Of a stretch of DNA of 64,000 nt, positions 1 to 64,000 are shown piece by piece (positions within the stretch are counted from its first letter, which is position 1; every line of letters begins with the position of its first letter). The notes beneath the pieces were generated by a model. That model searched no databases, was not told the DNA's origin, and saw only the letters and a list, made by a program, of their open reading frames with translations. The translations under genes were made by a program, and so were the position numbers. This DNA is from Chitinophaga pinensis (GTDB lineage Bacteria > Bacteroidota > Bacteroidia > UKL13-3): contig CAMBSD010000003.1 of NCBI GenBank assembly GCA_945870425.1, positions 186,001 to 250,000 of the forward strand, written 5' to 3'.

Positions 1-143
1 GAAATTTGTCCATTTCCACAAGCGCAATCCCATGCCAGTTGCCTTTCTTTGCAATGAGAAAATATCTCTTGAATCAAACTTTGAGGGTAGCTAGGTCGAT
101 ACTTAGCATATAAGTCAGCTTGATTTGAGAAATTGTCTTTCAC
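1..143 (-). CDS. Class I SAM-dependent methyltransferase, N-terminal part (runs off the window)
   Basis: Reading leftwards from a GTG at 143-141, the minus strand stays open to the window edge for 47 codons. The product has FSNQADLYAKYRPSYP near its start and then DCACGNGQ, which is motif I (D-x-x-x-G-x-G) of Rossmann-fold SAM-dependent methyltransferases. The YAxYRPSYP segment just before motif I is typical of small-molecule methyltransferases of the UbiE/trans-aconitate type; substrate unknown. The GTG overlaps the pepT stop (TAGTG on the minus strand), so the two genes are probably co-transcribed and translationally coupled. Only the first third or less of a normal-length protein is visible. 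Confidence 0.8.
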   Translation of the reverse strand, partial: MKDNFSNQADLYAKYRPSYPQSLIQEIFSHCKERQLAWDCACGNGQI

Positions 144-1396
144 TATTTTTTCTCCTCCCACACTTGCACCAAATTCACTAACACTTCCACTGCTTTTTGC
201 ATGTCTTGAACACTCACATATTCCATTTTGCTATGAATAGCCATTTCACCTGTAAAAATATTAGGACAAGGTAATCCCATAAAAGATAATCTTGAGCCAT
301 CTGTACCTCCACGTATATTCATTATTTCAGGCTCAATTCCAGATCTTCGATATGCTTCGCCAGCATTTGCCATTACTTGAGGGAATTGGTCTAACATCTC
401 TTTCATATTGCGATATTGCTCAACTACCTTCATGTCAAATGTGGCTCCAGGAAATTTATCAACGGCTTTTTTTGCCAAATTTGCCAACCTGTTTTCATAT
501 ATGGAAAGGTTTGAAGTTTCAAAATCTCTAACAATGAATTGAACATAGCACTGCTCCAATCCGCCTTGGGTGTGAACGGGATGTACAAAGCCTTCATAGC
601 CTTCAGTGGCTTCTGGGCACCATGTATCACTTGGTAGTAAGTCCATAAAATAGGCTGCGACTTTTTGCGCATTTACCATTTTATTTTTTGCATAACCTGG
701 ATGAGCGCTCACTCCAGTAAATGTTATGGTGCAAGCATCTGCCGAAAAGCTTTCACCTTCCAACATGCCTCTTTCGCCACCATCAAGGGTATATCCAAAA
801 TCTGCGTTGAGCTTTTGCATATCCACTTTGTTCACACCTCTACCAATTTCCTCATCTGGGGTAAATAGAATGCGGATTTTACCATGCTTAATTTCGGGGT
901 GTTGCAAAATGTAATTAGCAAAATCCATGATTATAGCCACACCTGCTTTATCATCAGCTCCAAGCAAGGTTTTGCCGCTAGCTGTGATAATATCATCACC
1001 AATACGTTCTGATAAGTAAGGGTGCTTTTGACTTGAAATAACAACTGAATTATCATCAGGTAGAACAATATCGCTTCCATCCCAAGCCTTATGAAGTATT
1101 GGTTTTACATCTGTTCCACTGCAATCAGGGGCGGTATCCACATGAGAGCAGAAGCAAATAACAGGTGTTTGATTGTCTGAATTGGCTTCAATCGTAGCAT
1201 AAACATAGCCATGCTCATCTAATTCAGCATCTAATATACCTATTTGCTTTAGCTCTTCAACAAGCAATCTGCTTAAATCCTTTTGCTTCATGCTTGATGG
1301 CTGAGTGTTTGATTCTGGGTCAGCAGTAGTGTCTATTTGCACATAACGCATTAATCGTTCGGCAACAGTGTGTTTATAATGGTCGATTAATGGCAT
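143..1396 (-). CDS. pepT: Peptidase T (tripeptide aminopeptidase)
   Basis: 417 residues, the usual length of PepT. It is a cytosolic M20 di-zinc aminopeptidase that removes the N-terminal residue of tripeptides. Visible metal and catalytic motifs in order: SHVDTAPD (H-x-D, about residue 85), LGADDKAG (bridging Asp, about 145), TPDEEIGRG (general-base and metal-binding Glu pair, about 180), DGGERG, HPGYAKNK (dimerisation-domain His, about 235) and RGGTDGSRLSFMG near the C-terminus (about 365). The start ATG follows an AT-rich leader without a Shine-Dalgarno sequence. It is followed without a gap by the partial methyltransferase gene. No oddities seen. Confidence 0.97.
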   Translation of the reverse strand: MPLIDHYKHTVAERLMRYVQIDTTADPESNTQPSSMKQKDLSRLLVEELKQIGILDAELDEHGYVYATIEANSDNQTPVICFCSHVDTAPDCSGTDVKPILHKAWDGSDIVLPDDNSVVISSQKHPYLSERIGDDIITASGKTLLGADDKAGVAIIMDFANYILQHPEIKHGKIRILFTPDEEIGRGVNKVDMQKLNADFGYTLDGGERGMLEGESFSADACTITFTGVSAHPGYAKNKMVNAQKVAAYFMDLLPSDTWCPEATEGYEGFVHPVHTQGGLEQCYVQFIVRDFETSNLSIYENRLANLAKKAVDKFPGATFDMKVVEQYRNMKEMLDQFPQVMANAGEAYRRSGIEPEIMNIRGGTDGSRLSFMGLPCPNIFTGEMAIHSKMEYVSVQDMQKAVEVLVNLVQVWEEKK

Positions 1397-1617
1397 CTGT
1401 TAAGAATTTGACCTGCAATATAATTATTGATTGGATAATGTTTTTTCAATTTGGGTTGACTTGCTCTATTATGGGAAAAAAACGGCATTTTATTTTTTTG
1501 TAAGTTCTTGAATATTATTTATATGCGATTTAGGTATGATTTAGGTAACAAATAAAGAAATCTTCAAACTTGGGGTTTAAGACAAAACAAAGGTTTAATC
1601 TTTTAAAACTAAACATT

Positions 1618-1701
1618 ATGTACGGACTAATCGTTAATGCGCAATTTGTAGTATTAAATGCTATAAAAGCGTTGTCAAAAACATTGAAGTTGTTTGTGTA
1701 A
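1618..1701 (+). CDS. Small peptide, 27 aa, member 1 of a tandem three-peptide family
   Basis: An ATG-started frame encodes a 27-residue hydrophobic and basic peptide beginning MYGLIVNAQ and ending KLFV. Ungapped comparison with the peptides at 1760 and 2006 gives shared M1, I5 and Q9, hydrophobic residues at 4, 19 and 23, and with the second also A8, L13, K17 and K21. The first five codons are almost the same DNA as those of the third peptide (13 of 15 bases). A strong intrinsic terminator lies 19 bases after the stop, so this could be a very short stand-alone transcript. The leader holds a direct repeat of ATTTAGGTA. Function unknown; the segment could form one amphipathic or membrane-associated helix. 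No clear promoter was found. Confidence 0.5.
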   Translation: MYGLIVNAQFVVLNAIKALSKTLKLFV

Positions 1702-1720
1702 AAACTTCAACACTAAGATA

Positions 1721-1747
1721 CTGCCGCATAAATGCGGCAGTTTTATT
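1721..1747 (+). terminator. Intrinsic terminator behind the first small peptide
   Basis: CTGCCGCA and TGCGGCAG form an 8-9 bp perfect GC-rich stem with a TAAA loop, followed by TTTTATT. It sits between two small peptide genes in an 850-base stretch with no longer gene, which argues that the short upstream frame is a real transcription unit. Confidence 0.8.
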
Positions 1748-1759
1748 AAACAAATAATT

Positions 1760-1885
1760 ATGAATACAATAATAGCCTTAGCACAACAAACACATTTAAG
1801 TCTAATGAAGACCTTGTTAAAGATTATTAGAGAACTTGATTCCAACACGAAGGATTTAAATAAAAACTCAAATCAAACTACCTAA
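1760..1885 (+). CDS. Small peptide, 41 aa, member 2 of a tandem three-peptide family
   Basis: The frame starts MNTIIALAQQTH and ends in a polar, asparagine- and threonine-rich tail. Residues 1-26 align without gaps with the two neighbouring small peptides (M1, I5, Q9 in all three; T11, H12, L15 shared with the third; A8, L13, K17, L19, K21 shared with the first). The pattern of a hydrophobic or amphipathic first half and a charged tail is seen also in the third peptide. The start follows the terminator of the first peptide by 13 bases. No recognised family. Confidence 0.45.
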   Translation: MNTIIALAQQTHLSLMKTLLKIIRELDSNTKDLNKNSNQTT

Positions 1886-1933
1886 ATTACTTGGTCTGAT
1901 AATCAGTCATTAATAATTTTGCCAAAAAAAGCA

Positions 1934-1964
1934 TTTGTTTGAAACGAAATGCTATTTACATTCG
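1934..1964 (+). promoter_or_regulatory. Candidate Bacteroidota promoter for the third small peptide
   Basis: TTTG at 1934-1937 is followed after 19 bases by TACATTCG at 1957-1964, one mismatch from the Bacteroidota -33/-7 consensus TTTG-N19-21-TAnnTTTG. The expected start of transcription is about 35 bases before the ATG at 2006. The same segment (1930-1953) also contains a weak hairpin AGCATTT/AAATGCT. Confidence 0.5.
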
Positions 1965-2005
1965 TCTATACAACCATACAAAACAATATTTAATCCATTT
2001 ATATT

Positions 2006-2131
2006 ATGTACGGCCTAATTACAATAATTCAAACTACGCATAAGAATTTAGTTTCAGGTATTATGCAATTTCTATACTACATAGATTTTGAAGAAAGTAA
2101 GCAGAGGCCAATCAAGCAATTTAAGTTCTAA
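2006..2131 (+). CDS. Small peptide, 41 aa, member 3 of a tandem three-peptide family
   Basis: The frame starts MYGLITIIQTTHKN and ends in a charged tail with EESKQRP and KQFKF. Its first five residues equal those of peptide 1 and it shares Q9, T11, H12 and L15 with peptide 2. It has a near-consensus promoter upstream. Like its neighbours it has no Shine-Dalgarno sequence but an AT-rich ATTATG start context that all three share. Family and function unknown. Confidence 0.5.
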   Translation: MYGLITIIQTTHKNLVSGIMQFLYYIDFEESKQRPIKQFKF

Positions 2132-2244
2132 TGTGAGAAATTAGGCTGGAAATTTTCCGCATTCGATATACCTCAAATTTCAGCGCTTCCTGAGTCATTC
2201 GTTTAATAGTTTAATCAAATGTGTATTATTGAATAAAAAATAAT

Positions 2245-3084
2245 ATGCAATTATATACTATTAATACAGGCTATTTTAAATTGGATGGGGGTGCCATGTT
2301 TGGCGTTGTTCCTAAAAGTATTTGGCATAAACTCAATCCTGCTGACGAGAATAACATGATCAAATTGGCCATGCGATGCCTTCTCATCCAAGATGGAAAA
2401 AGATTGATATTAATTGATAACGGAATAGGAGAGAAACAAGACTCGAAATTCTTTTCTCATTATTTTTTACATGGCGATGATAGTCTTGATAAGTCTCTCA
2501 AATTAAATGGATTTTCAGTTGATGATATTACAGATGTGATGTTGTCGCATTTGCATTTTGACCATTGTGGTGGCAGTGTAAGTTGGAATAATGATAGAAC
2601 GAAATTTCAAACTACTTTTAAAAATGCCACCTATTGGATTGATGAAAAACATTGGGCCGAAAGTCAGGCTCCTAATCCACGTGAGAAAGCAAGTTTTTTG
2701 AAAGATAACATTTTACCAATACAAGAAAGCGGTCAATTAAAATTATTAAAACATGGTGAATTATTTCATCCAGAAATAGAATTGTTGTATTCAAATGGAC
2801 ATACCAACAACATGATTCATCCTGTCATTCCATATAAGAATTCAAAAGTGATTTATTTAGCAGATATGATTCCAACTACGGCTCATATACCTACATCCTA
2901 TGTGATGGGTTATGATGTTCGTCCACTGGACACCATGATTGAAAAGCAAAGGATATTAAAAATGGCTGCTGAAAATAATTACGTATTGTATTTTGAGCAT
3001 GACCCGTTCCATGAAGCTTGCACAGTTGAGCAAACTGAAAAGGGAATTAAATTAAAAGAGTCAATAAAACTGGAAGGCTTGTAA
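2245..3084 (+). CDS. Metallo-beta-lactamase fold hydrolase
   Basis: 279 residues, cytosolic (no signal peptide). The zinc-binding signature SHLHFDHCGG (H-x-H-x-D-H) lies at about residue 104, a further metal His follows in NGHTNNM (about 188), the bridging Asp in LADMIP (about 211) and a last His in FEHDPFH (about 252). These are all the ligands of a di-nuclear MBL-fold enzyme. The overall plan (long N-terminal part before the HxHxDH motif, VVPKxIW segment) resembles the YtnP/lactonase-like branch of the superfamily, which includes N-acyl-homoserine lactonases, but the substrate cannot be read from sequence. It stands alone, with an AT-rich leader. Confidence 0.88.
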   Translation: MQLYTINTGYFKLDGGAMFGVVPKSIWHKLNPADENNMIKLAMRCLLIQDGKRLILIDNGIGEKQDSKFFSHYFLHGDDSLDKSLKLNGFSVDDITDVMLSHLHFDHCGGSVSWNNDRTKFQTTFKNATYWIDEKHWAESQAPNPREKASFLKDNILPIQESGQLKLLKHGELFHPEIELLYSNGHTNNMIHPVIPYKNSKVIYLADMIPTTAHIPTSYVMGYDVRPLDTMIEKQRILKMAAENNYVLYFEHDPFHEACTVEQTEKGIKLKESIKLEGL

Positions 3085-3157
3085 TTTTTAAAAATTATTT
3101 TTTCGATATCTTAAACTATTTTGTTTTAATTTGCTCATAGATAAAATTAAAAAGCGT

Positions 3158-4873
3158 ATGTCGAAACTAAAACGTAGGCAATTTCTTCAAGAGGCCGCTT
3201 CAGCTTTGCTTTCTGATGATTCTCATTCATCAAACCTAAATTATATTGATTATTCTAATAAAACCTTACCTACTCAGCTAGGTAAAGCCTCAACAGGTCT
3301 TAGCGAGTATAAAGGAGCATTCGGAGAATCAGAAATATTACACCTATGCAGAAGAACTTTATTTGGCGTTAAAAAGTCGGATGTTGATTTTTTTAAAACC
3401 AAAAGCATGAGCGATGCTGTTGATTACATATTAAATATTAATGCTGCTGAGCCAAGTTTCCCAATAAATCATTACAGTACAAATGCTAACTTTCCTGATA
3501 CGGAGGTACCATACGGTCAAACATGGGTAAATGCAGCTTTAAATGGCAATCTTAACGCTGCTAGAATTCAATCATTTAAAGCTTGGTGGATTAGTTTGAT
3601 GTTAAACCAAGATAGAAATATTCGAGAAAAAATGACCTTGTTCTGGCATAATCATTTTGCCACTGAAACCAATGTGGTTAAAGATGCACGTTATGTTTTT
3701 AAAAACAACAGTCTAATAAGAACAAATTGTTTGGGTGACTTTAAAGCTTTGGTTTATGCCATTTCAACTGACCCCGCTATGTTGGTTTATTTAAATGGAG
3801 AACAAAACAATAAAACTTCACCAGATGAAAACTTTGGTCGTGAGTTACAAGAATTGTTTACAGTAGGTAAGGATTTACCTAACCATTATACCGAAGATGA
3901 TGTGAAAATGGCCGCTAAGGTTATGACGGGTTGGAGAAATAATGCAGTAAATATTTCTTCATATTTCGATTCAGTTAAACACGACACAAGCAATAAACAA
4001 TTCTCTTCGTTTTACAACAACACAATAATTACAGGAAGGTCTGGAGCGACAGCTGGATCTCAGGAGTTGAATGATTTGATAAACATGATTTTTGCACAAG
4101 AGGAAGTATCAAAATTCATTTGTCGAAAAATTTATAGATACTTTATCTATTATGTAATTGACGAAACAGTTGAACTTAATGTAATTCAACCTTTGGCAAA
4201 AATTTTCAGAGATAACAATTATCAAATTGCTCCCGTATTAAGTGCACTCTTTAAAAGTGAGCATTTTTATGACGTATTAAATAGGGGTTGTATAATTAAA
4301 CAACCTATGGATTATTTGATAGGTATGAGCAGACAATTTAATTTGCAATTTCCAGATGGTACCAATCCTCTTCAAACATACACCCATTGGGCTTATGTGC
4401 AACAAATAGGATTAGCGCTTGGTCAAGACATAGGCGATCCTCCAAATGTGGCCGGATGGCCGGCCTTTTATGAAGACCCACAATACTATGAACTATGGAT
4501 AAATTCTGATTCGCTACCTAAGCGCAACCAAATTTGTGATGGACTTAATTATGTTGGTTTTAATAGGCAAAACTTTAAGTTGATATTTGATTTAATTGCC
4601 TTTGCACAACAGTTCAATACACCTGAGGATCCTGATGCTTTGGTAGCACAAATTACCAATTTGCTCTATGGAATTGATATTTCACAGACAACCAAAAATG
4701 GATTAAAAACTTCTTTTCTACTATCTGGTCAATCGAGTGATCATTATTGGACAGATGCTTGGAATGCTTATTTAGCTGCTCCAACGGATGCATCTAAAAA
4801 ATCAATTGTAAACACCCGCTTGCAAGCCTTAATTAAATATGTGTGTGGTCAAGCTGAACATCAACTTTGTTAA
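3158..4873 (+). CDS. DUF1800 family protein
   Basis: 571 residues from the ATG at 3158; a TTG nine codons upstream (3131) is possible but less likely because the ATG gives MSKLKRRQFLQEA, a twin-arginine-like N-terminus as in its partner. The body has features of DUF1800 (PF08811): LCRRTLFG, REKMTLFWHNHFATE (about residue 165), ENFGRELQELFTVG (about 230), MTGWR, FICRKIYRYF, and GDPPNVAGWPAF near the C-terminus. DUF1800 and DUF1501 genes are almost always paired in Bacteroidota and Planctomycetes. The pair is predicted to act outside the cytoplasm; the biochemical role is unknown. The DUF1501 gene follows after 21 bases, so this is an operon. Confidence 0.92.
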   Translation: MSKLKRRQFLQEAASALLSDDSHSSNLNYIDYSNKTLPTQLGKASTGLSEYKGAFGESEILHLCRRTLFGVKKSDVDFFKTKSMSDAVDYILNINAAEPSFPINHYSTNANFPDTEVPYGQTWVNAALNGNLNAARIQSFKAWWISLMLNQDRNIREKMTLFWHNHFATETNVVKDARYVFKNNSLIRTNCLGDFKALVYAISTDPAMLVYLNGEQNNKTSPDENFGRELQELFTVGKDLPNHYTEDDVKMAAKVMTGWRNNAVNISSYFDSVKHDTSNKQFSSFYNNTIITGRSGATAGSQELNDLINMIFAQEEVSKFICRKIYRYFIYYVIDETVELNVIQPLAKIFRDNNYQIAPVLSALFKSEHFYDVLNRGCIIKQPMDYLIGMSRQFNLQFPDGTNPLQTYTHWAYVQQIGLALGQDIGDPPNVAGWPAFYEDPQYYELWINSDSLPKRNQICDGLNYVGFNRQNFKLIFDLIAFAQQFNTPEDPDALVAQITNLLYGIDISQTTKNGLKTSFLLSGQSSDHYWTDAWNAYLAAPTDASKKSIVNTRLQALIKYVCGQAEHQLC

Positions 4874-4894
4874 TCAATAAATCAATTCGAGATT

Positions 4895-6481
4895 ATGAAA
4901 AGAAGAGATTTTTTAAGTAAAAGTATATTGGCAGGAGTAAGTCCTGTTTTGATTAATGGATGGTCGGTGAAAGCATTGGCAGAAAATCCATTGGTGCAAT
5001 TTTTAAACAAATCGGGTAACGAAGACCGAGTATTTGTGCTAATACAATTAAATGGAGGTAATGATGGATTAAATACCTTAATACCTATCGACCAATACAG
5101 CAACTTAAGCAATGCACGCTCAAATATTCTGATTCAAGAGAACAAGGTGTTATCCTTGAGCGGTAACTCAGCCACAGGATTGCATCCTGCTATGAGCGAA
5201 ATGAGAGGTATGTATGATAATGGCTTATTGTCAATTGTTCAAAGTGTAGGTTATCCCAATCCTGATTTCTCACATTTCAGGGCTACAGATATTTGGTTGA
5301 CTGGCGCCAACTCAAATCAAAGTTTAGAAACGGGTTGGATGGGTAGATACCTTGACACGAAGTATCCAAATTATCCAACTAACTATCCGAATTCTAGTTT
5401 CCCTGACCCTCCTGCAATACAGATTGGCGCATTGGTTTCTCCCGCTTTACAAGGCAGCTCAACCTCGCTTGGTATGTCAATAACAGACCCAACAAGTTTT
5501 TATCAATTTGTGAGTGGAACGGTTGATACTGCGCCTAATACTCCTGCTGGGCATGAGCTAACTTACCTGCGATTGGTGGCACAACAAACACAAGCCTATT
5601 CGGGTTCAATAAAAAATGCTGCAACTAAAAATTCGCCTGCAAACAAATCAACCTTATATCCAACAGCTGGGCAAAACTCTTTAGCTGACCAATTAAAAAT
5701 AGTAGCGCAATTGATAGCTGGCGGTTTAAAAACTAAGGTTTATGTTGTAAATCTTGGTGGGTTTGATACACACTCGGTTCAAGTAGCAGCCACTGGAGGT
5801 ACTGAGACTGGCGCTCATGCGACATTGCTCCAAAAGATATCGCAAGCGGTGAATGCCTTTCAAGATGACCTTAAACAATTTGCTTTGCAAGATCGTGTCA
5901 TGGGTATGACTTTTTCTGAATTTGGAAGACGTATAAAATCGAATTCAAGTTTAGGAACAGACCATGGAGCTGCAGCCCCATTGTTCATTTTTGGAAGTAA
6001 AGTGAATGGAGGTATTTATGGTACAAACCCAATCATCCCATCAAGTGTATCTGTAAATGACAATGTGCCCATGCAGTTTGATTTTAGACAAATTTACGCT
6101 ACCATACTTAAGAATTGGTTTGAAGTGAGTGATGCTGATACCAACAGTATTTTGTTAAAGCAATACCAAACACTCAACTTTATTAATGCCAATGCTAGTG
6201 GCATAACCGAAGTAAAATCAGCCGAGATTGGTTTCATTGAAAACTACCCTAATCCTGCTTCAACATCCACCAACATAAGGTTTGCTTGCAGTGAAGGTCA
6301 TGTAAAGATAAAATTATATGATGGAATAGGACGAGAAATATTGACCATTAACGAGGCAAACTATAGCAGAGGAACGCATGAAGTAAGCCTTGATGTAAGC
6401 TCTTTACAGAATGGAAACTATTACTACCAAGTGCAGAGCGAAGATAGGCAAATGATGAAAACCTTGGTGGTGGCAAAGTAA
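4895..6481 (+). CDS. DUF1501 protein with T9SS type A sorting domain
   Basis: 528 residues. The N-terminus MKRRDFLSKSILAGVSP is a twin-arginine-like signal. The core matches DUF1501, a sulfatase/alkaline-phosphatase-fold family: VFVLIQLNGGNDGLNTLIP (residues 45-65), DFSHFRATDIW (about 128), GGFDTH (about 288) and FSEFGRRIKSN with TDHGAAAP (about 345-360). The last 75 residues, from ENYPNPAST through LYDGIGREI to YYYQVQSEDRQMMKTLVVAK, are a type A C-terminal sorting domain recognised by the type IX secretion system. The protein should therefore be exported through the outer membrane and attached at the surface or released. It forms an operon with the DUF1800 gene upstream. Confidence 0.93.
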   Translation: MKRRDFLSKSILAGVSPVLINGWSVKALAENPLVQFLNKSGNEDRVFVLIQLNGGNDGLNTLIPIDQYSNLSNARSNILIQENKVLSLSGNSATGLHPAMSEMRGMYDNGLLSIVQSVGYPNPDFSHFRATDIWLTGANSNQSLETGWMGRYLDTKYPNYPTNYPNSSFPDPPAIQIGALVSPALQGSSTSLGMSITDPTSFYQFVSGTVDTAPNTPAGHELTYLRLVAQQTQAYSGSIKNAATKNSPANKSTLYPTAGQNSLADQLKIVAQLIAGGLKTKVYVVNLGGFDTHSVQVAATGGTETGAHATLLQKISQAVNAFQDDLKQFALQDRVMGMTFSEFGRRIKSNSSLGTDHGAAAPLFIFGSKVNGGIYGTNPIIPSSVSVNDNVPMQFDFRQIYATILKNWFEVSDADTNSILLKQYQTLNFINANASGITEVKSAEIGFIENYPNPASTSTNIRFACSEGHVKIKLYDGIGREILTINEANYSRGTHEVSLDVSSLQNGNYYYQVQSEDRQMMKTLVVAK

Positions 6482-6521
6482 GTAACTATATTCTTGATTC
6501 TAATGAATACCTTGCTCAACA

Positions 6522-6959
6522 ATGAGCATACACGCCAATAATTATCCAGATGAAATAGATGCAGATGAAGTTGAATATTTATACATCGAAAAGTCATTAA
6601 TTATAGGCGCTGGTCAGGGTTTGTATACAGCCATTTCTATCCATAAAAACGAAGTAATTTCTATTTTCAGGGGAGAATTGTTGCAAGTAAAATCTGCTAA
6701 CAAAAGAATTGAATTGAGGCAAGACAATTTCTTTATGAATTTACCCAATGGGAAAATATTGGACGCAAAGAATACCGATTGTTTTGCCAAGTATGCAAAT
6801 GATGCGAGTGGCATTCAAAGTTCAGCCTATAAAAACAATGCCCTAATTACCATCAATCATAAAAAACAAATATGTTTAGTAGCTAAAGTAAATATTAAAG
6901 CTGGATCTGAAATATTTTGCAGCTATGGTAAAGCTTATTGGTTGCATCATTTGGGCTAA
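6522..6959 (+). CDS. SET-domain protein
   Basis: 145 residues, nearly the whole length being one SET domain, the fold of protein lysine methyltransferases. Visible landmarks: the N-terminal strand KSLIIGAGQGLYTAISIHKNEVI (S-adenosylmethionine contact G-x-G-L), the FRGELL strand, DCFAKYANDA in the place of the RFxNHS motif (Asn present), the VKINIKAGSEIF-like strand and CSYGKAYW, where the Tyr corresponds to the conserved ELxxDY tyrosine. Small cytosolic SET proteins of this type occur in Bacteroidota; the target is unknown. It begins 40 bases after the DUF1501 stop and may be read through from that operon. Confidence 0.85.
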   Translation: MSIHANNYPDEIDADEVEYLYIEKSLIIGAGQGLYTAISIHKNEVISIFRGELLQVKSANKRIELRQDNFFMNLPNGKILDAKNTDCFAKYANDASGIQSSAYKNNALITINHKKQICLVAKVNIKAGSEIFCSYGKAYWLHHLG

Positions 6960-7070
6960 AAACACCTTGATTTGAATTTCTAATCCAATATGTTAATTTT
7001 CTTATAATATTTCCATTTCGAATTTCTTGACTTTTTAAGGGTGGTGAGATTTTATATCTTGCATGTATAA

Positions 7071-7151
7071 ATGAATCTCATGCTTAAAATTCGACTGTCT
7101 CTTTTATTCGTGTTATGTTATCAATTATCCTTTTCCCAAAATTTCGTATGA
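7071..7151 (+). pseudogene. Orphan signal peptide (remnant of a secreted protein gene)
   Basis: An ATG frame of 26 codons encodes MNLMLKIRLSLLFVLC followed by YQLSFSQNFV and a TGA. Basic N-terminus, hydrophobic core and the SFSQ cleavage context are exactly a Bacteroidota Sec signal peptide, but translation stops four residues behind the expected cleavage site and no open frame continues it in the following 120 bases. It is either the 5' stump of a deleted gene or a tiny secreted peptide. The former is more likely. Confidence 0.5.
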
Positions 7152-7278
7152 GCTAAAAGTTTTGGTAGCTAATTAGTTGAACTAGTCAATATCCCTTTAA
7201 AGTTTAGTTGTTAAAAAAAGCTAAATAATTTATTTGACGAAATACCGTTTAAAGGATATTTTTGACCAATTGCACAGC

Positions 7279-8331
7279 ATGAAAAAGAATCTTCTGTTTT
7301 TATTACTGATTATTTTCTCCTTTAGCGCCTTTTCACAGGGTCTTGGCGGTAATAGCACCTATCAGTTTTTGAATTCGTATGCCAATGCAAGAATTGCAGC
7401 TTTAGGAGGAAGTGCTATTGCTTCTCATGATAGTGATTTGAATGTAGCATATCAAAATCCTTCTATGTTAATGCCTCAAATGAATAACCAACTTAGCTAT
7501 AATTATGTGAAAATGTTTGCTGATATTGGCTCAGGTTACGCTGGCTTTGCAAAATATTTCGACAAATTAGGAACATTTGCTGCAGGTATTCAATACATCA
7601 GCTATGGTAATTTCACCAAAACCACACCTGATGGGCAGATTCAAGGTACCTTTTCAGCAGGTGAGTATGGCTATCATGTTTCCTATGCAAGGAAAATAAA
7701 AAAGATAAACTGCGGAGGCAGTTTAAAACTCATAAACTCAAATCTAGAAACGTATAATTCGTTTGGTGTTGCCGTTGATTTGGCTGCTAGTTATTACAAC
7801 CCTCGACAACTTACTACTTATACGGCTGTTATAAGTAATCTTGGAACCCAATTAAGTGCATATAGGCAAGGCAACTACGAAAATCTGCCGCTTAATGTGC
7901 AATTGGGGTTTTCTAAGAAATTTGCACATAACCCACTTAGGATTTCGCTCATTGCGCACAATTTGCAAAACCTTGGTAATAACCTATATCAAATAGCCAA
8001 TAGAAACAATCGCAATATTAGCCTTGAAACAGGTGAGCCTATTCAAGAAGATTTTAGCATCACGCAAGAAATATTAAGTCATTTGATCGTGAATACTGAG
8101 GTTATTTTTAGTCGTACTTTTATGTTTAGGTTTGGTTATAATTACCTGAGACGAAGAGAAGTGGGTTTGGTTGACAACTTAGGTTTTTCTGGCTTTAGTT
8201 GGGGTTTTGGTTTGAGGGTAAGTAAATTTAACATTGCTTATGCAAGAGCCAATTATATGATAAATCGTTCAACAGATCACTTTTCGATTACCACCAATAT
8301 CAACGATTTCTACAAGAAGAAAAAACAATAA
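7279..8331 (+). CDS. porQ: Type IX secretion system protein PorQ
   Basis: 350 residues from the ATG at 7279, which gives a clean signal peptide MKKNLLFLLLIIFSFSAFSQG; a TTG at 7234 would place 15 extra polar residues in front and is rejected. The mature part begins NSTYQFLNSYANARIAALGG, followed by NVAYQNPSML, the pattern of the PorQ/PorV-like 14-strand outer-membrane barrel family. PorQ is part of the T9SS attachment complex, where it helps deliver modified cargo at the outer membrane. Its stop codon overlaps the start of cmk (TAATG), an order conserved in many Bacteroidota, so the two are co-translated. Confidence 0.9.
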   Translation: MKKNLLFLLLIIFSFSAFSQGLGGNSTYQFLNSYANARIAALGGSAIASHDSDLNVAYQNPSMLMPQMNNQLSYNYVKMFADIGSGYAGFAKYFDKLGTFAAGIQYISYGNFTKTTPDGQIQGTFSAGEYGYHVSYARKIKKINCGGSLKLINSNLETYNSFGVAVDLAASYYNPRQLTTYTAVISNLGTQLSAYRQGNYENLPLNVQLGFSKKFAHNPLRISLIAHNLQNLGNNLYQIANRNNRNISLETGEPIQEDFSITQEILSHLIVNTEVIFSRTFMFRFGYNYLRRREVGLVDNLGFSGFSWGFGLRVSKFNIAYARANYMINRSTDHFSITTNINDFYKKKKQ

Positions 8332-9023
8332 TGAGCAAAAATATAATAATAGCCATTGACGGTTTTTCTAGCTGTGGCAAAAGCACGATTGCAAAAGATT
8401 TAGCCCGTAAAATTGGCTACCGATATGTGGATACAGGTGCCATGTATAGGGCTGTTACTTTATTTTTTCTAAACAATCAAATTGAATTTCATCATCTAGA
8501 TTTAGTAAATGAAGCGTTAAAAAACATTACTATAAATTTTAGAATAGATGAAATAACACAATCTCAAATCACCATGATGAATGGGGAAGACGTTGAAGAT
8601 ATAATTCGTGTAAATCCGCGCATAGCAAGTGCTGTAAGTGACGTAAGTGCAATAAGCGAAGTGCGTAGATTTCTTGTAAAACAACAGCAGGCAATGGGAT
8701 CTGAAAAAGGAGTTGTAATGGATGGCCGTGATATAGGTACAGTTGTTTTCCCTGAAGCAGAATTAAAACTATTTATCATCGCTGAACCAAATATTAGGGC
8801 CCAACGCAGACTAGATGAACTAAAAGTAAAAGGTCAAAATACTACCTTTGACGAGGTCTTAGCTAACTTAGCCAAACGAGATTATATCGATAGTAACCGT
8901 GAGGATAGCCCATTGCGCAAAGCAGATGATGCCATAGAGATAGACAATAGCTTTATAGATAAAGAAGAACAATTAGACTTAATCATAAAACTTGTTAACG
9001 AAAGAATGGGTACTGCCATTTAG
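8331..9023 (+). CDS. cmk: Cytidylate kinase, (d)CMP kinase
   Basis: 230 residues, normal length. It phosphorylates CMP and dCMP with ATP. Visible: P-loop GFSSCGKST (residues 11-19), YVDTGAMYRAVT (nucleoside monophosphate site, about 31-42), MDGRDIGTVVFPEAELKLF (about 125-145) and a lid region with RAQRRLDEL and RDYIDSNREDSPL (about 188). Starts inside the porQ stop codon and converges with the DUF2062 gene, the two stop codons overlapping. Confidence 0.97.
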   Translation: MSKNIIIAIDGFSSCGKSTIAKDLARKIGYRYVDTGAMYRAVTLFFLNNQIEFHHLDLVNEALKNITINFRIDEITQSQITMMNGEDVEDIIRVNPRIASAVSDVSAISEVRRFLVKQQQAMGSEKGVVMDGRDIGTVVFPEAELKLFIIAEPNIRAQRRLDELKVKGQNTTFDEVLANLAKRDYIDSNREDSPLRKADDAIEIDNSFIDKEEQLDLIIKLVNERMGTAI

Positions 9024-9511
9024 ATGGCAGCCTTTTTCAATTTTGAATAGTATAATTTTATCAATTGCAAGCAAATAAAATACAAAATTATCAAGCCTGG
9101 CAATGCGCTTATGGCCCAACCGAAAATAGCATATAATTCATATTGCATTACTTGTCTGAAACCTTGAATTAACCCGTTATCAAAGGATTTCATTAATTCA
9201 TCTATACTTATCCTACTTTCTTCGGCACCAAAAATATCCTGACCTAAATGCATGAAGGGTATCATAAGCGCCAAACATATTGGAGCTACTAACCAATTAA
9301 TCAACTGTATTATTATGTAATTTAAGCGAAACAAATAGGCGAATAGCATGGTAAGGGCGGTTGTTGTTCCTATCACAGGAAATATACTCAGCAAAAATCC
9401 TAGGCTAAGCGTAAGTGCTAGTTTTCTTGTGCTCAATCCTTGTTTTAAAACTTGTATGATTTTCTGTTTTATCCCAAGTGATTGAAAATATTTACTGAAG
9501 AGGTTTATCAA
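9020..9511 (-). CDS. DUF2062 family membrane protein
   Basis: 163 residues with three or four hydrophobic segments (about 32-50, 55-80, 85-95, 130-150). The motif GLSTRKLALTLSLGFLLSIFP followed by GTTTAL and the segment IQLINWLVAPICLALMIP match DUF2062, found alone or fused to glycosyltransferases and of unknown function in the inner membrane. The 3' ends of this gene and cmk overlap by four bases in convergent orientation. Confidence 0.85.
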   Translation of the reverse strand: MINLFSKYFQSLGIKQKIIQVLKQGLSTRKLALTLSLGFLLSIFPVIGTTTALTMLFAYLFRLNYIIIQLINWLVAPICLALMIPFMHLGQDIFGAEESRISIDELMKSFDNGLIQGFRQVMQYELYAIFGWAISALPGLIILYFICLQLIKLYYSKLKKAAI

Positions 9512-9651
9512 TGATTATTTTTATTTGGACAAGGTTAGTGAAATAGCTTTAATTTTGAAAGAAGAAGGTGCTCGTAATGCCGATTGACAAAAATGTGGAG
9601 TGGTATTTATTCGAGAAATAAAAAACCGTTTTAAGGATAGATTTCTTTATT

Positions 9652-9678
9652 ATTTTGAGCGGAGTCGAAAAATGGACA
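9652..9678 (+). repeat. Dispersed imperfect palindrome, copy 1
   Basis: The string ATTTTGAGCGGAGTCGAAAAATGG recurs in inverted orientation at 12251-12280 with three differences. It has short inverted ends (CATTTT-like/AAAATG) and lies in an intergenic region, as do the 'CATTCTGAGCGAAGTCGAAGAATG'-like repeats that I know from many Bacteroidota genomes. The rest of the 278-base gap between the DUF2062 and barrel genes shows nothing else. Confidence 0.65.
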
Positions 9679-9789
9679 TAAAAATAAATTGAACTATCCT
9701 TAATCCAAATGCGTCTTATATGCATCAGCTTATAACAAATAAGAATAAACTCCAATACACAGATAGTCTAAAAAGATAGGCTAGCAGCC

Positions 9790-10869
9790 CTAAAACACCT
9801 CTGTTACTTGGAAGTAAATACCTCCATTGTCCTGAGTGCCTTTGGCATAATCAATTCTGATATTGGTTCTTTGTTTTTTGTTAATGCAAAAGCGAAAACC
9901 AGCTCCAGCTGCAGGGTTAAAATACTTGAACTGCCCATTAGGTTCACTTATGGTGTTGATATTGGCAAATGCTACCCCACCTATAAATCGCCAAAGATGA
10001 GTGCGGTATTCTGATTCTAGGCTAGCAAAGGTGTTGCCCCTATAACGCCCTTGCACAAAACCCCTAGTTGAATAATACCTGCCAAACTGCGGCATAATCA
10101 TATATGGAATGGTACCTGCAGCTTGTTCAAATACAAAGCGTGTTGCCAATACCTTTTGTTTGCTAGCAGAGAAATTTTTATAAATACGACCATCAATTCT
10201 AAAATTAACCCAATCTTGGGTGCTACCTAAAATGCTAAGAAAAGGATTCAAAGCCACTTCTAAATACTTGCCTGAATAAGCATTCTGAACATTATCTCTG
10301 CTATCATGAATAAAATGAACACCAATACCTGAAGCTACGAAAGATTTATTGCCTATTGCGTCATTGTTAAAAAAACTTGAATTGCCGTTTAAATCTGATT
10401 TTAGATCCCAGCAACTAAAAAGTCGGTATTGTAAACCTATGAAATTTTTCTTGCCAATGCGCTTCATAACTCGTTCTTCAAATTCGATGGCTTTATAACT
10501 TATTTTTTCTTTATAAGGAGTATCCCCGCTCACATTACCACCAATCCTGTATGTGTTTTCGGGCCAATCGAGGTATTGAAGTTTACCTTGAATCATCCAT
10601 TTTTCTTCCTTTGTAAAAACCTGATGATTAAACTGGAAACCTAATTGTCCTTTGGTGGTATAAATACCATACAACATCATGTTTGAGTAGCGAGTGTTTG
10701 ATGAATCTCCCATTAAAAAAGTGGCATTACCTAAAGCACCAAAACCCACACCAATGTAAGGGTCGGCAGTAATGATGGGTAGGGGAGAAACTGAAAAATT
10801 TTTAATTTGAGCCATACCCTTAATAAGAATTAAGGATACAAGTAAATTGAGTAAGATGTATTTCTTCAT
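9790..10869 (-). CDS. BamA/TamA-type outer-membrane beta-barrel protein
   Basis: 359 residues from the ATG at 10869 (signal peptide MKKYILLNLLVSLILIKGMAQ); ten further upstream codons are open but not signal-like. There are no POTRA domains; almost the whole mature part is beta-strand-rich. Diagnostic for the Omp85 barrel is YYSTRGFVQGRYRGN (about residues 264-278), the loop-6 (V/L)RG(F/Y) motif, followed by the strand ASLESEYRTHLW. The last residue is Phe (TEVF), the usual C-terminal signal for outer-membrane insertion. Such POTRA-less barrels are common in Bacteroidota; what they transport or insert is not known. Confidence 0.82.
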   Translation of the reverse strand: MKKYILLNLLVSLILIKGMAQIKNFSVSPLPIITADPYIGVGFGALGNATFLMGDSSNTRYSNMMLYGIYTTKGQLGFQFNHQVFTKEEKWMIQGKLQYLDWPENTYRIGGNVSGDTPYKEKISYKAIEFEERVMKRIGKKNFIGLQYRLFSCWDLKSDLNGNSSFFNNDAIGNKSFVASGIGVHFIHDSRDNVQNAYSGKYLEVALNPFLSILGSTQDWVNFRIDGRIYKNFSASKQKVLATRFVFEQAAGTIPYMIMPQFGRYYSTRGFVQGRYRGNTFASLESEYRTHLWRFIGGVAFANINTISEPNGQFKYFNPAAGAGFRFCINKKQRTNIRIDYAKGTQDNGGIYFQVTEVF

Positions 10870-11026
10870 AAGCCACATGTATTCATAACAAGAATACATT
10901 TTATTAAGAAAAAGAGCAAATATGTAGATTTGTTAATATTAACTGAATACAATAAGAAAGTATTTTTCAAATAGAATAATATCAAAAGCATGGAATAATT
11001 AAATGCTTAAAAAAAATTAGATCCTA

Positions 11027-12148
11027 CTAATATGCAGAAATATTACTTGTAGATGGTGTTTGATTGATGACAATGTTTTGCGTGGCTGTTTTTTGGCAAC
11101 CCAGATTGCTTGTGGCTTTAAGTGAAGCGTTATATGTGCCTGCTAACAGATAAGTGTTGCGTACAGAAGGAGCTGAAGAAGTGGAAGTATGCCCATCGCC
11201 AAAAGTATATAAATAATTGGTAATACTCCCTGATGAAATGCTTGAACTATTGGTAAATGTGGTGGCAGCACCTGTGCAAAAATCGGCAGCCGAAAATACT
11301 ACGTTTGGCAGGGGGCTTGTAATAACTAAGAAAGTATAATTGCTATTGCTGTTATTATTAATGCTTAAAGTACCTATATCGCAATAGGTTTGATTGGGTG
11401 TGCCTCCAGGAGCCAATTGATTCATGGTAAGCTTAGAAGTGAATACATAATAATAAGTGCTAATGCCTGTGACAGGAATAGGAACTTTTACAGAACCATT
11501 GGTCCCTGAAAACCCAATGCTGGATAGAAATGATGTTGAAAAATTGCTGAAAGAAGAGTAACGAATATAGGCCTTTTCACTTGGGTCTAAAACCTTGTTT
11601 GAGGTAATAGTTACCTCTACAGAATCGCCACCCGCACAAACTACGAAGGGGCTTTGGGTTACTACAGTGAGTTGAGCCGGATTGAAACTGGTTTCCCAAA
11701 CGGCCATATAGTTATCATTACTAGCATTATCACCAATATTGAAGGTGTAATAACTTCCGGCAGTGATGGCTGGTAATAAGCCTGATGAGCCACCTGTAGA
11801 TGAATTGTATCTTGCTGATCCATTGGTAAGATTTGGATCTATAATAGAATCAAAAGCAGGGATAGATGTTGAACCTAGATATGGCCTCCAATTGGTTGAA
11901 TAATCTGGGCTACCTGTAGAACCAATTAAGAACTCCCATTTGGCCGCTCCGCTTGCCATATTTAATGAAGCTTGATCGCGGTATTGCCTGAACTTACCAA
12001 AGCTAGAAAGGCTGAAAGTGGAATAGGATCCACCAGTAAAAGCATCAGTTCCCAGTAAGGTGGCTTGGCCAAATGACGAAACATAGCAAAGCAACAGCAT
12101 GATGGTAATGCCAACAGATTGACTTAGCTTTATTACAAATACTTTCAT
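11027..12148 (-). CDS. Secreted PKD-domain protein, possibly truncated
   Basis: 373 residues with a signal peptide MKVFVIKLSQSVGITIMLLL ending in SFGQ. The start at 12148 is chosen because the signal begins there; an ATG at 12160 is in frame. After a lectin-like or unclassified region (to about 165) there is a strand-rich domain with VVCAGGDSVEVTIT and a PKD domain near the C-terminus (YTFGDGHTS, LLAGTYNASLKATS, about 315-350). The protein ends a few residues after the PKD domain, in a linker (QTPSTSNISAY), with neither a type A nor a type B T9SS sorting domain. That is unusual for such architecture and suggests loss of the 3' part or a surface protein with another anchoring mode. Confidence 0.75.
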   Translation of the reverse strand: MKVFVIKLSQSVGITIMLLLCYVSSFGQATLLGTDAFTGGSYSTFSLSSFGKFRQYRDQASLNMASGAAKWEFLIGSTGSPDYSTNWRPYLGSTSIPAFDSIIDPNLTNGSARYNSSTGGSSGLLPAITAGSYYTFNIGDNASNDNYMAVWETSFNPAQLTVVTQSPFVVCAGGDSVEVTITSNKVLDPSEKAYIRYSSFSNFSTSFLSSIGFSGTNGSVKVPIPVTGISTYYYVFTSKLTMNQLAPGGTPNQTYCDIGTLSINNNSNSNYTFLVITSPLPNVVFSAADFCTGAATTFTNSSSISSGSITNYLYTFGDGHTSTSSAPSVRNTYLLAGTYNASLKATSNLGCQKTATQNIVINQTPSTSNISAY

Positions 12149-12250
12149 TTTTATGAGCATCAAAAATAAGAAATATTACATTTGAGAATACATGAATTTG
12201 AAAATTAGAGAAGGAGAATACTAAATAAAAATTACTTCGCACTTTTAATT

Positions 12251-12280
12251 GTTCATTTTTCGACTCCGCCCCAAAATGAT
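12251..12280 (-). repeat. Dispersed imperfect palindrome, copy 2
   Basis: On the minus strand ATCATTTTGGGGCGGAGTCG followed by AAAAATGAAC; matches the element at 9652-9678. The two copies lie in opposite orientation on either side of the barrel and PKD genes. Confidence 0.65.
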
Positions 12281-12346
12281 AATTGTTTCGTTCAAATTAC
12301 CCTTTAATATTTAGCATTTTGGGATTTCGCATTCTGAAATATTGAA

Positions 12347-14575
12347 TTATAGATTGTCTTTGAAATATTGCGTAATCTTCTTCATCAAATGCACCCTGTC
12401 TTTTCCTAAAACATTATGCTCATGACCAGGATACACAAAGTAATCTACCAACACACCTTCTTCAACACATTTTTGCAAATAAGTTAGGGTATGTTGCCAA
12501 AGCACTACATTGTCGCTTGTACCATGAATAAGTAGTAATTTACCTTTCAAGTCTTTTACATAATTGGTTAAATCAGCTACTTTATAACCTACTTCATTTT
12601 CCTTAGGTGTATCCATATACCTTTCAGTATACATAATTTCATACATTCTCCAATCGATAACAGGACCACCTGCAACACCTACTTTATAAACACCCGGTGA
12701 GCGTGTCATTAAAGAGGTTGTCATAAATCCGCCAAAGCTCCAACCGTATACACCAATGCGGGTTTGGTCAACATATTTTTGTTTGATTAGGAAATCTACG
12801 CCTGCTAATTGGTCATCCATTTCAACATTACCCAATTTTCTGTAGGTGGCACTCTCAAATTCAAAACCTCTGTTCAATGAACCGCGGTTGTCCATGGTAA
12901 AAATCACATAGCCTTTTTGTGCCATATAATATAACCAAAGATCAGCACCACCCAACCAAGAGTTGGTAATCATTTGAGCATGCGGGCCACCATACACATA
13001 GACTAAAACGGGGTATTTTTTTGTAGAATCAAAGTCGGCTGGCAGAATGGCTCTGCAGTTCAATTTCACGGTGTTGTCTCTTGAAGGAATACTAAAAATT
13101 TTAATGTCGCAATGCTTGTAGGCCTCTATCGGATTTGAAGAATTTAAAATACTTCCATACTCAACACCTTTCACATCTATCAAATTAATCCTTCTTGGAA
13201 TTTCGGTATTCGTAAAATTGTCAATCACATACTTACCCATATCACTTAGCAATACAGAATGTTGCCCTGGGAATCTAGTAATCTGCGTAGTTTTACCTGT
13301 TTTAATTTCAACTGAATATAAATGTTTGTCTAAGCCATTTTCGCTATAGGCCATGTAATACGCCACATTTCCTTTTTGGTCAGTTCCTAAAAAATCTGTA
13401 ACCGGTGTATTGCCATGAGTTAATTGTTTCATCACTTCCCCATTTCGGTTGTAGTAATACAAGTGGTTATATCCATCCCTTTCGCTCAGCCATAAAAAGG
13501 TTTTAGGATTGTTATTAATAAAATACATGGGTTTTTCAGGCTCCACATATTTTTCGTTCTGCTCTTTAAAAATGGTTCTAATAAATACGCCCGTTCTACC
13601 GTCATACATATTTAATTTCATTTCCCATTGGTTGCGATTTACGATGGCTATGTAAATGTATTCTTCATCAGGACTCCAAGAAATGTTTGTTAAATACTGG
13701 TCAACATTGTTTTCAGTTTTTACCTCTAGTGACATTTTCTTTGCAAAATCGTAAAAATATAACTTCACAAAATGATTGTCTGTGCCTGCCATTGGGTATT
13801 TAATCTTTTCTGAAGTAGCTACTTTTCTAGAGTTTTCATCGCTTTCATTATGGTTGATTGTATAATCGGCCACAGTAGTTTGATTCATTTTATAGTAAGC
13901 TACTTTGTTACCTGAAGGACTAAAAAAGGTACCCTTGTTAATACCGAATTCATTTCGGTGTACCGCTTTACCATTTACCATTTCATAACTACCATCATTT
14001 GTAATAGCAGTTTCCTTCCCGTAGGCAAAATCTTGATCTATTGATTTGCCATTATTAGACTTGGTGGTATTTTCATCAGCATAAAACAAATTGTTATTAA
14101 CTGTAAAAACCAATCTTTTTGTTTTTACGTCATAATCCAGATCTTCAGCATTCTTGGGTGCTTTTACTATTAAACTAGATTGTTTATTTGACAAGTTGAA
14201 ATTGTATACAGCATTATTATACACATACCTAAAACTACCTGAAGATTCCCATGTGATGGTAGGAAAGCGATCTATTCTTTTTGTATCAGCAGTTATATTA
14301 AAATAAGATTTGCTTAATTCATCGATGCTTAAAACTGTATCGCGTTTTAAATTTGTTGTATTAGCAACAAGCAAAACTTCCGAACCATTTTTCTTACCTA
14401 CATAGCTAAAAGTGTTGCTTTTAGGAACCCATTGCAATTGGGCTAATCTTTCTGGTGCAAGTGTTGTTCTACCTTTTAAAACTGCATCCTCGATGCTTAA
14501 TTCTTTGATTTGGGCAAACAAATTGACTGCTATAAGTAGCATGAAAACTAGATTTGTATGTTTTTTCATTCTCAT
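12347..14575 (-). CDS. Dipeptidyl peptidase IV-like S9 serine peptidase
   Basis: 742 residues from the ATG at 14575 (a TTG four codons upstream is ignored). A signal peptide (MKKHTNLVFMLLIAVNLFAQ) sends it to the periplasm. Residues about 30-480 form the beta-propeller (repeated YxxxxNxxxxxDG blades, ISWSPDEEYIYI, GYNHLYYY), and the rest is an alpha/beta-hydrolase domain. The catalytic triad is visible: Ser in GWSFGGFMT (about 620), Asp in GTSDNVV (about 700) and His in GHEHNV (about 732). The propeller Glu motif is less clear. It removes X-Pro dipeptides from the N-terminus of peptides and serves protein uptake; such enzymes are abundant in Bacteroidota. Confidence 0.93.
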   Translation of the reverse strand: MRMKKHTNLVFMLLIAVNLFAQIKELSIEDAVLKGRTTLAPERLAQLQWVPKSNTFSYVGKKNGSEVLLVANTTNLKRDTVLSIDELSKSYFNITADTKRIDRFPTITWESSGSFRYVYNNAVYNFNLSNKQSSLIVKAPKNAEDLDYDVKTKRLVFTVNNNLFYADENTTKSNNGKSIDQDFAYGKETAITNDGSYEMVNGKAVHRNEFGINKGTFFSPSGNKVAYYKMNQTTVADYTINHNESDENSRKVATSEKIKYPMAGTDNHFVKLYFYDFAKKMSLEVKTENNVDQYLTNISWSPDEEYIYIAIVNRNQWEMKLNMYDGRTGVFIRTIFKEQNEKYVEPEKPMYFINNNPKTFLWLSERDGYNHLYYYNRNGEVMKQLTHGNTPVTDFLGTDQKGNVAYYMAYSENGLDKHLYSVEIKTGKTTQITRFPGQHSVLLSDMGKYVIDNFTNTEIPRRINLIDVKGVEYGSILNSSNPIEAYKHCDIKIFSIPSRDNTVKLNCRAILPADFDSTKKYPVLVYVYGGPHAQMITNSWLGGADLWLYYMAQKGYVIFTMDNRGSLNRGFEFESATYRKLGNVEMDDQLAGVDFLIKQKYVDQTRIGVYGWSFGGFMTTSLMTRSPGVYKVGVAGGPVIDWRMYEIMYTERYMDTPKENEVGYKVADLTNYVKDLKGKLLLIHGTSDNVVLWQHTLTYLQKCVEEGVLVDYFVYPGHEHNVLGKDRVHLMKKITQYFKDNL

Positions 14576-14625
14576 AATTTTGCTCAATAATAAGTAAAAC
14601 GAGCCTAATCAGTGAATGATTTTTT

Positions 14626-15036
14626 TTAACGGCTATTCAAAAATAATTTCTGCTGATGCTCAGTGGGTATGGGACAAGAATCGTATTTACCCCAAATTTT
14701 ATAACGGTTTCGTGCAATCCATTTATATATCCAATCTCGAATAGATTTGGGAAGGATAAAGCCAATCAATAATATCTTATAGGGAAATCCTAGCAGGGAA
14801 AAGATTTTCAATATGGCTTCAGAGTATAAATACGATTTATTGTTGACCATTAAAATGATAGTATCAATGTTTTCTGTTTTGATGTGATTGGATCGTAAAA
14901 GCGATTTCGCAAAATCAGAATCCAATGCTGCGAACCTAAAGATTTCCTTCTTATCGCGCTTAATAATAAACTGAATGGATTGATTGCATAAACCACATAT
15001 GCCATCATAGAATATGATATAAGGATATTCGCTCAA
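14626..15036 (-). CDS. DCC family thiol-disulfide oxidoreductase (DUF393)
   Basis: 136 residues. The start IIFYDGICGLCNQSIQFII contains D-G-x-C-x-x-C, the signature of the DUF393/DCC family (thioredoxin-like fold). The following block RFAALDSDFAKSLL and the C-terminal W-I-A-R-N-R-Y segment are also family-typical. Redox partner and substrate unknown. It lies 25 bases downstream of the DUF1801 gene and may be transcribed with it. Confidence 0.88.
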   Translation of the reverse strand: MSEYPYIIFYDGICGLCNQSIQFIIKRDKKEIFRFAALDSDFAKSLLRSNHIKTENIDTIILMVNNKSYLYSEAILKIFSLLGFPYKILLIGFILPKSIRDWIYKWIARNRYKIWGKYDSCPIPTEHQQKLFLNSR

Positions 15037-15061
15037 ACTAATTTAAATTTATGAAGCAATG

Positions 15062-15448
15062 TTAATCTTTTGAAGTCTTTTTCTTTTTAAATTTAATTTC
15101 ATCTGCTTCAATTCTATATTTCACCATGCGTCTAATCAAATCAAGTGGTATGAGTTTATCAATAGGGAACTGAATCGCTCCTTTTGAACTTTTGTAATCT
15201 GTAATTTCATGTTGAAAAGCTACAATCCCTGAAGCGGTAGGATAGAAGCCAATATGGTTTTTATAGGCTGCAAAATATACCAACACCCCATTTTGTTTAA
15301 ATGCTGGCAGTTGGAAGCTAATTAGCTCTTCAGCTTTAGGGGCAGCCAATAGAATGGTTTTGCGAATTTGTTTTAATATGGTTTGGGTTGCAATAGGAAA
15401 ACATGCAATGTATTCATCAGTATTCGAAAAGGTTGGTTTATCCTTCAT
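15062..15448 (-). CDS. DUF1801 / YdhG-like protein
   Basis: 128 residues, one domain of the frataxin-like YdhG/DUF1801 family. Visible: IRKTILLAAPKAEELISFQLP (about 28-48), FAAYKNHIGFYP (about 60-71) and a basic tail KFKKKKTSKD. Relatives are called putative iron chaperones, though the role is not proven. The YdeI protein at 20113 carries the same domain at its N-terminus. A bidirectional terminator separates this gene from the lipoprotein gene upstream. Confidence 0.85.
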   Translation of the reverse strand: MKDKPTFSNTDEYIACFPIATQTILKQIRKTILLAAPKAEELISFQLPAFKQNGVLVYFAAYKNHIGFYPTASGIVAFQHEITDYKSSKGAIQFPIDKLIPLDLIRRMVKYRIEADEIKFKKKKTSKD

Positions 15449-15502
15449 GTATTAAATTTTATGTAGTAACAAAAATATATTATTGAAGGAATAAGGCAAT
15501 AA

Positions 15503-15526
15503 AAAAGCCGACTTAAGCCGGCTTTT
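15503..15526. terminator. Bidirectional intrinsic terminator
   Basis: AAAAGCCG and CGGCTTTT form the stem around ACTTAAGC; A-runs on the left and T- and A-runs on the right make it work in both directions. It lies 20 bases downstream of the full reading frame of the lipoprotein gene (whose natural end is 15547), which supports that natural 3' end rather than the premature stop. Confidence 0.75.
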
Positions 15527-15546
15527 CAAAAAAAATATCATTAAAA

Positions 15547-16296
15547 CTATTTACAAGACCAGCTGTAAACAAAAATGTTTTTAACGCCATTGGAATCAGT
15601 GGCTGTTTGTTTAGTTGGATTCGACTTGCTATCGAAATCATAAGCATAGCTATTCGACAAAACACCATCTACTGTTTCGGTTTTTACTAGATTTGCATTA
15701 GGTTTACCAATAAATAGTGCAGCAATATTATTATTGATTAACTTATTGGCTTTATCCGCATAGTAATCTTAGGTAGTAACCGTTGTTTTACCATCAGATT
15801 CTTCTGTCATCTTGCTAACATTGCCATTGGTGTATACGTAAGTTCTGGCAGTGGTGATATTTGTCCCTAAAAATTCTATTGATTCATTTTGGCTTACTAA
15901 ATAACCATTGGCATCATACGTATTATAAGTACCCATACGAATAAAGCCTTGAAAGTCAAGTATTATACTATCTGCATAACCTTTACTATTTAAATAATAG
16001 GTATTTAATGCGTTTCCATTGACAGATGCCGTCACAATTTTGCCATCATAAGCCAATTCAATTGTACTTGTATCAGCACTTGGATTTTTCTCAACAAATC
16101 TAGCAATACTGCCATTTGTATTATAAAAAAAAGCCGTGAATCCTGTATCGTTCTCCATTGATGTAGAAAGACTACATGAATTTGATTGATTGGGATTAGG
16201 GTTTTGGATAGGAGTTTTGCTTTCATCATCTTTTTTGCATGAGAAAACCAATGCACTCGTTGTAGCAAGGATCAATAACAGTTGTTTTGTTTTCAT
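15547..16296 (-). pseudogene. Lipoprotein gene with an in-frame stop codon
   Basis: From ATG 16296 the frame encodes a lipoprotein signal MKTKQLLLILATTSALVFSC with a lipobox Cys, a Pro/Asn-rich linker (TPIQNPNPNQSNSC), and YD/RHS-like strands (YLNSKGYADSI, TYDANGYLVSQ, YVYTNGNVSKM). A TAA at 15769-15771 ends it after 175 residues. The same frame then stays open for 73 more codons (DYYADKANKLINNN, SYAYDFDSKSNPTKQ) to a TAG at 15547. Those residues complete the fold that such DUF4595-like lipoproteins show, so the inner TAA looks like a point mutation (CAA or GAA to TAA) or a base-call error. Predicted location: membrane-anchored lipoprotein; function unknown. Confidence 0.7.
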
Positions 16297-16473
16297 TAAA
16301 TGTTTGTTGAATTAGTGATACAAATTTAAAAAAAAATATGAAAATGAATAGTAACCTGTATTATTAACTTACATTAATTGGTTTTTCTACTACAAATAAA
16401 CATCAATAAAATTAATCATTTAAGGCTATTCTTTATTTTTAAAATTTGTACATCTTTGCTCTCAAGAAAAAAT

Positions 16474-17358
16474 ATGAAATACTATAACCATAAAAAGAAC
16501 TTTTTGGCCATTGAAGATGAGGATTTTTACAGTTTCGAAAAATCTAAATATGTTATTCAATCTGCACCATACGAATATACATCCTCATACATTGCTGGCT
16601 CGGACAAAGGACCTGCTGCCATTATCAATGCATCGCATTTTGTGGAATTGTATGATGAAGAGTTGGATCAAGAAACCTATTTAAAAGGAGGAATTTGCAC
16701 CCTTCCGCCTATGGATTTTAAAAACAAGGTGGATAAGAAGGCGGTAGATTTGATTGAAAAAGAAACCTATAAACTTGTAAAAGCAGGTAAATTCCCCATA
16801 ACATTAGGTGCTGAGCATACCATTTCACTTGGTTGTGTGAAAGCAGTAAAGCAAAAATACGATGACGTTCATGTATTGCAAATAGATGCGCACAGTGATT
16901 TACGCATGGAATATCACGGAAACCCATATTCACATGCAAGTGTTATGGCACGAGTTCATGACTTGAATGTGCCATTAACTCAAATAGGTATTCGAGCTCA
17001 ATGTATCGAAGAGTCTCTGTTAATTAAGCAAAGCGATAATATTCATACTTTCTATGCTCACCAAGTAAGGAACAATCCAAACTGGGCACTAGAAGCATTG
17101 AAAACACTAGGACCCAATGTATACATTAGCATTGATGCGGATGGGTTTGATCCGTCTATTGTCCCAGCTGTGGGCACTGCTGAGCCAAATGGTATGCAGT
17201 GGAACGAAACCATTAATTTTTTGAAACAAGTTATTGCATCTCGTAATATTGTTGGTTTTGATGTGGTGGAAATTGCTCCCAAAAAAGGTACTATTTTGAG
17301 TGAATTTACTATGGCTAAATTAGTGTACAAACTGATTGGTTACATAAGTTTAAAATAA
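16474..17358 (+). CDS. speB: Agmatinase (ureohydrolase family)
   Basis: 294 residues from the ATG at 16474; 32 further in-frame codons upstream are AT-rich leader and not used. It hydrolyses agmatine to putrescine and urea. The binuclear manganese site is complete: GAEHTISLG (His, about 117; Ala replaces the usual second Gly), QIDAHSDLR (about 138-146) and SIDADGFDPS (about 220-229), followed by the GTAEPNGM loop. The specificity loop after DAHSDLR (EYHGNPYSHA) is of agmatinase rather than arginase type. Arginine decarboxylase, the preceding step, lies at the far right end of this window. The cysteine desulfurase gene follows after 14 bases. Confidence 0.88.
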   Translation: MKYYNHKKNFLAIEDEDFYSFEKSKYVIQSAPYEYTSSYIAGSDKGPAAIINASHFVELYDEELDQETYLKGGICTLPPMDFKNKVDKKAVDLIEKETYKLVKAGKFPITLGAEHTISLGCVKAVKQKYDDVHVLQIDAHSDLRMEYHGNPYSHASVMARVHDLNVPLTQIGIRAQCIEESLLIKQSDNIHTFYAHQVRNNPNWALEALKTLGPNVYISIDADGFDPSIVPAVGTAEPNGMQWNETINFLKQVIASRNIVGFDVVEIAPKKGTILSEFTMAKLVYKLIGYISLK

Positions 17359-17372
17359 TAAAAAATAAATCT

Positions 17373-18512
17373 ATGAAAGTTTATTTTGACAATGCTGCCA
17401 CAACCCCTTTAGACAAAGATGTAGCAGATGAAATGTATAAAGTGATGTGTGAAGATTTTGGAAACCCATCTTCAACCCATTCTCATGGTCGTCAAGTGCG
17501 CACGCTTATCGAAGACGCACGGAGAACAGTGGCTCGTTTGCTCAATTGCGCACCTGGTGAAATATTTTTCACTTCAGGAGGTACAGAAGCTGATAACATG
17601 TCTATTAGACAATCTGTTCTAACTGGTGAAATTAAAAACATCATTTCATCTAAAATTGAACATCATGCTGTATTGCATACGGTTGAAGAGTTAGCACATC
17701 AAGGAAAAGTAAATCTTCATTTCGTGAACTTGCTTCCTAACGGACATATAGACCTAAATCATTTAGAAGAATTGCTATCAGCTAATGCAAATGCATTGGT
17801 GAGTTTGATGCATGCTAATAACGAAATTGGTAATCTATTAGATATTGATAAAGTAGGGGAGATGTGCCTTAAGTACTCGGCATTTTTCCATTGCGACACT
17901 GTTCAAACCATCGGTCATTACCCTTTAGATTTGGCAAAAACGTATATCAATTTTTTGGCTTGTGCTGCTCATAAATTCAATGGCCCTAAAGGTATTGGGT
18001 TTGTTTATATAAATAGCAAAAGTAAAATTTCACCTTTCATAACAGGTGGTGCACAAGAACGCAATATGCGTGGAGGAACTGAAAATGTGTATGGTATCAT
18101 TGGACTTGCTAAAGCATTAGAATTGGCTTATGCCAACCTTGAGCATGAACAAAAACATATTCAAGACATAAAAACCTATATGATTGAAAAGTTAAGAGCC
18201 AATATTGATGGCATCACTTTCAATGGTGACACCGAAGGTAGTTCTCTTTATACTGTTTTGAATGCCAATTTTCCACCGACCCCTATTGCGGAGATGATAT
18301 TGTTTAAACTCGATATCGCAGGTATTTCATGTTCGGGTGGTAGTGCATGCTCAAGCGGAAGCAATGTTGGTTCGCATGTTTTGGGAGCATTGAATGTATC
18401 TCCTGATAGACCAAGTGTTCGTTTTTCATTTGGCAAACAAAATACCAAAGAAGAAGTAGACTTTGTGGTTGAAAAATTGAAAGAAATGCTTGCCCTAAAA
18501 GCTACAGCTTAA
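17373..18512 (+). CDS. Cysteine desulfurase (NifS/IscS class)
   Basis: 379 residues. A PLP enzyme that removes sulfur from cysteine as an enzyme persulfide for Fe-S clusters and thio-modified tRNA. Visible: YFDNAATTPLD at the N-terminus, FTSGGTEADNMSI (about 68-80), the PLP-binding Lys in AAHKFNGPKGIG (about 204), RGGTENVYG, and the persulfide Cys in SCSGGSACSSGS (about 328). The mobile loop is of NifS/IscS (group I) type. It probably shares a transcript with agmatinase upstream and the DUF3078 gene 17 bases downstream. Confidence 0.95.
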   Translation: MKVYFDNAATTPLDKDVADEMYKVMCEDFGNPSSTHSHGRQVRTLIEDARRTVARLLNCAPGEIFFTSGGTEADNMSIRQSVLTGEIKNIISSKIEHHAVLHTVEELAHQGKVNLHFVNLLPNGHIDLNHLEELLSANANALVSLMHANNEIGNLLDIDKVGEMCLKYSAFFHCDTVQTIGHYPLDLAKTYINFLACAAHKFNGPKGIGFVYINSKSKISPFITGGAQERNMRGGTENVYGIIGLAKALELAYANLEHEQKHIQDIKTYMIEKLRANIDGITFNGDTEGSSLYTVLNANFPPTPIAEMILFKLDIAGISCSGGSACSSGSNVGSHVLGALNVSPDRPSVRFSFGKQNTKEEVDFVVEKLKEMLALKATA

Positions 18513-18529
18513 TCTTTAAAATCTACATT

Positions 18530-19406
18530 ATGAAAAAAATACAACTCCTCACGTTACTATTACTCGAATAGATTAATAGCGCAAAACCCTGACAGCGAAA
18601 TTATCAAGCCTTTATCCTATTGGAAGCACAAGGTTCAAACAGGTGTTAATATTTCTCAATCGAGTTTTTCATCAAATTGGAAAGCAGGTGGGGCAAACAA
18701 TATATCTTTGGGTAGCTTTTTCAATTTGTTAAGCAAATATGAAAAACAAAACTGGAATGTGGCTAGCGATCTTCAACTCGCATTAGGTTTTTTGAACAAT
18801 GGAACCGCTACACGTAAAACATCCGATCGTATTTTTTATGATTTTAAATTGGGATATAATATTTCAAGTAAATGGGATTTATTCGTATCAACTAACTTTC
18901 AAACACAATTTACTGATGGATTTCTTTATGATAAAGCCGCAGATAAAGGCGATTCATTAATTTCAACCTTTATGTCACCTGGATACTTAACAACTTCATT
19001 GGGTTTGGAGTATAGGCCAACTACTTATTTATCTGGACGATTTGGTGTAGGAACTTTGCGTCAAACTTTTGTACTAAATGATAATTTTTCGAAGTTAGGC
19101 ATGTATGGTGTAGACAAAGGAAGTAATATCCGAAACCAAGCCATCCTTCAAATGGTTTGGAATTTTGATAAAGATATCGCAAAAAATATTAACCTTAAAG
19201 TTCGTTCTCAGTCTTTCTGGGATTATATCAAATTTGACAAGCCTGGAAGCCTAGCACAACGTTTGGATATTAACTTAGCCATGAAGGTAAACAAATACAT
19301 TAGTACAAATATTCAAGCAGTGGCTTTGTATGATTATGATCAAGACAAGGATTGGCAAACATCTCAAATTCTTGCCTTGGGAATCTTATATAATTGGGAA
19401 AAATAA
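18530..19406 (+). pseudogene. DUF3078 outer-membrane-type protein gene, frameshifted behind the signal peptide
   Basis: The ATG at 18530 starts a signal peptide MKKIQLLTLLLLE that runs into a TAG at 18569. The rest of the protein is intact in the +1 frame: IAQNPDSEIIKPLSYWKH, then VNISQSSFSSNWKAGGAN, the GTATRKTSDRIFYD region and a C-terminal QILALGILYNWEK, all typical of DUF3078 (a barrel-like family of Bacteroidota). The shift lies between about 18555 and 18575, just before the expected cleavage site. The 7-A run at the start is not responsible, because changing it would destroy the signal peptide. A TTG at 18708 is the only in-frame start of the long part and would give an unexported fragment. 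So the gene is either inactivated or the base count is wrong here. Confidence 0.75.
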
Positions 19407-19426
19407 GATCAAGTAATTTATTACTG

Positions 19427-19454
19427 AAGACACTCAATAGGGTGTCTTTTTTTT
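19427..19454 (+). terminator. Intrinsic terminator of the agmatinase-desulfurase-DUF3078 unit
   Basis: AAGACAC and GTGTCTT form the stem with TCAATAGG as loop, followed by a run of T. It lies 21 bases after the DUF3078 stop. Confidence 0.85.
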
Positions 19455-19522
19455 GCAAATTAATTATATATTTGATTACACTATTTTTTAATCAACTCTA
19501 AAACTATTTCGAATAGTAGCCT

Positions 19523-20095
19523 ATGGATAGTAAAAATCTAAAAAGGATATTATCATCATTGCAAAAAGAAGAAGTACTTCATTCACTCAAAAAACGATTT
19601 GAGTTAAACATGAATCGACATGAAAGATTAAATTGGTTGGATGTGAAAACTAAATTGGATTTATATCCTGAAAAATTATACATCCTAAATGAAATGGAAA
19701 TAACAGGTGGAGAGCCTGATGTGATAGATTATGATGCTAAAAGCATAGAATATGTTTTATGTGATTGTGCCGCTGAAAGTCCAAAAGGAAGAAGGAGTTT
19801 GTGTTACGATAGAATGGCATTGAATGCAAGAAAAGAAAATAAACCTCAAAATAGTGCTACGGATGTAGCAGCAGAAATGGGGATTAAAATTTTGAATGAA
19901 GAGCAATATCGTAAACTACAACAATTAGGAAATTTTGATACAAAAACATCCAGTTGGATTGAAACACCGTCATCCATAAGAAAATTGGGAGGTGCCATTT
20001 TCGCAGATTTTAGGTACGGTCAAGTTTTCGTATACCACAATGGCGCTGACTCGTATTATGCGGCAAGAGGTTTTAGGGGCATTTTAACAGTTTAA
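19523..20095 (+). CDS. DUF4256 family protein
   Basis: 190 residues, soluble. The core matches DUF4256: RFELNMNRHERLNW (about 25-40), EMEITGGEPDVIDY (about 55-68), YVLCDCAAESPKGRRSLCYD (about 77-96), AAEMGIKILNEEQYRKLQ (about 118-135) and FADFRYGQVFVYHNGADSYY near the C-terminus. The Cys-rich DCAAESPKGRRSLC segment is conserved in the family; function is unknown. The YdeI gene follows after 17 bases, likely an operon. Confidence 0.9.
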   Translation: MDSKNLKRILSSLQKEEVLHSLKKRFELNMNRHERLNWLDVKTKLDLYPEKLYILNEMEITGGEPDVIDYDAKSIEYVLCDCAAESPKGRRSLCYDRMALNARKENKPQNSATDVAAEMGIKILNEEQYRKLQQLGNFDTKTSSWIETPSSIRKLGGAIFADFRYGQVFVYHNGADSYYAARGFRGILTV

Positions 20096-20112
20096 CTCAA
20101 ACAATAGCAGAT

Positions 20113-20703
20113 ATGGAAGGCATAAATGCAAAGGTCAATTTCTACTTCGAAAAAGAAGCTAGGTGGCAAGAAGAAGTTAAACAACTTAGAGTTATTGCAA
20201 TTGAATGTAACTTATTTGAACAGCTGAAGTGGGGGACACCATGCTACACTTTAAATGGAAGTAATATTGTATTAATTCATACCTTTAAAGAATATTGTGC
20301 ATTCTTGTTTTTCAAAGGGGCTTTAATGAAAGACGAAAAGGGAATCTTGATTCAACAAAGTAAGAATGTGCAATCGGCACGACAAATTCGTTTTACTAGT
20401 TTGAAAGAAATCAACCTTCTGAAAAAAGATTTGAAAGCTTATATTCTCCAAGCAATAGAAATAGAAAAATCAGGCGCTAAAGTGGATCTAAAAAAGGTTT
20501 CTGAATTGGAAAGGGCTGAAGAGTTTCAAACAAAATTAGATGAAATGCCTGATCTCAAAAAAGCTTTCGAATCTCTGACTCCAGGCAGACAAAGAGCTTA
20601 CCTACTTCATTTTTCGCAACCTAAACAATCCCAAACGAGAGAATCAAGGGTTCTTAAATATATTCCTCAAATGCTTAATGGTAAGGGTTTAAATGATATC
20701 TAG
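20113..20703 (+). CDS. YdeI-like protein (DUF1801 plus OmdA domain)
   Basis: 196 residues in two parts. Residues 1-120 are a DUF1801 domain (QLKWGTPCYTLNGSNIVLIH, FLFFKGALMKD). Residues 135-196 are the OmdA/YdeI domain (FQTKLDEMPDLKKAFESLTP, GRQRAYLLHFSQPKQSQTR, then P-Q-M-L-N-G-K-G-L-N-D). Relatives in Bacillus and E. coli are linked to survival of cationic peptides or to a porin, but the molecular function is not known. The reading frame is complete. Confidence 0.9.
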   Translation: MEGINAKVNFYFEKEARWQEEVKQLRVIAIECNLFEQLKWGTPCYTLNGSNIVLIHTFKEYCAFLFFKGALMKDEKGILIQQSKNVQSARQIRFTSLKEINLLKKDLKAYILQAIEIEKSGAKVDLKKVSELERAEEFQTKLDEMPDLKKAFESLTPGRQRAYLLHFSQPKQSQTRESRVLKYIPQMLNGKGLNDI

Positions 20704-20721
20704 AAGAGTTTAGTACTTTGT

Positions 20722-21210
20722 TTAATATTTTTGCACTTCATCATGAAAAAACTCAAGTGAAACACCTGCTTTATTTAGCATTTCCTCACTTTCTCCACCA
20801 GCATGGTATTTGCGTTCACATACAACCCGCTTTATGCCACAATTAATAATGAGCATAGCACATACCCTGCAAGGAGTCATTCTGCAATATAATGTCGCAC
20901 CATCTAGAGCCACACCATTTTTAGCTGCTTGGCAAATGGCATTTTGCTCTGCATGCACCGTTCTAACGCAATGTTCAGTAATGCTGTCATCTTCATGGAT
21001 CATTTTTTTCATTTGATGACCCACTTCATCACAATGGGGAAGACCAATTGGAGAGCCTACATATCCAGTAACAAGCAATTGATTATCGCGTGCAATCACA
21101 CAGCCACTTCTGCCTCTGCCGCATGTGGCACGCTTACTGATGGCCTCCATTACTTCCATGAAATATTCATCCCAAGTAGGACGTATATATTTTTCTTCTT
21201 TAATACTCAT
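20722..21210 (-). CDS. Deoxycytidylate (dCMP) deaminase
   Basis: 162 residues. It converts dCMP to dUMP, the substrate of thymidylate synthase. The zinc site is complete: VHAEQNAICQAA (His and catalytic Glu, about 85-96) and TPCRVCAMLIINCG (two Cys, about 112-125). RGRSGCVIARDNQLLVTGYVG and GLPHCDE (allosteric/substrate part of dCMP deaminases of the ComEB type) are also seen. The next gene upstream on the same strand, after 11 bases, is a P-loop kinase. Confidence 0.93.
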   Translation of the reverse strand: MSIKEEKYIRPTWDEYFMEVMEAISKRATCGRGRSGCVIARDNQLLVTGYVGSPIGLPHCDEVGHQMKKMIHEDDSITEHCVRTVHAEQNAICQAAKNGVALDGATLYCRMTPCRVCAMLIINCGIKRVVCERKYHAGGESEEMLNKAGVSLEFFHDEVQKY

Positions 21211-21221
21211 GATCTTTTGAA

Positions 21222-21773
21222 TTAAATGGCCTCTATAACCTTATCTATTTGTTGATACAATCCTTCAAAACTACTGTTATTGGTAAAGTGGTAATCTGCT
21301 AACTTCATACAAGCACTTAAATTTTGTTTATTGGGGTCGCTTGATGTCATTTCGCGATCCTCATTCTCAGAAAAAGTTTCATATGAAACCATATCGGTCT
21401 CTGAGCCTCTTAAGAGAATGCGCTCATATCTTATTTTTCTATCCGTATCAACTGAGAATAAATAAAAATTTCCTTTGGATTTCAATGCGGTTACTTCACC
21501 AACAGTCCTAATACTTTCTATAATACAATTTGAACCGCTTTCTTGGGCTTCTTTTAGCAACTCTTCTGCAATATAGCTTGGGCCATTCTCAGCCCTAAGT
21601 TGATTTGCAGTCTGCACCATATTATCTCTATTTACTTCTTTTCCTTGCGCATTAATTGCCTTAATAAGATATGCTCTTACCGAAAAATGCGTAAAGCCAT
21701 GTTTATTGGTAAGGTATTCTACTATGGTGCCTTTGCCTGCCCCTAAAGTTCCTGTTATGCCTATTATTTTCAC
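21222..21773 (-). CDS. P-loop nucleoside/nucleotide kinase-like protein
   Basis: 183 residues. GITGTLGAGKGTIVEYL at residues 5-21 is a Walker A of the nucleoside monophosphate kinase or dephospho-CoA kinase type; IIESIRTVGEV (about 85-95) may carry Walker B, and RYERILLRG with the SENEDREM segment forms the lid. FSVRAYLIKAI in the NMP-binding region recalls deoxynucleotide kinases. The gene sits 11 bases upstream of dCMP deaminase; in yeast Dcd1 a similar P-loop domain is fused in front of the deaminase, which suggests a role in deoxynucleotide supply. Substrate not proven. Confidence 0.75.
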   Translation of the reverse strand: MKIIGITGTLGAGKGTIVEYLTNKHGFTHFSVRAYLIKAINAQGKEVNRDNMVQTANQLRAENGPSYIAEELLKEAQESGSNCIIESIRTVGEVTALKSKGNFYLFSVDTDRKIRYERILLRGSETDMVSYETFSENEDREMTSSDPNKQNLSACMKLADYHFTNNSSFEGLYQQIDKVIEAI

Positions 21774-21809
21774 TAGATTCTAAAATAAATTTGAATTCCC
21801 GTTTTCTAC

Positions 21810-23066
21810 TTAGTCCATTTCAAAATAATCCAATTCTTTTGAAAAAGTTTCCTTTACATAGAGAGCAGCAATTAGCGACAGTGCAATGCATACTCCTCCA
21901 ACGCTTAAAGCTGCATAACCTACGCCAATCATAGGGATTAGACCATGAAAAGATTGAGTAATAGGAACAGTAGCACCTCTAACAAAATTAGGAGCTGTAT
22001 TGGCTACTGTACTGCGAAGATTGGTTCCAAATTGTTCAGACGCCACCGTAACAAACAATGCCCAGAATCCTGTACTGGCACCTAATAAGAAGCACATGAA
22101 ATGAAACCAATCTATACTTACATTAAATTTAAAAAGATATAAACTTACTGATGCGCTTAAAATGGCTAAATAGATATATATAACTTTTTTTCTACTTTTT
22201 AAAAGTTGACTTAAAGCGCCACTTAACAAATCTCCAATCGACAAACCAATATAACTCCACATTACGCTGTCGCCTACAATTACCTCGCCATCTGTAACGC
22301 CTACATATTTAGCAATTACATGGCTTTGGTTAATTAATACGCCCACTACAAACCAAATTGGTAGTCCTATGGCCACGGATGCAATGTATTTGAAGGCTCT
22401 TTCTTTGCTGCTAAATAACTGGAAGAAATTTCCTTTTTGTAGGTTTTGTCTTCTCATGCTTTTAAACATACCACTCTCAAAAGCACCCACCCTTAATAAC
22501 AAAAGAAAAATACCTAATAAACCTCCAACAATATAAGCCATTTGCCAGGCCTTCATATCCAATTCAAAATATTCGGCAATATCTCCGCCACTTCCACCAA
22601 CAAGTCGAGCTGCTACTCCACCAAGGGCTCCAAAAGTTACAATTACCATGGTTCCCCATCCGCGATTTTCTTTATCCATGCTTTCTACAACCAAGGTGAT
22701 ACCAGCACCAAGTTCACCTGCAAGCCCAATACCTGCAATTACCCTGCAAATGGCATAACTAGTCGTATCTGTGACAAAAGCATTAGCAAGATTAGCAAGA
22801 GAATAGAGTAAGATAGATCCAAAAAGCACTTGAATACGCCCCTTCTTATCCCCTAATATGCCCCATAAAAGGCCACCAATAAGCATTCCGGTCATTTGCC
22901 AGTTGAAAAGTGAAACATCATATTCTTGAAGAATATCTCCAGATAGGCCCAAGGTTTCGAGGCTTTCTTTTTTTACTACATTAAATAAAACGAGATCGTA
23001 AATATCTACAAAGTAGCCTAGGGCTGCTACTACTAATAATGTCCAAGCATTTTTTCCGTTGTTCAT
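21810..23066 (-). CDS. Major facilitator superfamily transporter
   Basis: 418 residues with about 12 hydrophobic segments. The conserved loop 2-3 motif GDKKGRIQVLFGS (about 72-84) and the RVIAGIGLAGELGAGITLV segment of helix 4-5 identify the metabolite:H+ symporter/SV2-like branch. The central cytoplasmic loop has SMRRQNLQKGNFFQLF. The end KETFSKELDYFEMD is cytoplasmic. Substrate unknown (sugars, aromatic acids or organic acids are all possible). It lies 36 bases upstream of the P-loop kinase on the same strand. Confidence 0.88.
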   Translation of the reverse strand: MNNGKNAWTLLVVAALGYFVDIYDLVLFNVVKKESLETLGLSGDILQEYDVSLFNWQMTGMLIGGLLWGILGDKKGRIQVLFGSILLYSLANLANAFVTDTTSYAICRVIAGIGLAGELGAGITLVVESMDKENRGWGTMVIVTFGALGGVAARLVGGSGGDIAEYFELDMKAWQMAYIVGGLLGIFLLLLRVGAFESGMFKSMRRQNLQKGNFFQLFSSKERAFKYIASVAIGLPIWFVVGVLINQSHVIAKYVGVTDGEVIVGDSVMWSYIGLSIGDLLSGALSQLLKSRKKVIYIYLAILSASVSLYLFKFNVSIDWFHFMCFLLGASTGFWALFVTVASEQFGTNLRSTVANTAPNFVRGATVPITQSFHGLIPMIGVGYAALSVGGVCIALSLIAALYVKETFSKELDYFEMD

Positions 23067-23165
23067 ATTGGCTAAATATGCTCACAATGTATTAAAATCG
23101 GAAAAAGAAATGAAAAATACTTTTAAAGATTGTTGAGAATGGGACGAGATAAAGCCCATACATAG

Positions 23166-23247
23166 TGCTGCGAAAGAGATTCGAACTCTCACACCCTAAG
23201 GCACCACCCCCTCAAGATGGCGTGTCTACCAATTCCACCACCGCAGC
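23166..23247 (-). tRNA. tRNA-Leu (anticodon GAG)
   Basis: Reading the minus strand from 23247: acceptor GCTGCGG, D arm GTGGAATTGGTAGACAC, anticodon arm CCATC-TTGAGGG-GGTGG with anticodon GAG, a variable arm of class II length (TGCCTTAGGGTGT), T arm GAGAG-TTCGAAT-CTCTT, acceptor TCGCAGC and discriminator A. All stems close. CCA is not encoded. The long variable arm and the GAG anticodon make it tRNA-Leu for CUC/CUU. It stands alone between the MFS gene and thx. Confidence 0.95.
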
Positions 23248-23272
23248 TTTTGCTTAATTACTTAAGCAATAA

Positions 23273-23389
23273 CTACGCGGCTTTACCGGTAATTTTGTTT
23301 TTTAATTTTAAAGCTTTGCGGCTACGTTTAACGCCAAATGAACCAATTTTCATTTTGCCTTTTTTTGAGCGAGTGTCCCCTTTTCCCAT
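23273..23389 (-). CDS. Small ribosomal subunit protein bTHX
   Basis: 38 residues, very basic: MGKGDTRSKKGKMKIGSFG, then VKRSRKALKLKNKITGKAA. The MGKGD(x)(R/K)(S/T)KKGK start is the signature of the Thx peptide that sits in the head of the 30S subunit in Thermus and is generally present in Bacteroidota. The frame ends 26 bases before the 5' end of tRNA-Leu, on the same strand, so one transcript could yield both. Confidence 0.88.
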   Translation of the reverse strand: MGKGDTRSKKGKMKIGSFGVKRSRKALKLKNKITGKAA

Positions 23390-23508
23390 AGTATTTTTTG
23401 TTTATAAATTAGTCTGTAAAAGTAGGCCTTTTTGTTGGAAATAAAAATAGTTACAACACAAGTATTGCTAAATACTTTGTTCTGTGAATGTAAATAAACG
23501 ATATTCGC

Positions 23509-23664
23509 TTACTTAATGATAGAAAATAGAATAGAAACCGCCTCTGTGGTTGCTGAAAAACTATCCACTACTGATTGGAAGTCGATAACAAAAGCTGTTA
23601 AAATAAATGTTAGGAAGACTATTAACATGTATCTGAATAAAACTGCGATTTGTAATTCTTGCAT
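23509..23664 (-). CDS. Small putative single-span membrane peptide, 51 aa
   Basis: The frame starts MQELQIAVLFRYMLIVFLTF and goes on ILTAFVIDFQSVVDSFSATT to EAVSILFSIIK. Residues 7-27 would span a membrane. It lies in a 395-base gap between thx and the aldose epimerase gene and is the only coherent frame there. No promoter or Shine-Dalgarno was recognised. Could be chance; nothing known about it. Confidence 0.3.
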   Translation of the reverse strand: MQELQIAVLFRYMLIVFLTFILTAFVIDFQSVVDSFSATTEAVSILFSIIK

Positions 23665-23784
23665 AACTTTTTGCGTTTATTTGTAAATCGAAAGTCTGAC
23701 TATTAATCATGCTGCGAAAGGGCTTTTCCATTACTTGGTGGATAATCTACTTTATTAGTCATAAAATTATATAAGTAACATAAA

Positions 23785-24663
23785 ATGTTGGAAAACGAAA
23801 TTAACAAAATTATCAACAATAGACTAGTAATTGCGACACAAGAAAAAGGAGCTGAATTAACTAGTATTTTATCGAAGAATAAAAATTATGAATTCCTATG
23901 GCAGGCGAGGCCTGAAGTGTGGTCTAGGCATGCACCTATACTATTTCCAATAGTAGGTAAATTATCCCAAAATAAAACCAAGTACCAAAATGAATTTTAT
24001 TCTCAAAGTCAGCATGGCTTTGCAAGGGATTTGCTATTTGAGTTAACGGAAATTTATGCCGACTTGTTGGTATTCAAACTCAAGTCGTCTGAACTAACAA
24101 AGAGCCAATTTCCATATGATTTTAATCTTTTTGTAGAGTATCAAATAATTGAGAATAGCCTGGTAGTTACTTATAAAATTCACAATACAGATGCTAAACC
24201 AATTTACTATAGCATTGGTGCACATCCAGGCTTTGCTTTGCCTGTCCATAAACTGAATGAGTATGTGATTGAATTTGAGCAAAAGGAGGAACTTAGAAGA
24301 TATTTATTAAGTGAGGGTCTATTCAACGGAGATACTGAATTAATAGGACTTAACATTAATTCGTTTCCACTTGATACTGCTCTTTTTGATAAGGATGCGA
24401 TAGTATTTAAGCACTTGAAATCATCATGGATTAAACTTAGACATTTGCATAGTAATTATGAAGTAAAAATGAGTATCGCTGGATGGCCTTATTTGGGCAT
24501 TTGGACAAAAGTTGGATGTGAAGAGTTTGTTTGCTTAGAGCCTTGGCAAGGATTAGCCGAATCCGTTGGTTTTAATGGCGATGCTAGTGAAAAGGAAGGT
24601 ATGAGGAAACTAGATGTTGATGCTATTGAAAGCTTTAGCTATACGATTGAATTCACTATTTAA
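23785..24663 (+). CDS. Aldose 1-epimerase family protein (LacX-like)
   Basis: 292 residues. A galactose-mutarotase-like beta-sandwich protein of the shorter LacX/YeaD branch. Visible: EFLWQARPEVWSRHAPILFP (about 37-57, substrate-cleft Arg and Trp), SQHGFAR (about 78, catalytic-type His), SIGAHPGF (about 147, second His) and VCLEPWQGLAES (about 252, Glu general base). It should act on the anomeric carbon of a hexose or hexose phosphate. The 3' end overlaps the convergent SRPBCC gene by eight bases. Confidence 0.87.
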   Translation: MLENEINKIINNRLVIATQEKGAELTSILSKNKNYEFLWQARPEVWSRHAPILFPIVGKLSQNKTKYQNEFYSQSQHGFARDLLFELTEIYADLLVFKLKSSELTKSQFPYDFNLFVEYQIIENSLVVTYKIHNTDAKPIYYSIGAHPGFALPVHKLNEYVIEFEQKEELRRYLLSEGLFNGDTELIGLNINSFPLDTALFDKDAIVFKHLKSSWIKLRHLHSNYEVKMSIAGWPYLGIWTKVGCEEFVCLEPWQGLAESVGFNGDASEKEGMRKLDVDAIESFSYTIEFTI

Positions 24664-25108
24664 ATAAATCGTTCAATACTTTTTCGCGGTAGGTAAAAAT
24701 CTCTTTCACGCGCTTATCCACAAACAAAGCGTGCAGGAGCGGGGCCATAATCCAACCTTTAGAGAGATAGGTGATTCTATCAATCATAATTGTTTTGCCT
24801 TCTTCTTCAGTAAAAATATGCTCGTGATACCACTTGGTGTATGGGCCTTTCAATTGTTGGTCGGCAAACTTATAGGGCGGATTCCATTCGCATATTTCTG
24901 TTTTCCATTTAAAAGGAATGCCACTTAATTTTATTTTATAGTCAATCAATGCGCCTTTTTTCATGGCAATAGGAGAGGGAGTTAATATTTCAAATTGCAA
25001 TTCGCTTGGTGTAAGTTTGTTTAAATTTTCAGCCTTACTAAAAAAAGCAAAGACTTCATCTAAAGGTTTATTAATACTTGTTTTGTATTCCAATACGCGT
25101 TCATTCAT
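24656..25108 (-). CDS. SRPBCC (START-like) ligand-binding protein
   Basis: 150 residues, helix-grip fold. The pattern ISIN-like KTSINKPLDEVFAFFSKAEN, LNKLTPSELQFEIL, a central PFKWKTEICEWNPPYKFAD (about 68-86) and GPYTKWYHEHIF then C-terminal helix is that of the CoxG/SRPBCC proteins that bind hydrophobic ligands. No catalytic motif. It faces the aldose epimerase gene. Confidence 0.85.
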   Translation of the reverse strand: MNERVLEYKTSINKPLDEVFAFFSKAENLNKLTPSELQFEILTPSPIAMKKGALIDYKIKLSGIPFKWKTEICEWNPPYKFADQQLKGPYTKWYHEHIFTEEEGKTIMIDRITYLSKGWIMAPLLHALFVDKRVKEIFTYREKVLNDLFK

Positions 25109-25219
25109 GTCTTATTAACGAGGGATTCCATATATTGTTTTGAAATTTCTTTGCATCCTGCAGTGTTTTTAATTCTGCCAATCCTTTAATCTTACGAGCA
25201 AAAGGCCTAAACTTGCAGC

Positions 25220-27124
25220 ATGAATTATTTGAGGGCAGAAAACCTAGCTAGAGCATTTGGTGAAAGGGAATTATTTAAAAACGTAACACTTACAGTTGAT
25301 AAAGGGGAGAGGGTAGCTCTGATTGCCAAAAATGGATCAGGTAAAACATCTTTATTAAATATACTTACCGGCCAAGACGCGCCTAATGAGGGTTCTGTTA
25401 CCATTGATAAAAATGTAAATTGGGCTTATTTAGAGCAAGAGCCTCAGTTTAATAATGCCGATTCAGTGGCTGAAGCTGTTTTTAATGCGGATAGCATATT
25501 ACTTAAAACGGTGGCCGCCTATGAAAGCATTATGGAGGCATTGGAAGAAAACCCTGATGATGAGAACCTTCAAAACCAATTAACCCATGCCATGGAAGAA
25601 ATGGACAATCACTCGGCTTGGGATATTGAAGCGAAAGTAAAGAACATATTAACGAAGCTAAGCCTACATCATCATTTAAACAAAAATGTGACTGAGTTAA
25701 GTGGTGGTCAAAAGAAACGTCTAGCTTTGGCAAGAATCCTCATCCAAAACCCAGATTTTATTATTATGGATGAGCCTACCAATCACCTAGATATTCAAAT
25801 GATTGAATGGCTTGAGGGTTACTTAAAATCGCAACAAGTTAGTTTGCTATTGGTTACCCACGATAGGTATTTTCTTGATAATATTTGTACAGAAATTATT
25901 GAATTAGACAACGGACAGTTATACACCTATAAAGGCAATTACGCTTATTTTTTAGAAAAAAAAGCCATGCGCGAAACATTTCAAGAAAAGGAAGCGGATG
26001 CTGCGCGTAAATTAATGCGTAAAGAATTGGAATGGATGCGCAAGCAACCCAAAGCCAGAACCACCAAATCAAAAAGTAGAATTTCGAGTTTTTACGAAAC
26101 CAAAGAAAAGGCTAGCTTCAAAAATGATACTAGCAAAGTAGAGATTGTAATGCAAATGAATCGCTTGGGAACTAAGATTCTAGAAACCCATCAGGTGGAA
26201 AAGAAATTTGGAAACCAAAGTATCGTTAAAGATTTTACCTATTTATTTAAACCAGGTGAAAGAATTGGAATTATTGGTAAAAATGGGGTGGGAAAATCTA
26301 CCTTTTTAAACATGCTTTTGGGTTTAGAAAAGCAAGATGGTGGTAGAATTATCAAAGGGGACACGGTAAGATTTGGGTATTACTCGCAGCAAGGAATGCA
26401 AATTTCTGATGACAAAAGAGTAATCGAAGTAATTACTGATATTGCGGAGTATCTTGAGGTAGGAAAAGGGCAGAAGCTAACCGCGACAACCCTATTAAAG
26501 ATGTTTTTGTTTGATGCCAAGAAGCAATATAACTTTGTTAGTGTATTAAGTGGGGGTGAAAAACGTAGGTTGTATTTGTTAACAGTATTAATGAAAAAGC
26601 CAAACTTCTTGGTGCTTGATGAGCCTACCAACGATTTAGATATTGACACCTTAAATGTACTTGAAGAATTTCTTGAAAGCTATGAAGGTTGCTTATTGGT
26701 GGTAACCCATGATAGGTATTTTATGGACACCTTGGTTGACTCTTTATTTGTGTTTGAAGGTGAAGGATTTGTTAGACCATTCAATGGTAATTATCAAGAT
26801 TATTTGAACGAGCAGGAAGAAAAGAAGCAATTGGCAAGTCAGTCAATTGTAAAACCAGCAAACAATGCCAATATACAACAATCAAATAGCACACCTACAG
26901 AAGTGAAAACTGAAGCTAAGAAGTTAAGCTTCAAAGAGCAACGCGAACTTGAATTATTAGACAAAGAAATGTCTGGTATGCAAATCCGAAAAGCAGCGTT
27001 AGAAAATTTATTAGGCTCGGGCTCTGAAAATACAGAAGAAATAAGAATGTGGGGGGAGGAGTTGCTCGGAATTACTCAGTCTTTAGAGGAAAAAGAGATT
27101 CGTTGGTTGGAGTTGAGTGTTTGA
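25220..27124 (+). CDS. uup: ABC-F family ATPase, Uup-like
   Basis: 634 residues, cytosolic, no membrane span. Two ATPase domains: Walker A AKNGSGKTS (about 35) and GKNGVGKSTF (about 352), signatures LSGGQKKRLALAR (about 160) and LSGGEKRRLYLL (about 440), and Walker B plus switch MDEPTNHLD and LDEPTNDLD. The linker between the domains has the coiled arms of ABC-F (KEADAARKLMRKELEWMRKQ, PKARTTKSKSRI). The C-terminal 90 residues, after a Gln/Asn/Thr-rich linker, form a coiled coil (LSFKEQRELELLDKEMSGMQ), as in Uup. Uup acts on ribosomes or branched DNA; which role applies here cannot be told. No sign of the antibiotic-resistance type. Confidence 0.9.
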   Translation: MNYLRAENLARAFGERELFKNVTLTVDKGERVALIAKNGSGKTSLLNILTGQDAPNEGSVTIDKNVNWAYLEQEPQFNNADSVAEAVFNADSILLKTVAAYESIMEALEENPDDENLQNQLTHAMEEMDNHSAWDIEAKVKNILTKLSLHHHLNKNVTELSGGQKKRLALARILIQNPDFIIMDEPTNHLDIQMIEWLEGYLKSQQVSLLLVTHDRYFLDNICTEIIELDNGQLYTYKGNYAYFLEKKAMRETFQEKEADAARKLMRKELEWMRKQPKARTTKSKSRISSFYETKEKASFKNDTSKVEIVMQMNRLGTKILETHQVEKKFGNQSIVKDFTYLFKPGERIGIIGKNGVGKSTFLNMLLGLEKQDGGRIIKGDTVRFGYYSQQGMQISDDKRVIEVITDIAEYLEVGKGQKLTATTLLKMFLFDAKKQYNFVSVLSGGEKRRLYLLTVLMKKPNFLVLDEPTNDLDIDTLNVLEEFLESYEGCLLVVTHDRYFMDTLVDSLFVFEGEGFVRPFNGNYQDYLNEQEEKKQLASQSIVKPANNANIQQSNSTPTEVKTEAKKLSFKEQRELELLDKEMSGMQIRKAALENLLGSGSENTEEIRMWGEELLGITQSLEEKEIRWLELSV

Positions 27125-27228
27125 AACTTAAACCAAGGAATTTGCTACAATGATTGAAGTGTTGAACAAATACAAATGATTTAAGCCCAATTGAAGCCAA
27201 ATTATTTAACAAAAACTTTTCTTTATCA

Positions 27229-27259
27229 TTTGAATTGAACCATTTGCCAATTACTTTTG
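27229..27259 (+). promoter_or_regulatory. Promoter of the TPR protein gene
   Basis: TTTG at 27229-27232 and TACTTTTG at 27252-27259 with 19 bases between them match the Bacteroidota sigma-A consensus (TTTG-N19-21-TAnnTTTG) exactly. The ATG follows 25 bases later. Confidence 0.85.
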
Positions 27260-27283
27260 TCTAATATTAATAATTAACTTTAA

Positions 27284-28693
27284 ATGAAAAAAATCCTGAT
27301 TTTAATAGCTGCAACTACATTGTCGGTTCAGTTATTTGCACAAAAAAGCAATGTTGAAAGTGCTGCCATCTACTTTAACAGCAGCATTAACGAGGTAGGA
27401 GATGCTAAGAAAACCATTTTTGAGGATGCTAAAAAAGCCATTGATCAAGCAGCCGAAAACGAAGAAACAAAAAACGACTTGAAAATGTGGTTTTATAAAG
27501 CCTTGATTTATGATACCATTTACCATAACCCAACTTATGCGGCAATGGATTCAGATGCTGTTGAAAAAAGTACCATTGCTTACAAAAAATGCTTGGATTT
27601 GGATACAAAAAAGAAATACGAAGAGTATTGCACCATTGGTATTTTAAATGGCGCTTTCGCCTGTTATAATCAAGCTGTAAACTCCTCAAACTATGATATG
27701 TCAGTTAAGTTTTACAAGTTAGTAGCTGATATTATTCCTTACGATAAGGATAAACAATTGGCCAAAAACAATTTATCTGAGAAAAATATCTACTACAATT
27801 TAGCTATTACAGCTTTAAGGTCAGAGAAAAAGCCAGATGCCAAGGTGTTTCTGAAAAAATTAATGGATCTTAATTATAACGACCATTTGATTTATGCCTA
27901 TATGAGTAATATTTTATTAGAGGAAAAAGACACCACAGCTGCTTTGGATTGCATTGATAAGGGCCGTAAGGTTTTCCCTTCAGAAAAGGACCTAATTAAT
28001 TTGGAATTAAACATATACATGAATCAAGGAAAGCAAGATGTATTGATTAATAAACTAAATGAAGCCATTGAATTGAATCCTGAAAATCACGAATTATTGT
28101 ATGTTAGGGGAAATGTAAGCGATAATTTAGCAGCTAGTATGCTTGCCAAATCAAAACAAGCAAGAGATTCTTCAGCTTATTATAGCAAAAAAGCAAAAGG
28201 AGAGAAAGTGCCTTCAAAAAAGACAGCCTATGATGTCAGTGCCAAGCAATTCAAAACTGCGTCAGAGCAATTAATTAAAGAAGGTAAAGTGAAGTCTGCG
28301 AGTGCCGAAGCCGATTACAATAAAGTTATTGAGTTGAGTCCAGATTATTTAGATGCATTTTACAATCTAGGCGCTTTGACTAATAATAAGAGTACTGAAA
28401 TTGCCGAGAAAATCAATGCAATCAACATTAGTGGCTTAACCCAACAAGAATACGATAAAAAAGTAGCGGTGTTCAAAAAAGTGCAGGATTCGGTTTTGAA
28501 TGTAGCCTTGGGATATTTTTCAAAAGCATTGGAAATTGCTGAAGCTAAATCAGAAGAGACACCTGATAAGAAAAAAGAAAAATATTCATACATGGCTGAT
28601 ATTTTATTTTCAATTCAACAGGTGTATGCCAACCTAGGGGATGAGAAAAAAGCTGTAGAAGCTAAGAGAAGAAGAGCGCAATACGAGAACTAA
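27284..28693 (+). CDS. Exported TPR-repeat protein
   Basis: 469 residues with a Sec signal peptide (MKKILILIAATTLSVQLFAQ). The mature part is all-helical and Lys/Asp/Ala-rich. Typical TPR units are seen at about 165-205 (YYNLAITALRSEKKPDAKVF), 220-260 (YMSNILLEEKDTTAALDCID) and near the end (ADYNKVIELSPDYLDAFYNL; QQVYANLGDEKKAVEAKRRR). It is a periplasmic scaffold; partner unknown. It is transcribed alone from a strong promoter and ends in a strong terminator, which suggests high expression. Confidence 0.88.
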   Translation: MKKILILIAATTLSVQLFAQKSNVESAAIYFNSSINEVGDAKKTIFEDAKKAIDQAAENEETKNDLKMWFYKALIYDTIYHNPTYAAMDSDAVEKSTIAYKKCLDLDTKKKYEEYCTIGILNGAFACYNQAVNSSNYDMSVKFYKLVADIIPYDKDKQLAKNNLSEKNIYYNLAITALRSEKKPDAKVFLKKLMDLNYNDHLIYAYMSNILLEEKDTTAALDCIDKGRKVFPSEKDLINLELNIYMNQGKQDVLINKLNEAIELNPENHELLYVRGNVSDNLAASMLAKSKQARDSSAYYSKKAKGEKVPSKKTAYDVSAKQFKTASEQLIKEGKVKSASAEADYNKVIELSPDYLDAFYNLGALTNNKSTEIAEKINAINISGLTQQEYDKKVAVFKKVQDSVLNVALGYFSKALEIAEAKSEETPDKKKEKYSYMADILFSIQQVYANLGDEKKAVEAKRRRAQYEN

Positions 28694-28698
28694 TAAGC

Positions 28699-28729
28699 AA
28701 GAAAGGAATAGCAATATTCCTTTCTTTTT
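28699..28729 (+). terminator. Strong intrinsic terminator
   Basis: AAGAAAGGAATA and TATTCCTTTCTT form a perfect 12-bp stem closed by a GCAA tetraloop and followed by TTT. It begins six bases after the stop codon of the TPR gene. Confidence 0.92.
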
Positions 28730-28862
28730 AAACATTCTATTTAACATAATATAAATTATAGGTAAATTAAAATGACTTAAAAGACTAGTTATTAATGTTC
28801 TTTACATATTTGAATTAGCTAATTACATATTCATTAAAATTGTTGGCTAAGCAAATAAACCC

Positions 28863-29177
28863 ATGACAGAAGGGAAAAACTTAGTAGGTAATTTGCTTTT
28901 GCAAATCACAGGAATTATCAAACGTTTTATAGGTGGCTTAATTGAAAAAATAAACTATGTAAGAAACCTTAAAAACTGAATTTAATGACAAACAACAAGG
29001 CAAAGACGATTTGTTGAAAGAAATTGAAGTAACCAAGCAAGTGCCAATAAAACATTTGATAAAATGCCTGAGGTAGATTTGACAAGCATCTACCCTATTG
29101 ATTTTTTGGGTATTAAAACAAGCGATTTTAACGCACCAGATTTTAGCACTTTTAAGTTATCATTTGGGACAAATTAA
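28863..29177 (+). pseudogene. Decayed gene spread over three frames
   Basis: ATG 28863 opens 38 codons (MTEGKNLVGNLLLQITGIIK ending in a TGA at 28979). In the next frame TLKTEFNDKQQGKDDLLKEI continues to a TAG, and in the third frame KTFDKMPEVDLTSIYPIDF and then APDFSTFKLSFGTN run to a TAA at 29177. Each piece looks protein-like and joins the next with a frameshift, which suggests the remnant of one gene of about 105 codons or the tail of a longer one. The family is not recognised; the third piece recalls the C-terminal end of patatin-like phospholipases, but weakly. Confidence 0.45.
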
Positions 29178-29206
29178 CTATCACCACAGGCTTTTTGACA
29201 AACAAA

Positions 29207-29905
29207 CTATTTGCCTAATTGTTTAACTAATAGTTGATTTAACTCTAATATCTGACTTTGAAGTTCATGTAAGTGTTCGCCTTGGTGGTGAAGGATAAAA
29301 TCAACTTTTTCGTGAAGCATTCTAATTTCCATTTCAGATTTTAAATTCACTTTGTAATCATTTTTAGATCTTAATCTGTCTCTGCTTTCTTGCCTGTTTT
29401 GACTCATCATGATGATTGGCGCTTGCACGGCTGCTATGCATGATAATATCAAATTAAGTAAAATGAACGGATAAGGGTCAAAGCTAGGATTGGATAAGAT
29501 AACAGAATTAGCAAGTATCCAGGCAATTATTACTAAGAAAAACGCAATGATAAAGGCCCAACTCCCACCAAAACTTGCAATTTTATCGCTAAGCTTCTCG
29601 CCATAAGAGCTATTACTTTGTTCATCGGCTATATCAGCGGAAAGTAATTCATCAGCATTGATACTATCCATCACCTCTTTCTCTAGTTTCGTCAAAGCCC
29701 CTTTTTCATCTGCAATTTGTAATCGCAGTTGCTCTGAACGCAAGGCTAAATAGGCATCAATTGAGATAAATTCACCTTGACCTACACTCAGCCCTTTGCT
29801 TTTAATAAACTCCATTAATGAATCGCCAATGCTATCGCTTGGCTTAAGTTGTGAAATGGAATAAGGCTTGTGATTGATAGCGCAGTTAAATTTAGTAGAA
29901 CTCAT
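29207..29905 (-). CDS. DUF1003 family membrane protein
   Basis: 232 residues. DUF1003 is visible in the middle and C-terminal part: ADKIASFGGSW-like SDKIASFGGSWAFIIAFFLV (about 110-128), a second span in FDPYPFILLNLILSCIAAVQ (about 142-161), APIIMMSQNRQESRDRLRS (about 162-180) and ILHHQGEHLHEL with a C-terminal coiled coil. Two transmembrane helices. Function unknown. The N-terminal 100 residues include an ordered soluble part and a coiled region. Confidence 0.9.
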   Translation of the reverse strand: MSSTKFNCAINHKPYSISQLKPSDSIGDSLMEFIKSKGLSVGQGEFISIDAYLALRSEQLRLQIADEKGALTKLEKEVMDSINADELLSADIADEQSNSSYGEKLSDKIASFGGSWAFIIAFFLVIIAWILANSVILSNPSFDPYPFILLNLILSCIAAVQAPIIMMSQNRQESRDRLRSKNDYKVNLKSEMEIRMLHEKVDFILHHQGEHLHELQSQILELNQLLVKQLGK

Positions 29906-29961
29906 GTTGACAAAATCAATATTTGAAGTAAGTTATGTAAAATAAACTCATGCTGAAACGA

Positions 29962-29983
29962 CTTTTGATTTTTTAATCAAAAG
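29962..29983. other. Perfect hairpin between divergent units
   Basis: CTTTTGATT and AATCAAAAG form a 9-bp stem around TTTT. It lies between the DUF1003 start and the decayed genes to its right. AT-rich; a protein-binding palindrome or a relic of a terminator are both possible. Confidence 0.4.
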
Positions 29984-30005
29984 GTAATTCTATCTTCGAT
30001 CTTGG

Positions 30006-30202
30006 ATGATAAAACTGCTTTTAACAATTATTATTTCTTTTAGCTGCTTTGTCTTGCACCCCAAAGACTAAGGGTTAAGAATACTGAAAATGTTAAGGTG
30101 TATTACCTCGGACCTCTGAAACATTTAAAATTCAAGCGATTCGACTTAAGCAAGCAGTTGTCTGGTTATGTAAAAATGGCAAAGGATGGGATGAAACTTT
30201 GA
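30006..30202 (+). pseudogene. Decayed small lipoprotein gene
   Basis: ATG 30006 starts MIKLLLTIIIS but the lipobox FLLAALSC and the following TPKTKG lie one frame over, ending in a TAA. A third piece, NTENVKVYYLGPLKHLKF then KRFDLSKQLSGYVKMAKDG, ends at 30202. The sum reads like one lipoprotein of about 65 residues broken by two frameshifts. Family unknown. Confidence 0.4.
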
Positions 30203-30222
30203 ACTTTATTGGTAGTCCAAAA

Positions 30223-30516
30223 ATGGCATTAAACAATATTTATAGAGTAAAATTTACCTCTAAAAACTTTTTTTCAAGAGCTGTAAAACCCTTTGTTTAT
30301 TGCATAGGGATTGGCTTTTCGGCCTTGTTTGCTTCCAATGTAAATGCAGCTACCACAGACTACACCTTCACCACTGCTGATAAATGGAAAATGTTTGGAG
30401 AAAGCGTGTTGGCTATAGGTACTTTTACAGAGGCAACAGGCCCAGCTATTTGGCTTATTACACCAAAGAAATCTTTGACTTCTGGACAAAACTTAGAATT
30501 AAGTGCTTCGCGTTAA
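30223..30516 (+). CDS. Hypothetical exported protein, 97 aa
   Basis: From ATG 30223 the frame gives an N-terminus MALNNIYRVKFTSKNFFSRA and a hydrophobic stretch with a clean cleavage context (SNVNA-ATTDY), then a short mature part with ADKWKMFGESVLAIGTFTEA and a C-terminal KKSLTSGQNLELSASR. A TTG at 30199 would extend it by eight residues. It lies among decayed genes, and no family is recognised, so it may itself be a remnant. Confidence 0.4.
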   Translation: MALNNIYRVKFTSKNFFSRAVKPFVYCIGIGFSALFASNVNAATTDYTFTTADKWKMFGESVLAIGTFTEATGPAIWLITPKKSLTSGQNLELSASR

Positions 30517-30743
30517 ACAGGGTATAATCCTGATAATCGCGATGAAGCAAAGTCGATTATCTTTTGAGAAAATTGGATAATCAAAGCTTACAATTTTGAC
30601 TGCTAACTGATGGTCGCAACCTTGGCTGTTTCCACCTTTGAAGGGGGCAGGGGGATGTTGTTTCAGTTTTGGATTATGGACTAAAATTGAGATGGGCAAC
30701 TTTTTAATCGACTCATGTTTACCATTAATTAGGTCTAATAAAC

Positions 30744-31751
30744 ATGCTGATTTCTATTGTTTTGGCTATTATTTTAGAATCCATTCTACAACTTTTAAAT
30801 GCGAACCTTAATTTGCAACACTTGAGTTTTAAAGAAAAATATACCCAAATACTAAAAAATGAGGCTTACAAATTGGGCTTTAGTTTTTGTGGTGTATCTA
30901 AATCTGAGTTTTTGCAGAGTGAAGAACCCAGATTTTCCAAGTGGTTGAGCGAAAATAGAAATGGAAAAATGGCCTATATGGAAAATCATTTTGACAAGCG
31001 ATTAGACCCAAGCAAATTAGTCGAAGGCTCAAAATCTGTGGTAAGTTTGCTTTATAATTATTATACTGATAAGCAGCAAAACGACCCCACTGCCCCGCAA
31101 ATATCTAAATATGCTTTTGGCGAAGATTATCACATAGTGGTGAAGGATAAACTTAAGCAGCTAGTTGATATATTAAGGGAACAAATTGGAGACATAGAAG
31201 GACGTGCTTTTGTGGACAGCGCACCAGTGCTTGAAAAGGCCTGGGCTGCTAAAAGCGGATTGGGCTGGATAGGCAAAAACGCCAATCTGATAAACAAAGG
31301 AAATGGTTCTTTTTTCTTTTTAGCCGAATTGATTGTGGATGTTGAGTTTGAATATGATCATCCTGTTAGGGACTATTGTGGAAATTGCACAGCTTGCATA
31401 GATGCCTGCCCAACACAAGCCATTTATGAACCACATAAAGTTGATGGAAGTAGATGTATAAGTTATTTTACAATTGAATTAAAAGACAGCATACCTAAAG
31501 AGTATAATGGCAAATTCGAAAATTGGGCTTTTGGTTGTGATGTCTGCCAGGATGTTTGTCCCTGGAATCGATTTTCAAAACCTCATAATGAACCTAGATT
31601 TGATGCCAATCCATCGATGCTAGGCATGAATAAAAAGGATTGGATTGAGATTACTGAGGATATATTTGAAAAATTATTTAAAAATTCGCCATTAACCCGA
31701 ACCAAATACAACGGTTTGCTAAGAAATATTGACTTCATTACAAATGAATAG
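30744..31751 (+). CDS. queG: Epoxyqueuosine reductase
   Basis: 335 residues. QueG reduces epoxyqueuosine to queuosine in tRNA, the last step of Q biosynthesis, with cobalamin and two [4Fe-4S] clusters. Visible: [12 protein letters not shown] near the N-terminus, [20 protein letters not shown] (about 73-92), [20 protein letters not shown] (about 156-175), cluster motifs [12 protein letters not shown] (about 212) and [12 protein letters not shown] (about 268). The first 25 residues from ATG 30744 are hydrophobic and not usual for the family; a TTG at 30813 or 30822 would give a more typical start. The barrel-fusion gene begins inside its 3' end. Confidence 0.93.
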
Positions 31752-32982
31752 GTTTATTAAACATACTTTAGCTTTAATACTAAGTATTTCAGCCATTAAC
31801 ACATTTGCCCAAAAAGCCGAATCTGATTATGGTATTGGTCTAAATGTCAATTTTCCAATGATTGGCCTGCAGACCAGCGATTATAGTGGACGAGGTGTAG
31901 GAGGTGCGCATATTTTCACCACAGCCCCAATGAGTAATTTGCTAATATCAAAAGCAGAAAACAAATTTTGGCAAAACCTAAACTACCATCTTTCGGCAGG
32001 TTTTGCGATGATGGGCATTCGTGATCGCCAATCTGATAATCGTTATACGAATACCTATATTGATGGAACAGCATCACTTTATTTAAAACCATTTCATGAG
32101 TCATCAGACTTTAAAATTTTTGCAGGTTTGCGTCCTTATTATTTAGTTTCTACGAATACCGAGAAATTAAGAGATGGCGAATATGTGATTGATAATATCG
32201 ACTCTGCCAATCAAAATAAGTCAGGGGATATTGGATTTTCAGGCACCATAGGCATATCAGTGGCTTTGAGTAGCATTGTAAATTTAGAGTTAAAATACAA
32301 CCATAGTTTTGACAATATTAGCACCTCTCCCGCTAGCATAAAAGGCCGCCAATCCATTATTGAAGTTACGCTTAGCATAAGTGCGACAGGTATTAGAGAT
32401 AAGGTAAATTACAAAGACATTAGTACTTTTGAATACTTAAAAAAACTGCACAAGGGCAATCTAATGGTAATGCTACCAACAGTTAACAAAGCAGAGATTG
32501 ATGGTTTGATAAATGCTGGAAAGTCTGATCAAATTACCAATTTGTTGGATGAGCTTCACCAAGCAAATGTATTAGTGATGAAGGCGTTTAAAAACGAGTT
32601 TGACTTCTGTCCTGTTGTTTTTTATGATGATACCAATGCATATAAAGTGTCAAATAAGGTATTTGGTGATTTTTTTTATGATGCGGATGGTAATTCAATC
32701 GCTATCGCAAACGTAAATACTGCTAATTTCTTTGTGGCTTCATTTTGCGAAGATGTTTCAAGTATCTCTCATAAAATGGATTATGGCTTGTATGTATATG
32801 ATGATAAAATCACCCATTTAGGAAAGCCTTTTAATACCCAACAAAACCAATTTAACATTTTTGCAGGTGGCGATCCTTTGAACTACCTAAGAAAAAGATT
32901 AAATGTATTGAGTTACGAGGATTATTCAAGAAAAGTAAAGAAACTAAATGGCAGATTGTTAAGGTTTTCTTCTGAGAACTAA
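31744..32982 (+). CDS. Exported protein: beta-barrel domain fused to an uncharacterised C-terminal domain
   Basis: 412 residues from the ATG at 31744 (signal peptide [20 protein letters not shown] then FAQ). Residues about 25-215 have the alternating pattern of an outer-membrane barrel ([31 protein letters not shown]). Residues about 225-412 are a separate mixed alpha/beta domain beginning [20 protein letters not shown], with [17 protein letters not shown] and [17 protein letters not shown] recall a similar stand-alone domain (L-x-V-x-L-x-T...K...F-x-F-C-P-V-x-F) in Bacteroidota hypothetical proteins, but no function. It overlaps the queG stop by eight bases. Confidence 0.7.
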
Positions 32983-33127
32983 AATAAACCAAGCCTAAAA
33001 CTCCAATAAAATATTCAATTAATAGGTTCTCTAAATTGCTTTTCGATTTCATAGCGTTGCAAACTAGCCATACATGCTAATAAGATGAAGGGGCACCAAA
33101 TAAGCTAGAGAATAGTTTTGAAATTGC

Positions 33128-33916
33128 TTACAAACAACCTGTTCTTCCGCCATCTACGGGCATGTTAATACCTGTGATATATGAGGCATATTCGCTCGCT
33201 AAGAAACTAGCAGCAAAGGCAATTTCTTCGGGTGTGGCGAAACGCTTCATGGGAATTTCGGCTAGCATTTCTCTACTTACATCATCGGCACTTTCGTTTT
33301 GTTTTTCAGCTTTTCCTTCAATGATTTGTTTTAATCTATCGGTTGAAGTTGCACCCGGTAAAATATTGTTTACCGTAATGCCAAATGGTGCTAGCTCTGT
33401 TGCCAAAGTCTTGCTCCAGCTTGCCATAGCACCTCTTACGGTGTTTGAAACGCCTAATCCTTTTAAAGGTATTTTTACACTTGTAGATATGATATTTATG
33501 ATTCTTCCATAATTTGATTGTCTCATGCCATCAATTACACATTGCATCAAATGATGACTACTAAGCAAATGAGAATTCAAAGCAGATATGAACTCCTCTT
33601 CTTTTGCCAAATGAGCTGGTCCAGGGCTAGGCCCTCCGCTATTGTTAACCAAAATATGGTAGATTGTATGTGAATTAACTTTGGCGTCAATGGCTGCTCT
33701 CACACTCTCTGGCTTTGAAAAATCGGCCACGATAAAATTATGCTTTTGTCCTATGCTAGTGTCTAGGTCTCTTACCACACGTTCAAGCAAACCACCATTT
33801 CGTGCCATTAGAGTGACATTTGCGCCAAGTTTTGCAAATTGTAAAGCTACGGCATAGCCAATTCCTTTTGTGCTGCCACATACCAATGCATTCTTTCCGG
33901 TTAAATCAATATTCAT
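33128..33916 (-). CDS. Short-chain dehydrogenase/reductase with atypical active site
   Basis: 262 residues, Rossmann fold. VCGSTKGIGYAVA (about 12-24) is the TGxxxGIG cofactor motif, MARNG the NADP-binding end of strand 2, VNNSGG the N-N-A-G equivalent and NNILPGATSTDR the PG motif. In the active site, where Y-x-x-x-K is expected, the sequence reads GLGVSNTVRGAMASWSKTLA: Tyr is replaced and the Lys place holds Arg. I know a subgroup of SDRs with L-S-N-x-x-R at this place, often annotated as 3-oxoacyl-ACP reductase-like; true activity is unclear. The C-terminal PEEIAFAASFLASEYASYIT and GGRTGCL are normal. Confidence 0.88.
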   Translation of the reverse strand: MNIDLTGKNALVCGSTKGIGYAVALQFAKLGANVTLMARNGGLLERVVRDLDTSIGQKHNFIVADFSKPESVRAAIDAKVNSHTIYHILVNNSGGPSPGPAHLAKEEEFISALNSHLLSSHHLMQCVIDGMRQSNYGRIINIISTSVKIPLKGLGVSNTVRGAMASWSKTLATELAPFGITVNNILPGATSTDRLKQIIEGKAEKQNESADDVSREMLAEIPMKRFATPEEIAFAASFLASEYASYITGINMPVDGGRTGCL

Positions 33917-34038
33917 ACTTTCGAATTAAACACCATGAGCCTTTATTTACAAATAATATTATTAGTTCACCTTTAATAGCTTGTATTGATGTGATTTGTA
34001 CTATTCACAATTCCTTTTTCGACTTAACTACAAATACC

Positions 34039-34046
34039 TACATTTG
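34039..34046 (+). promoter_or_regulatory. -7 element upstream of lysC
   Basis: TACATTTG matches the Bacteroidota -7 consensus TAnnTTTG. No clear -33 TTTG at 19-21 bases. Transcription would start about 30 bases before the lysC ATG. Confidence 0.6.
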
Positions 34047-34080
34047 CCAATGACAAACAAAATTGGGGGAATACAGAATC

Positions 34081-35343
34081 ATGAAAGTATTTAAATTTGG
34101 GGGAGCATCGGTAAAAAATGCAGAGTCAGTAAGGAATGTAGCAGATATTTTAAAGCAATATGCCAATCAGGAATTATTGATAGTAGTATCAGCTATGGGG
34201 AAAACCACCAATGCCTTAGAACTATTGGCAAAGGCATATTACAACAATGAAAATGAAAGCAAAAACAATCTATTTAACGAGGTAAAAACCTTTCATGATG
34301 ACATTATAAAACATCTTCTTAAAGATGCTGCGAGTCATGCTTATGACGATATCGAAAATCTGTTTATTGAACTTGATTGTGAGTTAGAAAGTGCACCTGA
34401 TGGCAGTTTTGATGCTATTTACGATCAAATTGTAAGTTATGGTGAGATTTTCTCATCAAGAATAATAAGCACATTTTTAAATGATTCAGGAATACGCAAC
34501 CGTTGGATGGATGCTCGAAATTTTATTGTCACAGATAGTACATACCGCGAAGGAAAAGTAGATTGGAAAATCACTGAAAGTTTGATTGGTAATAAATTGA
34601 AACCCATTGTGAAAAAGCAAATGGTGATAACGCAGGGTTTTATTGGAAAAAACAAAGACAATCACACTGTAACCCTTGGCAGAGAGGGATCTGACTATAC
34701 CGCTGCTATTTTTGCTTATGGACTAAATGCCGAGAATGTTACCATTTGGAAGGACGTGGCAGGGGTAATGAATGCAGACCCCAAAAAGTTTCCGGATGCT
34801 GTGAAATTAAATGCATTGAGCTACCCAAAAGCCATTGAAATGGCGTATTATGGAGCCACAGTAATTCACCCTAAAACCATTCAACCCTTGCAAAGCAAGC
34901 ATATTCCTTTGTATGTAAAATCATTTATACAGCCAGATGAAAATGGAACGTTAGTAGGCGTTGGAAAAGTATTAGAGGAGCAGGTACCCACCTTTATCAG
35001 CAAAAACAACCAATTACTAATTTCTATTTCTAGTAAAGATTTCTCATTTATAGTAGAAGATAATTTGAGTAATATTTTTTTTGTGTTTTCTCGTCACAAG
35101 GTGAAAATAAATTTAATGCAAAATTCGGCCATTAGCTTCAGTGTATGTATAGATAATGAGGAAGAAAAAACAGAAAAGTTGTTATCTGAATTGGCTTTAA
35201 ATTATAATATAAAAAGTAACTCAGGGCTTGAAATTCTCACAATTACAAATCATACAGGTGAATTGTTAAAAAAATTATCCGATGGCCGTAAGTTATTTAT
35301 CGAACAGAAAACACGTAACACGCTTCAATTGGTTTTAGGCTAA
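34081..35343 (+). CDS. lysC: Aspartate kinase (monofunctional)
   Basis: 420 residues from the ATG at 34081 (MKVFKFGGASVKNAESV). It makes aspartyl phosphate, the first step to lysine, threonine and methionine. The kinase domain shows KFGGASV, VVSAMGKTTN (about 40), SYGEIFSSRII (about 122), TLGREGSDYTAAIFAYGL (about 198-215) and WKDVAGVMNADPKKFPDA (about 223-240). The C-terminal 120 residues hold two ACT-type regulatory parts (LLISISSKDFSF; HKVKINLMQNSAISF). Its stop overlaps the folK start (TAATG). Confidence 0.95.
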   Translation: MKVFKFGGASVKNAESVRNVADILKQYANQELLIVVSAMGKTTNALELLAKAYYNNENESKNNLFNEVKTFHDDIIKHLLKDAASHAYDDIENLFIELDCELESAPDGSFDAIYDQIVSYGEIFSSRIISTFLNDSGIRNRWMDARNFIVTDSTYREGKVDWKITESLIGNKLKPIVKKQMVITQGFIGKNKDNHTVTLGREGSDYTAAIFAYGLNAENVTIWKDVAGVMNADPKKFPDAVKLNALSYPKAIEMAYYGATVIHPKTIQPLQSKHIPLYVKSFIQPDENGTLVGVGKVLEEQVPTFISKNNQLLISISSKDFSFIVEDNLSNIFFVFSRHKVKINLMQNSAISFSVCIDNEEEKTEKLLSELALNYNIKSNSGLEILTITNHTGELLKKLSDGRKLFIEQKTRNTLQLVLG

Positions 35344-35828
35344 TGGAAGCTAAAATAGTTGTATTGCTTTTGGGCAGCAATATGGGAGATTCACTAGCTT
35401 GTTTGAAAACAGCTATACACCATATTGAAAATCGCCTATCTCCTATCATTATGGCTTCAAGCCTATATAAAACAGCTGCTTGGGGCAAGCTAAATCAAGC
35501 AGATTTTTATAACCAAGTTGTTGCTATAAAAAGCAATCAGACAGCAAATGAAGTTTTGACAATAATCCTTGGTATTGAAAAACAAATGGGTCGAGAACGA
35601 ACAGAAAAATGGGCTGAAAGGGTTATTGATATCGATATCTTATTTTACGGAAATGATACTATCGATAATCCAAATTTGAAAGTACCTCACCCCTATTTGC
35701 ATACCAGGAGGTTTACCTTAGTTCCATTACAAGAGATATTACCACAATATATTCACCCCACATATAGTAAAACTATTGATACGCTGTTAGATAATTGTAG
35801 TGATGCAGGTAAAGTGGAAAAATTGTAG
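35343..35828 (+). CDS. folK: 2-amino-4-hydroxy-6-hydroxymethyldihydropteridine diphosphokinase
   Basis: 161 residues. It pyrophosphorylates the pterin in folate synthesis. Visible: LLLGSNMGDSLACLKTAIHH (about 8-27), SSLYKTAAWGK, NQVVAIKSN, EKQMGRERTEKWAERVIDID (about 80-99) with the metal-binding Asp pair in DIDILFYG, and PHPYLHTRRFTLVPLQEI (about 114-131). The ATG lies in the lysC stop and the deoxynucleoside kinase gene follows. Confidence 0.96.
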   Translation: MEAKIVVLLLGSNMGDSLACLKTAIHHIENRLSPIIMASSLYKTAAWGKLNQADFYNQVVAIKSNQTANEVLTIILGIEKQMGRERTEKWAERVIDIDILFYGNDTIDNPNLKVPHPYLHTRRFTLVPLQEILPQYIHPTYSKTIDTLLDNCSDAGKVEKL

Positions 35829-35902
35829 GAATGTTGGTCATGCTAAACATTTATTTGCGGTTTTTAATTCTCACAATACTTACAAAATAACCAAACACAA
35901 GT

Positions 35903-36544
35903 TTGAGCCAAAATCCAATTCCATATCGCTATATTGCTGTTGAAGGAAACATTGGTGCGGGTAAATCAACCCTTGCCAATAAATTGTCGCAATGGCTTCA
36001 GGCAAAGCTCATACTTGAGGAATTTGAAGATAATTCGTTTTTACCTAAATTTTATAAAGACCAAAGGCGCTATGCTTTCCCTCTTGAAATGAGTTTTTTG
36101 GCAGCTCGCTTTAATCAATTAAAAATACAACTTACAGACCATGATTTATTCATTAATCACATTGTGTCTGACTATGTTTTTCCAAAGTGCTTATTGTTTT
36201 CAAAAGTCACTTTGGATGAGGATGAGTATAATTTGTATTACAAACTCTTCGAAATAATTAACCAACAAATACAGCAACCAGATTTATTGCTATATCTGCA
36301 CAGCCCAGTTGAAAAACTAAAATGGAATATCAATAACCGTGGCCGAGTATATGAGCAGGAAATTGAGGATGAATACCTAATAAATCTCCAAAAAACCTAC
36401 TTCGATTACCTCCATTCTAGCAGCAATCTAAGAATTGTTATACTTGATTGCTCCAAGCTTGATTTTGTCCATAACCCTGAGGACTATGAGAAAATCCAAA
36501 TGCTATTAAGTCAAGAATACCCCGTTGGTATAACACGTTTGTAA
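35903..36544 (+). CDS. Deoxynucleoside kinase
   Basis: 213 residues from a TTG at 35903, the only sensible start, as the first family motif follows at once: YIAVEGNIGAGKSTLANKLS (about 10-29, P-loop). Further: LEEFEDNSFLPKFYKD (about 38-53, substrate loop with the catalytic Glu), FPLEMSFLAARFNQL (about 60-74), VSDYVFPKCLLF (D/E-R-S place, about 88-99) and a lid NNRGRVYEQEIEDEYL. It phosphorylates deoxyadenosine/deoxyguanosine or deoxycytidine. The folK-dNK order is common in Bacteroidota, and 74 bases separate them here. Confidence 0.9.
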   Translation: MSQNPIPYRYIAVEGNIGAGKSTLANKLSQWLQAKLILEEFEDNSFLPKFYKDQRRYAFPLEMSFLAARFNQLKIQLTDHDLFINHIVSDYVFPKCLLFSKVTLDEDEYNLYYKLFEIINQQIQQPDLLLYLHSPVEKLKWNINNRGRVYEQEIEDEYLINLQKTYFDYLHSSSNLRIVILDCSKLDFVHNPEDYEKIQMLLSQEYPVGITRL

Positions 36545-36649
36545 ATTCAGCAACTCAACACAAATAAGTGCTGACTCAATGCCTGTTTCCCCTTAACTCC
36601 ATTTTTAATCCCTATTGTTTGTTGAAAGGGTTAAAATTGTGTTGACAAG

Positions 36650-37525
36650 ATGATAAAAAACGACTTGATAATTGATGTAGGCATGCATCGCGGTGAAGAT
36701 GCCAACTACTATTTAAAAAGGGGTTACAATGTAATTGCCATAGATGCTAACCCAAATATTATTAAGTACGTAAACAAAAAGTTCGAACAAGAAGTTAAAC
36801 AAAATAAGTTAAGAGTTTTAAACTACGCCATTGCAGATATTGACGAAATGCATATGGATTTTAACATCAGTGAATTATCGCTTTGGAGTTCGCTCAAAAA
36901 AGAAATAGCAGACAGGAATCAACTTGCCAAAGAAACTTTGAAAGTGGAATGTAAAACACTTAAAACCATTTTTAAAACTTACGGTACCCCCTATTATTGC
37001 AAAATTGATATTGAGGGTTATGATGAATTATGTTTAAAAACTTTGTCGGGTTTAAATATACTCCCAACTTTTATTTCAGTAGAATCAGAATGTGTAGGTG
37101 AAAATCAAATATTAACAGTAGAGCAATCCTTAGGCACGTTAATAAGACTTAAAGAACTCGGATATACAAAGTTTAAACTTGTAGATCAAACCTCCTTAGA
37201 AATACTAAAAATAGATGAGGATTTTTACAGTCATGCAAAGATGCTTCGATTTAAAAAGCCGAGTCTTAAAACCAAAATTATTAATAAAATTTCTGTTGCA
37301 TTGGGTTTTGGAATTCAAACCTCATCATACAGGGAGAAATTAAGTAGGAAATTCAAACACGATTTTTTAACAGGATCTTCCGGTCCATTCGGAAATGATT
37401 TGGATGGAGAATGGTTGAATTATGATTCGGCAAGGGCATGTCTTTTGAAGCATAGGAATGACTATTTTAAATTACAAAACTCAATAAGCTATGGGTTTTG
37501 GTGTGATTGGCATGCTACAAAATAG
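36650..37525 (+). CDS. FkbM family methyltransferase
   Basis: 291 residues. The N-terminal two thirds are a Rossmann methyltransferase: LIIDVGMHRGEDANYYLKRG (about 6-25, motif I D-V-G-x-x-x-G), VIAIDANPNI (motif II, about 29), VLNYAIAD (about 57) and YCKIDIEGYDELCLKTLSG (about 117-135), the FkbM signature K-x-D-x-E-G-x-E/D. The C-terminal 90 residues (SGPFGNDLDGEWLNYDSARA) are an extension found in sugar- or lipid-modifying members. It stands alone; the acceptor is unknown. Confidence 0.88.
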   Translation: MIKNDLIIDVGMHRGEDANYYLKRGYNVIAIDANPNIIKYVNKKFEQEVKQNKLRVLNYAIADIDEMHMDFNISELSLWSSLKKEIADRNQLAKETLKVECKTLKTIFKTYGTPYYCKIDIEGYDELCLKTLSGLNILPTFISVESECVGENQILTVEQSLGTLIRLKELGYTKFKLVDQTSLEILKIDEDFYSHAKMLRFKKPSLKTKIINKISVALGFGIQTSSYREKLSRKFKHDFLTGSSGPFGNDLDGEWLNYDSARACLLKHRNDYFKLQNSISYGFWCDWHATK

Positions 37526-37537
37526 ATTCAAAAACAA

Positions 37538-38659
37538 TTAATATTCAACCCTTACCAACTTCATGTTTTGCCACCTTACTATATTTAGATTGGCATTTTG
37601 CAAACCTTCGCTGTCTTGTTTGAAGGCTACTTTAAAATGATTACATAAGCCTTGATAACTATTTTGTTCAATCAACTTCTTGATATCATTTTTGTTTTGT
37701 GACGCGTTTTTGGCAAAAAACATAAATTGATCATAGCCCTGAAAAGAAAAAACACTCGGTTCAGTGTAAAACTTAGCGCGATACTTTCCAATGAAATCTT
37801 TCACAGCTTGGTCACTGTAATCAATAAATTGGGGAGTTAGAATATGGACTTTACATTGTTCCCAAAGTTTACCATTTATAGAACTAAAATCCATCCATTG
37901 GCTAAACCCATAGGTAGAAATGTCATACAAACCTGTTGTGTCATTTATCGCATTCAAACTACTATTTACTTTACTTTCTTCATTACTGCAAAGTATAATA
38001 TGATTGGGTTTATTCGCTACCAAAAATTTCCCCAAATCGTTTAATTTACTAATGTCTAGATAAGAAAAGGAAGCATTTGAAAAACTGCCTTGTAATTGCT
38101 TAGCCCTAGCTCCAAAAACCTTATCACTAGGGTCCTTATCCTGAATAATAAGGACATTAGGATTTTTATATTGGTTGTTAATATATCCAAGCACATAATC
38201 TGCATAGTAAGTCAAATCGGGATTAGCAGATATGACATATGGGTCATTCACCTTGGTTTTAGTAAAAGTAAATAGTGGCGAAATATGATATTTTTGTTTA
38301 ACAGCTGAAAAAGACTTCATAGCCATTTGGGCTTCTTTGGTAACAGGTCCAATGATTAAGTCAGCTTCTGCAACTTCCTTTTTCTTTAAAATCTTAATAA
38401 AAACATTAGAATCTTTCTCCGTATCATAGCTTGAAATACTCAAACCAATTCCCGATGCTACTAAAGTATCTGCAGCTATTAATGCACCTTGATAATACTC
38501 TCTGCAAGCATTACCCAAGTCAGAGTTTTTAGTATTAGGCTTTAGGCTTATTTGCTTGCTGCAAAATGGCATAATTACCGCCACTTTGGTTTGAGCAAAA
38601 GAATTAGAAACCAGTATTAACAGGCAATAAAAAGATATTATACAATGTTTTTGTTTCAT
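37538..38659 (-). CDS. Periplasmic-binding-protein-fold (type 1) protein
   Basis: 373 residues from the ATG at 38659; an upstream in-frame start would overlap guaA. Signal peptide MKQKHCIISFYCLLILVSNS then FAQ. The mature part follows the pattern of a leucine/branched-chain amino acid-binding fold: VAVIMPF, YYQGALIAADTL (about 57-68), ADLIIGPVTKEAQMAMKSF (about 98-116), VLIIQDKDPSDK, HIILCSNEESKV and FQGYDQFMFFAKN (about 305). There is no transporter gene nearby, so an LppC/LpoA-like sensing or scaffolding role is as likely as uptake. It lies 22 bases downstream of guaA and is probably read from the same promoter. Confidence 0.8.
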   Translation of the reverse strand: MKQKHCIISFYCLLILVSNSFAQTKVAVIMPFCSKQISLKPNTKNSDLGNACREYYQGALIAADTLVASGIGLSISSYDTEKDSNVFIKILKKKEVAEADLIIGPVTKEAQMAMKSFSAVKQKYHISPLFTFTKTKVNDPYVISANPDLTYYADYVLGYINNQYKNPNVLIIQDKDPSDKVFGARAKQLQGSFSNASFSYLDISKLNDLGKFLVANKPNHIILCSNEESKVNSSLNAINDTTGLYDISTYGFSQWMDFSSINGKLWEQCKVHILTPQFIDYSDQAVKDFIGKYRAKFYTEPSVFSFQGYDQFMFFAKNASQNKNDIKKLIEQNSYQGLCNHFKVAFKQDSEGLQNANLNIVRWQNMKLVRVEY

Positions 38660-38681
38660 ATTTTTGAAAGTCTTACCTGTC

Positions 38682-40208
38682 TTATTCCCATTCAATAGTT
38701 GCAGGAGGCTTACTACTTATATCATAAACCACCCTATTGATGCCACGCACCTCATTAATAATTCTGTTTGACACCAATCCAAGGAACTCATGAGGCAAAT
38801 GGCTGAAATCGGCTGTCATGCCATCCACCGAAGTGACAGCTCTTAAACAAACCACATTTTCATAGGTGCGCTCATCACCCATTACACCCACCGACTGCAC
38901 AGGTAAGAATATTACCCCTGCCTGCCATACATTGCTATACAAACCCTTATCTTTTAGTTCGGAAATAAAAATATCATCAGCCAATTGCAAAATATTAATT
39001 CTTTCGGCTGTTATATCTCCTAAAATTCTGATAGCTAATCCTGGACCAGGAAAAGGATGACGACCCAAAATAACAGGTTCTATTCCCAGAGCAGACCCAA
39101 CATTTCTTACTTCGTCTTTGAATAACATGCGCAATGGTTCTACTATTTTAAAATCCATTTTCTCTGGCAGTCCACCCACATTATGATGTGATTTTATAGT
39201 GGCCGAAGGTCCTTTCACACTTACACTTTCAATTACATCAGGGTAAATGGTGCCTTGAGCCAACCATTTAACATCCTTCAGTTTTTTAGCTTCAGCCTCG
39301 AAAACCTCTATAAATACGCGGCCAATGATTTTGCGTTTAGTTTCCGGATCAGAAACACCCGCTAACTCGCCTATAAATAATTTAGCTGCATCAACACCAA
39401 TAACATGTAAACCCATTTTGTTATAAGCCTCAAGTACAGCAGTGTATTCTCCTTTTCTCAACAAACCGTTATCAATAAAAATACCTGTTAGGTTTTCACC
39501 GATAGCATTTTTAAGCAACACCGCAGCAACACTGGAATCAACGCCACCCGACAAGCCTATAATAACTTTATCATCACCAAGTTTTGCTTTAAGTTCTTCG
39601 GTGGTAGTTTCAATAAAATGTTTAGGTGTCCAATTTTGCTTCAGTCCCGCCACATTTTTAATAAAATTCTCGAGTAAAGTTTTACCATCCGCACTATGTG
39701 TTACTTCTGGATGAAATTGAATGGCATAAGTGGGCTCCCCATCTATTTTAAATGCAGCCACCTTAACGCTCTCAGTACTTGCAATAATCTTAAAATTAGT
39801 TGGAATATCTTGAATGGTATCTCCATGACTCATCCAAACTTGTGAATTTAGTTTGATATTATTAAACAATACATCATCGTTTATGTGAGTTAGAAAAGCC
39901 CGTCCATATTCTCTAATGCTAGAAGGTACAACATAACCTCCATTTTGATGGGCTAACATCTGTGCCCCATAACATACGCCTAAGATGGGAAATTTACCTC
40001 TCCAATTTGATAAATCAATATTAGGTAAAATACCATCATTCACGGAATAAGGGCTTCCTGAAAGGATTATCGCTTTTACACTTTCTGTATTTTGTGGTAA
40101 ATGTGTGCATGGGTAAATTTCAGAATATACATTCAATTCCCTTAATCTGCGTGCGATTAGCTGTGTGTATTGCGAACCAAAATCGATGATAAATACTTTT
40201 TCTTCCAT
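38682..40208 (-). CDS. guaA: GMP synthase (glutamine-hydrolysing)
   Basis: 508 residues. It converts XMP to GMP. The class I amidotransferase domain has the nucleophile in [10 protein letters not shown] (about 78) and the His-Glu pair in QFHPEVTHS (about 165). The ATP-pyrophosphatase domain has [15 protein letters not shown] (about 218-232), then [11 protein letters not shown], and the C-terminal dimerisation domain shows [17 protein letters not shown] and ends KPPATIEWE, as in all GuaA. Complete. Confidence 0.98.
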
Positions 40209-40424
40209 AAAGCGTGCGAAGATAGTTTTTTCAATACATTTGTATTAAGCGATTTCTTCAATTCTTAAGAATTTATTCAGCCTACTTTATTTCAGAAGAA
40301 TTACCTTTTGATTGTATATCAAAAACCTGATAAAAATTTATCCCATAAAAAAATATAGCTAGGTGTAATGTTTGATTTTATAGCTTATTATTGCCCAAAT
40401 TATTAATAAAAACAATTTCTTTTT

Positions 40425-41567
40425 ATGAATTTTGAACAATCTGAAAATCAGAAAATGGTTGCCCAAATGGCACGAGACTTTGCCGAAAAGCACATCCGTC
40501 CTTATGTTATGGAGTGGGACGAAGCACAGCATTTCCCAAAAGAAACCATGCAAGAAATGGGTAAGCTTGGTTTACTAGGGGTTTTAGTGCCCGAAGAGTA
40601 TGGCGGAGCTGGTTTAGGTTATAACGAATATATTACTGCCATTATTGAAATTACAAAAGTATGTAGTTCAGTAGGCTTAAGTATGGCTGCGCATAATAGC
40701 TTATGTACTGGTCATATTTTACAATTTGGTAATGAAGAACAAAAGAAAAAATGGTTACCCAAATTGGCAACTGGTGAGTGGATTGGTGCATGGGGATTAA
40801 CTGAAGCCAATACAGGTAGTGATGCCATGCGTATGCAATGTGTGGCAAAACAAGATGGAAATGATTGGGTTTTAAATGGTAGCAAAAACTGGATTACCCA
40901 TGGTATTACCGGTGATGTGGCTGTGGTTTTAGCCCGAACAGGTGAGTTATTGGATAGCAATGGCATTACTGCCTTTGTGGTTGAGCGAGGAACCAAAGGA
41001 TTTAAAGGTGGTAAAAAGGAAAATAAACTTGGAATGCGTGCCAGCGAAACCGCTGAAATGATTTTTGAAGATTGTCGCATACCTTCTGAAAATATATTGG
41101 GTAAAGTGGGAGACGGATTTAAGCAAGCCATGAAAATATTAGATGGTGGCAGAATTTCTATAGCTTCTCTATCAATTGGAATTGCAAAAGGAAGCTATGA
41201 AGCTGCTTTGAAATACTCAAAAGAACGCCATCAATTTGGTCAGCCTATTGCAAATTTCCAGGCAATTGGATTTAAGTTGGCAGATATGGCTACCAGAATA
41301 GAAGCATCGGAATTACTAACCTACCAAGCAGCTGATTTAAAGATGAGACACCTTCCTATGACCAAAGAAAGTGCTATGGCCAAATATTATGCATCTGAGG
41401 TTTGTGTTTGGGCAGCAAGTGAAGCCATACAAATTTTTGGCGGCTATGGTTATACCAAGGACTTCCCAGTTGAGAAGTTCTATAGGGATTCTAAACTTTG
41501 TACAATTGGAGAAGGAACAAGCGAGATTCAAAAGTTGGTAATTTCAAGAAGTGTATTAAAAGACTAA
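40425..41567 (+). CDS. Acyl-CoA dehydrogenase, short-chain type
   Basis: 380 residues, a flavoprotein of fatty-acid or branched-chain amino acid degradation. Visible: [16 protein letters not shown] (about 54-69), [17 protein letters not shown] (FAD/substrate loop, about 124-140), GSKNWITHG (about 152), [20 protein letters not shown] (about 268-287) and [19 protein letters not shown] with [14 protein letters not shown] at the end, where the Glu of GEGTSE is the catalytic base of short- and medium-chain enzymes. Electron acceptor would be ETF. Single gene, followed by a strong terminator. Confidence 0.95.
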
Positions 41568-41586
41568 TTAATCAAATTTATTTTAT

Positions 41587-41616
41587 AAAGCCCCCAATAA
41601 ATTGGGGGCTTTTTTA
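41587..41616. terminator. Bidirectional terminator between acyl-CoA dehydrogenase and rnhB
   Basis: AAAGCCCCCAAT and ATTGGGGGCTTT make a perfect 12-bp stem with an AA centre, flanked by A on one side and T on the other. It serves both convergent genes. Confidence 0.93.
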
Positions 41617-41637
41617 TAGTATTGCTATGCCCTCAAT

Positions 41638-42237
41638 TTAAAATAAGGCTAGTTGCTTTTTCTGCAAAGTGAAACTAAGTCTATGGTAGGGTGTAATGCC
41701 ATGCTTTGCTATGGCATTACGATGCTCTTGGGTTGGATAGGCTTTATTTCTATCCCAGCCATACTCAGGGTATGACTCATGCAACTTCATCATAAAATCA
41801 TCCCTATAGGTTTTAGCCAATATAGATGCAGCGGCAATACTTTGCATTTTGGAATCACCTTTCACAATGCATAGGTGCTTAACATTAAAATATGGAATGA
41901 ACCTATTCCCATCTATCAGCAGTAGGTTTGGCCTTATTCTAAGCCCATCTATCGCCAGGTGCATAGACAAAAACGAAGCTTTTAAAATGTTCACTTCATC
42001 TATTTGTTTGTTATCGTAGGAAGCAACTGCAAAACAGAGCGCCTTCTCTTCAATCTCAAATCGCAAATCTTGACGCTGCTTTTCATTTAGCTTTTTCGAA
42101 TCATCCAAACCTTTGATATTTTTTTTCGCATCTAAAACGACCGCTGCTGCAAACACAGGTCCTGCTAAACAGCCTCTGCCTGCCTCATCACATCCAGCTT
42201 CTAATACTTCTTTCTGATAAAATTTTTGTAAGGCCAA
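41638..42237 (-). CDS. rnhB: Ribonuclease HII
   Basis: 199 residues. It cuts RNA of RNA-DNA hybrids, including single ribonucleotides. The active site DEAGRGCLAGPVFAAAVVLD (D-E-x-G-R-G, about 17-36) is complete, KGLDDSKKLNEKQR follows (about 42-55), the third acidic residue is in LLIDGN (about 106) and the fourth in SILAKTYRDDFM (about 138-149). Normal length. Confidence 0.97.
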   Translation of the reverse strand: MALQKFYQKEVLEAGCDEAGRGCLAGPVFAAAVVLDAKKNIKGLDDSKKLNEKQRQDLRFEIEEKALCFAVASYDNKQIDEVNILKASFLSMHLAIDGLRIRPNLLLIDGNRFIPYFNVKHLCIVKGDSKMQSIAAASILAKTYRDDFMMKLHESYPEYGWDRNKAYPTQEHRNAIAKHGITPYHRLSFTLQKKQLALF

Positions 42238-42311
42238 GACAAACGATTTCTTTATGCAAGCATATCATTTTTATTTGTGTTTTAAAAGGATTTGATAAGT
42301 TAAAAGGAAAC

Positions 42312-42356
42312 CCTATGAGGTATGAAGATGGGCAACCATCCTCATACTAATAGGGC
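42312..42356 (-). terminator. Long interrupted hairpin behind the S24 repressor gene
   Basis: Three stacked stems: CCCTAT/ATAGGG, GTATGA/TCATAC and GATGG/CCATC, separated by small bulges, with a GCAA (plus strand) or TTGC (minus strand) loop. On the minus strand it is followed by TTTCCTTTT, 18 bases past the stop of the S24 gene. Most likely its terminator; a regulatory RNA structure is possible. Confidence 0.65.
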
Positions 42357-42373
42357 CGTAATCAATCAAATTA

Positions 42374-43195
42374 TTAATTGCTTGTATTTCTCAAGCTCTT
42401 AATTTCGTTTTCAAGGCTTAGCAGCCTATGCATAATATTATTATCCTCACCAGCTTGTGCATCTGGAAGTTCATTGCTAAAATAATTAATGAATTTCCAT
42501 ACTTCTCTCACTTCTCCAATTCCAACTTCGTATGGCTTAAATAAGGGATTTAGTGAAATCAATTGTAGTTTCCTCGTTTTATTAATATTATTATGAATAA
42601 TCTTAAAAACAGCTCCCTCCTCTTGGGTAATTACAATATAACCTTGACCGCTTTTTATGTCCTCCCAATTAAGAACATATTCACCAATCACATAAGAGCC
42701 ATGCTTGATAGGTAGCATCGAATCTCCATCAATTTGAAAGGCTCTGTATTTTCTTTCTGGTGATAAAAATGGCAATTGAAAAGTAGGTAATGATGCAATA
42801 AATTCAGGATCACTATAGCCCGCTGCGTATCCCGCTTTAGCTTTAAATGGAACCAATTCAATATTGTCGCGATTAAACTTATCTACAGTCCCTGTTAGAA
42901 TTCGCAGTTTCGAACCTTTAATAAAGTCCTTTTCTTCTTCTAGGTGGCGAATCTGCAATTCAGACAAAGTATTCAAATTATGCTTGATCAAATAATCAAT
43001 ACCAATATTGAAATAATCCGAAAGTTTTAACAAGAACTCGATGGGCGGATTTTGGGTAATTCCATTTTCATAACTGTTTAGTTTGGCCCGACTAACTGTC
43101 AATTCGTTAGCTAGGATCTCCTGACTTAGCTTCTTACGATTGCGTAATGCCCGGATATTTGTTCCTAAATAAGTAACTATAGATTCCCCCATCAT
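42374..43195 (-). CDS. XRE-family repressor with S24 (LexA-like) self-cleavage domain
   Basis: 273 residues. The N-terminal HTH spans about 8-65 (LRNRKKLSQEILANELTVSR, KLNSYENGITQNPP). The C-terminal S24 domain has a cleavage-site-like Ala-Gly (KAGYAAGY, about 119), the nucleophile Ser in DGDSMLPIKHGS (about 155) and the general-base Lys in GAVFKIIHN (about 194). A short coiled tail (RLLSLENEIKSL) follows. Such proteins are phage CI-like or SOS-like repressors that inactivate themselves on RecA or other signals. It is not in a phage here. A TGTTA-N7-TAACA palindrome lies 31 bases before its start. Confidence 0.9.
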   Translation of the reverse strand: MMGESIVTYLGTNIRALRNRKKLSQEILANELTVSRAKLNSYENGITQNPPIEFLLKLSDYFNIGIDYLIKHNLNTLSELQIRHLEEEKDFIKGSKLRILTGTVDKFNRDNIELVPFKAKAGYAAGYSDPEFIASLPTFQLPFLSPERKYRAFQIDGDSMLPIKHGSYVIGEYVLNWEDIKSGQGYIVITQEEGAVFKIIHNNINKTRKLQLISLNPLFKPYEVGIGEVREVWKFINYFSNELPDAQAGEDNNIMHRLLSLENEIKSLRNTSN

Positions 43196-43225
43196 TTGTA
43201 TATGTTATTTTCGATGACAAAACAA

Positions 43226-43242
43226 TGTTAATAAAAATAACA
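43226..43242. promoter_or_regulatory. Candidate operator of the S24 repressor
   Basis: TGTTA-ATAAAAA-TAACA is a 17-bp inverted repeat 31 bases upstream of the repressor start codon, in a very AT-rich leader. Position and symmetry fit autoregulation; not shown. Confidence 0.4.
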
Positions 43243-43308
43243 AAACAAATCTTGGATAGTATAATTAACAAACTATTCTACAACAAATTAATTGACAATA
43301 CTTTAAAA

Positions 43309-44514
43309 TTATTTATTGGGCGTATATTCATACACTACTTGATAAGGCATTTTCCTTAATTCGGATGAAATTTGTCCTAAACTAAGCGATTCGTCTTGAG
43401 GCGTGGGCTCACATACAGAATACTTCCTTCCCTTGTAAAAAATAGGTCTGCCAATAGGTTTATCAAAGGATATGGCTATAGTAACATGGGTAGGATATAG
43501 CAAGGTAATCATAGGCAAATTGTAAATTTCTTTAACAAGATAAAAAAATAAACCTACCCTGTCATCGCAATCACTATGATCGCTAAGCAAGGTAAGCTCT
43601 GGAGACAATCTTTTTTCTTTACCATAATTTTCTTGGTCATTTTCGTATGAAAATGCATATCGTGTAAAATCCATTAAATATTCCACACCTTCTTTCTGAT
43701 TCATCCCCTGCAAATTTGTTTTCAAAGTATTGATTAATGAACTGTAGGTCGTTTTACTTAAAGGAATATTGAAGTAAGAAGCAAAGTCGACCACAGGATA
43801 GTTAGCAAAAACGGCTTTCAGCTGCGGGTTGATTTTGATTTTAAACTCATAAGCATTTTCGTGATAATCAAAATGAATGTCCTTTTCAGTATAAGCACTT
43901 AATTTAAAATCAGGCAATTGCGATATTTTATATGAAAACACATTAATAGCTTTATCAATCGGGATTTCAACCTCAAAGACGGTTTGATTATTAAAATCCG
44001 TTTGCTTGTAGTCGTGTCGATTTAAGCAAACATATTGCTGATTGTTCTTTATATAAAACGGAATATCATAAATATTTTCATCACTTCTAACATAAAACAG
44101 CAATTGTTGCTCGCTTATTGCCAGGTGCGCATCATAACCACTTTGGGCCATAATAAACCATTTATATAATGTATATCTGTAATAATTATCTTCTTTGGGG
44201 CTTATTTCTTGTGCCGTTTTTCGAACAAGCTGGTAATAGAACCAATCATCTAGTTTGTGCGTAAATTTATATTTTAATAATGTCTGGATAGTAGAATTAA
44301 AATCACTCAAAGCGATGTTAAGATAAAAATCTTTAATGTTTTGCTCAGAAATGATGCTTGAAAATGGAATGTTAAATGAATGTTCTACCGGGACTTCAAT
44401 ACTATCACTGTAAAAATCGATGCTTACTTCTTGCCTATTCCATTGCGCATGACTCTCGTACGCATGAAAAATCATCCAAAAAGGTATAAATAAAATAAGT
44501 AGCCTGATTTTCAA
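43309..44514 (-). CDS. Exported transglutaminase-like protein
   Basis: 401 residues with a signal peptide (MKIRLLILFIPFWMIFHAYE, cleavage near SHAQ). The N-terminal part is unclassified beta-rich. From about residue 265 the order of motifs recalls a transglutaminase/cysteine peptidase fold: GVEYLMDFTRYAFSYENDQE, then SDHSDCDDRVGLFFYLVKEI (Cys at about 312, preceded and followed by acidic residues) and YPTHVTIAISF (His at about 340), with a later Asp or Glu in CEPTPQD. The likely catalytic Cys-His pair is present. Substrate unknown; it acts in the periplasm or at the surface. Confidence 0.65.
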   Translation of the reverse strand: MKIRLLILFIPFWMIFHAYESHAQWNRQEVSIDFYSDSIEVPVEHSFNIPFSSIISEQNIKDFYLNIALSDFNSTIQTLLKYKFTHKLDDWFYYQLVRKTAQEISPKEDNYYRYTLYKWFIMAQSGYDAHLAISEQQLLFYVRSDENIYDIPFYIKNNQQYVCLNRHDYKQTDFNNQTVFEVEIPIDKAINVFSYKISQLPDFKLSAYTEKDIHFDYHENAYEFKIKINPQLKAVFANYPVVDFASYFNIPLSKTTYSSLINTLKTNLQGMNQKEGVEYLMDFTRYAFSYENDQENYGKEKRLSPELTLLSDHSDCDDRVGLFFYLVKEIYNLPMITLLYPTHVTIAISFDKPIGRPIFYKGRKYSVCEPTPQDESLSLGQISSELRKMPYQVVYEYTPNK

Positions 44515-44723
44515 TGTGTCGAATTAACTGCATAACAAATATAATAAAATTTAACAATTTGGTAACATTGGAAGTATTTACGTCAAGAATTATCAAAAAG
44601 TTTGTAAAATTAAACTGCCGTTTTGACAACAAAGGTTATCATCTGATTTTTACAAAGTCAAATGCTTAATAATGTTGATTAGGTTTATTTGTTATTCATC
44701 AATCAATTAAATAGTAAAATCTA

Positions 44724-45182
44724 TTATTTTAATTTAGATACAATGCTATTTTCAATAGACTCTATTTTTCGAGTCAATTGTTCTTGCTTTTGACCCATTG
44801 ATGAAAGATTTTGACTCAAAGTATGTAAATATGATACCTCATCATAAAGAATTTTATGGTAGTTCAATACCTGATGAATGCTTTCCTGAAGGCTTGATAA
44901 TTCAATAGAAACGAGCTTCAGTTGCTCTAATTCAGCAGATATATCTATGTTTTTTTGCTTCTCTCGCTTCAAATCGCCTGTACCTATCAGCAACCAGTCC
45001 GGATTTAGGTCCTTAAAATGTGTTAAAATTCTTTGGATCATATCCAACCCAGGTTTATTTCTACCACTATTGATATGGGTTAAGATAGATAATGAAATAC
45101 CTAATTCTAAAGCAAATTGACTCTTGGTGTAGCCATATACATCAAGTAAATGCATTACACGTTTGTTTATATCTTCAATCAT
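44724..45182 (-). CDS. Helix-turn-helix regulator with coiled-coil tail
   Basis: 152 residues from the ATG at 45182 (an upstream TTG gives eight extra residues and is not needed). HTH at about 5-60: LLDVYGYTKSQFALELGISL, then SILTHINSGRNKPGLDMIQR, followed by LNPDWLLIGTGDL, a motif known from Bacteroidota XRE regulators. The last 80 residues are a long coiled coil (ISAELEQLKLVSIELSSLQE, QEQLTRKIESIENSIVSKLK), probably for dimerisation. A perfect palindrome and other TACAAATGTA-like sites lie upstream. Confidence 0.85.
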   Translation of the reverse strand: MIEDINKRVMHLLDVYGYTKSQFALELGISLSILTHINSGRNKPGLDMIQRILTHFKDLNPDWLLIGTGDLKREKQKNIDISAELEQLKLVSIELSSLQESIHQVLNYHKILYDEVSYLHTLSQNLSSMGQKQEQLTRKIESIENSIVSKLK

Positions 45183-45885
45183 TTGATTATTAATTAAATA
45201 GCACAAATGTTAAACCAGTCGTTTTACAAATCTGTACCCGATTCGAGCACGAATGTAAAGCGTAAACATTTGTAAATACAAATGTAAAATTGATTACATT
45301 CATACCTATGAAGTAAAGAAGCAGCTTGTACAACCTAAAATACTAATTATAAATATCTTATGCATCATGAAAAAGCCAGCAAAATACAAATGTATAATTA
45401 GCTTTTGATTCTATTTACAATTGGAAATACAGTGCAGATTCAAAATAATATCGAATAAGCATGACAAAAAAGCACAGCCCTATCCTACCCTATTTTCTTT
45501 GCAATAAAATCTAATATCAGTTTTAATATCGTTTTTCGTGAGAATTGATTTTTCCGAAAATCTATAGTGGAATTTAATTCTAGTCCATTCTGAGCAATCA
45601 TCTAACGGAGTTAAAAGACTTCAAAAATTATTTTTTAAAATGGAGATTCCTTAATGATTATTAATAAATACCTATTTCTAAGGTGCTGTATAATTTAACT
45701 AATCAAAGATTCGTTGATTTTGTTGCAGCGTTTTCGATATGGATAAATCATTTAGTGGGTATATTAAGATGCCTACATGGCTTCAAGTTGGCTTACTTTG
45801 TTTTTCAGAATGGAATGTTATTTCCATAATGATGGCCTTGGATCCAATTGGGCATTATAATTCCTATTTTTATCATTTATAAAAA
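45183..45885. other. 703-base gene-poor region with repeated TACAAATGTA-type sites
   Basis: Apart from the operator candidates at 45266-45285 and about 45387-45398 (ATACA-AA-TGTAT), and single GAATGTAAA / TTACATTC motifs between 45250 and 45305, I see nothing certain. A 47-codon plus-strand frame at 45739-45882 has no supporting signal. The region is strongly AT-rich. Confidence 0.5.
45266..45285. promoter_or_regulatory. Candidate operator of the HTH regulator
   Basis: ACATTTGTA-AA-TACAAATGT is a perfect inverted repeat with 9-bp arms, about 85 bases upstream of the HTH gene start. The half site ACAAATGT recurs at 45204-45212 near the start codon and in the palindrome near 45387. Fits binding of a dimeric XRE regulator. 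Confidence 0.55.
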
Positions 45886-46461
45886 CTAAAAAATAGTACC
45901 CGTACCATAGATTAAGCCTGCAGTATTTACGCCAAAAGCATAGGTAGTACCCAGGTACATCACAAAATTTTCACCTTTACGAATTCTTAATCGTGCTGCT
46001 AGAAACGGAGCCGCCCACATATTACCATTTTGGTCCTTTCCAAGACTAAACATAGGCCCTAGTTCCATTTCCATATTGGATTTAGAAACTATTTCAAAAT
46101 TGAATATTCTAAATTGAACACCCGTTCCAAATGAGACAGAGGCTTGCTCGCTTTTGATTTGGTTATCGACTATAAATTGCTTTGCGCCAACAGGAATATT
46201 GCAAAAAACTGGTATTTTAACTTTGTTTAATGTGCGGAACTCAGCAAACAAAAGAATAGAACTTGTCGGTATAACTATTGCTGATTTGGTTAATAGGTCT
46301 GTCTGGTCACTATTTGAAATAAAAAGCAAAGATTGTCCAAAACTGAATTCAAAATGACCTTTTCTAACTTTTGCCTGTGTGCTATCTTGTGATACTGCAT
46401 CAGAAACTATGAATAGTTGAATAAACAACAATAAAAACAAGAATCTATTAATATATTTCAT
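45886..46461 (-). CDS. Small outer-membrane beta-barrel-like protein
   Basis: 191 residues with a signal peptide (MKYINRFLFLLLFIQLFIVS, cleavage near AVSQ). The mature part alternates hydrophobic and polar residues (KGHFEFSFGQSLLFIS, SVSFGTGVQFRIFNFEIVS, WAAPFLAARLRIRKG) and ends with a Phe (GLIYGTGTIF), the usual last residue of outer-membrane barrels. About eight strands, OmpA/OmpW size. No family recognised with certainty. Confidence 0.7.
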   Translation of the reverse strand: MKYINRFLFLLLFIQLFIVSDAVSQDSTQAKVRKGHFEFSFGQSLLFISNSDQTDLLTKSAIVIPTSSILLFAEFRTLNKVKIPVFCNIPVGAKQFIVDNQIKSEQASVSFGTGVQFRIFNFEIVSKSNMEMELGPMFSLGKDQNGNMWAAPFLAARLRIRKGENFVMYLGTTYAFGVNTAGLIYGTGTIF

Positions 46462-46971
46462 AAAGCCAAATTAGTTTTAATCTACAAAAAATCAAATTTA
46501 TTTTGAAAGTTCAGGAGAAACATTCAATTAAGATTTCATGCTTATATTACATGTCAATTATCTTTAATCTCCAAAGAAATTTAGCCTAATTAGATGTATA
46601 AAAACAGTATCCACATTAATATTTCTAAATAAATCACTAATTATAGCAACCATAATGATAGTGCCTTTTGGTGCAAAGGTTATTTAACCAGGCAAGTCCA
46701 AAGCGGCAATAAATGTTTGGCTAGTAAAGTGTAAAAATGAAACTATTTGTAGTTGGATGTTGCAGCTTTCTCCAGTAATCCTTGATTTTTAAGTGCCCGT
46801 TTAATACTATTCATTTTTAGCCAATACCCAAATAAATAGAGGGTAAATCATTTTTGCAGTATGTTTGATTAAATAGGTGCTCGAGCATTAAAACAAGAAT
46901 GAATAAATCTTGTTGCTATTTTTCAAGATTGTAAGAATAAACTACATTTGAAGCTTGCATAAATTTAGCTA
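46462..46971. other. 510-base intergenic region with ispG promoter
   Basis: No gene supported. A minus-strand fragment at about 46750-46820 (NSIKRALKNQGLLEKAATSN) could be the tail of a lost gene. TACATTTG at 46943-46950 matches the -7 consensus TAnnTTTG and lies 21 bases before the ispG start. Confidence 0.5.
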
Positions 46972-48960
46972 ATGAACATAGAGCATTTAAACAATACTTT
47001 AGGCTTTTGCGACAGCCTTTTGAATTATAAAAGAAGAAAAACTTTAACTGTTAGTTTAGGGGGTATCATGCTTGGTAGCGAGCATCCTATTTTACCTCAA
47101 AGTATGACCACTACTGACACGATGGATACTCTGGGATCGGTGGAGCAAATAATTCGTATGGTTGATGCAGGTTGTCAGCTGGTGCGACTAACTGCACCAA
47201 GTATGAATGAAGCTCAAAATCTAGCTGAGATAAAAAAAGAGTTGCACAAGCGAGGGGTAAACATTCCTTTGGTGGCTGATATTCATTTTACCCCAAATGC
47301 AGCTGAATTGGCTGCTAGAATTGTCGAGAAAGTTCGAGTAAATCCGGGAAACTATGCTGATAAAAAGAAATTTGACTTGATTGAATATTCAGATTCGGAT
47401 TATCAGGAGGAGCTAGATAGAATTAGAGAAAAGTTTACACCATTGGTAAGAATTTGTAAGGAATATGGAACTGCCATGCGAATAGGAACTAATCACGGTA
47501 GTTTAAGCGACAGGATCATGAGTCGTTATGGAGACACTCCCCTTGGGATGGTTGAAAGTGCGATGGAATTTTTGAGGATTTGTGAAGATGAAAACTATGA
47601 TAATATCGTACTTTCAATGAAGTCATCAAACCCGCAGGTAATGGTGCAAGCATACAGGCTTTTGGTTAAAACTATGAAAAATGGTTTAACAAAACGCATC
47701 ATGCCTAATGGAATTGATTTGACCGGTGCTTATCCATTGCATTTAGGAGTAACGGAAGCAGGAGATGGGGATGACGGAAGAATAAAATCTGCATTGGGAA
47801 TAGGCACTCTGCTTGAAGATGGCATAGGCGATACAGTTAGGGTCTCTTTGACTGAAGATCCGGAATTTGAGGTGCCTGTAGCTAAGAAACTAATTGCTCG
47901 CTATCAAAAACAAGCCAAAACAATTTCCATACAAGCCGAAAATTATCACACACAATTCAACCCTTTTTCTTACTCAAAAAGAGAAAGTAACGAAGTCTTC
48001 AATATAGGCCAAAGTCAAGTACCACGTGTAATTGCTAACTATGCGACATTTGAAAAAGTAAATCCTGAAGACCTAAAAGCAATTGGTCATTTGTATGATA
48101 GCAATTTAGACAAATGGCATATGAGTGATATGGGTGCTGATTTTATTTATCTTGGGAAAACAAAGGTCGACTTTATGTTACCTATGGGACTGAAAGCCAT
48201 TTATGATATTGAAACTTGGAATTTGGTTTCGGATAAAAGCAACGCTTTTCCAATCTTTCATTCAAGCGAGTTTTCAGCTGAATTTACGTCTTCTTCAAAA
48301 AGCTTAAATTTTGTAAAAGCCAATACCAATGACCTTGATGAAACCTTTTTAATCAAACTTAGCAAGCATAAAAACTTTGTTTTGGTGCTTCAAAGTGAAG
48401 AAAACAAGCCAATGCGTGATTTGAGGTACGCTTTTTTAAAATTACAATCACAACAAATAAGCAATCCCGTAATCATTAACTCTATTTATCAGGAAGATGA
48501 GGAGCATTTCATGCTTTTTGCTTCAACAGATATTGGAGCCCTATTAATAGATGGCTTTGGCGATGGCTTGTTAGTCGAGGCAGCACAAGTTTCTTTAAAT
48601 AGGATTAATGAAATTTGTTTTGGTATTTTACAAGCTGCAAGAACTCGCATATCAAAAACAGAATATATAAGTTGTCCAAGTTGCGGTCGCACATTGTTCG
48701 ACTTGCAAGAAACTACAGCCATGATTAGGAAGAGAACTGATCATCTAAAAGGGATAAAAATTGCTATCATGGGATGTATTGTTAATGGTCCGGGCGAAAT
48801 GGCTGACGCTGATTATGGTTATGTAGGAAGCGGTGTGGGTAAAATTACACTGTACAAAGGCAAAGAAGTGGTTAAGCGAAACATACCAAGCGAAAATGCT
48901 GTAAATGAACTAATAGACCTAATTAGAGATAACGGTGATTGGGTGGAAACCTCGCTGTAG
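46972..48960 (+). CDS. ispG: 4-hydroxy-3-methylbut-2-en-1-yl diphosphate synthase, long form
   Basis: 662 residues, against about 370 in E. coli: the long form with an extra middle domain, known from Bacteroidota, Chlamydiae and plants. It works in the MEP pathway of isoprenoid synthesis. The TIM-barrel part shows PILPQSMTTTDTMD (about 35-48), GCQLVRLTAPSM, PLVADIHFTP and VRVNPGNYADKKKF, and RIGTNHGSLSDRIMSRYGDT. The insertion covers about 305-550. The C-terminal Fe-S part has SCPSCGRTLFDLQ (two Cys, about 563) and GCIVNGPGEMADADYGYVG (third Cys and the Glu ligand, about 602). Complete. Confidence 0.96.
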   Translation: MNIEHLNNTLGFCDSLLNYKRRKTLTVSLGGIMLGSEHPILPQSMTTTDTMDTLGSVEQIIRMVDAGCQLVRLTAPSMNEAQNLAEIKKELHKRGVNIPLVADIHFTPNAAELAARIVEKVRVNPGNYADKKKFDLIEYSDSDYQEELDRIREKFTPLVRICKEYGTAMRIGTNHGSLSDRIMSRYGDTPLGMVESAMEFLRICEDENYDNIVLSMKSSNPQVMVQAYRLLVKTMKNGLTKRIMPNGIDLTGAYPLHLGVTEAGDGDDGRIKSALGIGTLLEDGIGDTVRVSLTEDPEFEVPVAKKLIARYQKQAKTISIQAENYHTQFNPFSYSKRESNEVFNIGQSQVPRVIANYATFEKVNPEDLKAIGHLYDSNLDKWHMSDMGADFIYLGKTKVDFMLPMGLKAIYDIETWNLVSDKSNAFPIFHSSEFSAEFTSSSKSLNFVKANTNDLDETFLIKLSKHKNFVLVLQSEENKPMRDLRYAFLKLQSQQISNPVIINSIYQEDEEHFMLFASTDIGALLIDGFGDGLLVEAAQVSLNRINEICFGILQAARTRISKTEYISCPSCGRTLFDLQETTAMIRKRTDHLKGIKIAIMGCIVNGPGEMADADYGYVGSGVGKITLYKGKEVVKRNIPSENAVNELIDLIRDNGDWVETSL

Positions 48961-49049
48961 TCTTCTTTTTAGGTAAATTTTCTCGCAAAGCCGACAAATG
49001 TTACAAAAACATTGACTTTGGACTATATTGCATCGTCATTTGTCTTACT

Positions 49050-52000
49050 ATGAATAAAAGAATACTTTATCTATTTTTATTTATTTTCCCTTTGTGGACT
49101 GCTGCTCAAAATTGTGCTATACAAGTTAGTAATACAGTCGTTTGTCTAGGTAATGCCGTATCTTTTACAGTTACCTATAATGCTGGTTTAACCGTTCAAA
49201 GTTTCAATTGGAATTTTGGAGATGCTACCGTTGGAACAGTTTCACTTAATAACTCTCACTTATATTTAACACCTGGAATTTATACACCTACCCTCCGAAT
49301 TGTTTTCACGAATGCTCAAACCTGCGATATATCAGCCCCTACCATTACCGTATTTAGAAAACCAAATGCTAAATTTAACCTAACCACGCCCAAAACACAA
49401 TGCAATAAGGACAATCAGATTTGTATAAAGGATGTTTCAACTAAAGGTCTTAATAGTCTCGGCATTAAAAGTAGATTGATTTTATGGGATGATGGAACTT
49501 TCATAAACACGGCAGATCTATCAAATGCTGACTATTGTCACAGTTATACCAATCCATTTGGTCGAAAGTATACAATAGTTTTAGAAATTACCGACAGTAA
49601 TAATTGCATTAGTCGAGTAGAGAAAACCGACTCAGTTACTATATATACAGCCATGCAACCTGTGGGTTTTAATCTGAGCTCGACCAATAAGTGTGACACC
49701 ACCTTCGCTAACTTTGTTAATACTAGTCAATTTCCTCAAAGTCAAGCAAAAAAAATATATTGGGATTTTGGTGATGGTAGTATCGATTCTTCTGGGGCAA
49801 AATGGACGAACCTAAAACATACTTATGCGAAAACGGGTAAATTTATACCTAAACTTACTATCGTTAATTTTGATGGTTGTTCGCTAAGTGTTGAAGGATC
49901 TCAAATTAAAAACATTAAACTAAGTAATAAAATCAATGTATCGAATTCAAATAAATGTTACAGCAATATTAACTATTTATTTTCTCCAGATAGTCCAGAT
50001 GTTGATGTAAATTATACATGGATTGTTTTTAATCAAAATGACAATGTGCTTGAAACCGTAAATGGTCAAACTTATAGTATAAGCAATTCCAATAAAATTA
50101 AATTTTCATGTGGTAAATATAAAATCCGACTTTTAATGAGTTATAAAGCATGCTCTAAAAGTTTGGATACTGTATTCGATGTGCTTGGACCCATTTCAAA
50201 AATCTATGATGGAAACAAACCTCCTCAAAATTTAAATCAATGCAACGCAAATGATACGGTATTTGTAATAAGTCCAAACCTTGACGGATCTTGTTACTAT
50301 AACAACGCCATTAAAAGATTATGGGACTTTGGAGATCCATTTGCACCAGCTTGCACACTTGACACAAAAAACAATATTAATATTGGTCTTAATTGCAGGT
50401 ATTCAAAAGATTCAATTCAAGTAAAACACCTTTACAATGCAACTAAAGACCAATGTTATAAAATATCCTTAACTTTAAGTGATGTTAATACAGGCTGCAA
50501 GAGTTTGGATACTGTAAATGTTAGCTTAACACCACCGAATGCAAAACCAGGACCACTTGAAACGCCAAAACGAAAGGGGTTGATTTGGACGGGGAAAGCA
50601 TGCATAGGTTCACCTATACTATATGATTTTACAGAAACACTGCCCACATGCTCTCGAAATGCAACATGGATAAAGGCTGATTCAGCGGATTCTCAAGGTA
50701 ATTGGCAAATAGTTGATTCAACAAAATTTACCTTTCCAATTACCTATACAAAAATCACTGATCCTAAAGGATGGGTTACAGTTGGGTTAATTATTAAAAA
50801 TGGTAGCTGCTACGATACAGCATGGTATCATAATCTAATTAATATTATTGAGATTAAGCCTGCAATTAATGTAAATGTGTTTGGTACTTGCCAACCCTAT
50901 ACTTTAAAACTAAATGCAAGAGATAGTATTCAAGATAGCCTTACCCAAGCCCTATGGTACATAGATGGGAATTTAATTTCTAATCAACTTTTCGCCAAAA
51001 CCGATTCAATCATTAAGCCTTGCTCGAATCTTGTGCCAAGTCAAGGTCAGTATAATCTTTCTCTTCAATTGATTAATAGAAAAACTTGCGTTGAAAGATT
51101 TGACACCACTATTAACCTAGGTTTTCAAAAATCAATTAACTACTCTAAGTCTATCTTGTGTTTGGGAGATTCAATTCAGTTGCTCGACTCAATCAATTAC
51201 TTTGATTCAAAGGTCAATTTTTGGGGAGATACTAGCAGGGCATCGCGAGGGAAGGAAAAAATGTGGTGGCAAATAAATAATAGTGGATTTGTTTACACAG
51301 GAGGCAAACCAAAATTCCTTTTAAACAAGGTTGGAAATTATACGGTAACTTTAGTAGCAAAGGACAGTTTAAATTGCATTGACACCCTTGTAAAATATGA
51401 ACAATTGAAAATAGTGGATTTAAAAGCATCTATAAAAAATATGCAACAACTGTATGTGTGTGCCCCAAAAGTAGCCTTGTTTTCTGATTCAAGTTATGTA
51501 TTAGACTCTTCTGCCCAATATGGTGATGCACCTTACGCTAGCATTATCAAAAAAACATGGAATTTTGGAGATAATAAAGATGACGCATTTGTAGATGAGC
51601 CCATACATGAATATACTGCCAACGGTAAGTATAAAGCCTATCTTGCCATTGAGGCTGATAATGGTTGCTTAGATACGGCATATATGGATATTGAATTAAA
51701 AGGTCCAAACCCTTCATTTGGAATTTTAAAGGGAGATACATTTGGTTGCAATCCTGTTAGCATAACACTTAAAAATACTACTGGCAGACAAATTGACGAT
51801 TGGATATGGACGGCAAGAGGCCCTATAAACTCAGTAATATCCACTCAAAAAGATACCAATGTAACTTTTGTATTTACGCAAGCTGGTGTTTATAAACTTC
51901 GATTATATGGTAGTGAAAATGTCTTTAACCCTGTTACAGGAAACTTCCAAAATTGCGTTGCTTCATACCCAGATTCACTAAATCCAAACTCTCCTGAGTT

Positions 52001-52829
52001 TAATGTGAGGGTGGTAGATAGACCTTATTTGAGCTTCACTGCACCCGATACGGTTTGTGTAAACGAGAGTTTCAATGTGGTTTCTACTCTTGATCCTGTA
52101 TATGGCAGTTATTCCTTGGATTTTGGAGATAATAATTCCCGATTTGCAGATACATCAGAGAAAACAATCACAACTAGTTATGGTAAGCCCGGTTCTTTTA
52201 TAATTAAGTTAATTGGAAATACCTCTCAAAAAATATCTTGTATTGACACGCCTAGCAAAACTGTTTATGTGCAAAGCGTAAAAGCAGATTTTAGCATCGA
52301 TGAAAGTAAAAATCCAATATTTAAATTTAATAACTTAAGCATAGGCGCAACTGAGTTCAATTGGAATTTTGGCGCAGCACAAGCGGGCAATCAGAATACT
52401 TCAAAAGATGAAAATCCAAGTTTTGATTACAGCAATTATTTAAGTTCAACGGATAGTGTTAAAATATGCTTGGCAGTTGCCAGTCCCAGAGATTGCAAAG
52501 ACACCATCTGCAAGAAAATTTATCCATTCAGCAAAGGTGTTAAAATTTATAATGTATTCAGCCCCGATGGTGATGGTAAAAATGATGCCTTAGATTTTGA
52601 CTTAAAGGGAATAGGCAAGTACGAATTATTTGTATATAACCGTTGGGGCGATTTGGTTTTTGAATCCAGCAAAGATGGGATTGGAAATGATGGAAATAAT
52701 TGGAATGGAAAAGTCCAAAACACAGGAGCTGAATGCGCTACCGGAACATATTTCTATATTTTTAAATATAGATTTTTAGGGCAAAATTCAGATAACCAAG
52801 AACGCGGAACCATTACTTTAATCAGGTAA
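49050..52829 (+). CDS. Giant PKD-repeat surface protein with T9SS type B sorting domain
   Basis: 1259 residues from the ATG at 49050, which starts the signal peptide MNKRILYLFLFIFPLWTAAQ; 37 upstream codons that overlap ispG are not used. Several PKD or PKD-like domains are visible by their W-x-F-G-D motif: NWNFGDATVG (about 60), YWDFGDGSIDS (about 240), RLWDFGDPFAP (about 427), TWNFGDNKDDA (about 838) and SLDFGDNNSR (about 1028), with NWNFGAAQAG near the end. Many Cys pairs. The last 95 residues (YNVFSPDGDGKNDALDFDLK, NRWGDLVFESS, NWNGKVQNTG, GTYFYIFKY) are a gliding-motility-associated C-terminal domain, the type B signal for T9SS export. Expected to be a cell-surface adhesin or a released filament. 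Confidence 0.93.
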   Translation: MNKRILYLFLFIFPLWTAAQNCAIQVSNTVVCLGNAVSFTVTYNAGLTVQSFNWNFGDATVGTVSLNNSHLYLTPGIYTPTLRIVFTNAQTCDISAPTITVFRKPNAKFNLTTPKTQCNKDNQICIKDVSTKGLNSLGIKSRLILWDDGTFINTADLSNADYCHSYTNPFGRKYTIVLEITDSNNCISRVEKTDSVTIYTAMQPVGFNLSSTNKCDTTFANFVNTSQFPQSQAKKIYWDFGDGSIDSSGAKWTNLKHTYAKTGKFIPKLTIVNFDGCSLSVEGSQIKNIKLSNKINVSNSNKCYSNINYLFSPDSPDVDVNYTWIVFNQNDNVLETVNGQTYSISNSNKIKFSCGKYKIRLLMSYKACSKSLDTVFDVLGPISKIYDGNKPPQNLNQCNANDTVFVISPNLDGSCYYNNAIKRLWDFGDPFAPACTLDTKNNINIGLNCRYSKDSIQVKHLYNATKDQCYKISLTLSDVNTGCKSLDTVNVSLTPPNAKPGPLETPKRKGLIWTGKACIGSPILYDFTETLPTCSRNATWIKADSADSQGNWQIVDSTKFTFPITYTKITDPKGWVTVGLIIKNGSCYDTAWYHNLINIIEIKPAINVNVFGTCQPYTLKLNARDSIQDSLTQALWYIDGNLISNQLFAKTDSIIKPCSNLVPSQGQYNLSLQLINRKTCVERFDTTINLGFQKSINYSKSILCLGDSIQLLDSINYFDSKVNFWGDTSRASRGKEKMWWQINNSGFVYTGGKPKFLLNKVGNYTVTLVAKDSLNCIDTLVKYEQLKIVDLKASIKNMQQLYVCAPKVALFSDSSYVLDSSAQYGDAPYASIIKKTWNFGDNKDDAFVDEPIHEYTANGKYKAYLAIEADNGCLDTAYMDIELKGPNPSFGILKGDTFGCNPVSITLKNTTGRQIDDWIWTARGPINSVISTQKDTNVTFVFTQAGVYKLRLYGSENVFNPVTGNFQNCVASYPDSLNPNSPEFNVRVVDRPYLSFTAPDTVCVNESFNVVSTLDPVYGSYSLDFGDNNSRFADTSEKTITTSYGKPGSFIIKLIGNTSQKISCIDTPSKTVYVQSVKADFSIDESKNPIFKFNNLSIGATEFNWNFGAAQAGNQNTSKDENPSFDYSNYLSSTDSVKICLAVASPRDCKDTICKKIYPFSKGVKIYNVFSPDGDGKNDALDFDLKGIGKYELFVYNRWGDLVFESSKDGIGNDGNNWNGKVQNTGAECATGTYFYIFKYRFLGQNSDNQERGTITLIR

Positions 52830-52868
52830 GGCAAAACAAATTGGGTACAAACTATGTATTGATAAGTA

Positions 52869-53423
52869 ATGACATTTAAAATATATACCAAAACAGGCGA
52901 CAAAGGAGAGACATCACTTATAGGTGGTGTGCGCGTGCCTAAATACCATTTAAGAATTGAAAGCTACGGAACCATTGATGAATTAAACTCTTATATAGGT
53001 TTGGTTAAGGATAGTTTACCATTAAGCCATGCCCTCGCTACACTAAATGAAATTCAAGATAGGTTATTTACCATAGGTAGTTTATTGGCAAGCGATCCAG
53101 AAAAATCTAAAATGAAGATTCCTGATTTGCACCAAAGTGATATTGAATTACTGGAATTTGAAATGGATAAAATGGATGCTGAACTTCCGGAATTGAAAAG
53201 TTTCATTTTACCAGGTGGACATACTGTTGCATCTTATTGCCACATAGCAAGATGTGTTTGCCGCAGAGCAGAGCGCTTGGTGGTGCATTTATCAAATGAA
53301 ACTGAGGTGCCCGAAATTGTTCAAATCTATTTGAATCGTTTGAGCGACTATCTATTCATTCTTAGCCGCAAAATCATCTATGATTTCAAAGCAAGTGAGA
53401 TTGAATGGAAACCTAGAATGTAG
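52869..53423 (+). CDS. Cob(I)yrinic acid a,c-diamide adenosyltransferase, PduO type
   Basis: 184 residues. It adenosylates cob(I)alamin. Visible: YTKTGDKGETSLIGGVRVPK (ATP-binding N-terminus, about 5-24), RIESYGTIDELNSYIGLV (about 29-46), a helix with IQDRLFTIGSLLAS and the active-site helix ARCVCRRAERLVVHL (Arg and Glu, about 124-138), then LNRLSDYLFILSR. Complete. The cobalamin-dependent QueG in this window is one potential user of the cofactor, though it does not need the adenosyl form. Converges with the DUF4403 gene, two bases apart. Confidence 0.95.
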   Translation: MTFKIYTKTGDKGETSLIGGVRVPKYHLRIESYGTIDELNSYIGLVKDSLPLSHALATLNEIQDRLFTIGSLLASDPEKSKMKIPDLHQSDIELLEFEMDKMDAELPELKSFILPGGHTVASYCHIARCVCRRAERLVVHLSNETEVPEIVQIYLNRLSDYLFILSRKIIYDFKASEIEWKPRM

Positions 53424-53425
53424 TT

Positions 53426-54844
53426 TTAAAATCCGTTGAGCGAAACTTTCAATGTACCTTCGGTAGTAATATTGATGTTTAAATTGTTTGGTGTAATGTA
53501 AATTCCAGCAGGCTCAATATTGGTGATTGTTCGACTCAAATCTAAAAGGTCTAACCACTTTTTATTGACGGCATCATTGGCCGATTTTTTAGCATCATTT
53601 AATTGTGTCGCAATTGAGAAAACCATTTGTTTTTCCAAGCTTTCACGGAATTTTTTAGAGTTTAATAACCAGTTTGCGCTCTTCAATAAAATATCGCGGG
53701 TTTTGATTTCAAAATCGAATTGTTTCACCTCTAAACTTTTGCTGTTAGCGTTGTAATTTGGAATACCCACAACATAAACAATTCCTTTTATCCCCTTCCC
53801 TATTTTACCTTTTGATACTTTACCATCCACATCCAAGGCTATCATAATTTTGTTTCCATAGGGAAAAGCCTTGGCCTCTTTTATGTTTATTTTATACTCA
53901 TCTCCTTCAAGTAAAATGGGCTTTTCAATAAATTGTTGCGCTAATTTTTCATTGATTTGATCAAAGGATATGTTAGCAGACAAGTTGATTTTTACATGGT
54001 CATTAAAACTATTTGTTTGTCGCAATGGTGGCAGAGTGGTTAAAAAGGAATCATTCTTTGGCTTGTAACCCGAAACCAATTCTATCATAGTATTAACACC
54101 CAACTCAAGCAGCATTTCTTCATTAGTGTAGGCAATGGGAGTGATAAAAACATTCTTCGGGTTGATGAGAAGCCATGCTTTATGAATTGAATCGAGAAGA
54201 ATTGGTTCAGATAAATTTTTATAAGCATCCCCTACCATCTTTTTAATATCAATGCTTTTGGCAGCTTCTTGGTCAATTTTTAAAGCCATTTTATTCACTT
54301 GGCCTTGAATGACACTTCCAAATAAATCAGGTAGGTTTAGCGAGGTAAAACCCAGGTTAATGATTGGTAAATCATCCCAAGATATTTTGCCTTTGCTATT
54401 TAGCTTCAAGTTCCAATCCCTATCAATGGATGGTGTGGTATTAAAAACCACTGTGAGGTTTAATGATTGATTAATGGGTTTTTCAATGGCGCCAAATGCT
54501 TTTAGGTTATAAACAAAATCAATATGCAAAGGTGCGATAATGCTGATGCCATCGGCCGAAGTATTTACAATAAATTCATTTCTCTTTAGGACAGTTAGCT
54601 TCAAATTATCATTGCCATTGTCGTCAAACTTGTCATCTTTATAAATTTCTAATTGGAATTTTTTATTGATAGATGTGGCCATTCCTTTGGTGCTAATATG
54701 TATGGGCAAACCAATAAAAGAGTTTTGTTTAACAGGTGCCACATAGGCGACATCAATGGGTTTGGGAGCTTTAATGACTTGGGTTTTACAAGCAAATAGT
54801 GCTGTTAAAAGTATAAAGGAAAGTATTAGGGGAATATTTCTCAT
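53426..54844 (-). CDS. DUF4403 family lipoprotein
   Basis: 472 residues. The N-terminus MRNIPLILSFILLTALFACK is a lipoprotein signal with Cys at 19. The body matches DUF4403, with SFIGLPIHISTKGMATSINK (about 40-60), a middle repeat and the C-terminal NNLNINITTEGTLKVSLN. Structure predictions for the family suggest tubular lipid-binding (TULIP-like) domains, hence a possible role in lipid transport between membranes; this is an inference. Lies downstream of ccmB on the same strand with a 97-base gap. Confidence 0.88.
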   Translation of the reverse strand: MRNIPLILSFILLTALFACKTQVIKAPKPIDVAYVAPVKQNSFIGLPIHISTKGMATSINKKFQLEIYKDDKFDDNGNDNLKLTVLKRNEFIVNTSADGISIIAPLHIDFVYNLKAFGAIEKPINQSLNLTVVFNTTPSIDRDWNLKLNSKGKISWDDLPIINLGFTSLNLPDLFGSVIQGQVNKMALKIDQEAAKSIDIKKMVGDAYKNLSEPILLDSIHKAWLLINPKNVFITPIAYTNEEMLLELGVNTMIELVSGYKPKNDSFLTTLPPLRQTNSFNDHVKINLSANISFDQINEKLAQQFIEKPILLEGDEYKINIKEAKAFPYGNKIMIALDVDGKVSKGKIGKGIKGIVYVVGIPNYNANSKSLEVKQFDFEIKTRDILLKSANWLLNSKKFRESLEKQMVFSIATQLNDAKKSANDAVNKKWLDLLDLSRTITNIEPAGIYITPNNLNINITTEGTLKVSLNGF

Positions 54845-54941
54845 TGCGGCTACAAATATATTTTTTTATGGCAAGCCATTTTTCGAATCATCTCAGATTT
54901 GACTTCTCAACCTCATTAACAATCCTTCATTCCTAATTCTC

Positions 54942-55592
54942 TCACTCCTTCCACAAAAACGGAAAAAGGATATAGGCCAAGGCAACAATCATAATATTGA
55001 TCATCATCAATACTCCTATGTCTTCGTACAATAAACTTGTATCCAAGCCATCCATTGCTTTTTTGCAGGCCTTCACCAATACAAGCAACATAGGCACGAT
55101 GATGGGAAAACTCAATACAGGCATCAAAAGGTGGCTGTTATTGGCTTTGGAAGCAATGGCAGAAAGCATGGTGAATGTAGATGAAAAGCCAACGCTACCA
55201 AGTAAAACGCAAATTGAATAAAACAACAAATCTTGAACGGGATTACCCATGAGAAGCACGTAAACAGACAAACAAGCAATGGCTAAGAGGATGTTCAAAA
55301 CGGCATTGTAAATTACCTTTGCAACTATCATTTGTTGTGGCTTAACTATATTATGGTAATACAAATTCTTGCCTTTGCCTTCTACAATAAAACTTTTTGA
55401 GACAGCATTAACGGAGGCAAACAACATGATGAGCCAAAAAATAGCATTCCATGAAGGGCCATTTAGCATTTTGGCACTCAGGTAAACAATAAACACAGCC
55501 GAAAAAACATATATCAAAATGCCATTTAAAGCATAGCGTTGTCGCCACTCTATGGTGAGTTCCTTTTTAATTAAACTGGCAATAGGCTTCAT
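54942..55592 (-). CDS. ccmB: Heme exporter subunit CcmB
   Basis: 216 residues from the ATG at 55592 (a GTG two codons earlier is in frame). Six hydrophobic segments. Typical: the N-terminal IKKELTIEWRQRYALNGILI (about 8-27), VSKSFIVEGKGKNLYYHNIV (about 64-84) and the LLMPVLSFPIIVPMLLVLVK segment (about 150-170). CcmB is the membrane part of the ABC transporter needed for cytochrome c maturation. ccmA and ccmC are not in the neighbourhood, which is common in Bacteroidota where ccmB/ccmC may lie elsewhere. Confidence 0.9.
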   Translation of the reverse strand: MKPIASLIKKELTIEWRQRYALNGILIYVFSAVFIVYLSAKMLNGPSWNAIFWLIMLFASVNAVSKSFIVEGKGKNLYYHNIVKPQQMIVAKVIYNAVLNILLAIACLSVYVLLMGNPVQDLLFYSICVLLGSVGFSSTFTMLSAIASKANNSHLLMPVLSFPIIVPMLLVLVKACKKAMDGLDTSLLYEDIGVLMMINIMIVALAYILFPFLWKE

Positions 55593-55664
55593 TTCCACCT
55601 CACAAAGATATTAGGAAAATCTAAAATGAAGGAAATTGACGAATAAAATGTACTGATATTTCCT

Positions 55665-55735
55665 ATGGTTGGTGTTTAGCGTAGCCTCATCAACCATATA
55701 AGGAACGTTTGGTGATAACACCAACCGCAGGCAAA
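55665..55735 (-). repeat. Double-hairpin element, copy A (behind hipT)
   Basis: 71 bases beginning ATGGTTGGTGTTTAGCGTAG on the plus strand and ending TTTGGTGATAACACCAACCG plus CAGGCAAA. TTGGTG-ATAA-CACCAA is a perfect hairpin and ATGGTTG.../...CAACCAT a second one. Nearly the same sequence occurs at 57512-57587 behind hipA. The element starts two bases after the hipT stop codon. It may act as terminator, mRNA stabiliser or REP-like repeat. Confidence 0.85.
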
Positions 55736-55737
55736 TG

Positions 55738-56682
55738 TTACTTGTTTATTCTTTCAAATCTTTCTGTTACTATTTGTTTGTATTGATTTTTAAAATCATC
55801 TGTCATGAAACTATTTTCTATTTGTTCCATCCATTTCGATTTTGCTTTTTCCATTTTAATAAAAATATTTTCCTGCTGTTTTACGTCCAGTTTTAAAGTA
55901 TTCATAGCAGTTACAAAATCTTGTTTTTTTAATTTCTTCTTTTTACCATTTAAATACAGAGCCATTTCTTCATCATCTGCTGGATTTACCAATACAGTGT
56001 TTACTAAATCATAAGCTGGTGATAATACCATTCCCAAACCTGGTTGCTCTATTAATGAAAAGTTTTTCAGGTGCATATCTGCATTGCCTGTTAGAAATGA
56101 AAATAATACCAATTCAAAGAAATTCACTACATCCAAACCCGATGTAACAGAATATTTTTGAATAGCTTTTGCAATTTGCTCATAGCTGCCATGGTACTTA
56201 TCTTCTGTGAGTCGTTCTGTTAATTGGCACATGTCTTCCATGCCAAGCTTACCTTTTTTAACTCTGTCAATACGTTTTGTTACATAAGCCAGATTGCCGG
56301 AAGTTAAACGAACAAGACTATGCGGAGCTGTTTTTATTTTTGCTATGCTTGCTAAATGCATTGTTACATCTTCAACTTCCGGCAACTGTTGATATGATGG
56401 AGTAGGCGGTTTTAAAATGTATCCACCCCAAAGTCCCACAATGCTAAATCTTTTGCCTTTTCCCTCTTGTTTATTGTTGGTTATGTGAAGCGATAACTTG
56501 GCTTGCACACCTGTTACTGCCGTTTGGGCTTGTATTACTTCTTTGGCCAATGGTTCCAAATCTACTTCTGAATATGGTAATTCAGGAGGTGTGGGCTGTC
56601 CAAATATTTTTTTTGAACAAGTGCCGTGAAAATCAAATTCATTTTCGGCCAATGGTAGGTAGCAAAATAAACATCTAGTCAA
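55738..56682 (-). CDS. hipT: HipT-type kinase toxin (HipA C-terminal domain)
   Basis: 314 residues: only the kinase part of HipA, while the N-terminal subdomain is a separate gene. N-terminus with CLFCYLPL and HGTCSKKIFG, a Cys-rich start common in this group. Glycine-rich loop AVTGVQAKLSLHIT (about 55-68), WGGYILKPP (ATP-binding Lys, about 86-94), catalytic loop TGNADMHLKNFSLI (about 198-211) and SPAYDLVNT (metal Asp, about 222-230). In E. coli HipT phosphorylates tryptophanyl-tRNA synthetase; the target here is unknown. In place of the two regulatory loop serines of E. coli HipT (SISGVQ) it has AVTGVQ, so only a Thr is left. Overlaps hipS by ATGA. Confidence 0.88.
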   Translation of the reverse strand: MTRCLFCYLPLAENEFDFHGTCSKKIFGQPTPPELPYSEVDLEPLAKEVIQAQTAVTGVQAKLSLHITNNKQEGKGKRFSIVGLWGGYILKPPTPSYQQLPEVEDVTMHLASIAKIKTAPHSLVRLTSGNLAYVTKRIDRVKKGKLGMEDMCQLTERLTEDKYHGSYEQIAKAIQKYSVTSGLDVVNFFELVLFSFLTGNADMHLKNFSLIEQPGLGMVLSPAYDLVNTVLVNPADDEEMALYLNGKKKKLKKQDFVTAMNTLKLDVKQQENIFIKMEKAKSKWMEQIENSFMTDDFKNQYKQIVTERFERINK

Positions 56683-57011
56683 GGCTTATCCTCCTCTTTT
56701 AATTCTTCTACACTCACTGCTCCAATGCAATCTTTGCAGCAAGCTAGAAGTAAGCCCATACGGTCTCTTGGATTTAATTTCCAATTTTTCTCGGCTATAT
56801 CCAACAACCAACCTTCGGGTATTAAACCATCAAAAAATGGAAATAATATATTAGATGTATAAATAGCCTCTTGCAAGGGCAGCGTTAAACTTACCGGTTT
56901 TGCATCTATTTGGTTTAAATAGGCTTTGGCATATTCAAAATGATACCCTTTATCATCTTGCGTTAGCCAGCCTGCCATCTGTGTGTCTATTTTTATAATT
57001 GCCTTTCTCAT
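56679..57011 (-). CDS. hipS: HipS-type antitoxin (HipA N-subdomain protein)
   Basis: 110 residues. It corresponds to the N-terminal subdomain of HipA: AGWLTQDDKGYHFEYAKAYL (about 13-32), VSLTLPLQEAIYTSNILFPF (about 40-59) and FFDGLIPEGW (about 59-68), then a helix with NPRDRMGLLLACCKDCIGAV. In the tripartite HipBST system of E. coli the HipS protein, not HipB, neutralises HipT, and I recall that a Trp of the PEGW segment reaches into the toxin; the Trp is kept here (W68). The start overlaps the hipB stop (TAATG) and its end overlaps hipT by four bases, so the three are translationally coupled. Confidence 0.87.
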   Translation of the reverse strand: MRKAIIKIDTQMAGWLTQDDKGYHFEYAKAYLNQIDAKPVSLTLPLQEAIYTSNILFPFFDGLIPEGWLLDIAEKNWKLNPRDRMGLLLACCKDCIGAVSVEELKEEDKP

Positions 57012-57217
57012 TATTCATCTTCTTTTTTTGCAGGCACAGCCCCAACTTCATAATTAAATAAACGTAATACCTGATTTACCTTGTCTATGCGTAAACTTTG
57101 CTTTCCTTGTTCTAATTCACGAACAAATCGCAAGCCCACACCTGCCTTTTCAGCTAACTCAGGCTGGGTTAGGTTTACTGATTTTCGCTTCTCTTTTACA
57201 AAACTTGCTAATTTCAT
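57011..57217 (-). CDS. hipB: HipB-type HTH regulator of the HipBST module
   Basis: 68 residues from the ATG at 57217 (a TTG seven codons earlier would read through the first operator). One XRE HTH: KRKSVNLTQPELAEKAGVGL, RFVRELEQGKQSLRIDKVNQ, then VLRLFNYEVGAV. In HipBST, HipB represses the operon and strengthens inhibition by HipS. Four operator-like 18-mers lie directly upstream, the first ending three bases before this start codon. Confidence 0.9.
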   Translation of the reverse strand: MKLASFVKEKRKSVNLTQPELAEKAGVGLRFVRELEQGKQSLRIDKVNQVLRLFNYEVGAVPAKKEDE

Positions 57218-57219
57218 TT

Positions 57220-57358
57220 TATACCCTTTAAGGTGCAAATATAGTTTATATCCTTTAAATTATACCCATTAGGGTGTAAATTACTTCAAAAATAATTTAT
57301 TATACCTTTTCGGGTGTAACAACTAAATAAATAGTCAAAATATACCCTTAAGGGTATA
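57220..57358. promoter_or_regulatory. Array of four phased HipB operators
   Basis: 18-bp sites of the form TATACC-N6-GGTRYA at 57220-57237, 57261-57278, 57301-57318 and 57341-57358. Starts are 41, 40 and 40 bp apart, about four helical turns, so all face one side of the DNA. The last is a perfect palindrome (TATACCCTTAAGGGTATA). The E. coli HipB operators (TATCC-N8-GGATA) have the same 18-bp length and general form. Confidence 0.85.
57236..57243 (-). promoter_or_regulatory. -7 element of the hipBST promoter
   Basis: TATATTTG on the minus strand matches TAnnTTTG. It touches operator 1, and operator 2 covers the -33 region, so bound HipB would block polymerase. The second hip module has the identical -7 octamer. 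Confidence 0.65.
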
Positions 57359-57372
57359 TTTTAAAAGTGTGT

Positions 57373-57510
57373 TTAAACTCTATCTTTTGCTATATCGTAA
57401 TACATCAACAATTGCTCATCTTCCAACAAAATATTTTGCGGAATCATATCGCCAAGTGTTACGATGGTTTTGAAATCTTTTTGTTCCCAAATATTTTTGA
57501 AACCTTTGCC
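57373..57510 (-). pseudogene. C-terminal fragment of an unrelated gene
   Basis: A minus-strand frame without a start encodes IGKGFKNIWEQKDFKTIVTL, then GDMIPQNILLEDEQLLMYYD and IAKDRV with a TAA. Upstream the frame enters repeat copy B and stops. It looks like the last 45 residues of a lost gene whose 5' part was replaced when the hipA module or the repeat arrived. Family not recognised. Confidence 0.55.
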
Positions 57511-57511
57511 A

Positions 57512-57587
57512 ATGGTTGGTGTTTAGCGTAGCGTAGTTTCACCAACCATATAAGGAGCGTTTGGTGATAACACCAATCGCAGGCAAA
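57512..57587 (-). repeat. Double-hairpin element, copy B (behind hipA)
   Basis: 76 bases, the same as copy A (55665-55735) but for two substitutions and a 5-base insertion next to GCGTAG with some change around it. Here ATGGTTGGTG and CACCAACCAT form a perfect 10-bp stem, and TTGGTG-ATAA-CACCAA the second hairpin. It starts one base after the hipA stop codon. Confidence 0.85.
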
Positions 57588-57588
57588 A

Positions 57589-58890
57589 TTATAGCTTGAT
57601 TAATGTATCGTTTATTTCGTCTCTTAGTTTGGGTAATACATCTACTTCATCCGCAAATGCTTTCCATTTGCTCACAGTATTACTTATCTCATCAATTGTT
57701 TCTTCAGCTTTTTTATTCTTTATTGATTTTCCAATTACCAACAAATCATCTTTTGTGATACTACTTCTTTTACCATTTATGCTCAATGCATGTTGACTTA
57801 CCCATTGGTGTTTAGGTTGATAGGCATGGCAAACATCATAGGCAGGTGCTAATTCCCATTTACCGTCCTTTTTCAAACGGAATGCAAAGTTTTTGGTATG
57901 GTCATCGCAATTTCGAGCCACTACATTAAACACCATTCTGCGAAACAACTGCTCTGCATCGGAATAGGTCAATTTCAATTCTCTCATGGTTTGAAAAAGC
58001 TGATTGTAGCTGAAACTGCTTACGAGGCTGTAATCAAAATGCTTCATCGCACAAAATGTTTGGATATGATGTTTAGTTGAACCACCATCTCGGTCAAAAC
58101 GCTTGGTCATAAAATGTGCCCGCCCATTTTCTTCCATTAATCTGGATGGCATCATATCAATACCACAGGCAATAGCCATATGGTAATAGGCCATTTCTAC
58201 TCTGCCATATCCTTTGCTAGCACCCAACTGCACATCACTTACACCATCCAATTTAATTAACCAATGCTCAAATCCTTTTGGAGCATTGGTTTGGCCAGAT
58301 TTTACTATTCCTGTTTTTTCATTGTATGCTATTACGGCTTTTGGTCTTGCACCACCGGCAGATGTTCCAATCCGCAAAATTTCCATAATTGCTTTTTCTT
58401 CCTCCGCTTTCAAATTGGTAACAAATGCTTCTTTTTTGGATAGCAACTTTTGGGCAATATCCACCAAGCTATCTAACTCTACCGGGAATGTTCGTTTGCT
58501 TTCCTTTAAGGTAGTCGGTTCAAACTCTAATGCTCCCATACCTCTTGTGCCTATAAAAGAAAGCATTTCAACGGGATTCATACTATCCAATTGCCGACCT
58601 TGTTGTGCCAACCACAAATTGATAAGTTCGTTCCCATATCTATCGGGCAATACATCTGCCAATAGACCTGGCAAGCCCTTAAAGGTATCTAAGGCTGGAT
58701 CATTCCTTTTTCGTAATGCTGGAAAGTTAAAGCTGCTTTTATTCTCCTTAATTGGCATTTGTAATGGAGACAAATCCCATCCTTTAGTTTTAAATTTTGG
58801 GTCATACTCAAATGTAGCATAACCTGTTTTTTCATCCCAAGCCACAGCACCTACTAATTCTCCCCATATTTTAACATAGGCTGTATTCAT
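57589..58890 (-). CDS. hipA: HipA family kinase toxin, full-length
   Basis: 433 residues from the ATG at 58890 (a TTG three codons earlier is ignored). N-subdomain 1: VKIWGELVGAVAWDEKTGYA, LSPLQMPIKE, FKGLPGLLADVLPDRYGNEL (about 83-102). Kinase: loop GTSAGGARPKAVIAYNE (about 185-201), HWLIKLDG (ATP Lys), MTKRFDRDGG (about 262), catalytic loop VARNCDDHTKNFAF (about 333-346) and APAYDVCHAY (about 357-366). In E. coli HipA inactivates glutamyl-tRNA synthetase by phosphorylation and gives multidrug tolerance. It follows hipB2 with a two-base gap. Confidence 0.93.
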   Translation of the reverse strand: MNTAYVKIWGELVGAVAWDEKTGYATFEYDPKFKTKGWDLSPLQMPIKENKSSFNFPALRKRNDPALDTFKGLPGLLADVLPDRYGNELINLWLAQQGRQLDSMNPVEMLSFIGTRGMGALEFEPTTLKESKRTFPVELDSLVDIAQKLLSKKEAFVTNLKAEEEKAIMEILRIGTSAGGARPKAVIAYNEKTGIVKSGQTNAPKGFEHWLIKLDGVSDVQLGASKGYGRVEMAYYHMAIACGIDMMPSRLMEENGRAHFMTKRFDRDGGSTKHHIQTFCAMKHFDYSLVSSFSYNQLFQTMRELKLTYSDAEQLFRRMVFNVVARNCDDHTKNFAFRLKKDGKWELAPAYDVCHAYQPKHQWVSQHALSINGKRSSITKDDLLVIGKSIKNKKAEETIDEISNTVSKWKAFADEVDVLPKLRDEINDTLIKL

Positions 58891-58892
58891 AT

Positions 58893-59240
58893 TTACCAAT
58901 TTGTTTCTTCTTCGTTCTTAGTATTTGTATTCCTGGCTCTTTTTCGCTTTTCTTTTTCGGCCTTTGCTAAAGCCAGCGGACTTATACTCTGTTGAACCCC
59001 GAAGGCATCCATTACTTGTAATTGGTCCAATACACGAAGCACCTGAATGAGGGTTGCCAGTGTAACCGTTTCACCTCTTTCGAGCAAACTAAGGGTAGAA
59101 CGGCTGATGCCGGCAGCTTCTGCTACCATTTCCTGAGTTTTGTTCTGCTCCATCCTTTGGTGTTTTATAAAGATACCTATTTGTTGGGTTAAAGCACTAT
59201 CACTCATAGATAGCCAATTTTTGTATGATATATCAGTCAT
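58893..59240 (-). CDS. hipB: HipB-like antitoxin of the HipBA module
   Basis: 115 residues. HTH in the middle: HQRMEQNKTQEMVAEAAGIS, RSTLSLLERGETVTLATLIQ, VLRVLDQL (about 29-75). A basic tail follows (KAEKEKRKRARNTNTKNEEE). The start may also be at the ATG of codon 12. It does not resemble the 68-residue HipB of the neighbouring module beyond the HTH, and no TATACC-N6-GGTRYA site lies upstream, so the two modules probably have separate control. Confidence 0.88.
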   Translation of the reverse strand: MTDISYKNWLSMSDSALTQQIGIFIKHQRMEQNKTQEMVAEAAGISRSTLSLLERGETVTLATLIQVLRVLDQLQVMDAFGVQQSISPLALAKAEKEKRKRARNTNTKNEEETNW

Positions 59241-59277
59241 AATATGTTTTTTTTATTTTAATGAATGATTTGTCATG

Positions 59278-59285
59278 CAAATATA
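59278..59285 (-). promoter_or_regulatory. -7 element of the hipBA promoter
   Basis: TATATTTG on the minus strand, exact match to TAnnTTTG, 37 bases before the hipB2 ATG. Confidence 0.6.
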
Positions 59286-59469
59286 AACTATTTTAAGGTA
59301 AAATTCTATTTCTTCAGTCTATTTTGGGGTAGCTTACATACCTTGAAATAAATTAGTAGGGCAGGTTTAGCTAAAAATTGGTTTTTTTGGAATCCTCTCT
59401 CCTAAGCGGAGCACAGCTAGAATTCCGATCTACGCTGCCTAAGAAGTAATTCCGCACATGGTTTTTGCT

Positions 59470-59491
59470 GCTCCGTTGCGGAGCCTTTTTT
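59470..59491 (+). terminator. Intrinsic terminator without an assigned gene
   Basis: GCTCCG-TTG-CGGAGC followed by CTTTTTTT on the plus strand. No plus-strand gene lies upstream within 5 kb except across the hip region, so it may end a small RNA or be a relic. Confidence 0.7.
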
Positions 59492-59698
59492 TATTTCAAT
59501 TGTTATATTAATAAAGAACCAAAGAAAAGATACAATCTTACATTAAAGATTAACCTAACAAAGAGTGTATTTCTTTGCTTGCGCAGGTGTTAAGCGAAGT
59601 TTAAGTTATGAAGCTAAATGATAAAAGTTTGTTAAACATTCATGCAAAACCAATCTAATATTAGCTATCACTATCTGATACTTAGCAAATAATTCAAA

Positions 59699-59706
59699 TA
59701 AGTTTG
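59699..59706 (+). promoter_or_regulatory. -7 element of the pyrR-pyrB promoter
   Basis: TAAGTTTG matches TAnnTTTG. No clear -33. It leaves a leader of about 40 bases, too short for a PyrR-type attenuator. Confidence 0.5.
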
Positions 59707-59751
59707 TGCAGTTTTAAAACAAATGTTTTCTTTGGAGTAATAATTTACAGC

Positions 59752-60291
59752 ATGAGCTCGAGAACCATTTTAGAAAAAAAACAGTTTTTGGTGGCCATAG
59801 ATCGCCTTTGCTATGAGCTGATTGAAAGACATGCTGACTTCTCAAACACAGCACTGATAGGGCTCCAACCAAGGGGTATCTATTTCTCGAGACGGATTCA
59901 CAAACGTTTGTCTGAAATTACAGCCAACGACAAGATTTTATATGGCGAGTTGGACATTGCCTTTTACCGTGATGATTTTAGAAGAGGAAAAGAACAAATT
60001 CTCCCAAGCAAACTGAACATCAATTTTACGGTTGAAAACAAAAAAATAGTATTGATTGATGATGTGTTGTACACGGGTCGTACCATACGTTCGGCCTTGG
60101 ATGCATTAACCGATTTTGGTCGCCCTTCCAAAGTAGAGTTGATGGTGTTGATTGATAGAAGGTATAGCCGTGACCTACCGATACAACCAGATTATACAGG
60201 CATTTCGGTAGACACAAGGGCAAATGACAAGGTGAAAGTGGAGTGGAAAGAAAACGCTAAGCAAGATTTAGCATTAATAGTAACTAGTTAG
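59752..60291 (+). CDS. pyrR: PyrR bifunctional protein / uracil phosphoribosyltransferase
   Basis: 179 residues from the ATG at 59752 (16 upstream codons belong to the leader). PRTase fold: ALIGLQPRGIYFSRRIHKRL (about 34-53), YGELDIAFYRDDFRR (about 66-80) and the PRPP motif IVLIDDVLYTGRTIRSALDA (about 101-120), then DRRYSRDLPIQPDYTG. In Bacillus, PyrR binds pyr mRNA; in this phylum that role is not established, and no attenuator is seen between promoter and start. pyrB follows after 81 bases. Confidence 0.93.
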   Translation: MSSRTILEKKQFLVAIDRLCYELIERHADFSNTALIGLQPRGIYFSRRIHKRLSEITANDKILYGELDIAFYRDDFRRGKEQILPSKLNINFTVENKKIVLIDDVLYTGRTIRSALDALTDFGRPSKVELMVLIDRRYSRDLPIQPDYTGISVDTRANDKVKVEWKENAKQDLALIVTS

Positions 60292-60372
60292 TTGGTAATA
60301 GTTGGTTGATAGTTGATTGTATTTATATACCCTCGACAAATCAACATTCATAAATCAACAAATCGAAATAAG

Positions 60373-61296
60373 ATGAGCACATTTAGTAAGAAACATTTAC
60401 TCGGAATAAAAGATATTACTTCAGACGATATCGAATTGGTATTTGAAACTGCCGATAATTTTAAAGCCATTATCAACCGCCCGATTAAAAAAGTTCCTTC
60501 GCTCAGAGATATCACCGTTGCCAATATATTTTTCGAAAATTCAACCCGCACCCGTATTTCATTTGAGTTAGCCCAAAAGCGCTTAAGCGCTGATATTGTT
60601 AATTTTTCAGCCTCTTCCTCTTCTGTTTCAAAAGGTGAAACACTGATTGATACGGTCAATAACATCCTTGCCATGAAAGTGGATATGGTGGTGATGCGTC
60701 ACCCTGCCCCAGGTGCTTGCGTGTTTTTATCACAGCATATTGGCGCCAACATTATCAATGCAGGAGATGGCACACATGAACACCCCACACAAGCCTTGCT
60801 TGATGCCTTCTCTATCAGGGAAAAGTTAGGTAGCGTGAGAGGAAAGAAGGTGGCTATTGTAGGGGATATTACCCATTCTCGCGTGGCCTTATCCAATATT
60901 TATGCTTTAAAGAAATTAGGCGCAGAAGTAATGGTTTGTGGCCCAACTACCTTGATGCCTAAGTACATTGGTAGTTTGGGTGTGAAAGTGGAACACGATT
61001 TAATGAAAGCCCTTAATTGGTGCGATGTGGCAAATATGCTTCGCATTCAACTAGAAAGGCAAGATAACAAATATTTTCCAAGCCTTAGAGAATACAGCAT
61101 GTTGTATGGTCTTAACAAAGAACGTTTAGATAAACTTGATAAAGAAATTGTGATCATGCATCCCGGCCCCATTAACAGAGGGGTTGAGATTACCAGTGAT
61201 GTGGCAGACAGCAAGCATAGCATCATTCTTAATCAAGTTGAGAACGGTGTGGCTGTTCGCATGGCGGTTATGTTTTTACTAGCTGGACAAGGCTAA
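60373..61296 (+). CDS. pyrB: Aspartate carbamoyltransferase catalytic chain
   Basis: 307 residues from the ATG at 60373. It makes carbamoyl aspartate in pyrimidine synthesis. Visible: FFENSTRTRISFELAQKRL (carbamoyl phosphate site S-T-R-T-R, about 53-71), SSVSKGETLIDT (about 80), RHPAPGACVFLSQH, GDGTHEHPTQALLDAFSIRE (about 134-153), VGDITHSRVALSNIYAL and HPGPINRGVEITSDVAD (about 260-276). No pyrI nearby. It begins a tight run with the membrane protein 16 bases downstream. Confidence 0.96.
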   Translation: MSTFSKKHLLGIKDITSDDIELVFETADNFKAIINRPIKKVPSLRDITVANIFFENSTRTRISFELAQKRLSADIVNFSASSSSVSKGETLIDTVNNILAMKVDMVVMRHPAPGACVFLSQHIGANIINAGDGTHEHPTQALLDAFSIREKLGSVRGKKVAIVGDITHSRVALSNIYALKKLGAEVMVCGPTTLMPKYIGSLGVKVEHDLMKALNWCDVANMLRIQLERQDNKYFPSLREYSMLYGLNKERLDKLDKEIVIMHPGPINRGVEITSDVADSKHSIILNQVENGVAVRMAVMFLLAGQG

Positions 61297-61312
61297 TTTT
61301 AGCATCAATTTT

Positions 61313-62977
61313 ATGGAAAGAAAATCCAATTCTATATACCTTGTTGGGATTGGAATCATTGTTTTCTTTGCCACTTTTGTCGCTGCAGGATTATTAAGTT
61401 TACTTTTACATATCCCCATTTCGGCTTATACGGCACCTTGCTCCCTCCTATTGTTTTTCGTTGCAAATGCTGTACTTCTCAAATGGTATTCAAACACTAA
61501 AATCATTGTTAGCATTGGCCTTTCAAGCATTGCGACAGCAGTTATTTGTCTTTGTTTTTTATGGGCCAAGCCATATCACGAGAACTTTTTTGATGCGGTT
61601 TGGTACCACCATGATGCCGTGTATCAATTGGCTAAAGGTTGGAATCCTTACGATAGAAACTTAACAGCAAACGAAACCAGTTACTGCGAATTTTACCTGA
61701 ATTATTTCCCTAAAGGTTATTGGATTTTTGGGGCAATTATCTATTCATTTACCCATACCATAGAAGCTGCCAAAGGAATGGATTTGGCCTTGATGTTGGC
61801 TTGTGCCATGATACTTTGCGGAGGACTTTTAAAACAAAATTTTGGATGGTCCAATGCAAAATCTGTTTTTGTTGGCTTACTAATAAGTTTAAATCCCATT
61901 GCCATCATCAATGCCTTCTCCTTTTATGTGGATGGCCTTATCGCTTCTTTGCTTTCATTGGGTATTTTCTTTTCATTGGCTCAATGGTATGGTAAAGACA
62001 ATAAAGCATGGCTATTGGCTTTTATCTGTTTTGGTGTGCTGTTTCATTTGAAGTTTACGGGAACTGCCTTTAGCATTTTGTTTATGGGTGCTTTCTTTGT
62101 GCTTTTAATTATGAAGGAGAAATGGCTGTGGAAGAAATGGTTAATGAGGTTTTCGATTTTCTCAATACTTGTATTGCTTATTTTAGGCTTTCATCCCTTT
62201 ATCAGCAATACCATACACAAAGGACACCCTTTCTTTCCGGCTGTTGAAAATAATGAAATCAAAGTATTTAAACTAAGCAGTTATCCAGCGGATTTTATTG
62301 GCAAGGATCGTTTTACAAAATTTGCTACTGCCCTATTTGCTGAAACAGGATGGCATGGCACTCCTGACAAAAGCACACCCAAAGAACTTTTTTCATTCAT
62401 TGGTTCCGAATTTTATGGAAAAGGCATTCCAGATTTAGGGGCTTTAGGACCTTTGTTTGCTGAGTTTTTTAGCCTATCAATAATTGCATTTATCATATCG
62501 CTTTTGTTATTAAAAAGTAAAAAACAAAAACGCTATTATATGTTTGCCCTCCTCTTCTTTCTGTTCACTTTCTTTATCAACCAAGAGGCATGGGTGTTCA
62601 GGTATATCCCTCACTTGTGGCTATTAAGTATTCTTATGCTACTGCCTCTTTGGGAAGTTACATATGGGAAATACTTTAGCATAATCATCATGTTAGGCTT
62701 GTATATTAACTCGGGTATTGTGAGCAAAGAGGCTTATAAAGGTCAATCAGCGCAAAGTAATCAGCTCAATAAAACTTTCAATTTTCTGAAAGGAAAAGAA
62801 GATGTATATGCCATTTATCACGGATGGGGAAATTCATTTCTGAATCGCATGGGCGAAAATGGAATTGATACCAGTAAATGGGTTTGGATTCACCCACTCG
62901 ATACACCTTATACAAGCATTACAGGCTCTTTGGATGGAAAGTATAAGCTAAGAAAAGACTTGCATTTGATAAAATAA
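61313..62977 (+). CDS. Multi-span membrane protein, GT-C glycosyltransferase-like
   Basis: 554 residues with about 12 hydrophobic segments. After the first three spans comes FFDAVWYHHDAVYQLAKGWN (about 94-113), with Asp and the Y-H-x-x-A...G-W-N-P-Y pattern of the first periplasmic loop of GT-C enzymes such as ArnT/PMT relatives, which use lipid-linked sugars. The C-terminal 60 residues are soluble (DVYAIYHGWGNSFLNRMGEN). Acceptor unknown. Co-transcribed with pyrB by position; no functional link known. Confidence 0.7.
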   Translation: MERKSNSIYLVGIGIIVFFATFVAAGLLSLLLHIPISAYTAPCSLLLFFVANAVLLKWYSNTKIIVSIGLSSIATAVICLCFLWAKPYHENFFDAVWYHHDAVYQLAKGWNPYDRNLTANETSYCEFYLNYFPKGYWIFGAIIYSFTHTIEAAKGMDLALMLACAMILCGGLLKQNFGWSNAKSVFVGLLISLNPIAIINAFSFYVDGLIASLLSLGIFFSLAQWYGKDNKAWLLAFICFGVLFHLKFTGTAFSILFMGAFFVLLIMKEKWLWKKWLMRFSIFSILVLLILGFHPFISNTIHKGHPFFPAVENNEIKVFKLSSYPADFIGKDRFTKFATALFAETGWHGTPDKSTPKELFSFIGSEFYGKGIPDLGALGPLFAEFFSLSIIAFIISLLLLKSKKQKRYYMFALLFFLFTFFINQEAWVFRYIPHLWLLSILMLLPLWEVTYGKYFSIIIMLGLYINSGIVSKEAYKGQSAQSNQLNKTFNFLKGKEDVYAIYHGWGNSFLNRMGENGIDTSKWVWIHPLDTPYTSITGSLDGKYKLRKDLHLIK

Positions 62978-62997
62978 ATCAAAAAACTATAAACAAA

Positions 62998-63024
62998 AAA
63001 AGCCGCATCGGAAGATGCAGCTTT
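62998..63024. terminator. Bidirectional terminator
   Basis: AAAGC-C-GCATC, loop GGAA, GATGC-A-GCTTT: an 11-bp stem with one mismatch, preceded by an A-run and followed by T. It separates the plus-strand pyr unit from the minus-strand small basic protein gene. Confidence 0.85.
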
Positions 63025-63046
63025 GAATATATAATACCGTCAGAAA

Positions 63047-63184
63047 TTAGTCTATAATTACAGTTTTCTCTTTGTTTGGAGATTTTACAATCACCAATTG
63101 AGTGTTTTTCTTAATGCGGATTTTACGCAAATCAGATGCTGTTTTATTTCTTCTGTCTTTTCTTTTTAATCTTGTAACTGCCAT
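63047..63184 (-). CDS. Small basic protein, 45 aa
   Basis: MAVTRLKRKDRRNKTASDLR, then KIRIKKNTQLVIVKSPNKEK and TVIID. The first half is strongly basic, the second half has a strand-like hydrophobic pattern. It reads like the short ribosome- or nucleic-acid-associated proteins of Bacteroidota, but I cannot name the family. It lies 82 bases downstream of arginine decarboxylase on the same strand and directly before a terminator, which supports that it is a real gene. Confidence 0.65.
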   Translation of the reverse strand: MAVTRLKRKDRRNKTASDLRKIRIKKNTQLVIVKSPNKEKTVIID

Positions 63185-63266
63185 GATTGTATCTTTATAG
63201 GGCTGCAAATATAATTTTATTTAGTTCCTTGTCAATATGTAAAGCGAAAATAATTTGGTCGACATG

Positions 63267-64000
63267 TTAATATCCTAATATTTTCAGCATGCTTTCTGAG
63301 TTTTGTTGTTCGGCAAACATTTTATAAGAAAAACCTCCATTCTCATCTTTGTCTATCACAATATGCTTAGGCGCAGGAATTAGGCAGTGTTGGATTCCTC
63401 CATAACCGCCTAAAGATTCTTGGTAAGCACCTGTATGGAAAAAACCCAAATGCAATACTTCACCCTCTTTCATTTTTGGCATAAACACTTGATTAGTATT
63501 TACATCCGAATTGTAAAAATCTTGGCTGTCGCAAGTTAATCCACCCAGGTTGATTCGTTGAAATTCTTGGTCCCAATTGTTTACAGCCAATAAGATAAAC
63601 TTCTGACCAATACCCCAAGTATCAGGTAAAGTGGTGATAAACGAGCTGTTTATCATGTACCAATTTTCCTTGTCATTTTGTTCTTTTTGCCCAATAACTG
63701 AGTATAGGATACCTCCACTTTCACCAACTGTAAATGAACCAAATTCGGTAAAGATATTTGGCTCCGGTACTCCCCTATTATCACATATACTTTTGATATA
63801 CAGCACAATTTGATCAATCATATAAGCATAATCGTACTCAACACCCAAAGTGGTATAAATGGGCATTCCACCTCCAATATCCAATGTATCTAAATCTGGA
63901 CACACTTCTTTCAAATCGCAGTACATATTTACCAAACGGGTCAATTCACTCCAATAATAAGTGGTGTCTTTTATGCCCGAGTTCACAAAAAAATGAACCA
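63267..64000 (-). CDS. speA: Biosynthetic arginine decarboxylase, C-terminal part (runs off the window)
   Basis: The last 244 or so codons are visible; the frame is open to the window edge, so the true start lies outside (a GTG at 63986 is internal, in HFFVNSGIKDTTYYW). The motif NSGIKDTTYYWSELTRLVNM, then CPDLDTLDIGGGMPI (PLP phosphate-binding G-G-G) and the C-terminal FHTGAYQESLGGYGGIQHCL (substrate-binding part) identify SpeA of fold type III. It makes agmatine from arginine for polyamine synthesis; agmatinase is at 16474 in this window. Confidence 0.94.
   Translation of the reverse strand, partial: VHFFVNSGIKDTTYYWSELTRLVNMYCDLKEVCPDLDTLDIGGGMPIYTTLGVEYDYAYMIDQIVLYIKSICDNRGVPEPNIFTEFGSFTVGESGGILYSVIGQKEQNDKENWYMINSSFITTLPDTWGIGQKFILLAVNNWDQEFQRINLGGLTCDSQDFYNSDVNTNQVFMPKMKEGEVLHLGFFHTGAYQESLGGYGGIQHCLIPAPKHIVIDKDENGGFSYKMFAEQQNSESMLKILGY

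What the first reader, a model, noticed from the sequence alone, without database searches (positions are those of the whole stretch)
1618..2131. Three tandem, related micropeptides (27, 41, 41 aa) with their own terminator and promoter
In a stretch with no normal gene, three ATG frames on the same strand align without gaps over their first 23-26 residues (M1, I5, Q9 in all; L/I at 4, 19 and 23; MYGLI shared by 1 and 3; Q-x-T-H by 2 and 3; A-Q, L13, K17, L19, K21 by 1 and 2). The starts of 1 and 3 agree in 13 of 15 bases. A GC-rich terminator follows peptide 1, and a near-consensus TTTG-N19-TACATTCG precedes peptide 3. Hydrophobic or amphipathic first halves with charged tails would fit type I toxin-like, membrane-active or signalling peptides. 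This is a possible undescribed family.
Basis: partly seen in the sequence, partly recalled or inferred. Interest (0 to 1): 0.62.

Follow-up and report, generated by a model that had tools for sequence, protein, structure and literature searches.

The report
Genus-restricted family of amphipathic micropeptides
Three overlooked tiny genes lie side by side here, a fourth relative sits elsewhere in the genome, and a second species keeps all four protein sequences unchanged while their silent bases drift, so they are almost certainly made as small helical peptides of unknown function, found in only one bacterial genus.

Summary
The three small frames lie at the stated places in an 848-base gap between a peptidase T gene and a YtnP-like lactonase-fold gene, and their start-anchored similarity exceeds shuffles. 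A fourth paralogue (MYGLIVNAQLTYHSLIRLFTVKLKSVYSIIF) lies elsewhere in the genome, 30 bases after a LruC-domain gene. A second species of the genus keeps all four peptides at 100% amino-acid identity. All seven substitutions are silent, one of them TAA to TAG at a stop, while neighbouring genes have dS of 0.20-0.29. Of 27 intergenic small frames in about 85 kb of aligned DNA, only these three loci-with-changes (pep1, pep3, pep4) show silent changes without any replacement; pep2 is unchanged. Translation under purifying selection is therefore very likely. No relative was found in 62 other genomes of the family, in samples of the class and phylum, in viral contigs, or in four profile libraries. 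The shared part is a roughly 24-residue, mostly cationic amphipathic helix (MYGLIxxxQ) with variable tails. My best mechanism, inferred only, is a cytoplasmic amphipathic helix acting at the inner membrane surface. No antisense RNA, export or maturation genes support a toxin or signalling reading. New small family of a known kind.

The parts
1618..1701 (+). micropeptide 1, MYGLIVNAQFVVLNAIKALSKTLKLFV (27 aa)
   Evidence: identical protein in G001, one silent change; shares MYGLIVNAQ with peptide 4
1760..1885 (+). micropeptide 2, MNTIIALAQQTHLSLMKTLLKIIRELDSNTKDLNKNSNQTT (41 aa), most divergent member
   Evidence: DNA identical in G001, so no codon test of its own; similarity to 1, 3 and 4 above shuffles
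2006..2131 (+). micropeptide 3, MYGLITIIQTTHKNLVSGIMQFLYYIDFEESKQRPIKQFKF (41 aa)
   Evidence: identical protein in G001, two changes, one silent and one TAA to TAG stop
1720..1741 (+). intrinsic terminator of peptide 1
   Evidence: found by scan, 0.3 expected; stem and T-run kept in G001 although the linker diverges by 24%
1930..1953 (.). hairpin flanked by A-run and T-run, possible two-way terminator after peptide 2
   Evidence: weak in G000 (z -0.7), stronger in G001 (z -2.5)
1934..1964 (+). candidate promoter of peptide 3, TTTG-N19-TACATTCG
   Evidence: 9 of 10 sigma-ABfr positions; background 0.5 per kb per strand; the -7 box is unchanged in G001
1497..1527 (+). candidate promoter of peptide 1, TTTG-N19-TATATGCG
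   Evidence: 8 of 10; background 2.6 per kb per strand, so weak
2201..2244 (+). conserved leader of the MBL-fold gene, probably its own promoter
   Evidence: 0 changes in 44 bases against 13% in the linker 2132-2200; 8 of 10 promoter match at 2202/2224

Best explanation
These are real small genes: a family of four paralogous 27-41-residue peptides, three in tandem here and one at a second locus, found in only one genus of Bacteroidota, where they probably arose and were duplicated. Each has its own start and stop; peptides 1 and 4 have an obvious terminator. The conserved part is the first roughly 24 residues (M-Y-G-L-I-x-x-x-Q in three of four, then a mostly cationic amphipathic helix); the C-terminal tails vary. 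Inferred mechanism: with no signal peptide and hydrophobicity below a classical transmembrane segment, each peptide stays in the cytoplasm as an amphipathic helix lying on the inner face of the membrane or on a membrane protein, tuning it as small-protein regulators do, or depolarising it when overproduced as TisB-like peptides do. Shown: presence, paralogy, conservation of frames, silent-only substitution, terminators. Inferred: translation level, membrane binding, function. That the frames are coding I hold at about 0.95; the confidence given here is for the mechanism as well.
For: Coding: 7 of 7 substitutions silent and none among about 341 nonsynonymous sites, against dS 0.20-0.29 in neighbours; chance that all seven are silent about 2e-4. 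In the control, of 27 intergenic small frames only pep1, pep3 and pep4 have silent changes and no replacement, and pep2 has no change. Paralogy: pep1 and pep4 share MYGLIVNAQ through 3-5 silent and 0 replacement codon differences; the fourth member was found by search, not chosen. Own units: terminators kept as structures although their sequence drifts. Helix: AlphaFold2 residues 2-33 of pep3. Amphipathic moment of the 24-residue core above shuffles for pep1, 2 and 3 (p 0.007-0.03); core charge +3, +3, +1, +3; highest 19-residue mean hydropathy 0.7-1.4.
Against: Only two genomes carry the family, so conservation covers one species pair. Low nucleotide divergence by itself is not special: several other intergenic stretches in this pair diverge by less than 1%. 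The silent-change evidence rests on seven substitutions, four of them in pep4; pep2 has none. Nothing tests membrane binding; the helix model comes from a 4-row alignment; pep4's core moment is not above chance (p 0.2). No expression data.
Confidence: 0.45

Rival explanations
1. Type I toxin-like system: membrane-damaging peptides held back by an antisense or cis RNA, several tandem copies as in Ldr or Ibs.
For: Size, amphipathic cationic core, tandem and dispersed paralogues, own small transcription units; a minus-strand reading of hairpin 1930-1953 ends in seven T, as the end of an antisense RNA might.
Against: Only one minus-strand promoter match (8 of 10, within pep2, 1821/1798) at background rate, none near pep3; no similarity to known toxins in Pfam, NCBIfam or PADLOC; two members have long polar tails.
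Confidence: 0.17
2. Soluble partner peptides: the helix (heptad-like spacing I5, 8/9, 12, 15/16, 19, 23) binds a protein partner rather than the membrane.
For: Hydrophobic positions spaced as in a coiled-coil face; conserved polar Q9.
Against: No shared neighbour at the two loci that would be the partner.
Confidence: 0.17
3. Secreted or signalling peptides (phenol-soluble-modulin-like, or precursor of a modified peptide) with a conserved leader and variable core.
For: Conserved N-terminus with variable C-terminus in tandem paralogues; amphipathic.
Against: No exporter, protease or modifying enzyme beside either locus; no double-glycine leader or cysteines.
Confidence: 0.1
4. Leader peptides or upstream ORFs controlling a neighbour in cis; pep3 could lead the MBL-fold gene.
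For: pep3 lies 113 bases upstream of the MBL gene with no terminator between (z +1.1).
Against: pep4 lies after, not before, a gene and is followed by a terminator and a convergent gene; the MBL gene has its own fully conserved 44-base upstream stretch; no run of one codon.
Confidence: 0.08
5. Noncoding DNA or RNA conserved for other reasons; the frames are chance.
For: The whole gap diverges by only 3.2%, ordinary for intergenic DNA in this pair.
Against: Silent-only changes, TAA to TAG stop exchange, silent differences between paralogues.
Confidence: 0.03

Closest known systems
TisB-like and other small amphipathic or hydrophobic type I toxins (from own knowledge)
   Same: About 30 residues, amphipathic helix, no signal peptide, stand-alone small mRNA
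   Different: No sequence similarity, no antisense RNA detected, longer polar tails in two members
Membrane-associated small-protein regulators such as MgtS, SgrT and AcrZ (from own knowledge)
   Same: Tiny, intergenic, lineage-restricted, helical
   Different: No partner known here; four paralogues in one genome; not a clear transmembrane helix
Phenol-soluble modulins of staphylococci (amphipathic alpha-helical peptides; PMC4235685, PMC5052566, abstracts)
   Same: Short leaderless amphipathic helices encoded as paralogues
   Different: No sequence relation, no dedicated exporter seen beside the genes, Gram-negative host
Small ORFs predicted in the B. thetaiotaomicron transcriptome (409 predicted; PMC7366714)
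   Same: Unannotated short frames in Bacteroidota, promoters of the TTTG / TAnnTTTG type
   Different: A prediction set in one species; here there is substitution evidence for translation and a paralogous family

Membership tests
translated micropeptide (small protein) family | start, stop and frame kept between species, only silent changes | tested here: met
   7 of 7 substitutions silent, none nonsynonymous, against a 27-frame control; pep2 unchanged, so not testable alone
translated micropeptide (small protein) family | homologous members beyond one locus | tested here: met
   fourth member at G000:C17 and G001:C158
translated micropeptide (small protein) family | presence beyond one genus | tested here: not met
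   0 of 62 other family genomes; no credible hit in 394 class and 394 phylum genomes. Not required of a lineage-restricted family, but limits the claim
translated micropeptide (small protein) family | translation observed | not testable with these tools
   no Ribo-seq or proteomics available
type I toxin-antitoxin | antisense or adjacent RNA antitoxin | tested here: inconclusive
   only one background-level minus-strand promoter match; one hairpin with T-run on the minus strand
type I toxin-antitoxin | toxicity on expression | not testable with these tools
   needs experiment
any family in Pfam, NCBIfam, PHROGs or PADLOC | profile match | tested here: not met
   no match; only phrog_33318 (unknown function) at E 0.2 with pep2
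modified or exported peptide precursor | neighbouring maturation or export genes | tested here: not met
   neighbours are pepT, MBL-fold hydrolase, DUF1800/DUF1501; at the second locus a LruC-domain protein and a protein without Pfam match
attenuator leader or uORF | leader directly upstream of a regulated gene on one transcript | tested here: inconclusive
   arrangement possible for pep3 only; pep4 follows its gene and precedes a terminator

The most novel reading that the evidence does not exclude
A new, genus-born family of membrane-active micropeptides, duplicated in tandem, with a fixed N-terminal motif (MYGLIxxxQ) and diversified tails, acting as toxin-like or signalling peptides in Bacteroidota through a partner or control system not yet described.
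Probability: 0.22. Interest if true: 0.6.

Novelty: new member of a known kind. Interest (0 to 1): 0.42.

Why it matters
Small proteins are missed by annotation, and few in environmental Bacteroidota have any evolutionary support. Here four unannotated genes in one genome form a family with codon-level evidence, in a lineage where the family seems to have arisen recently. It is a compact case for asking how new micropeptides are born, duplicated and fixed, and what genus-restricted amphipathic peptides do.

Tried and rejected
A looser pattern M-x-x-[LIMFV-like]-I-x-x-x-Q across both genomes gave 126 and 97 hits, of which the first are listed; none of those listed and inspected, beyond the four, was a convincing new member, and MDQMIFNAQ looks like the start of a longer gene. 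pepT orthologues in the other family genomes fetched, the MBL gene in three other named MAGs, and those LruC-domain loci whose gene end could be located have no micropeptide beside them. Weak profile hits elsewhere (G432, G094, G647) lie inside large frames or in AT-rich DNA without a start codon. Viral contigs, phages and plasmids: nothing; PDB: nothing meaningful (41). Rfam: only one tRNA in the window. Extra nucleotide-level constraint at this locus was considered, but baseline intergenic divergence in this species pair is broad (0 to 24%), so no claim is made. The first alignment with L002 used the wrong part of the locus and was replaced.

Full report
What is there. The window lies in genome G000, contig 3, of a Bacteroidota. 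Between pepT (143-1396, minus strand; peptidase T) and a metallo-beta-lactamase-fold hydrolase nearest to the YtnP lactonase model but below its cut-off (2245-3084, plus) is an 848-base gap with no ordinary gene. Shuffling residues 2-24 while keeping M1 gives pairwise p values of 1e-4 to 1e-3, and none of 20000 shuffles reaches the three-way score.

A fourth member. A DNA search with the gap found the congener G001 at 96% identity and also a 42-base match elsewhere in G001. That match is the start of a 31-residue frame, MYGLIVNAQLTYHSLIRLFTVKLKSVYSIIF, 30 bases after a LruC-domain gene and followed by a strong terminator. The same peptide is in G000 on contig 17, 7630-7725, minus strand. Peptide 1 and peptide 4 share their first nine residues through 3 to 5 silent codon differences and no replacement. 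This turns a local resemblance into a dispersed family.

Codon-level evidence. Between G000 and G001 peptide 1 has one change (silent), peptide 2 none, peptide 3 two (one silent, one TAA to TAG at the stop), peptide 4 four (all silent). None of about 341 nonsynonymous sites changed, while pepT, the MBL gene and the LruC gene have dS 0.20-0.29 and dN 0.015-0.030. With a transition-biased spectrum the chance that seven random changes are all silent is about 2e-4. As control, eight stretch pairs of the two genomes were aligned (about 85 kb, target loci included). Among 27 intergenic small frames of 24-80 residues, the three with silent changes and no replacement are peptides 4, 3 and 1; peptide 2 and two unrelated frames have no change at all. 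Overall intergenic divergence in this pair varies from 0 to 24%, and the gap as a whole (3.2%) is ordinary, so low divergence alone would not have been evidence.

Anatomy of the units. A terminator follows peptide 1 (1720-1741); its linker diverges by 24% but the G001 version folds even better, so structure outlives sequence. A weaker, two-way terminator-like hairpin follows peptide 2 (1930-1953). A sigma-ABfr-type promoter match (consensus TTTG and TAnnTTTG, PMC7366714) precedes peptide 3 (9 of 10) and a weaker one precedes peptide 1 (8 of 10); background rates of 0.5 and 2.6 per kb per strand make these suggestions only. The 44 bases directly upstream of the MBL gene are unchanged in G001 and contain a promoter-like match, while the linker after peptide 3 diverges by 13%, which suggests that the MBL gene has its own promoter.

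Distribution. The pattern MYGLIxxxQ and profiles of the four peptides find the family only in G000 and G001: none in the 62 other genomes held for the taxonomic family, none credible in samples of 394 class and 394 phylum genomes. Orthologues of pepT, the MBL gene and LruC genes that could be inspected in other genera lack the peptides. There is no match in viral contigs, phages, plasmids or four profile libraries.

What it probably does. AlphaFold2 gives one helix over residues 2-33 of peptide 3, mean pLDDT 77. The first 24 residues are significantly amphipathic in peptides 1, 2 and 3 but not 4, carry core charges of +3, +3, +1 and +3, and stay below transmembrane hydropathy. No signal peptide, exporter, modifying enzyme or shared neighbour is seen. 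The reading that fits best is a cytoplasmic amphipathic helix acting on the inner membrane surface or on a membrane protein; toxin-like action, a soluble partner, secretion and leader functions remain open with lower weight. This part is inference, and the confidence of 0.45 is for it; that the frames are real coding genes I hold at about 0.95.

Verdict. It is a new lineage-restricted micropeptide family, of a known kind.

Noticed in passing
window 2245-3084: The MBL-fold protein matches the NCBIfam YtnP quorum-quenching lactonase model at E 6.5e-60 but with 203 bits against a cut-off of 425: a distant relative.
   Followed up: partly
window 3155-6481: Adjacent DUF1800 and DUF1501 genes, the second with a Por secretion C-terminal sorting domain.
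   Followed up: no
L237:10949-11032, minus strand (G000 contig 3): Another intergenic small frame, MKKIGLIILAFCVLIAMEACKGSCPKF, with 5 silent and 1 replacement change between the two species: probably a real small lipoprotein.
   Followed up: no
L231:11726-11845 (G000 contig 16): A 39-residue intergenic frame with identical DNA in both species, in a stretch with 0.8% divergence; coding status undecided.
   Followed up: no
L169:7756-9804 and G000 contigs 5, 15, 23: Several paralogous LruC-domain (DUF4842) genes per genome in this family, up to ten matches in some relatives.
   Followed up: no
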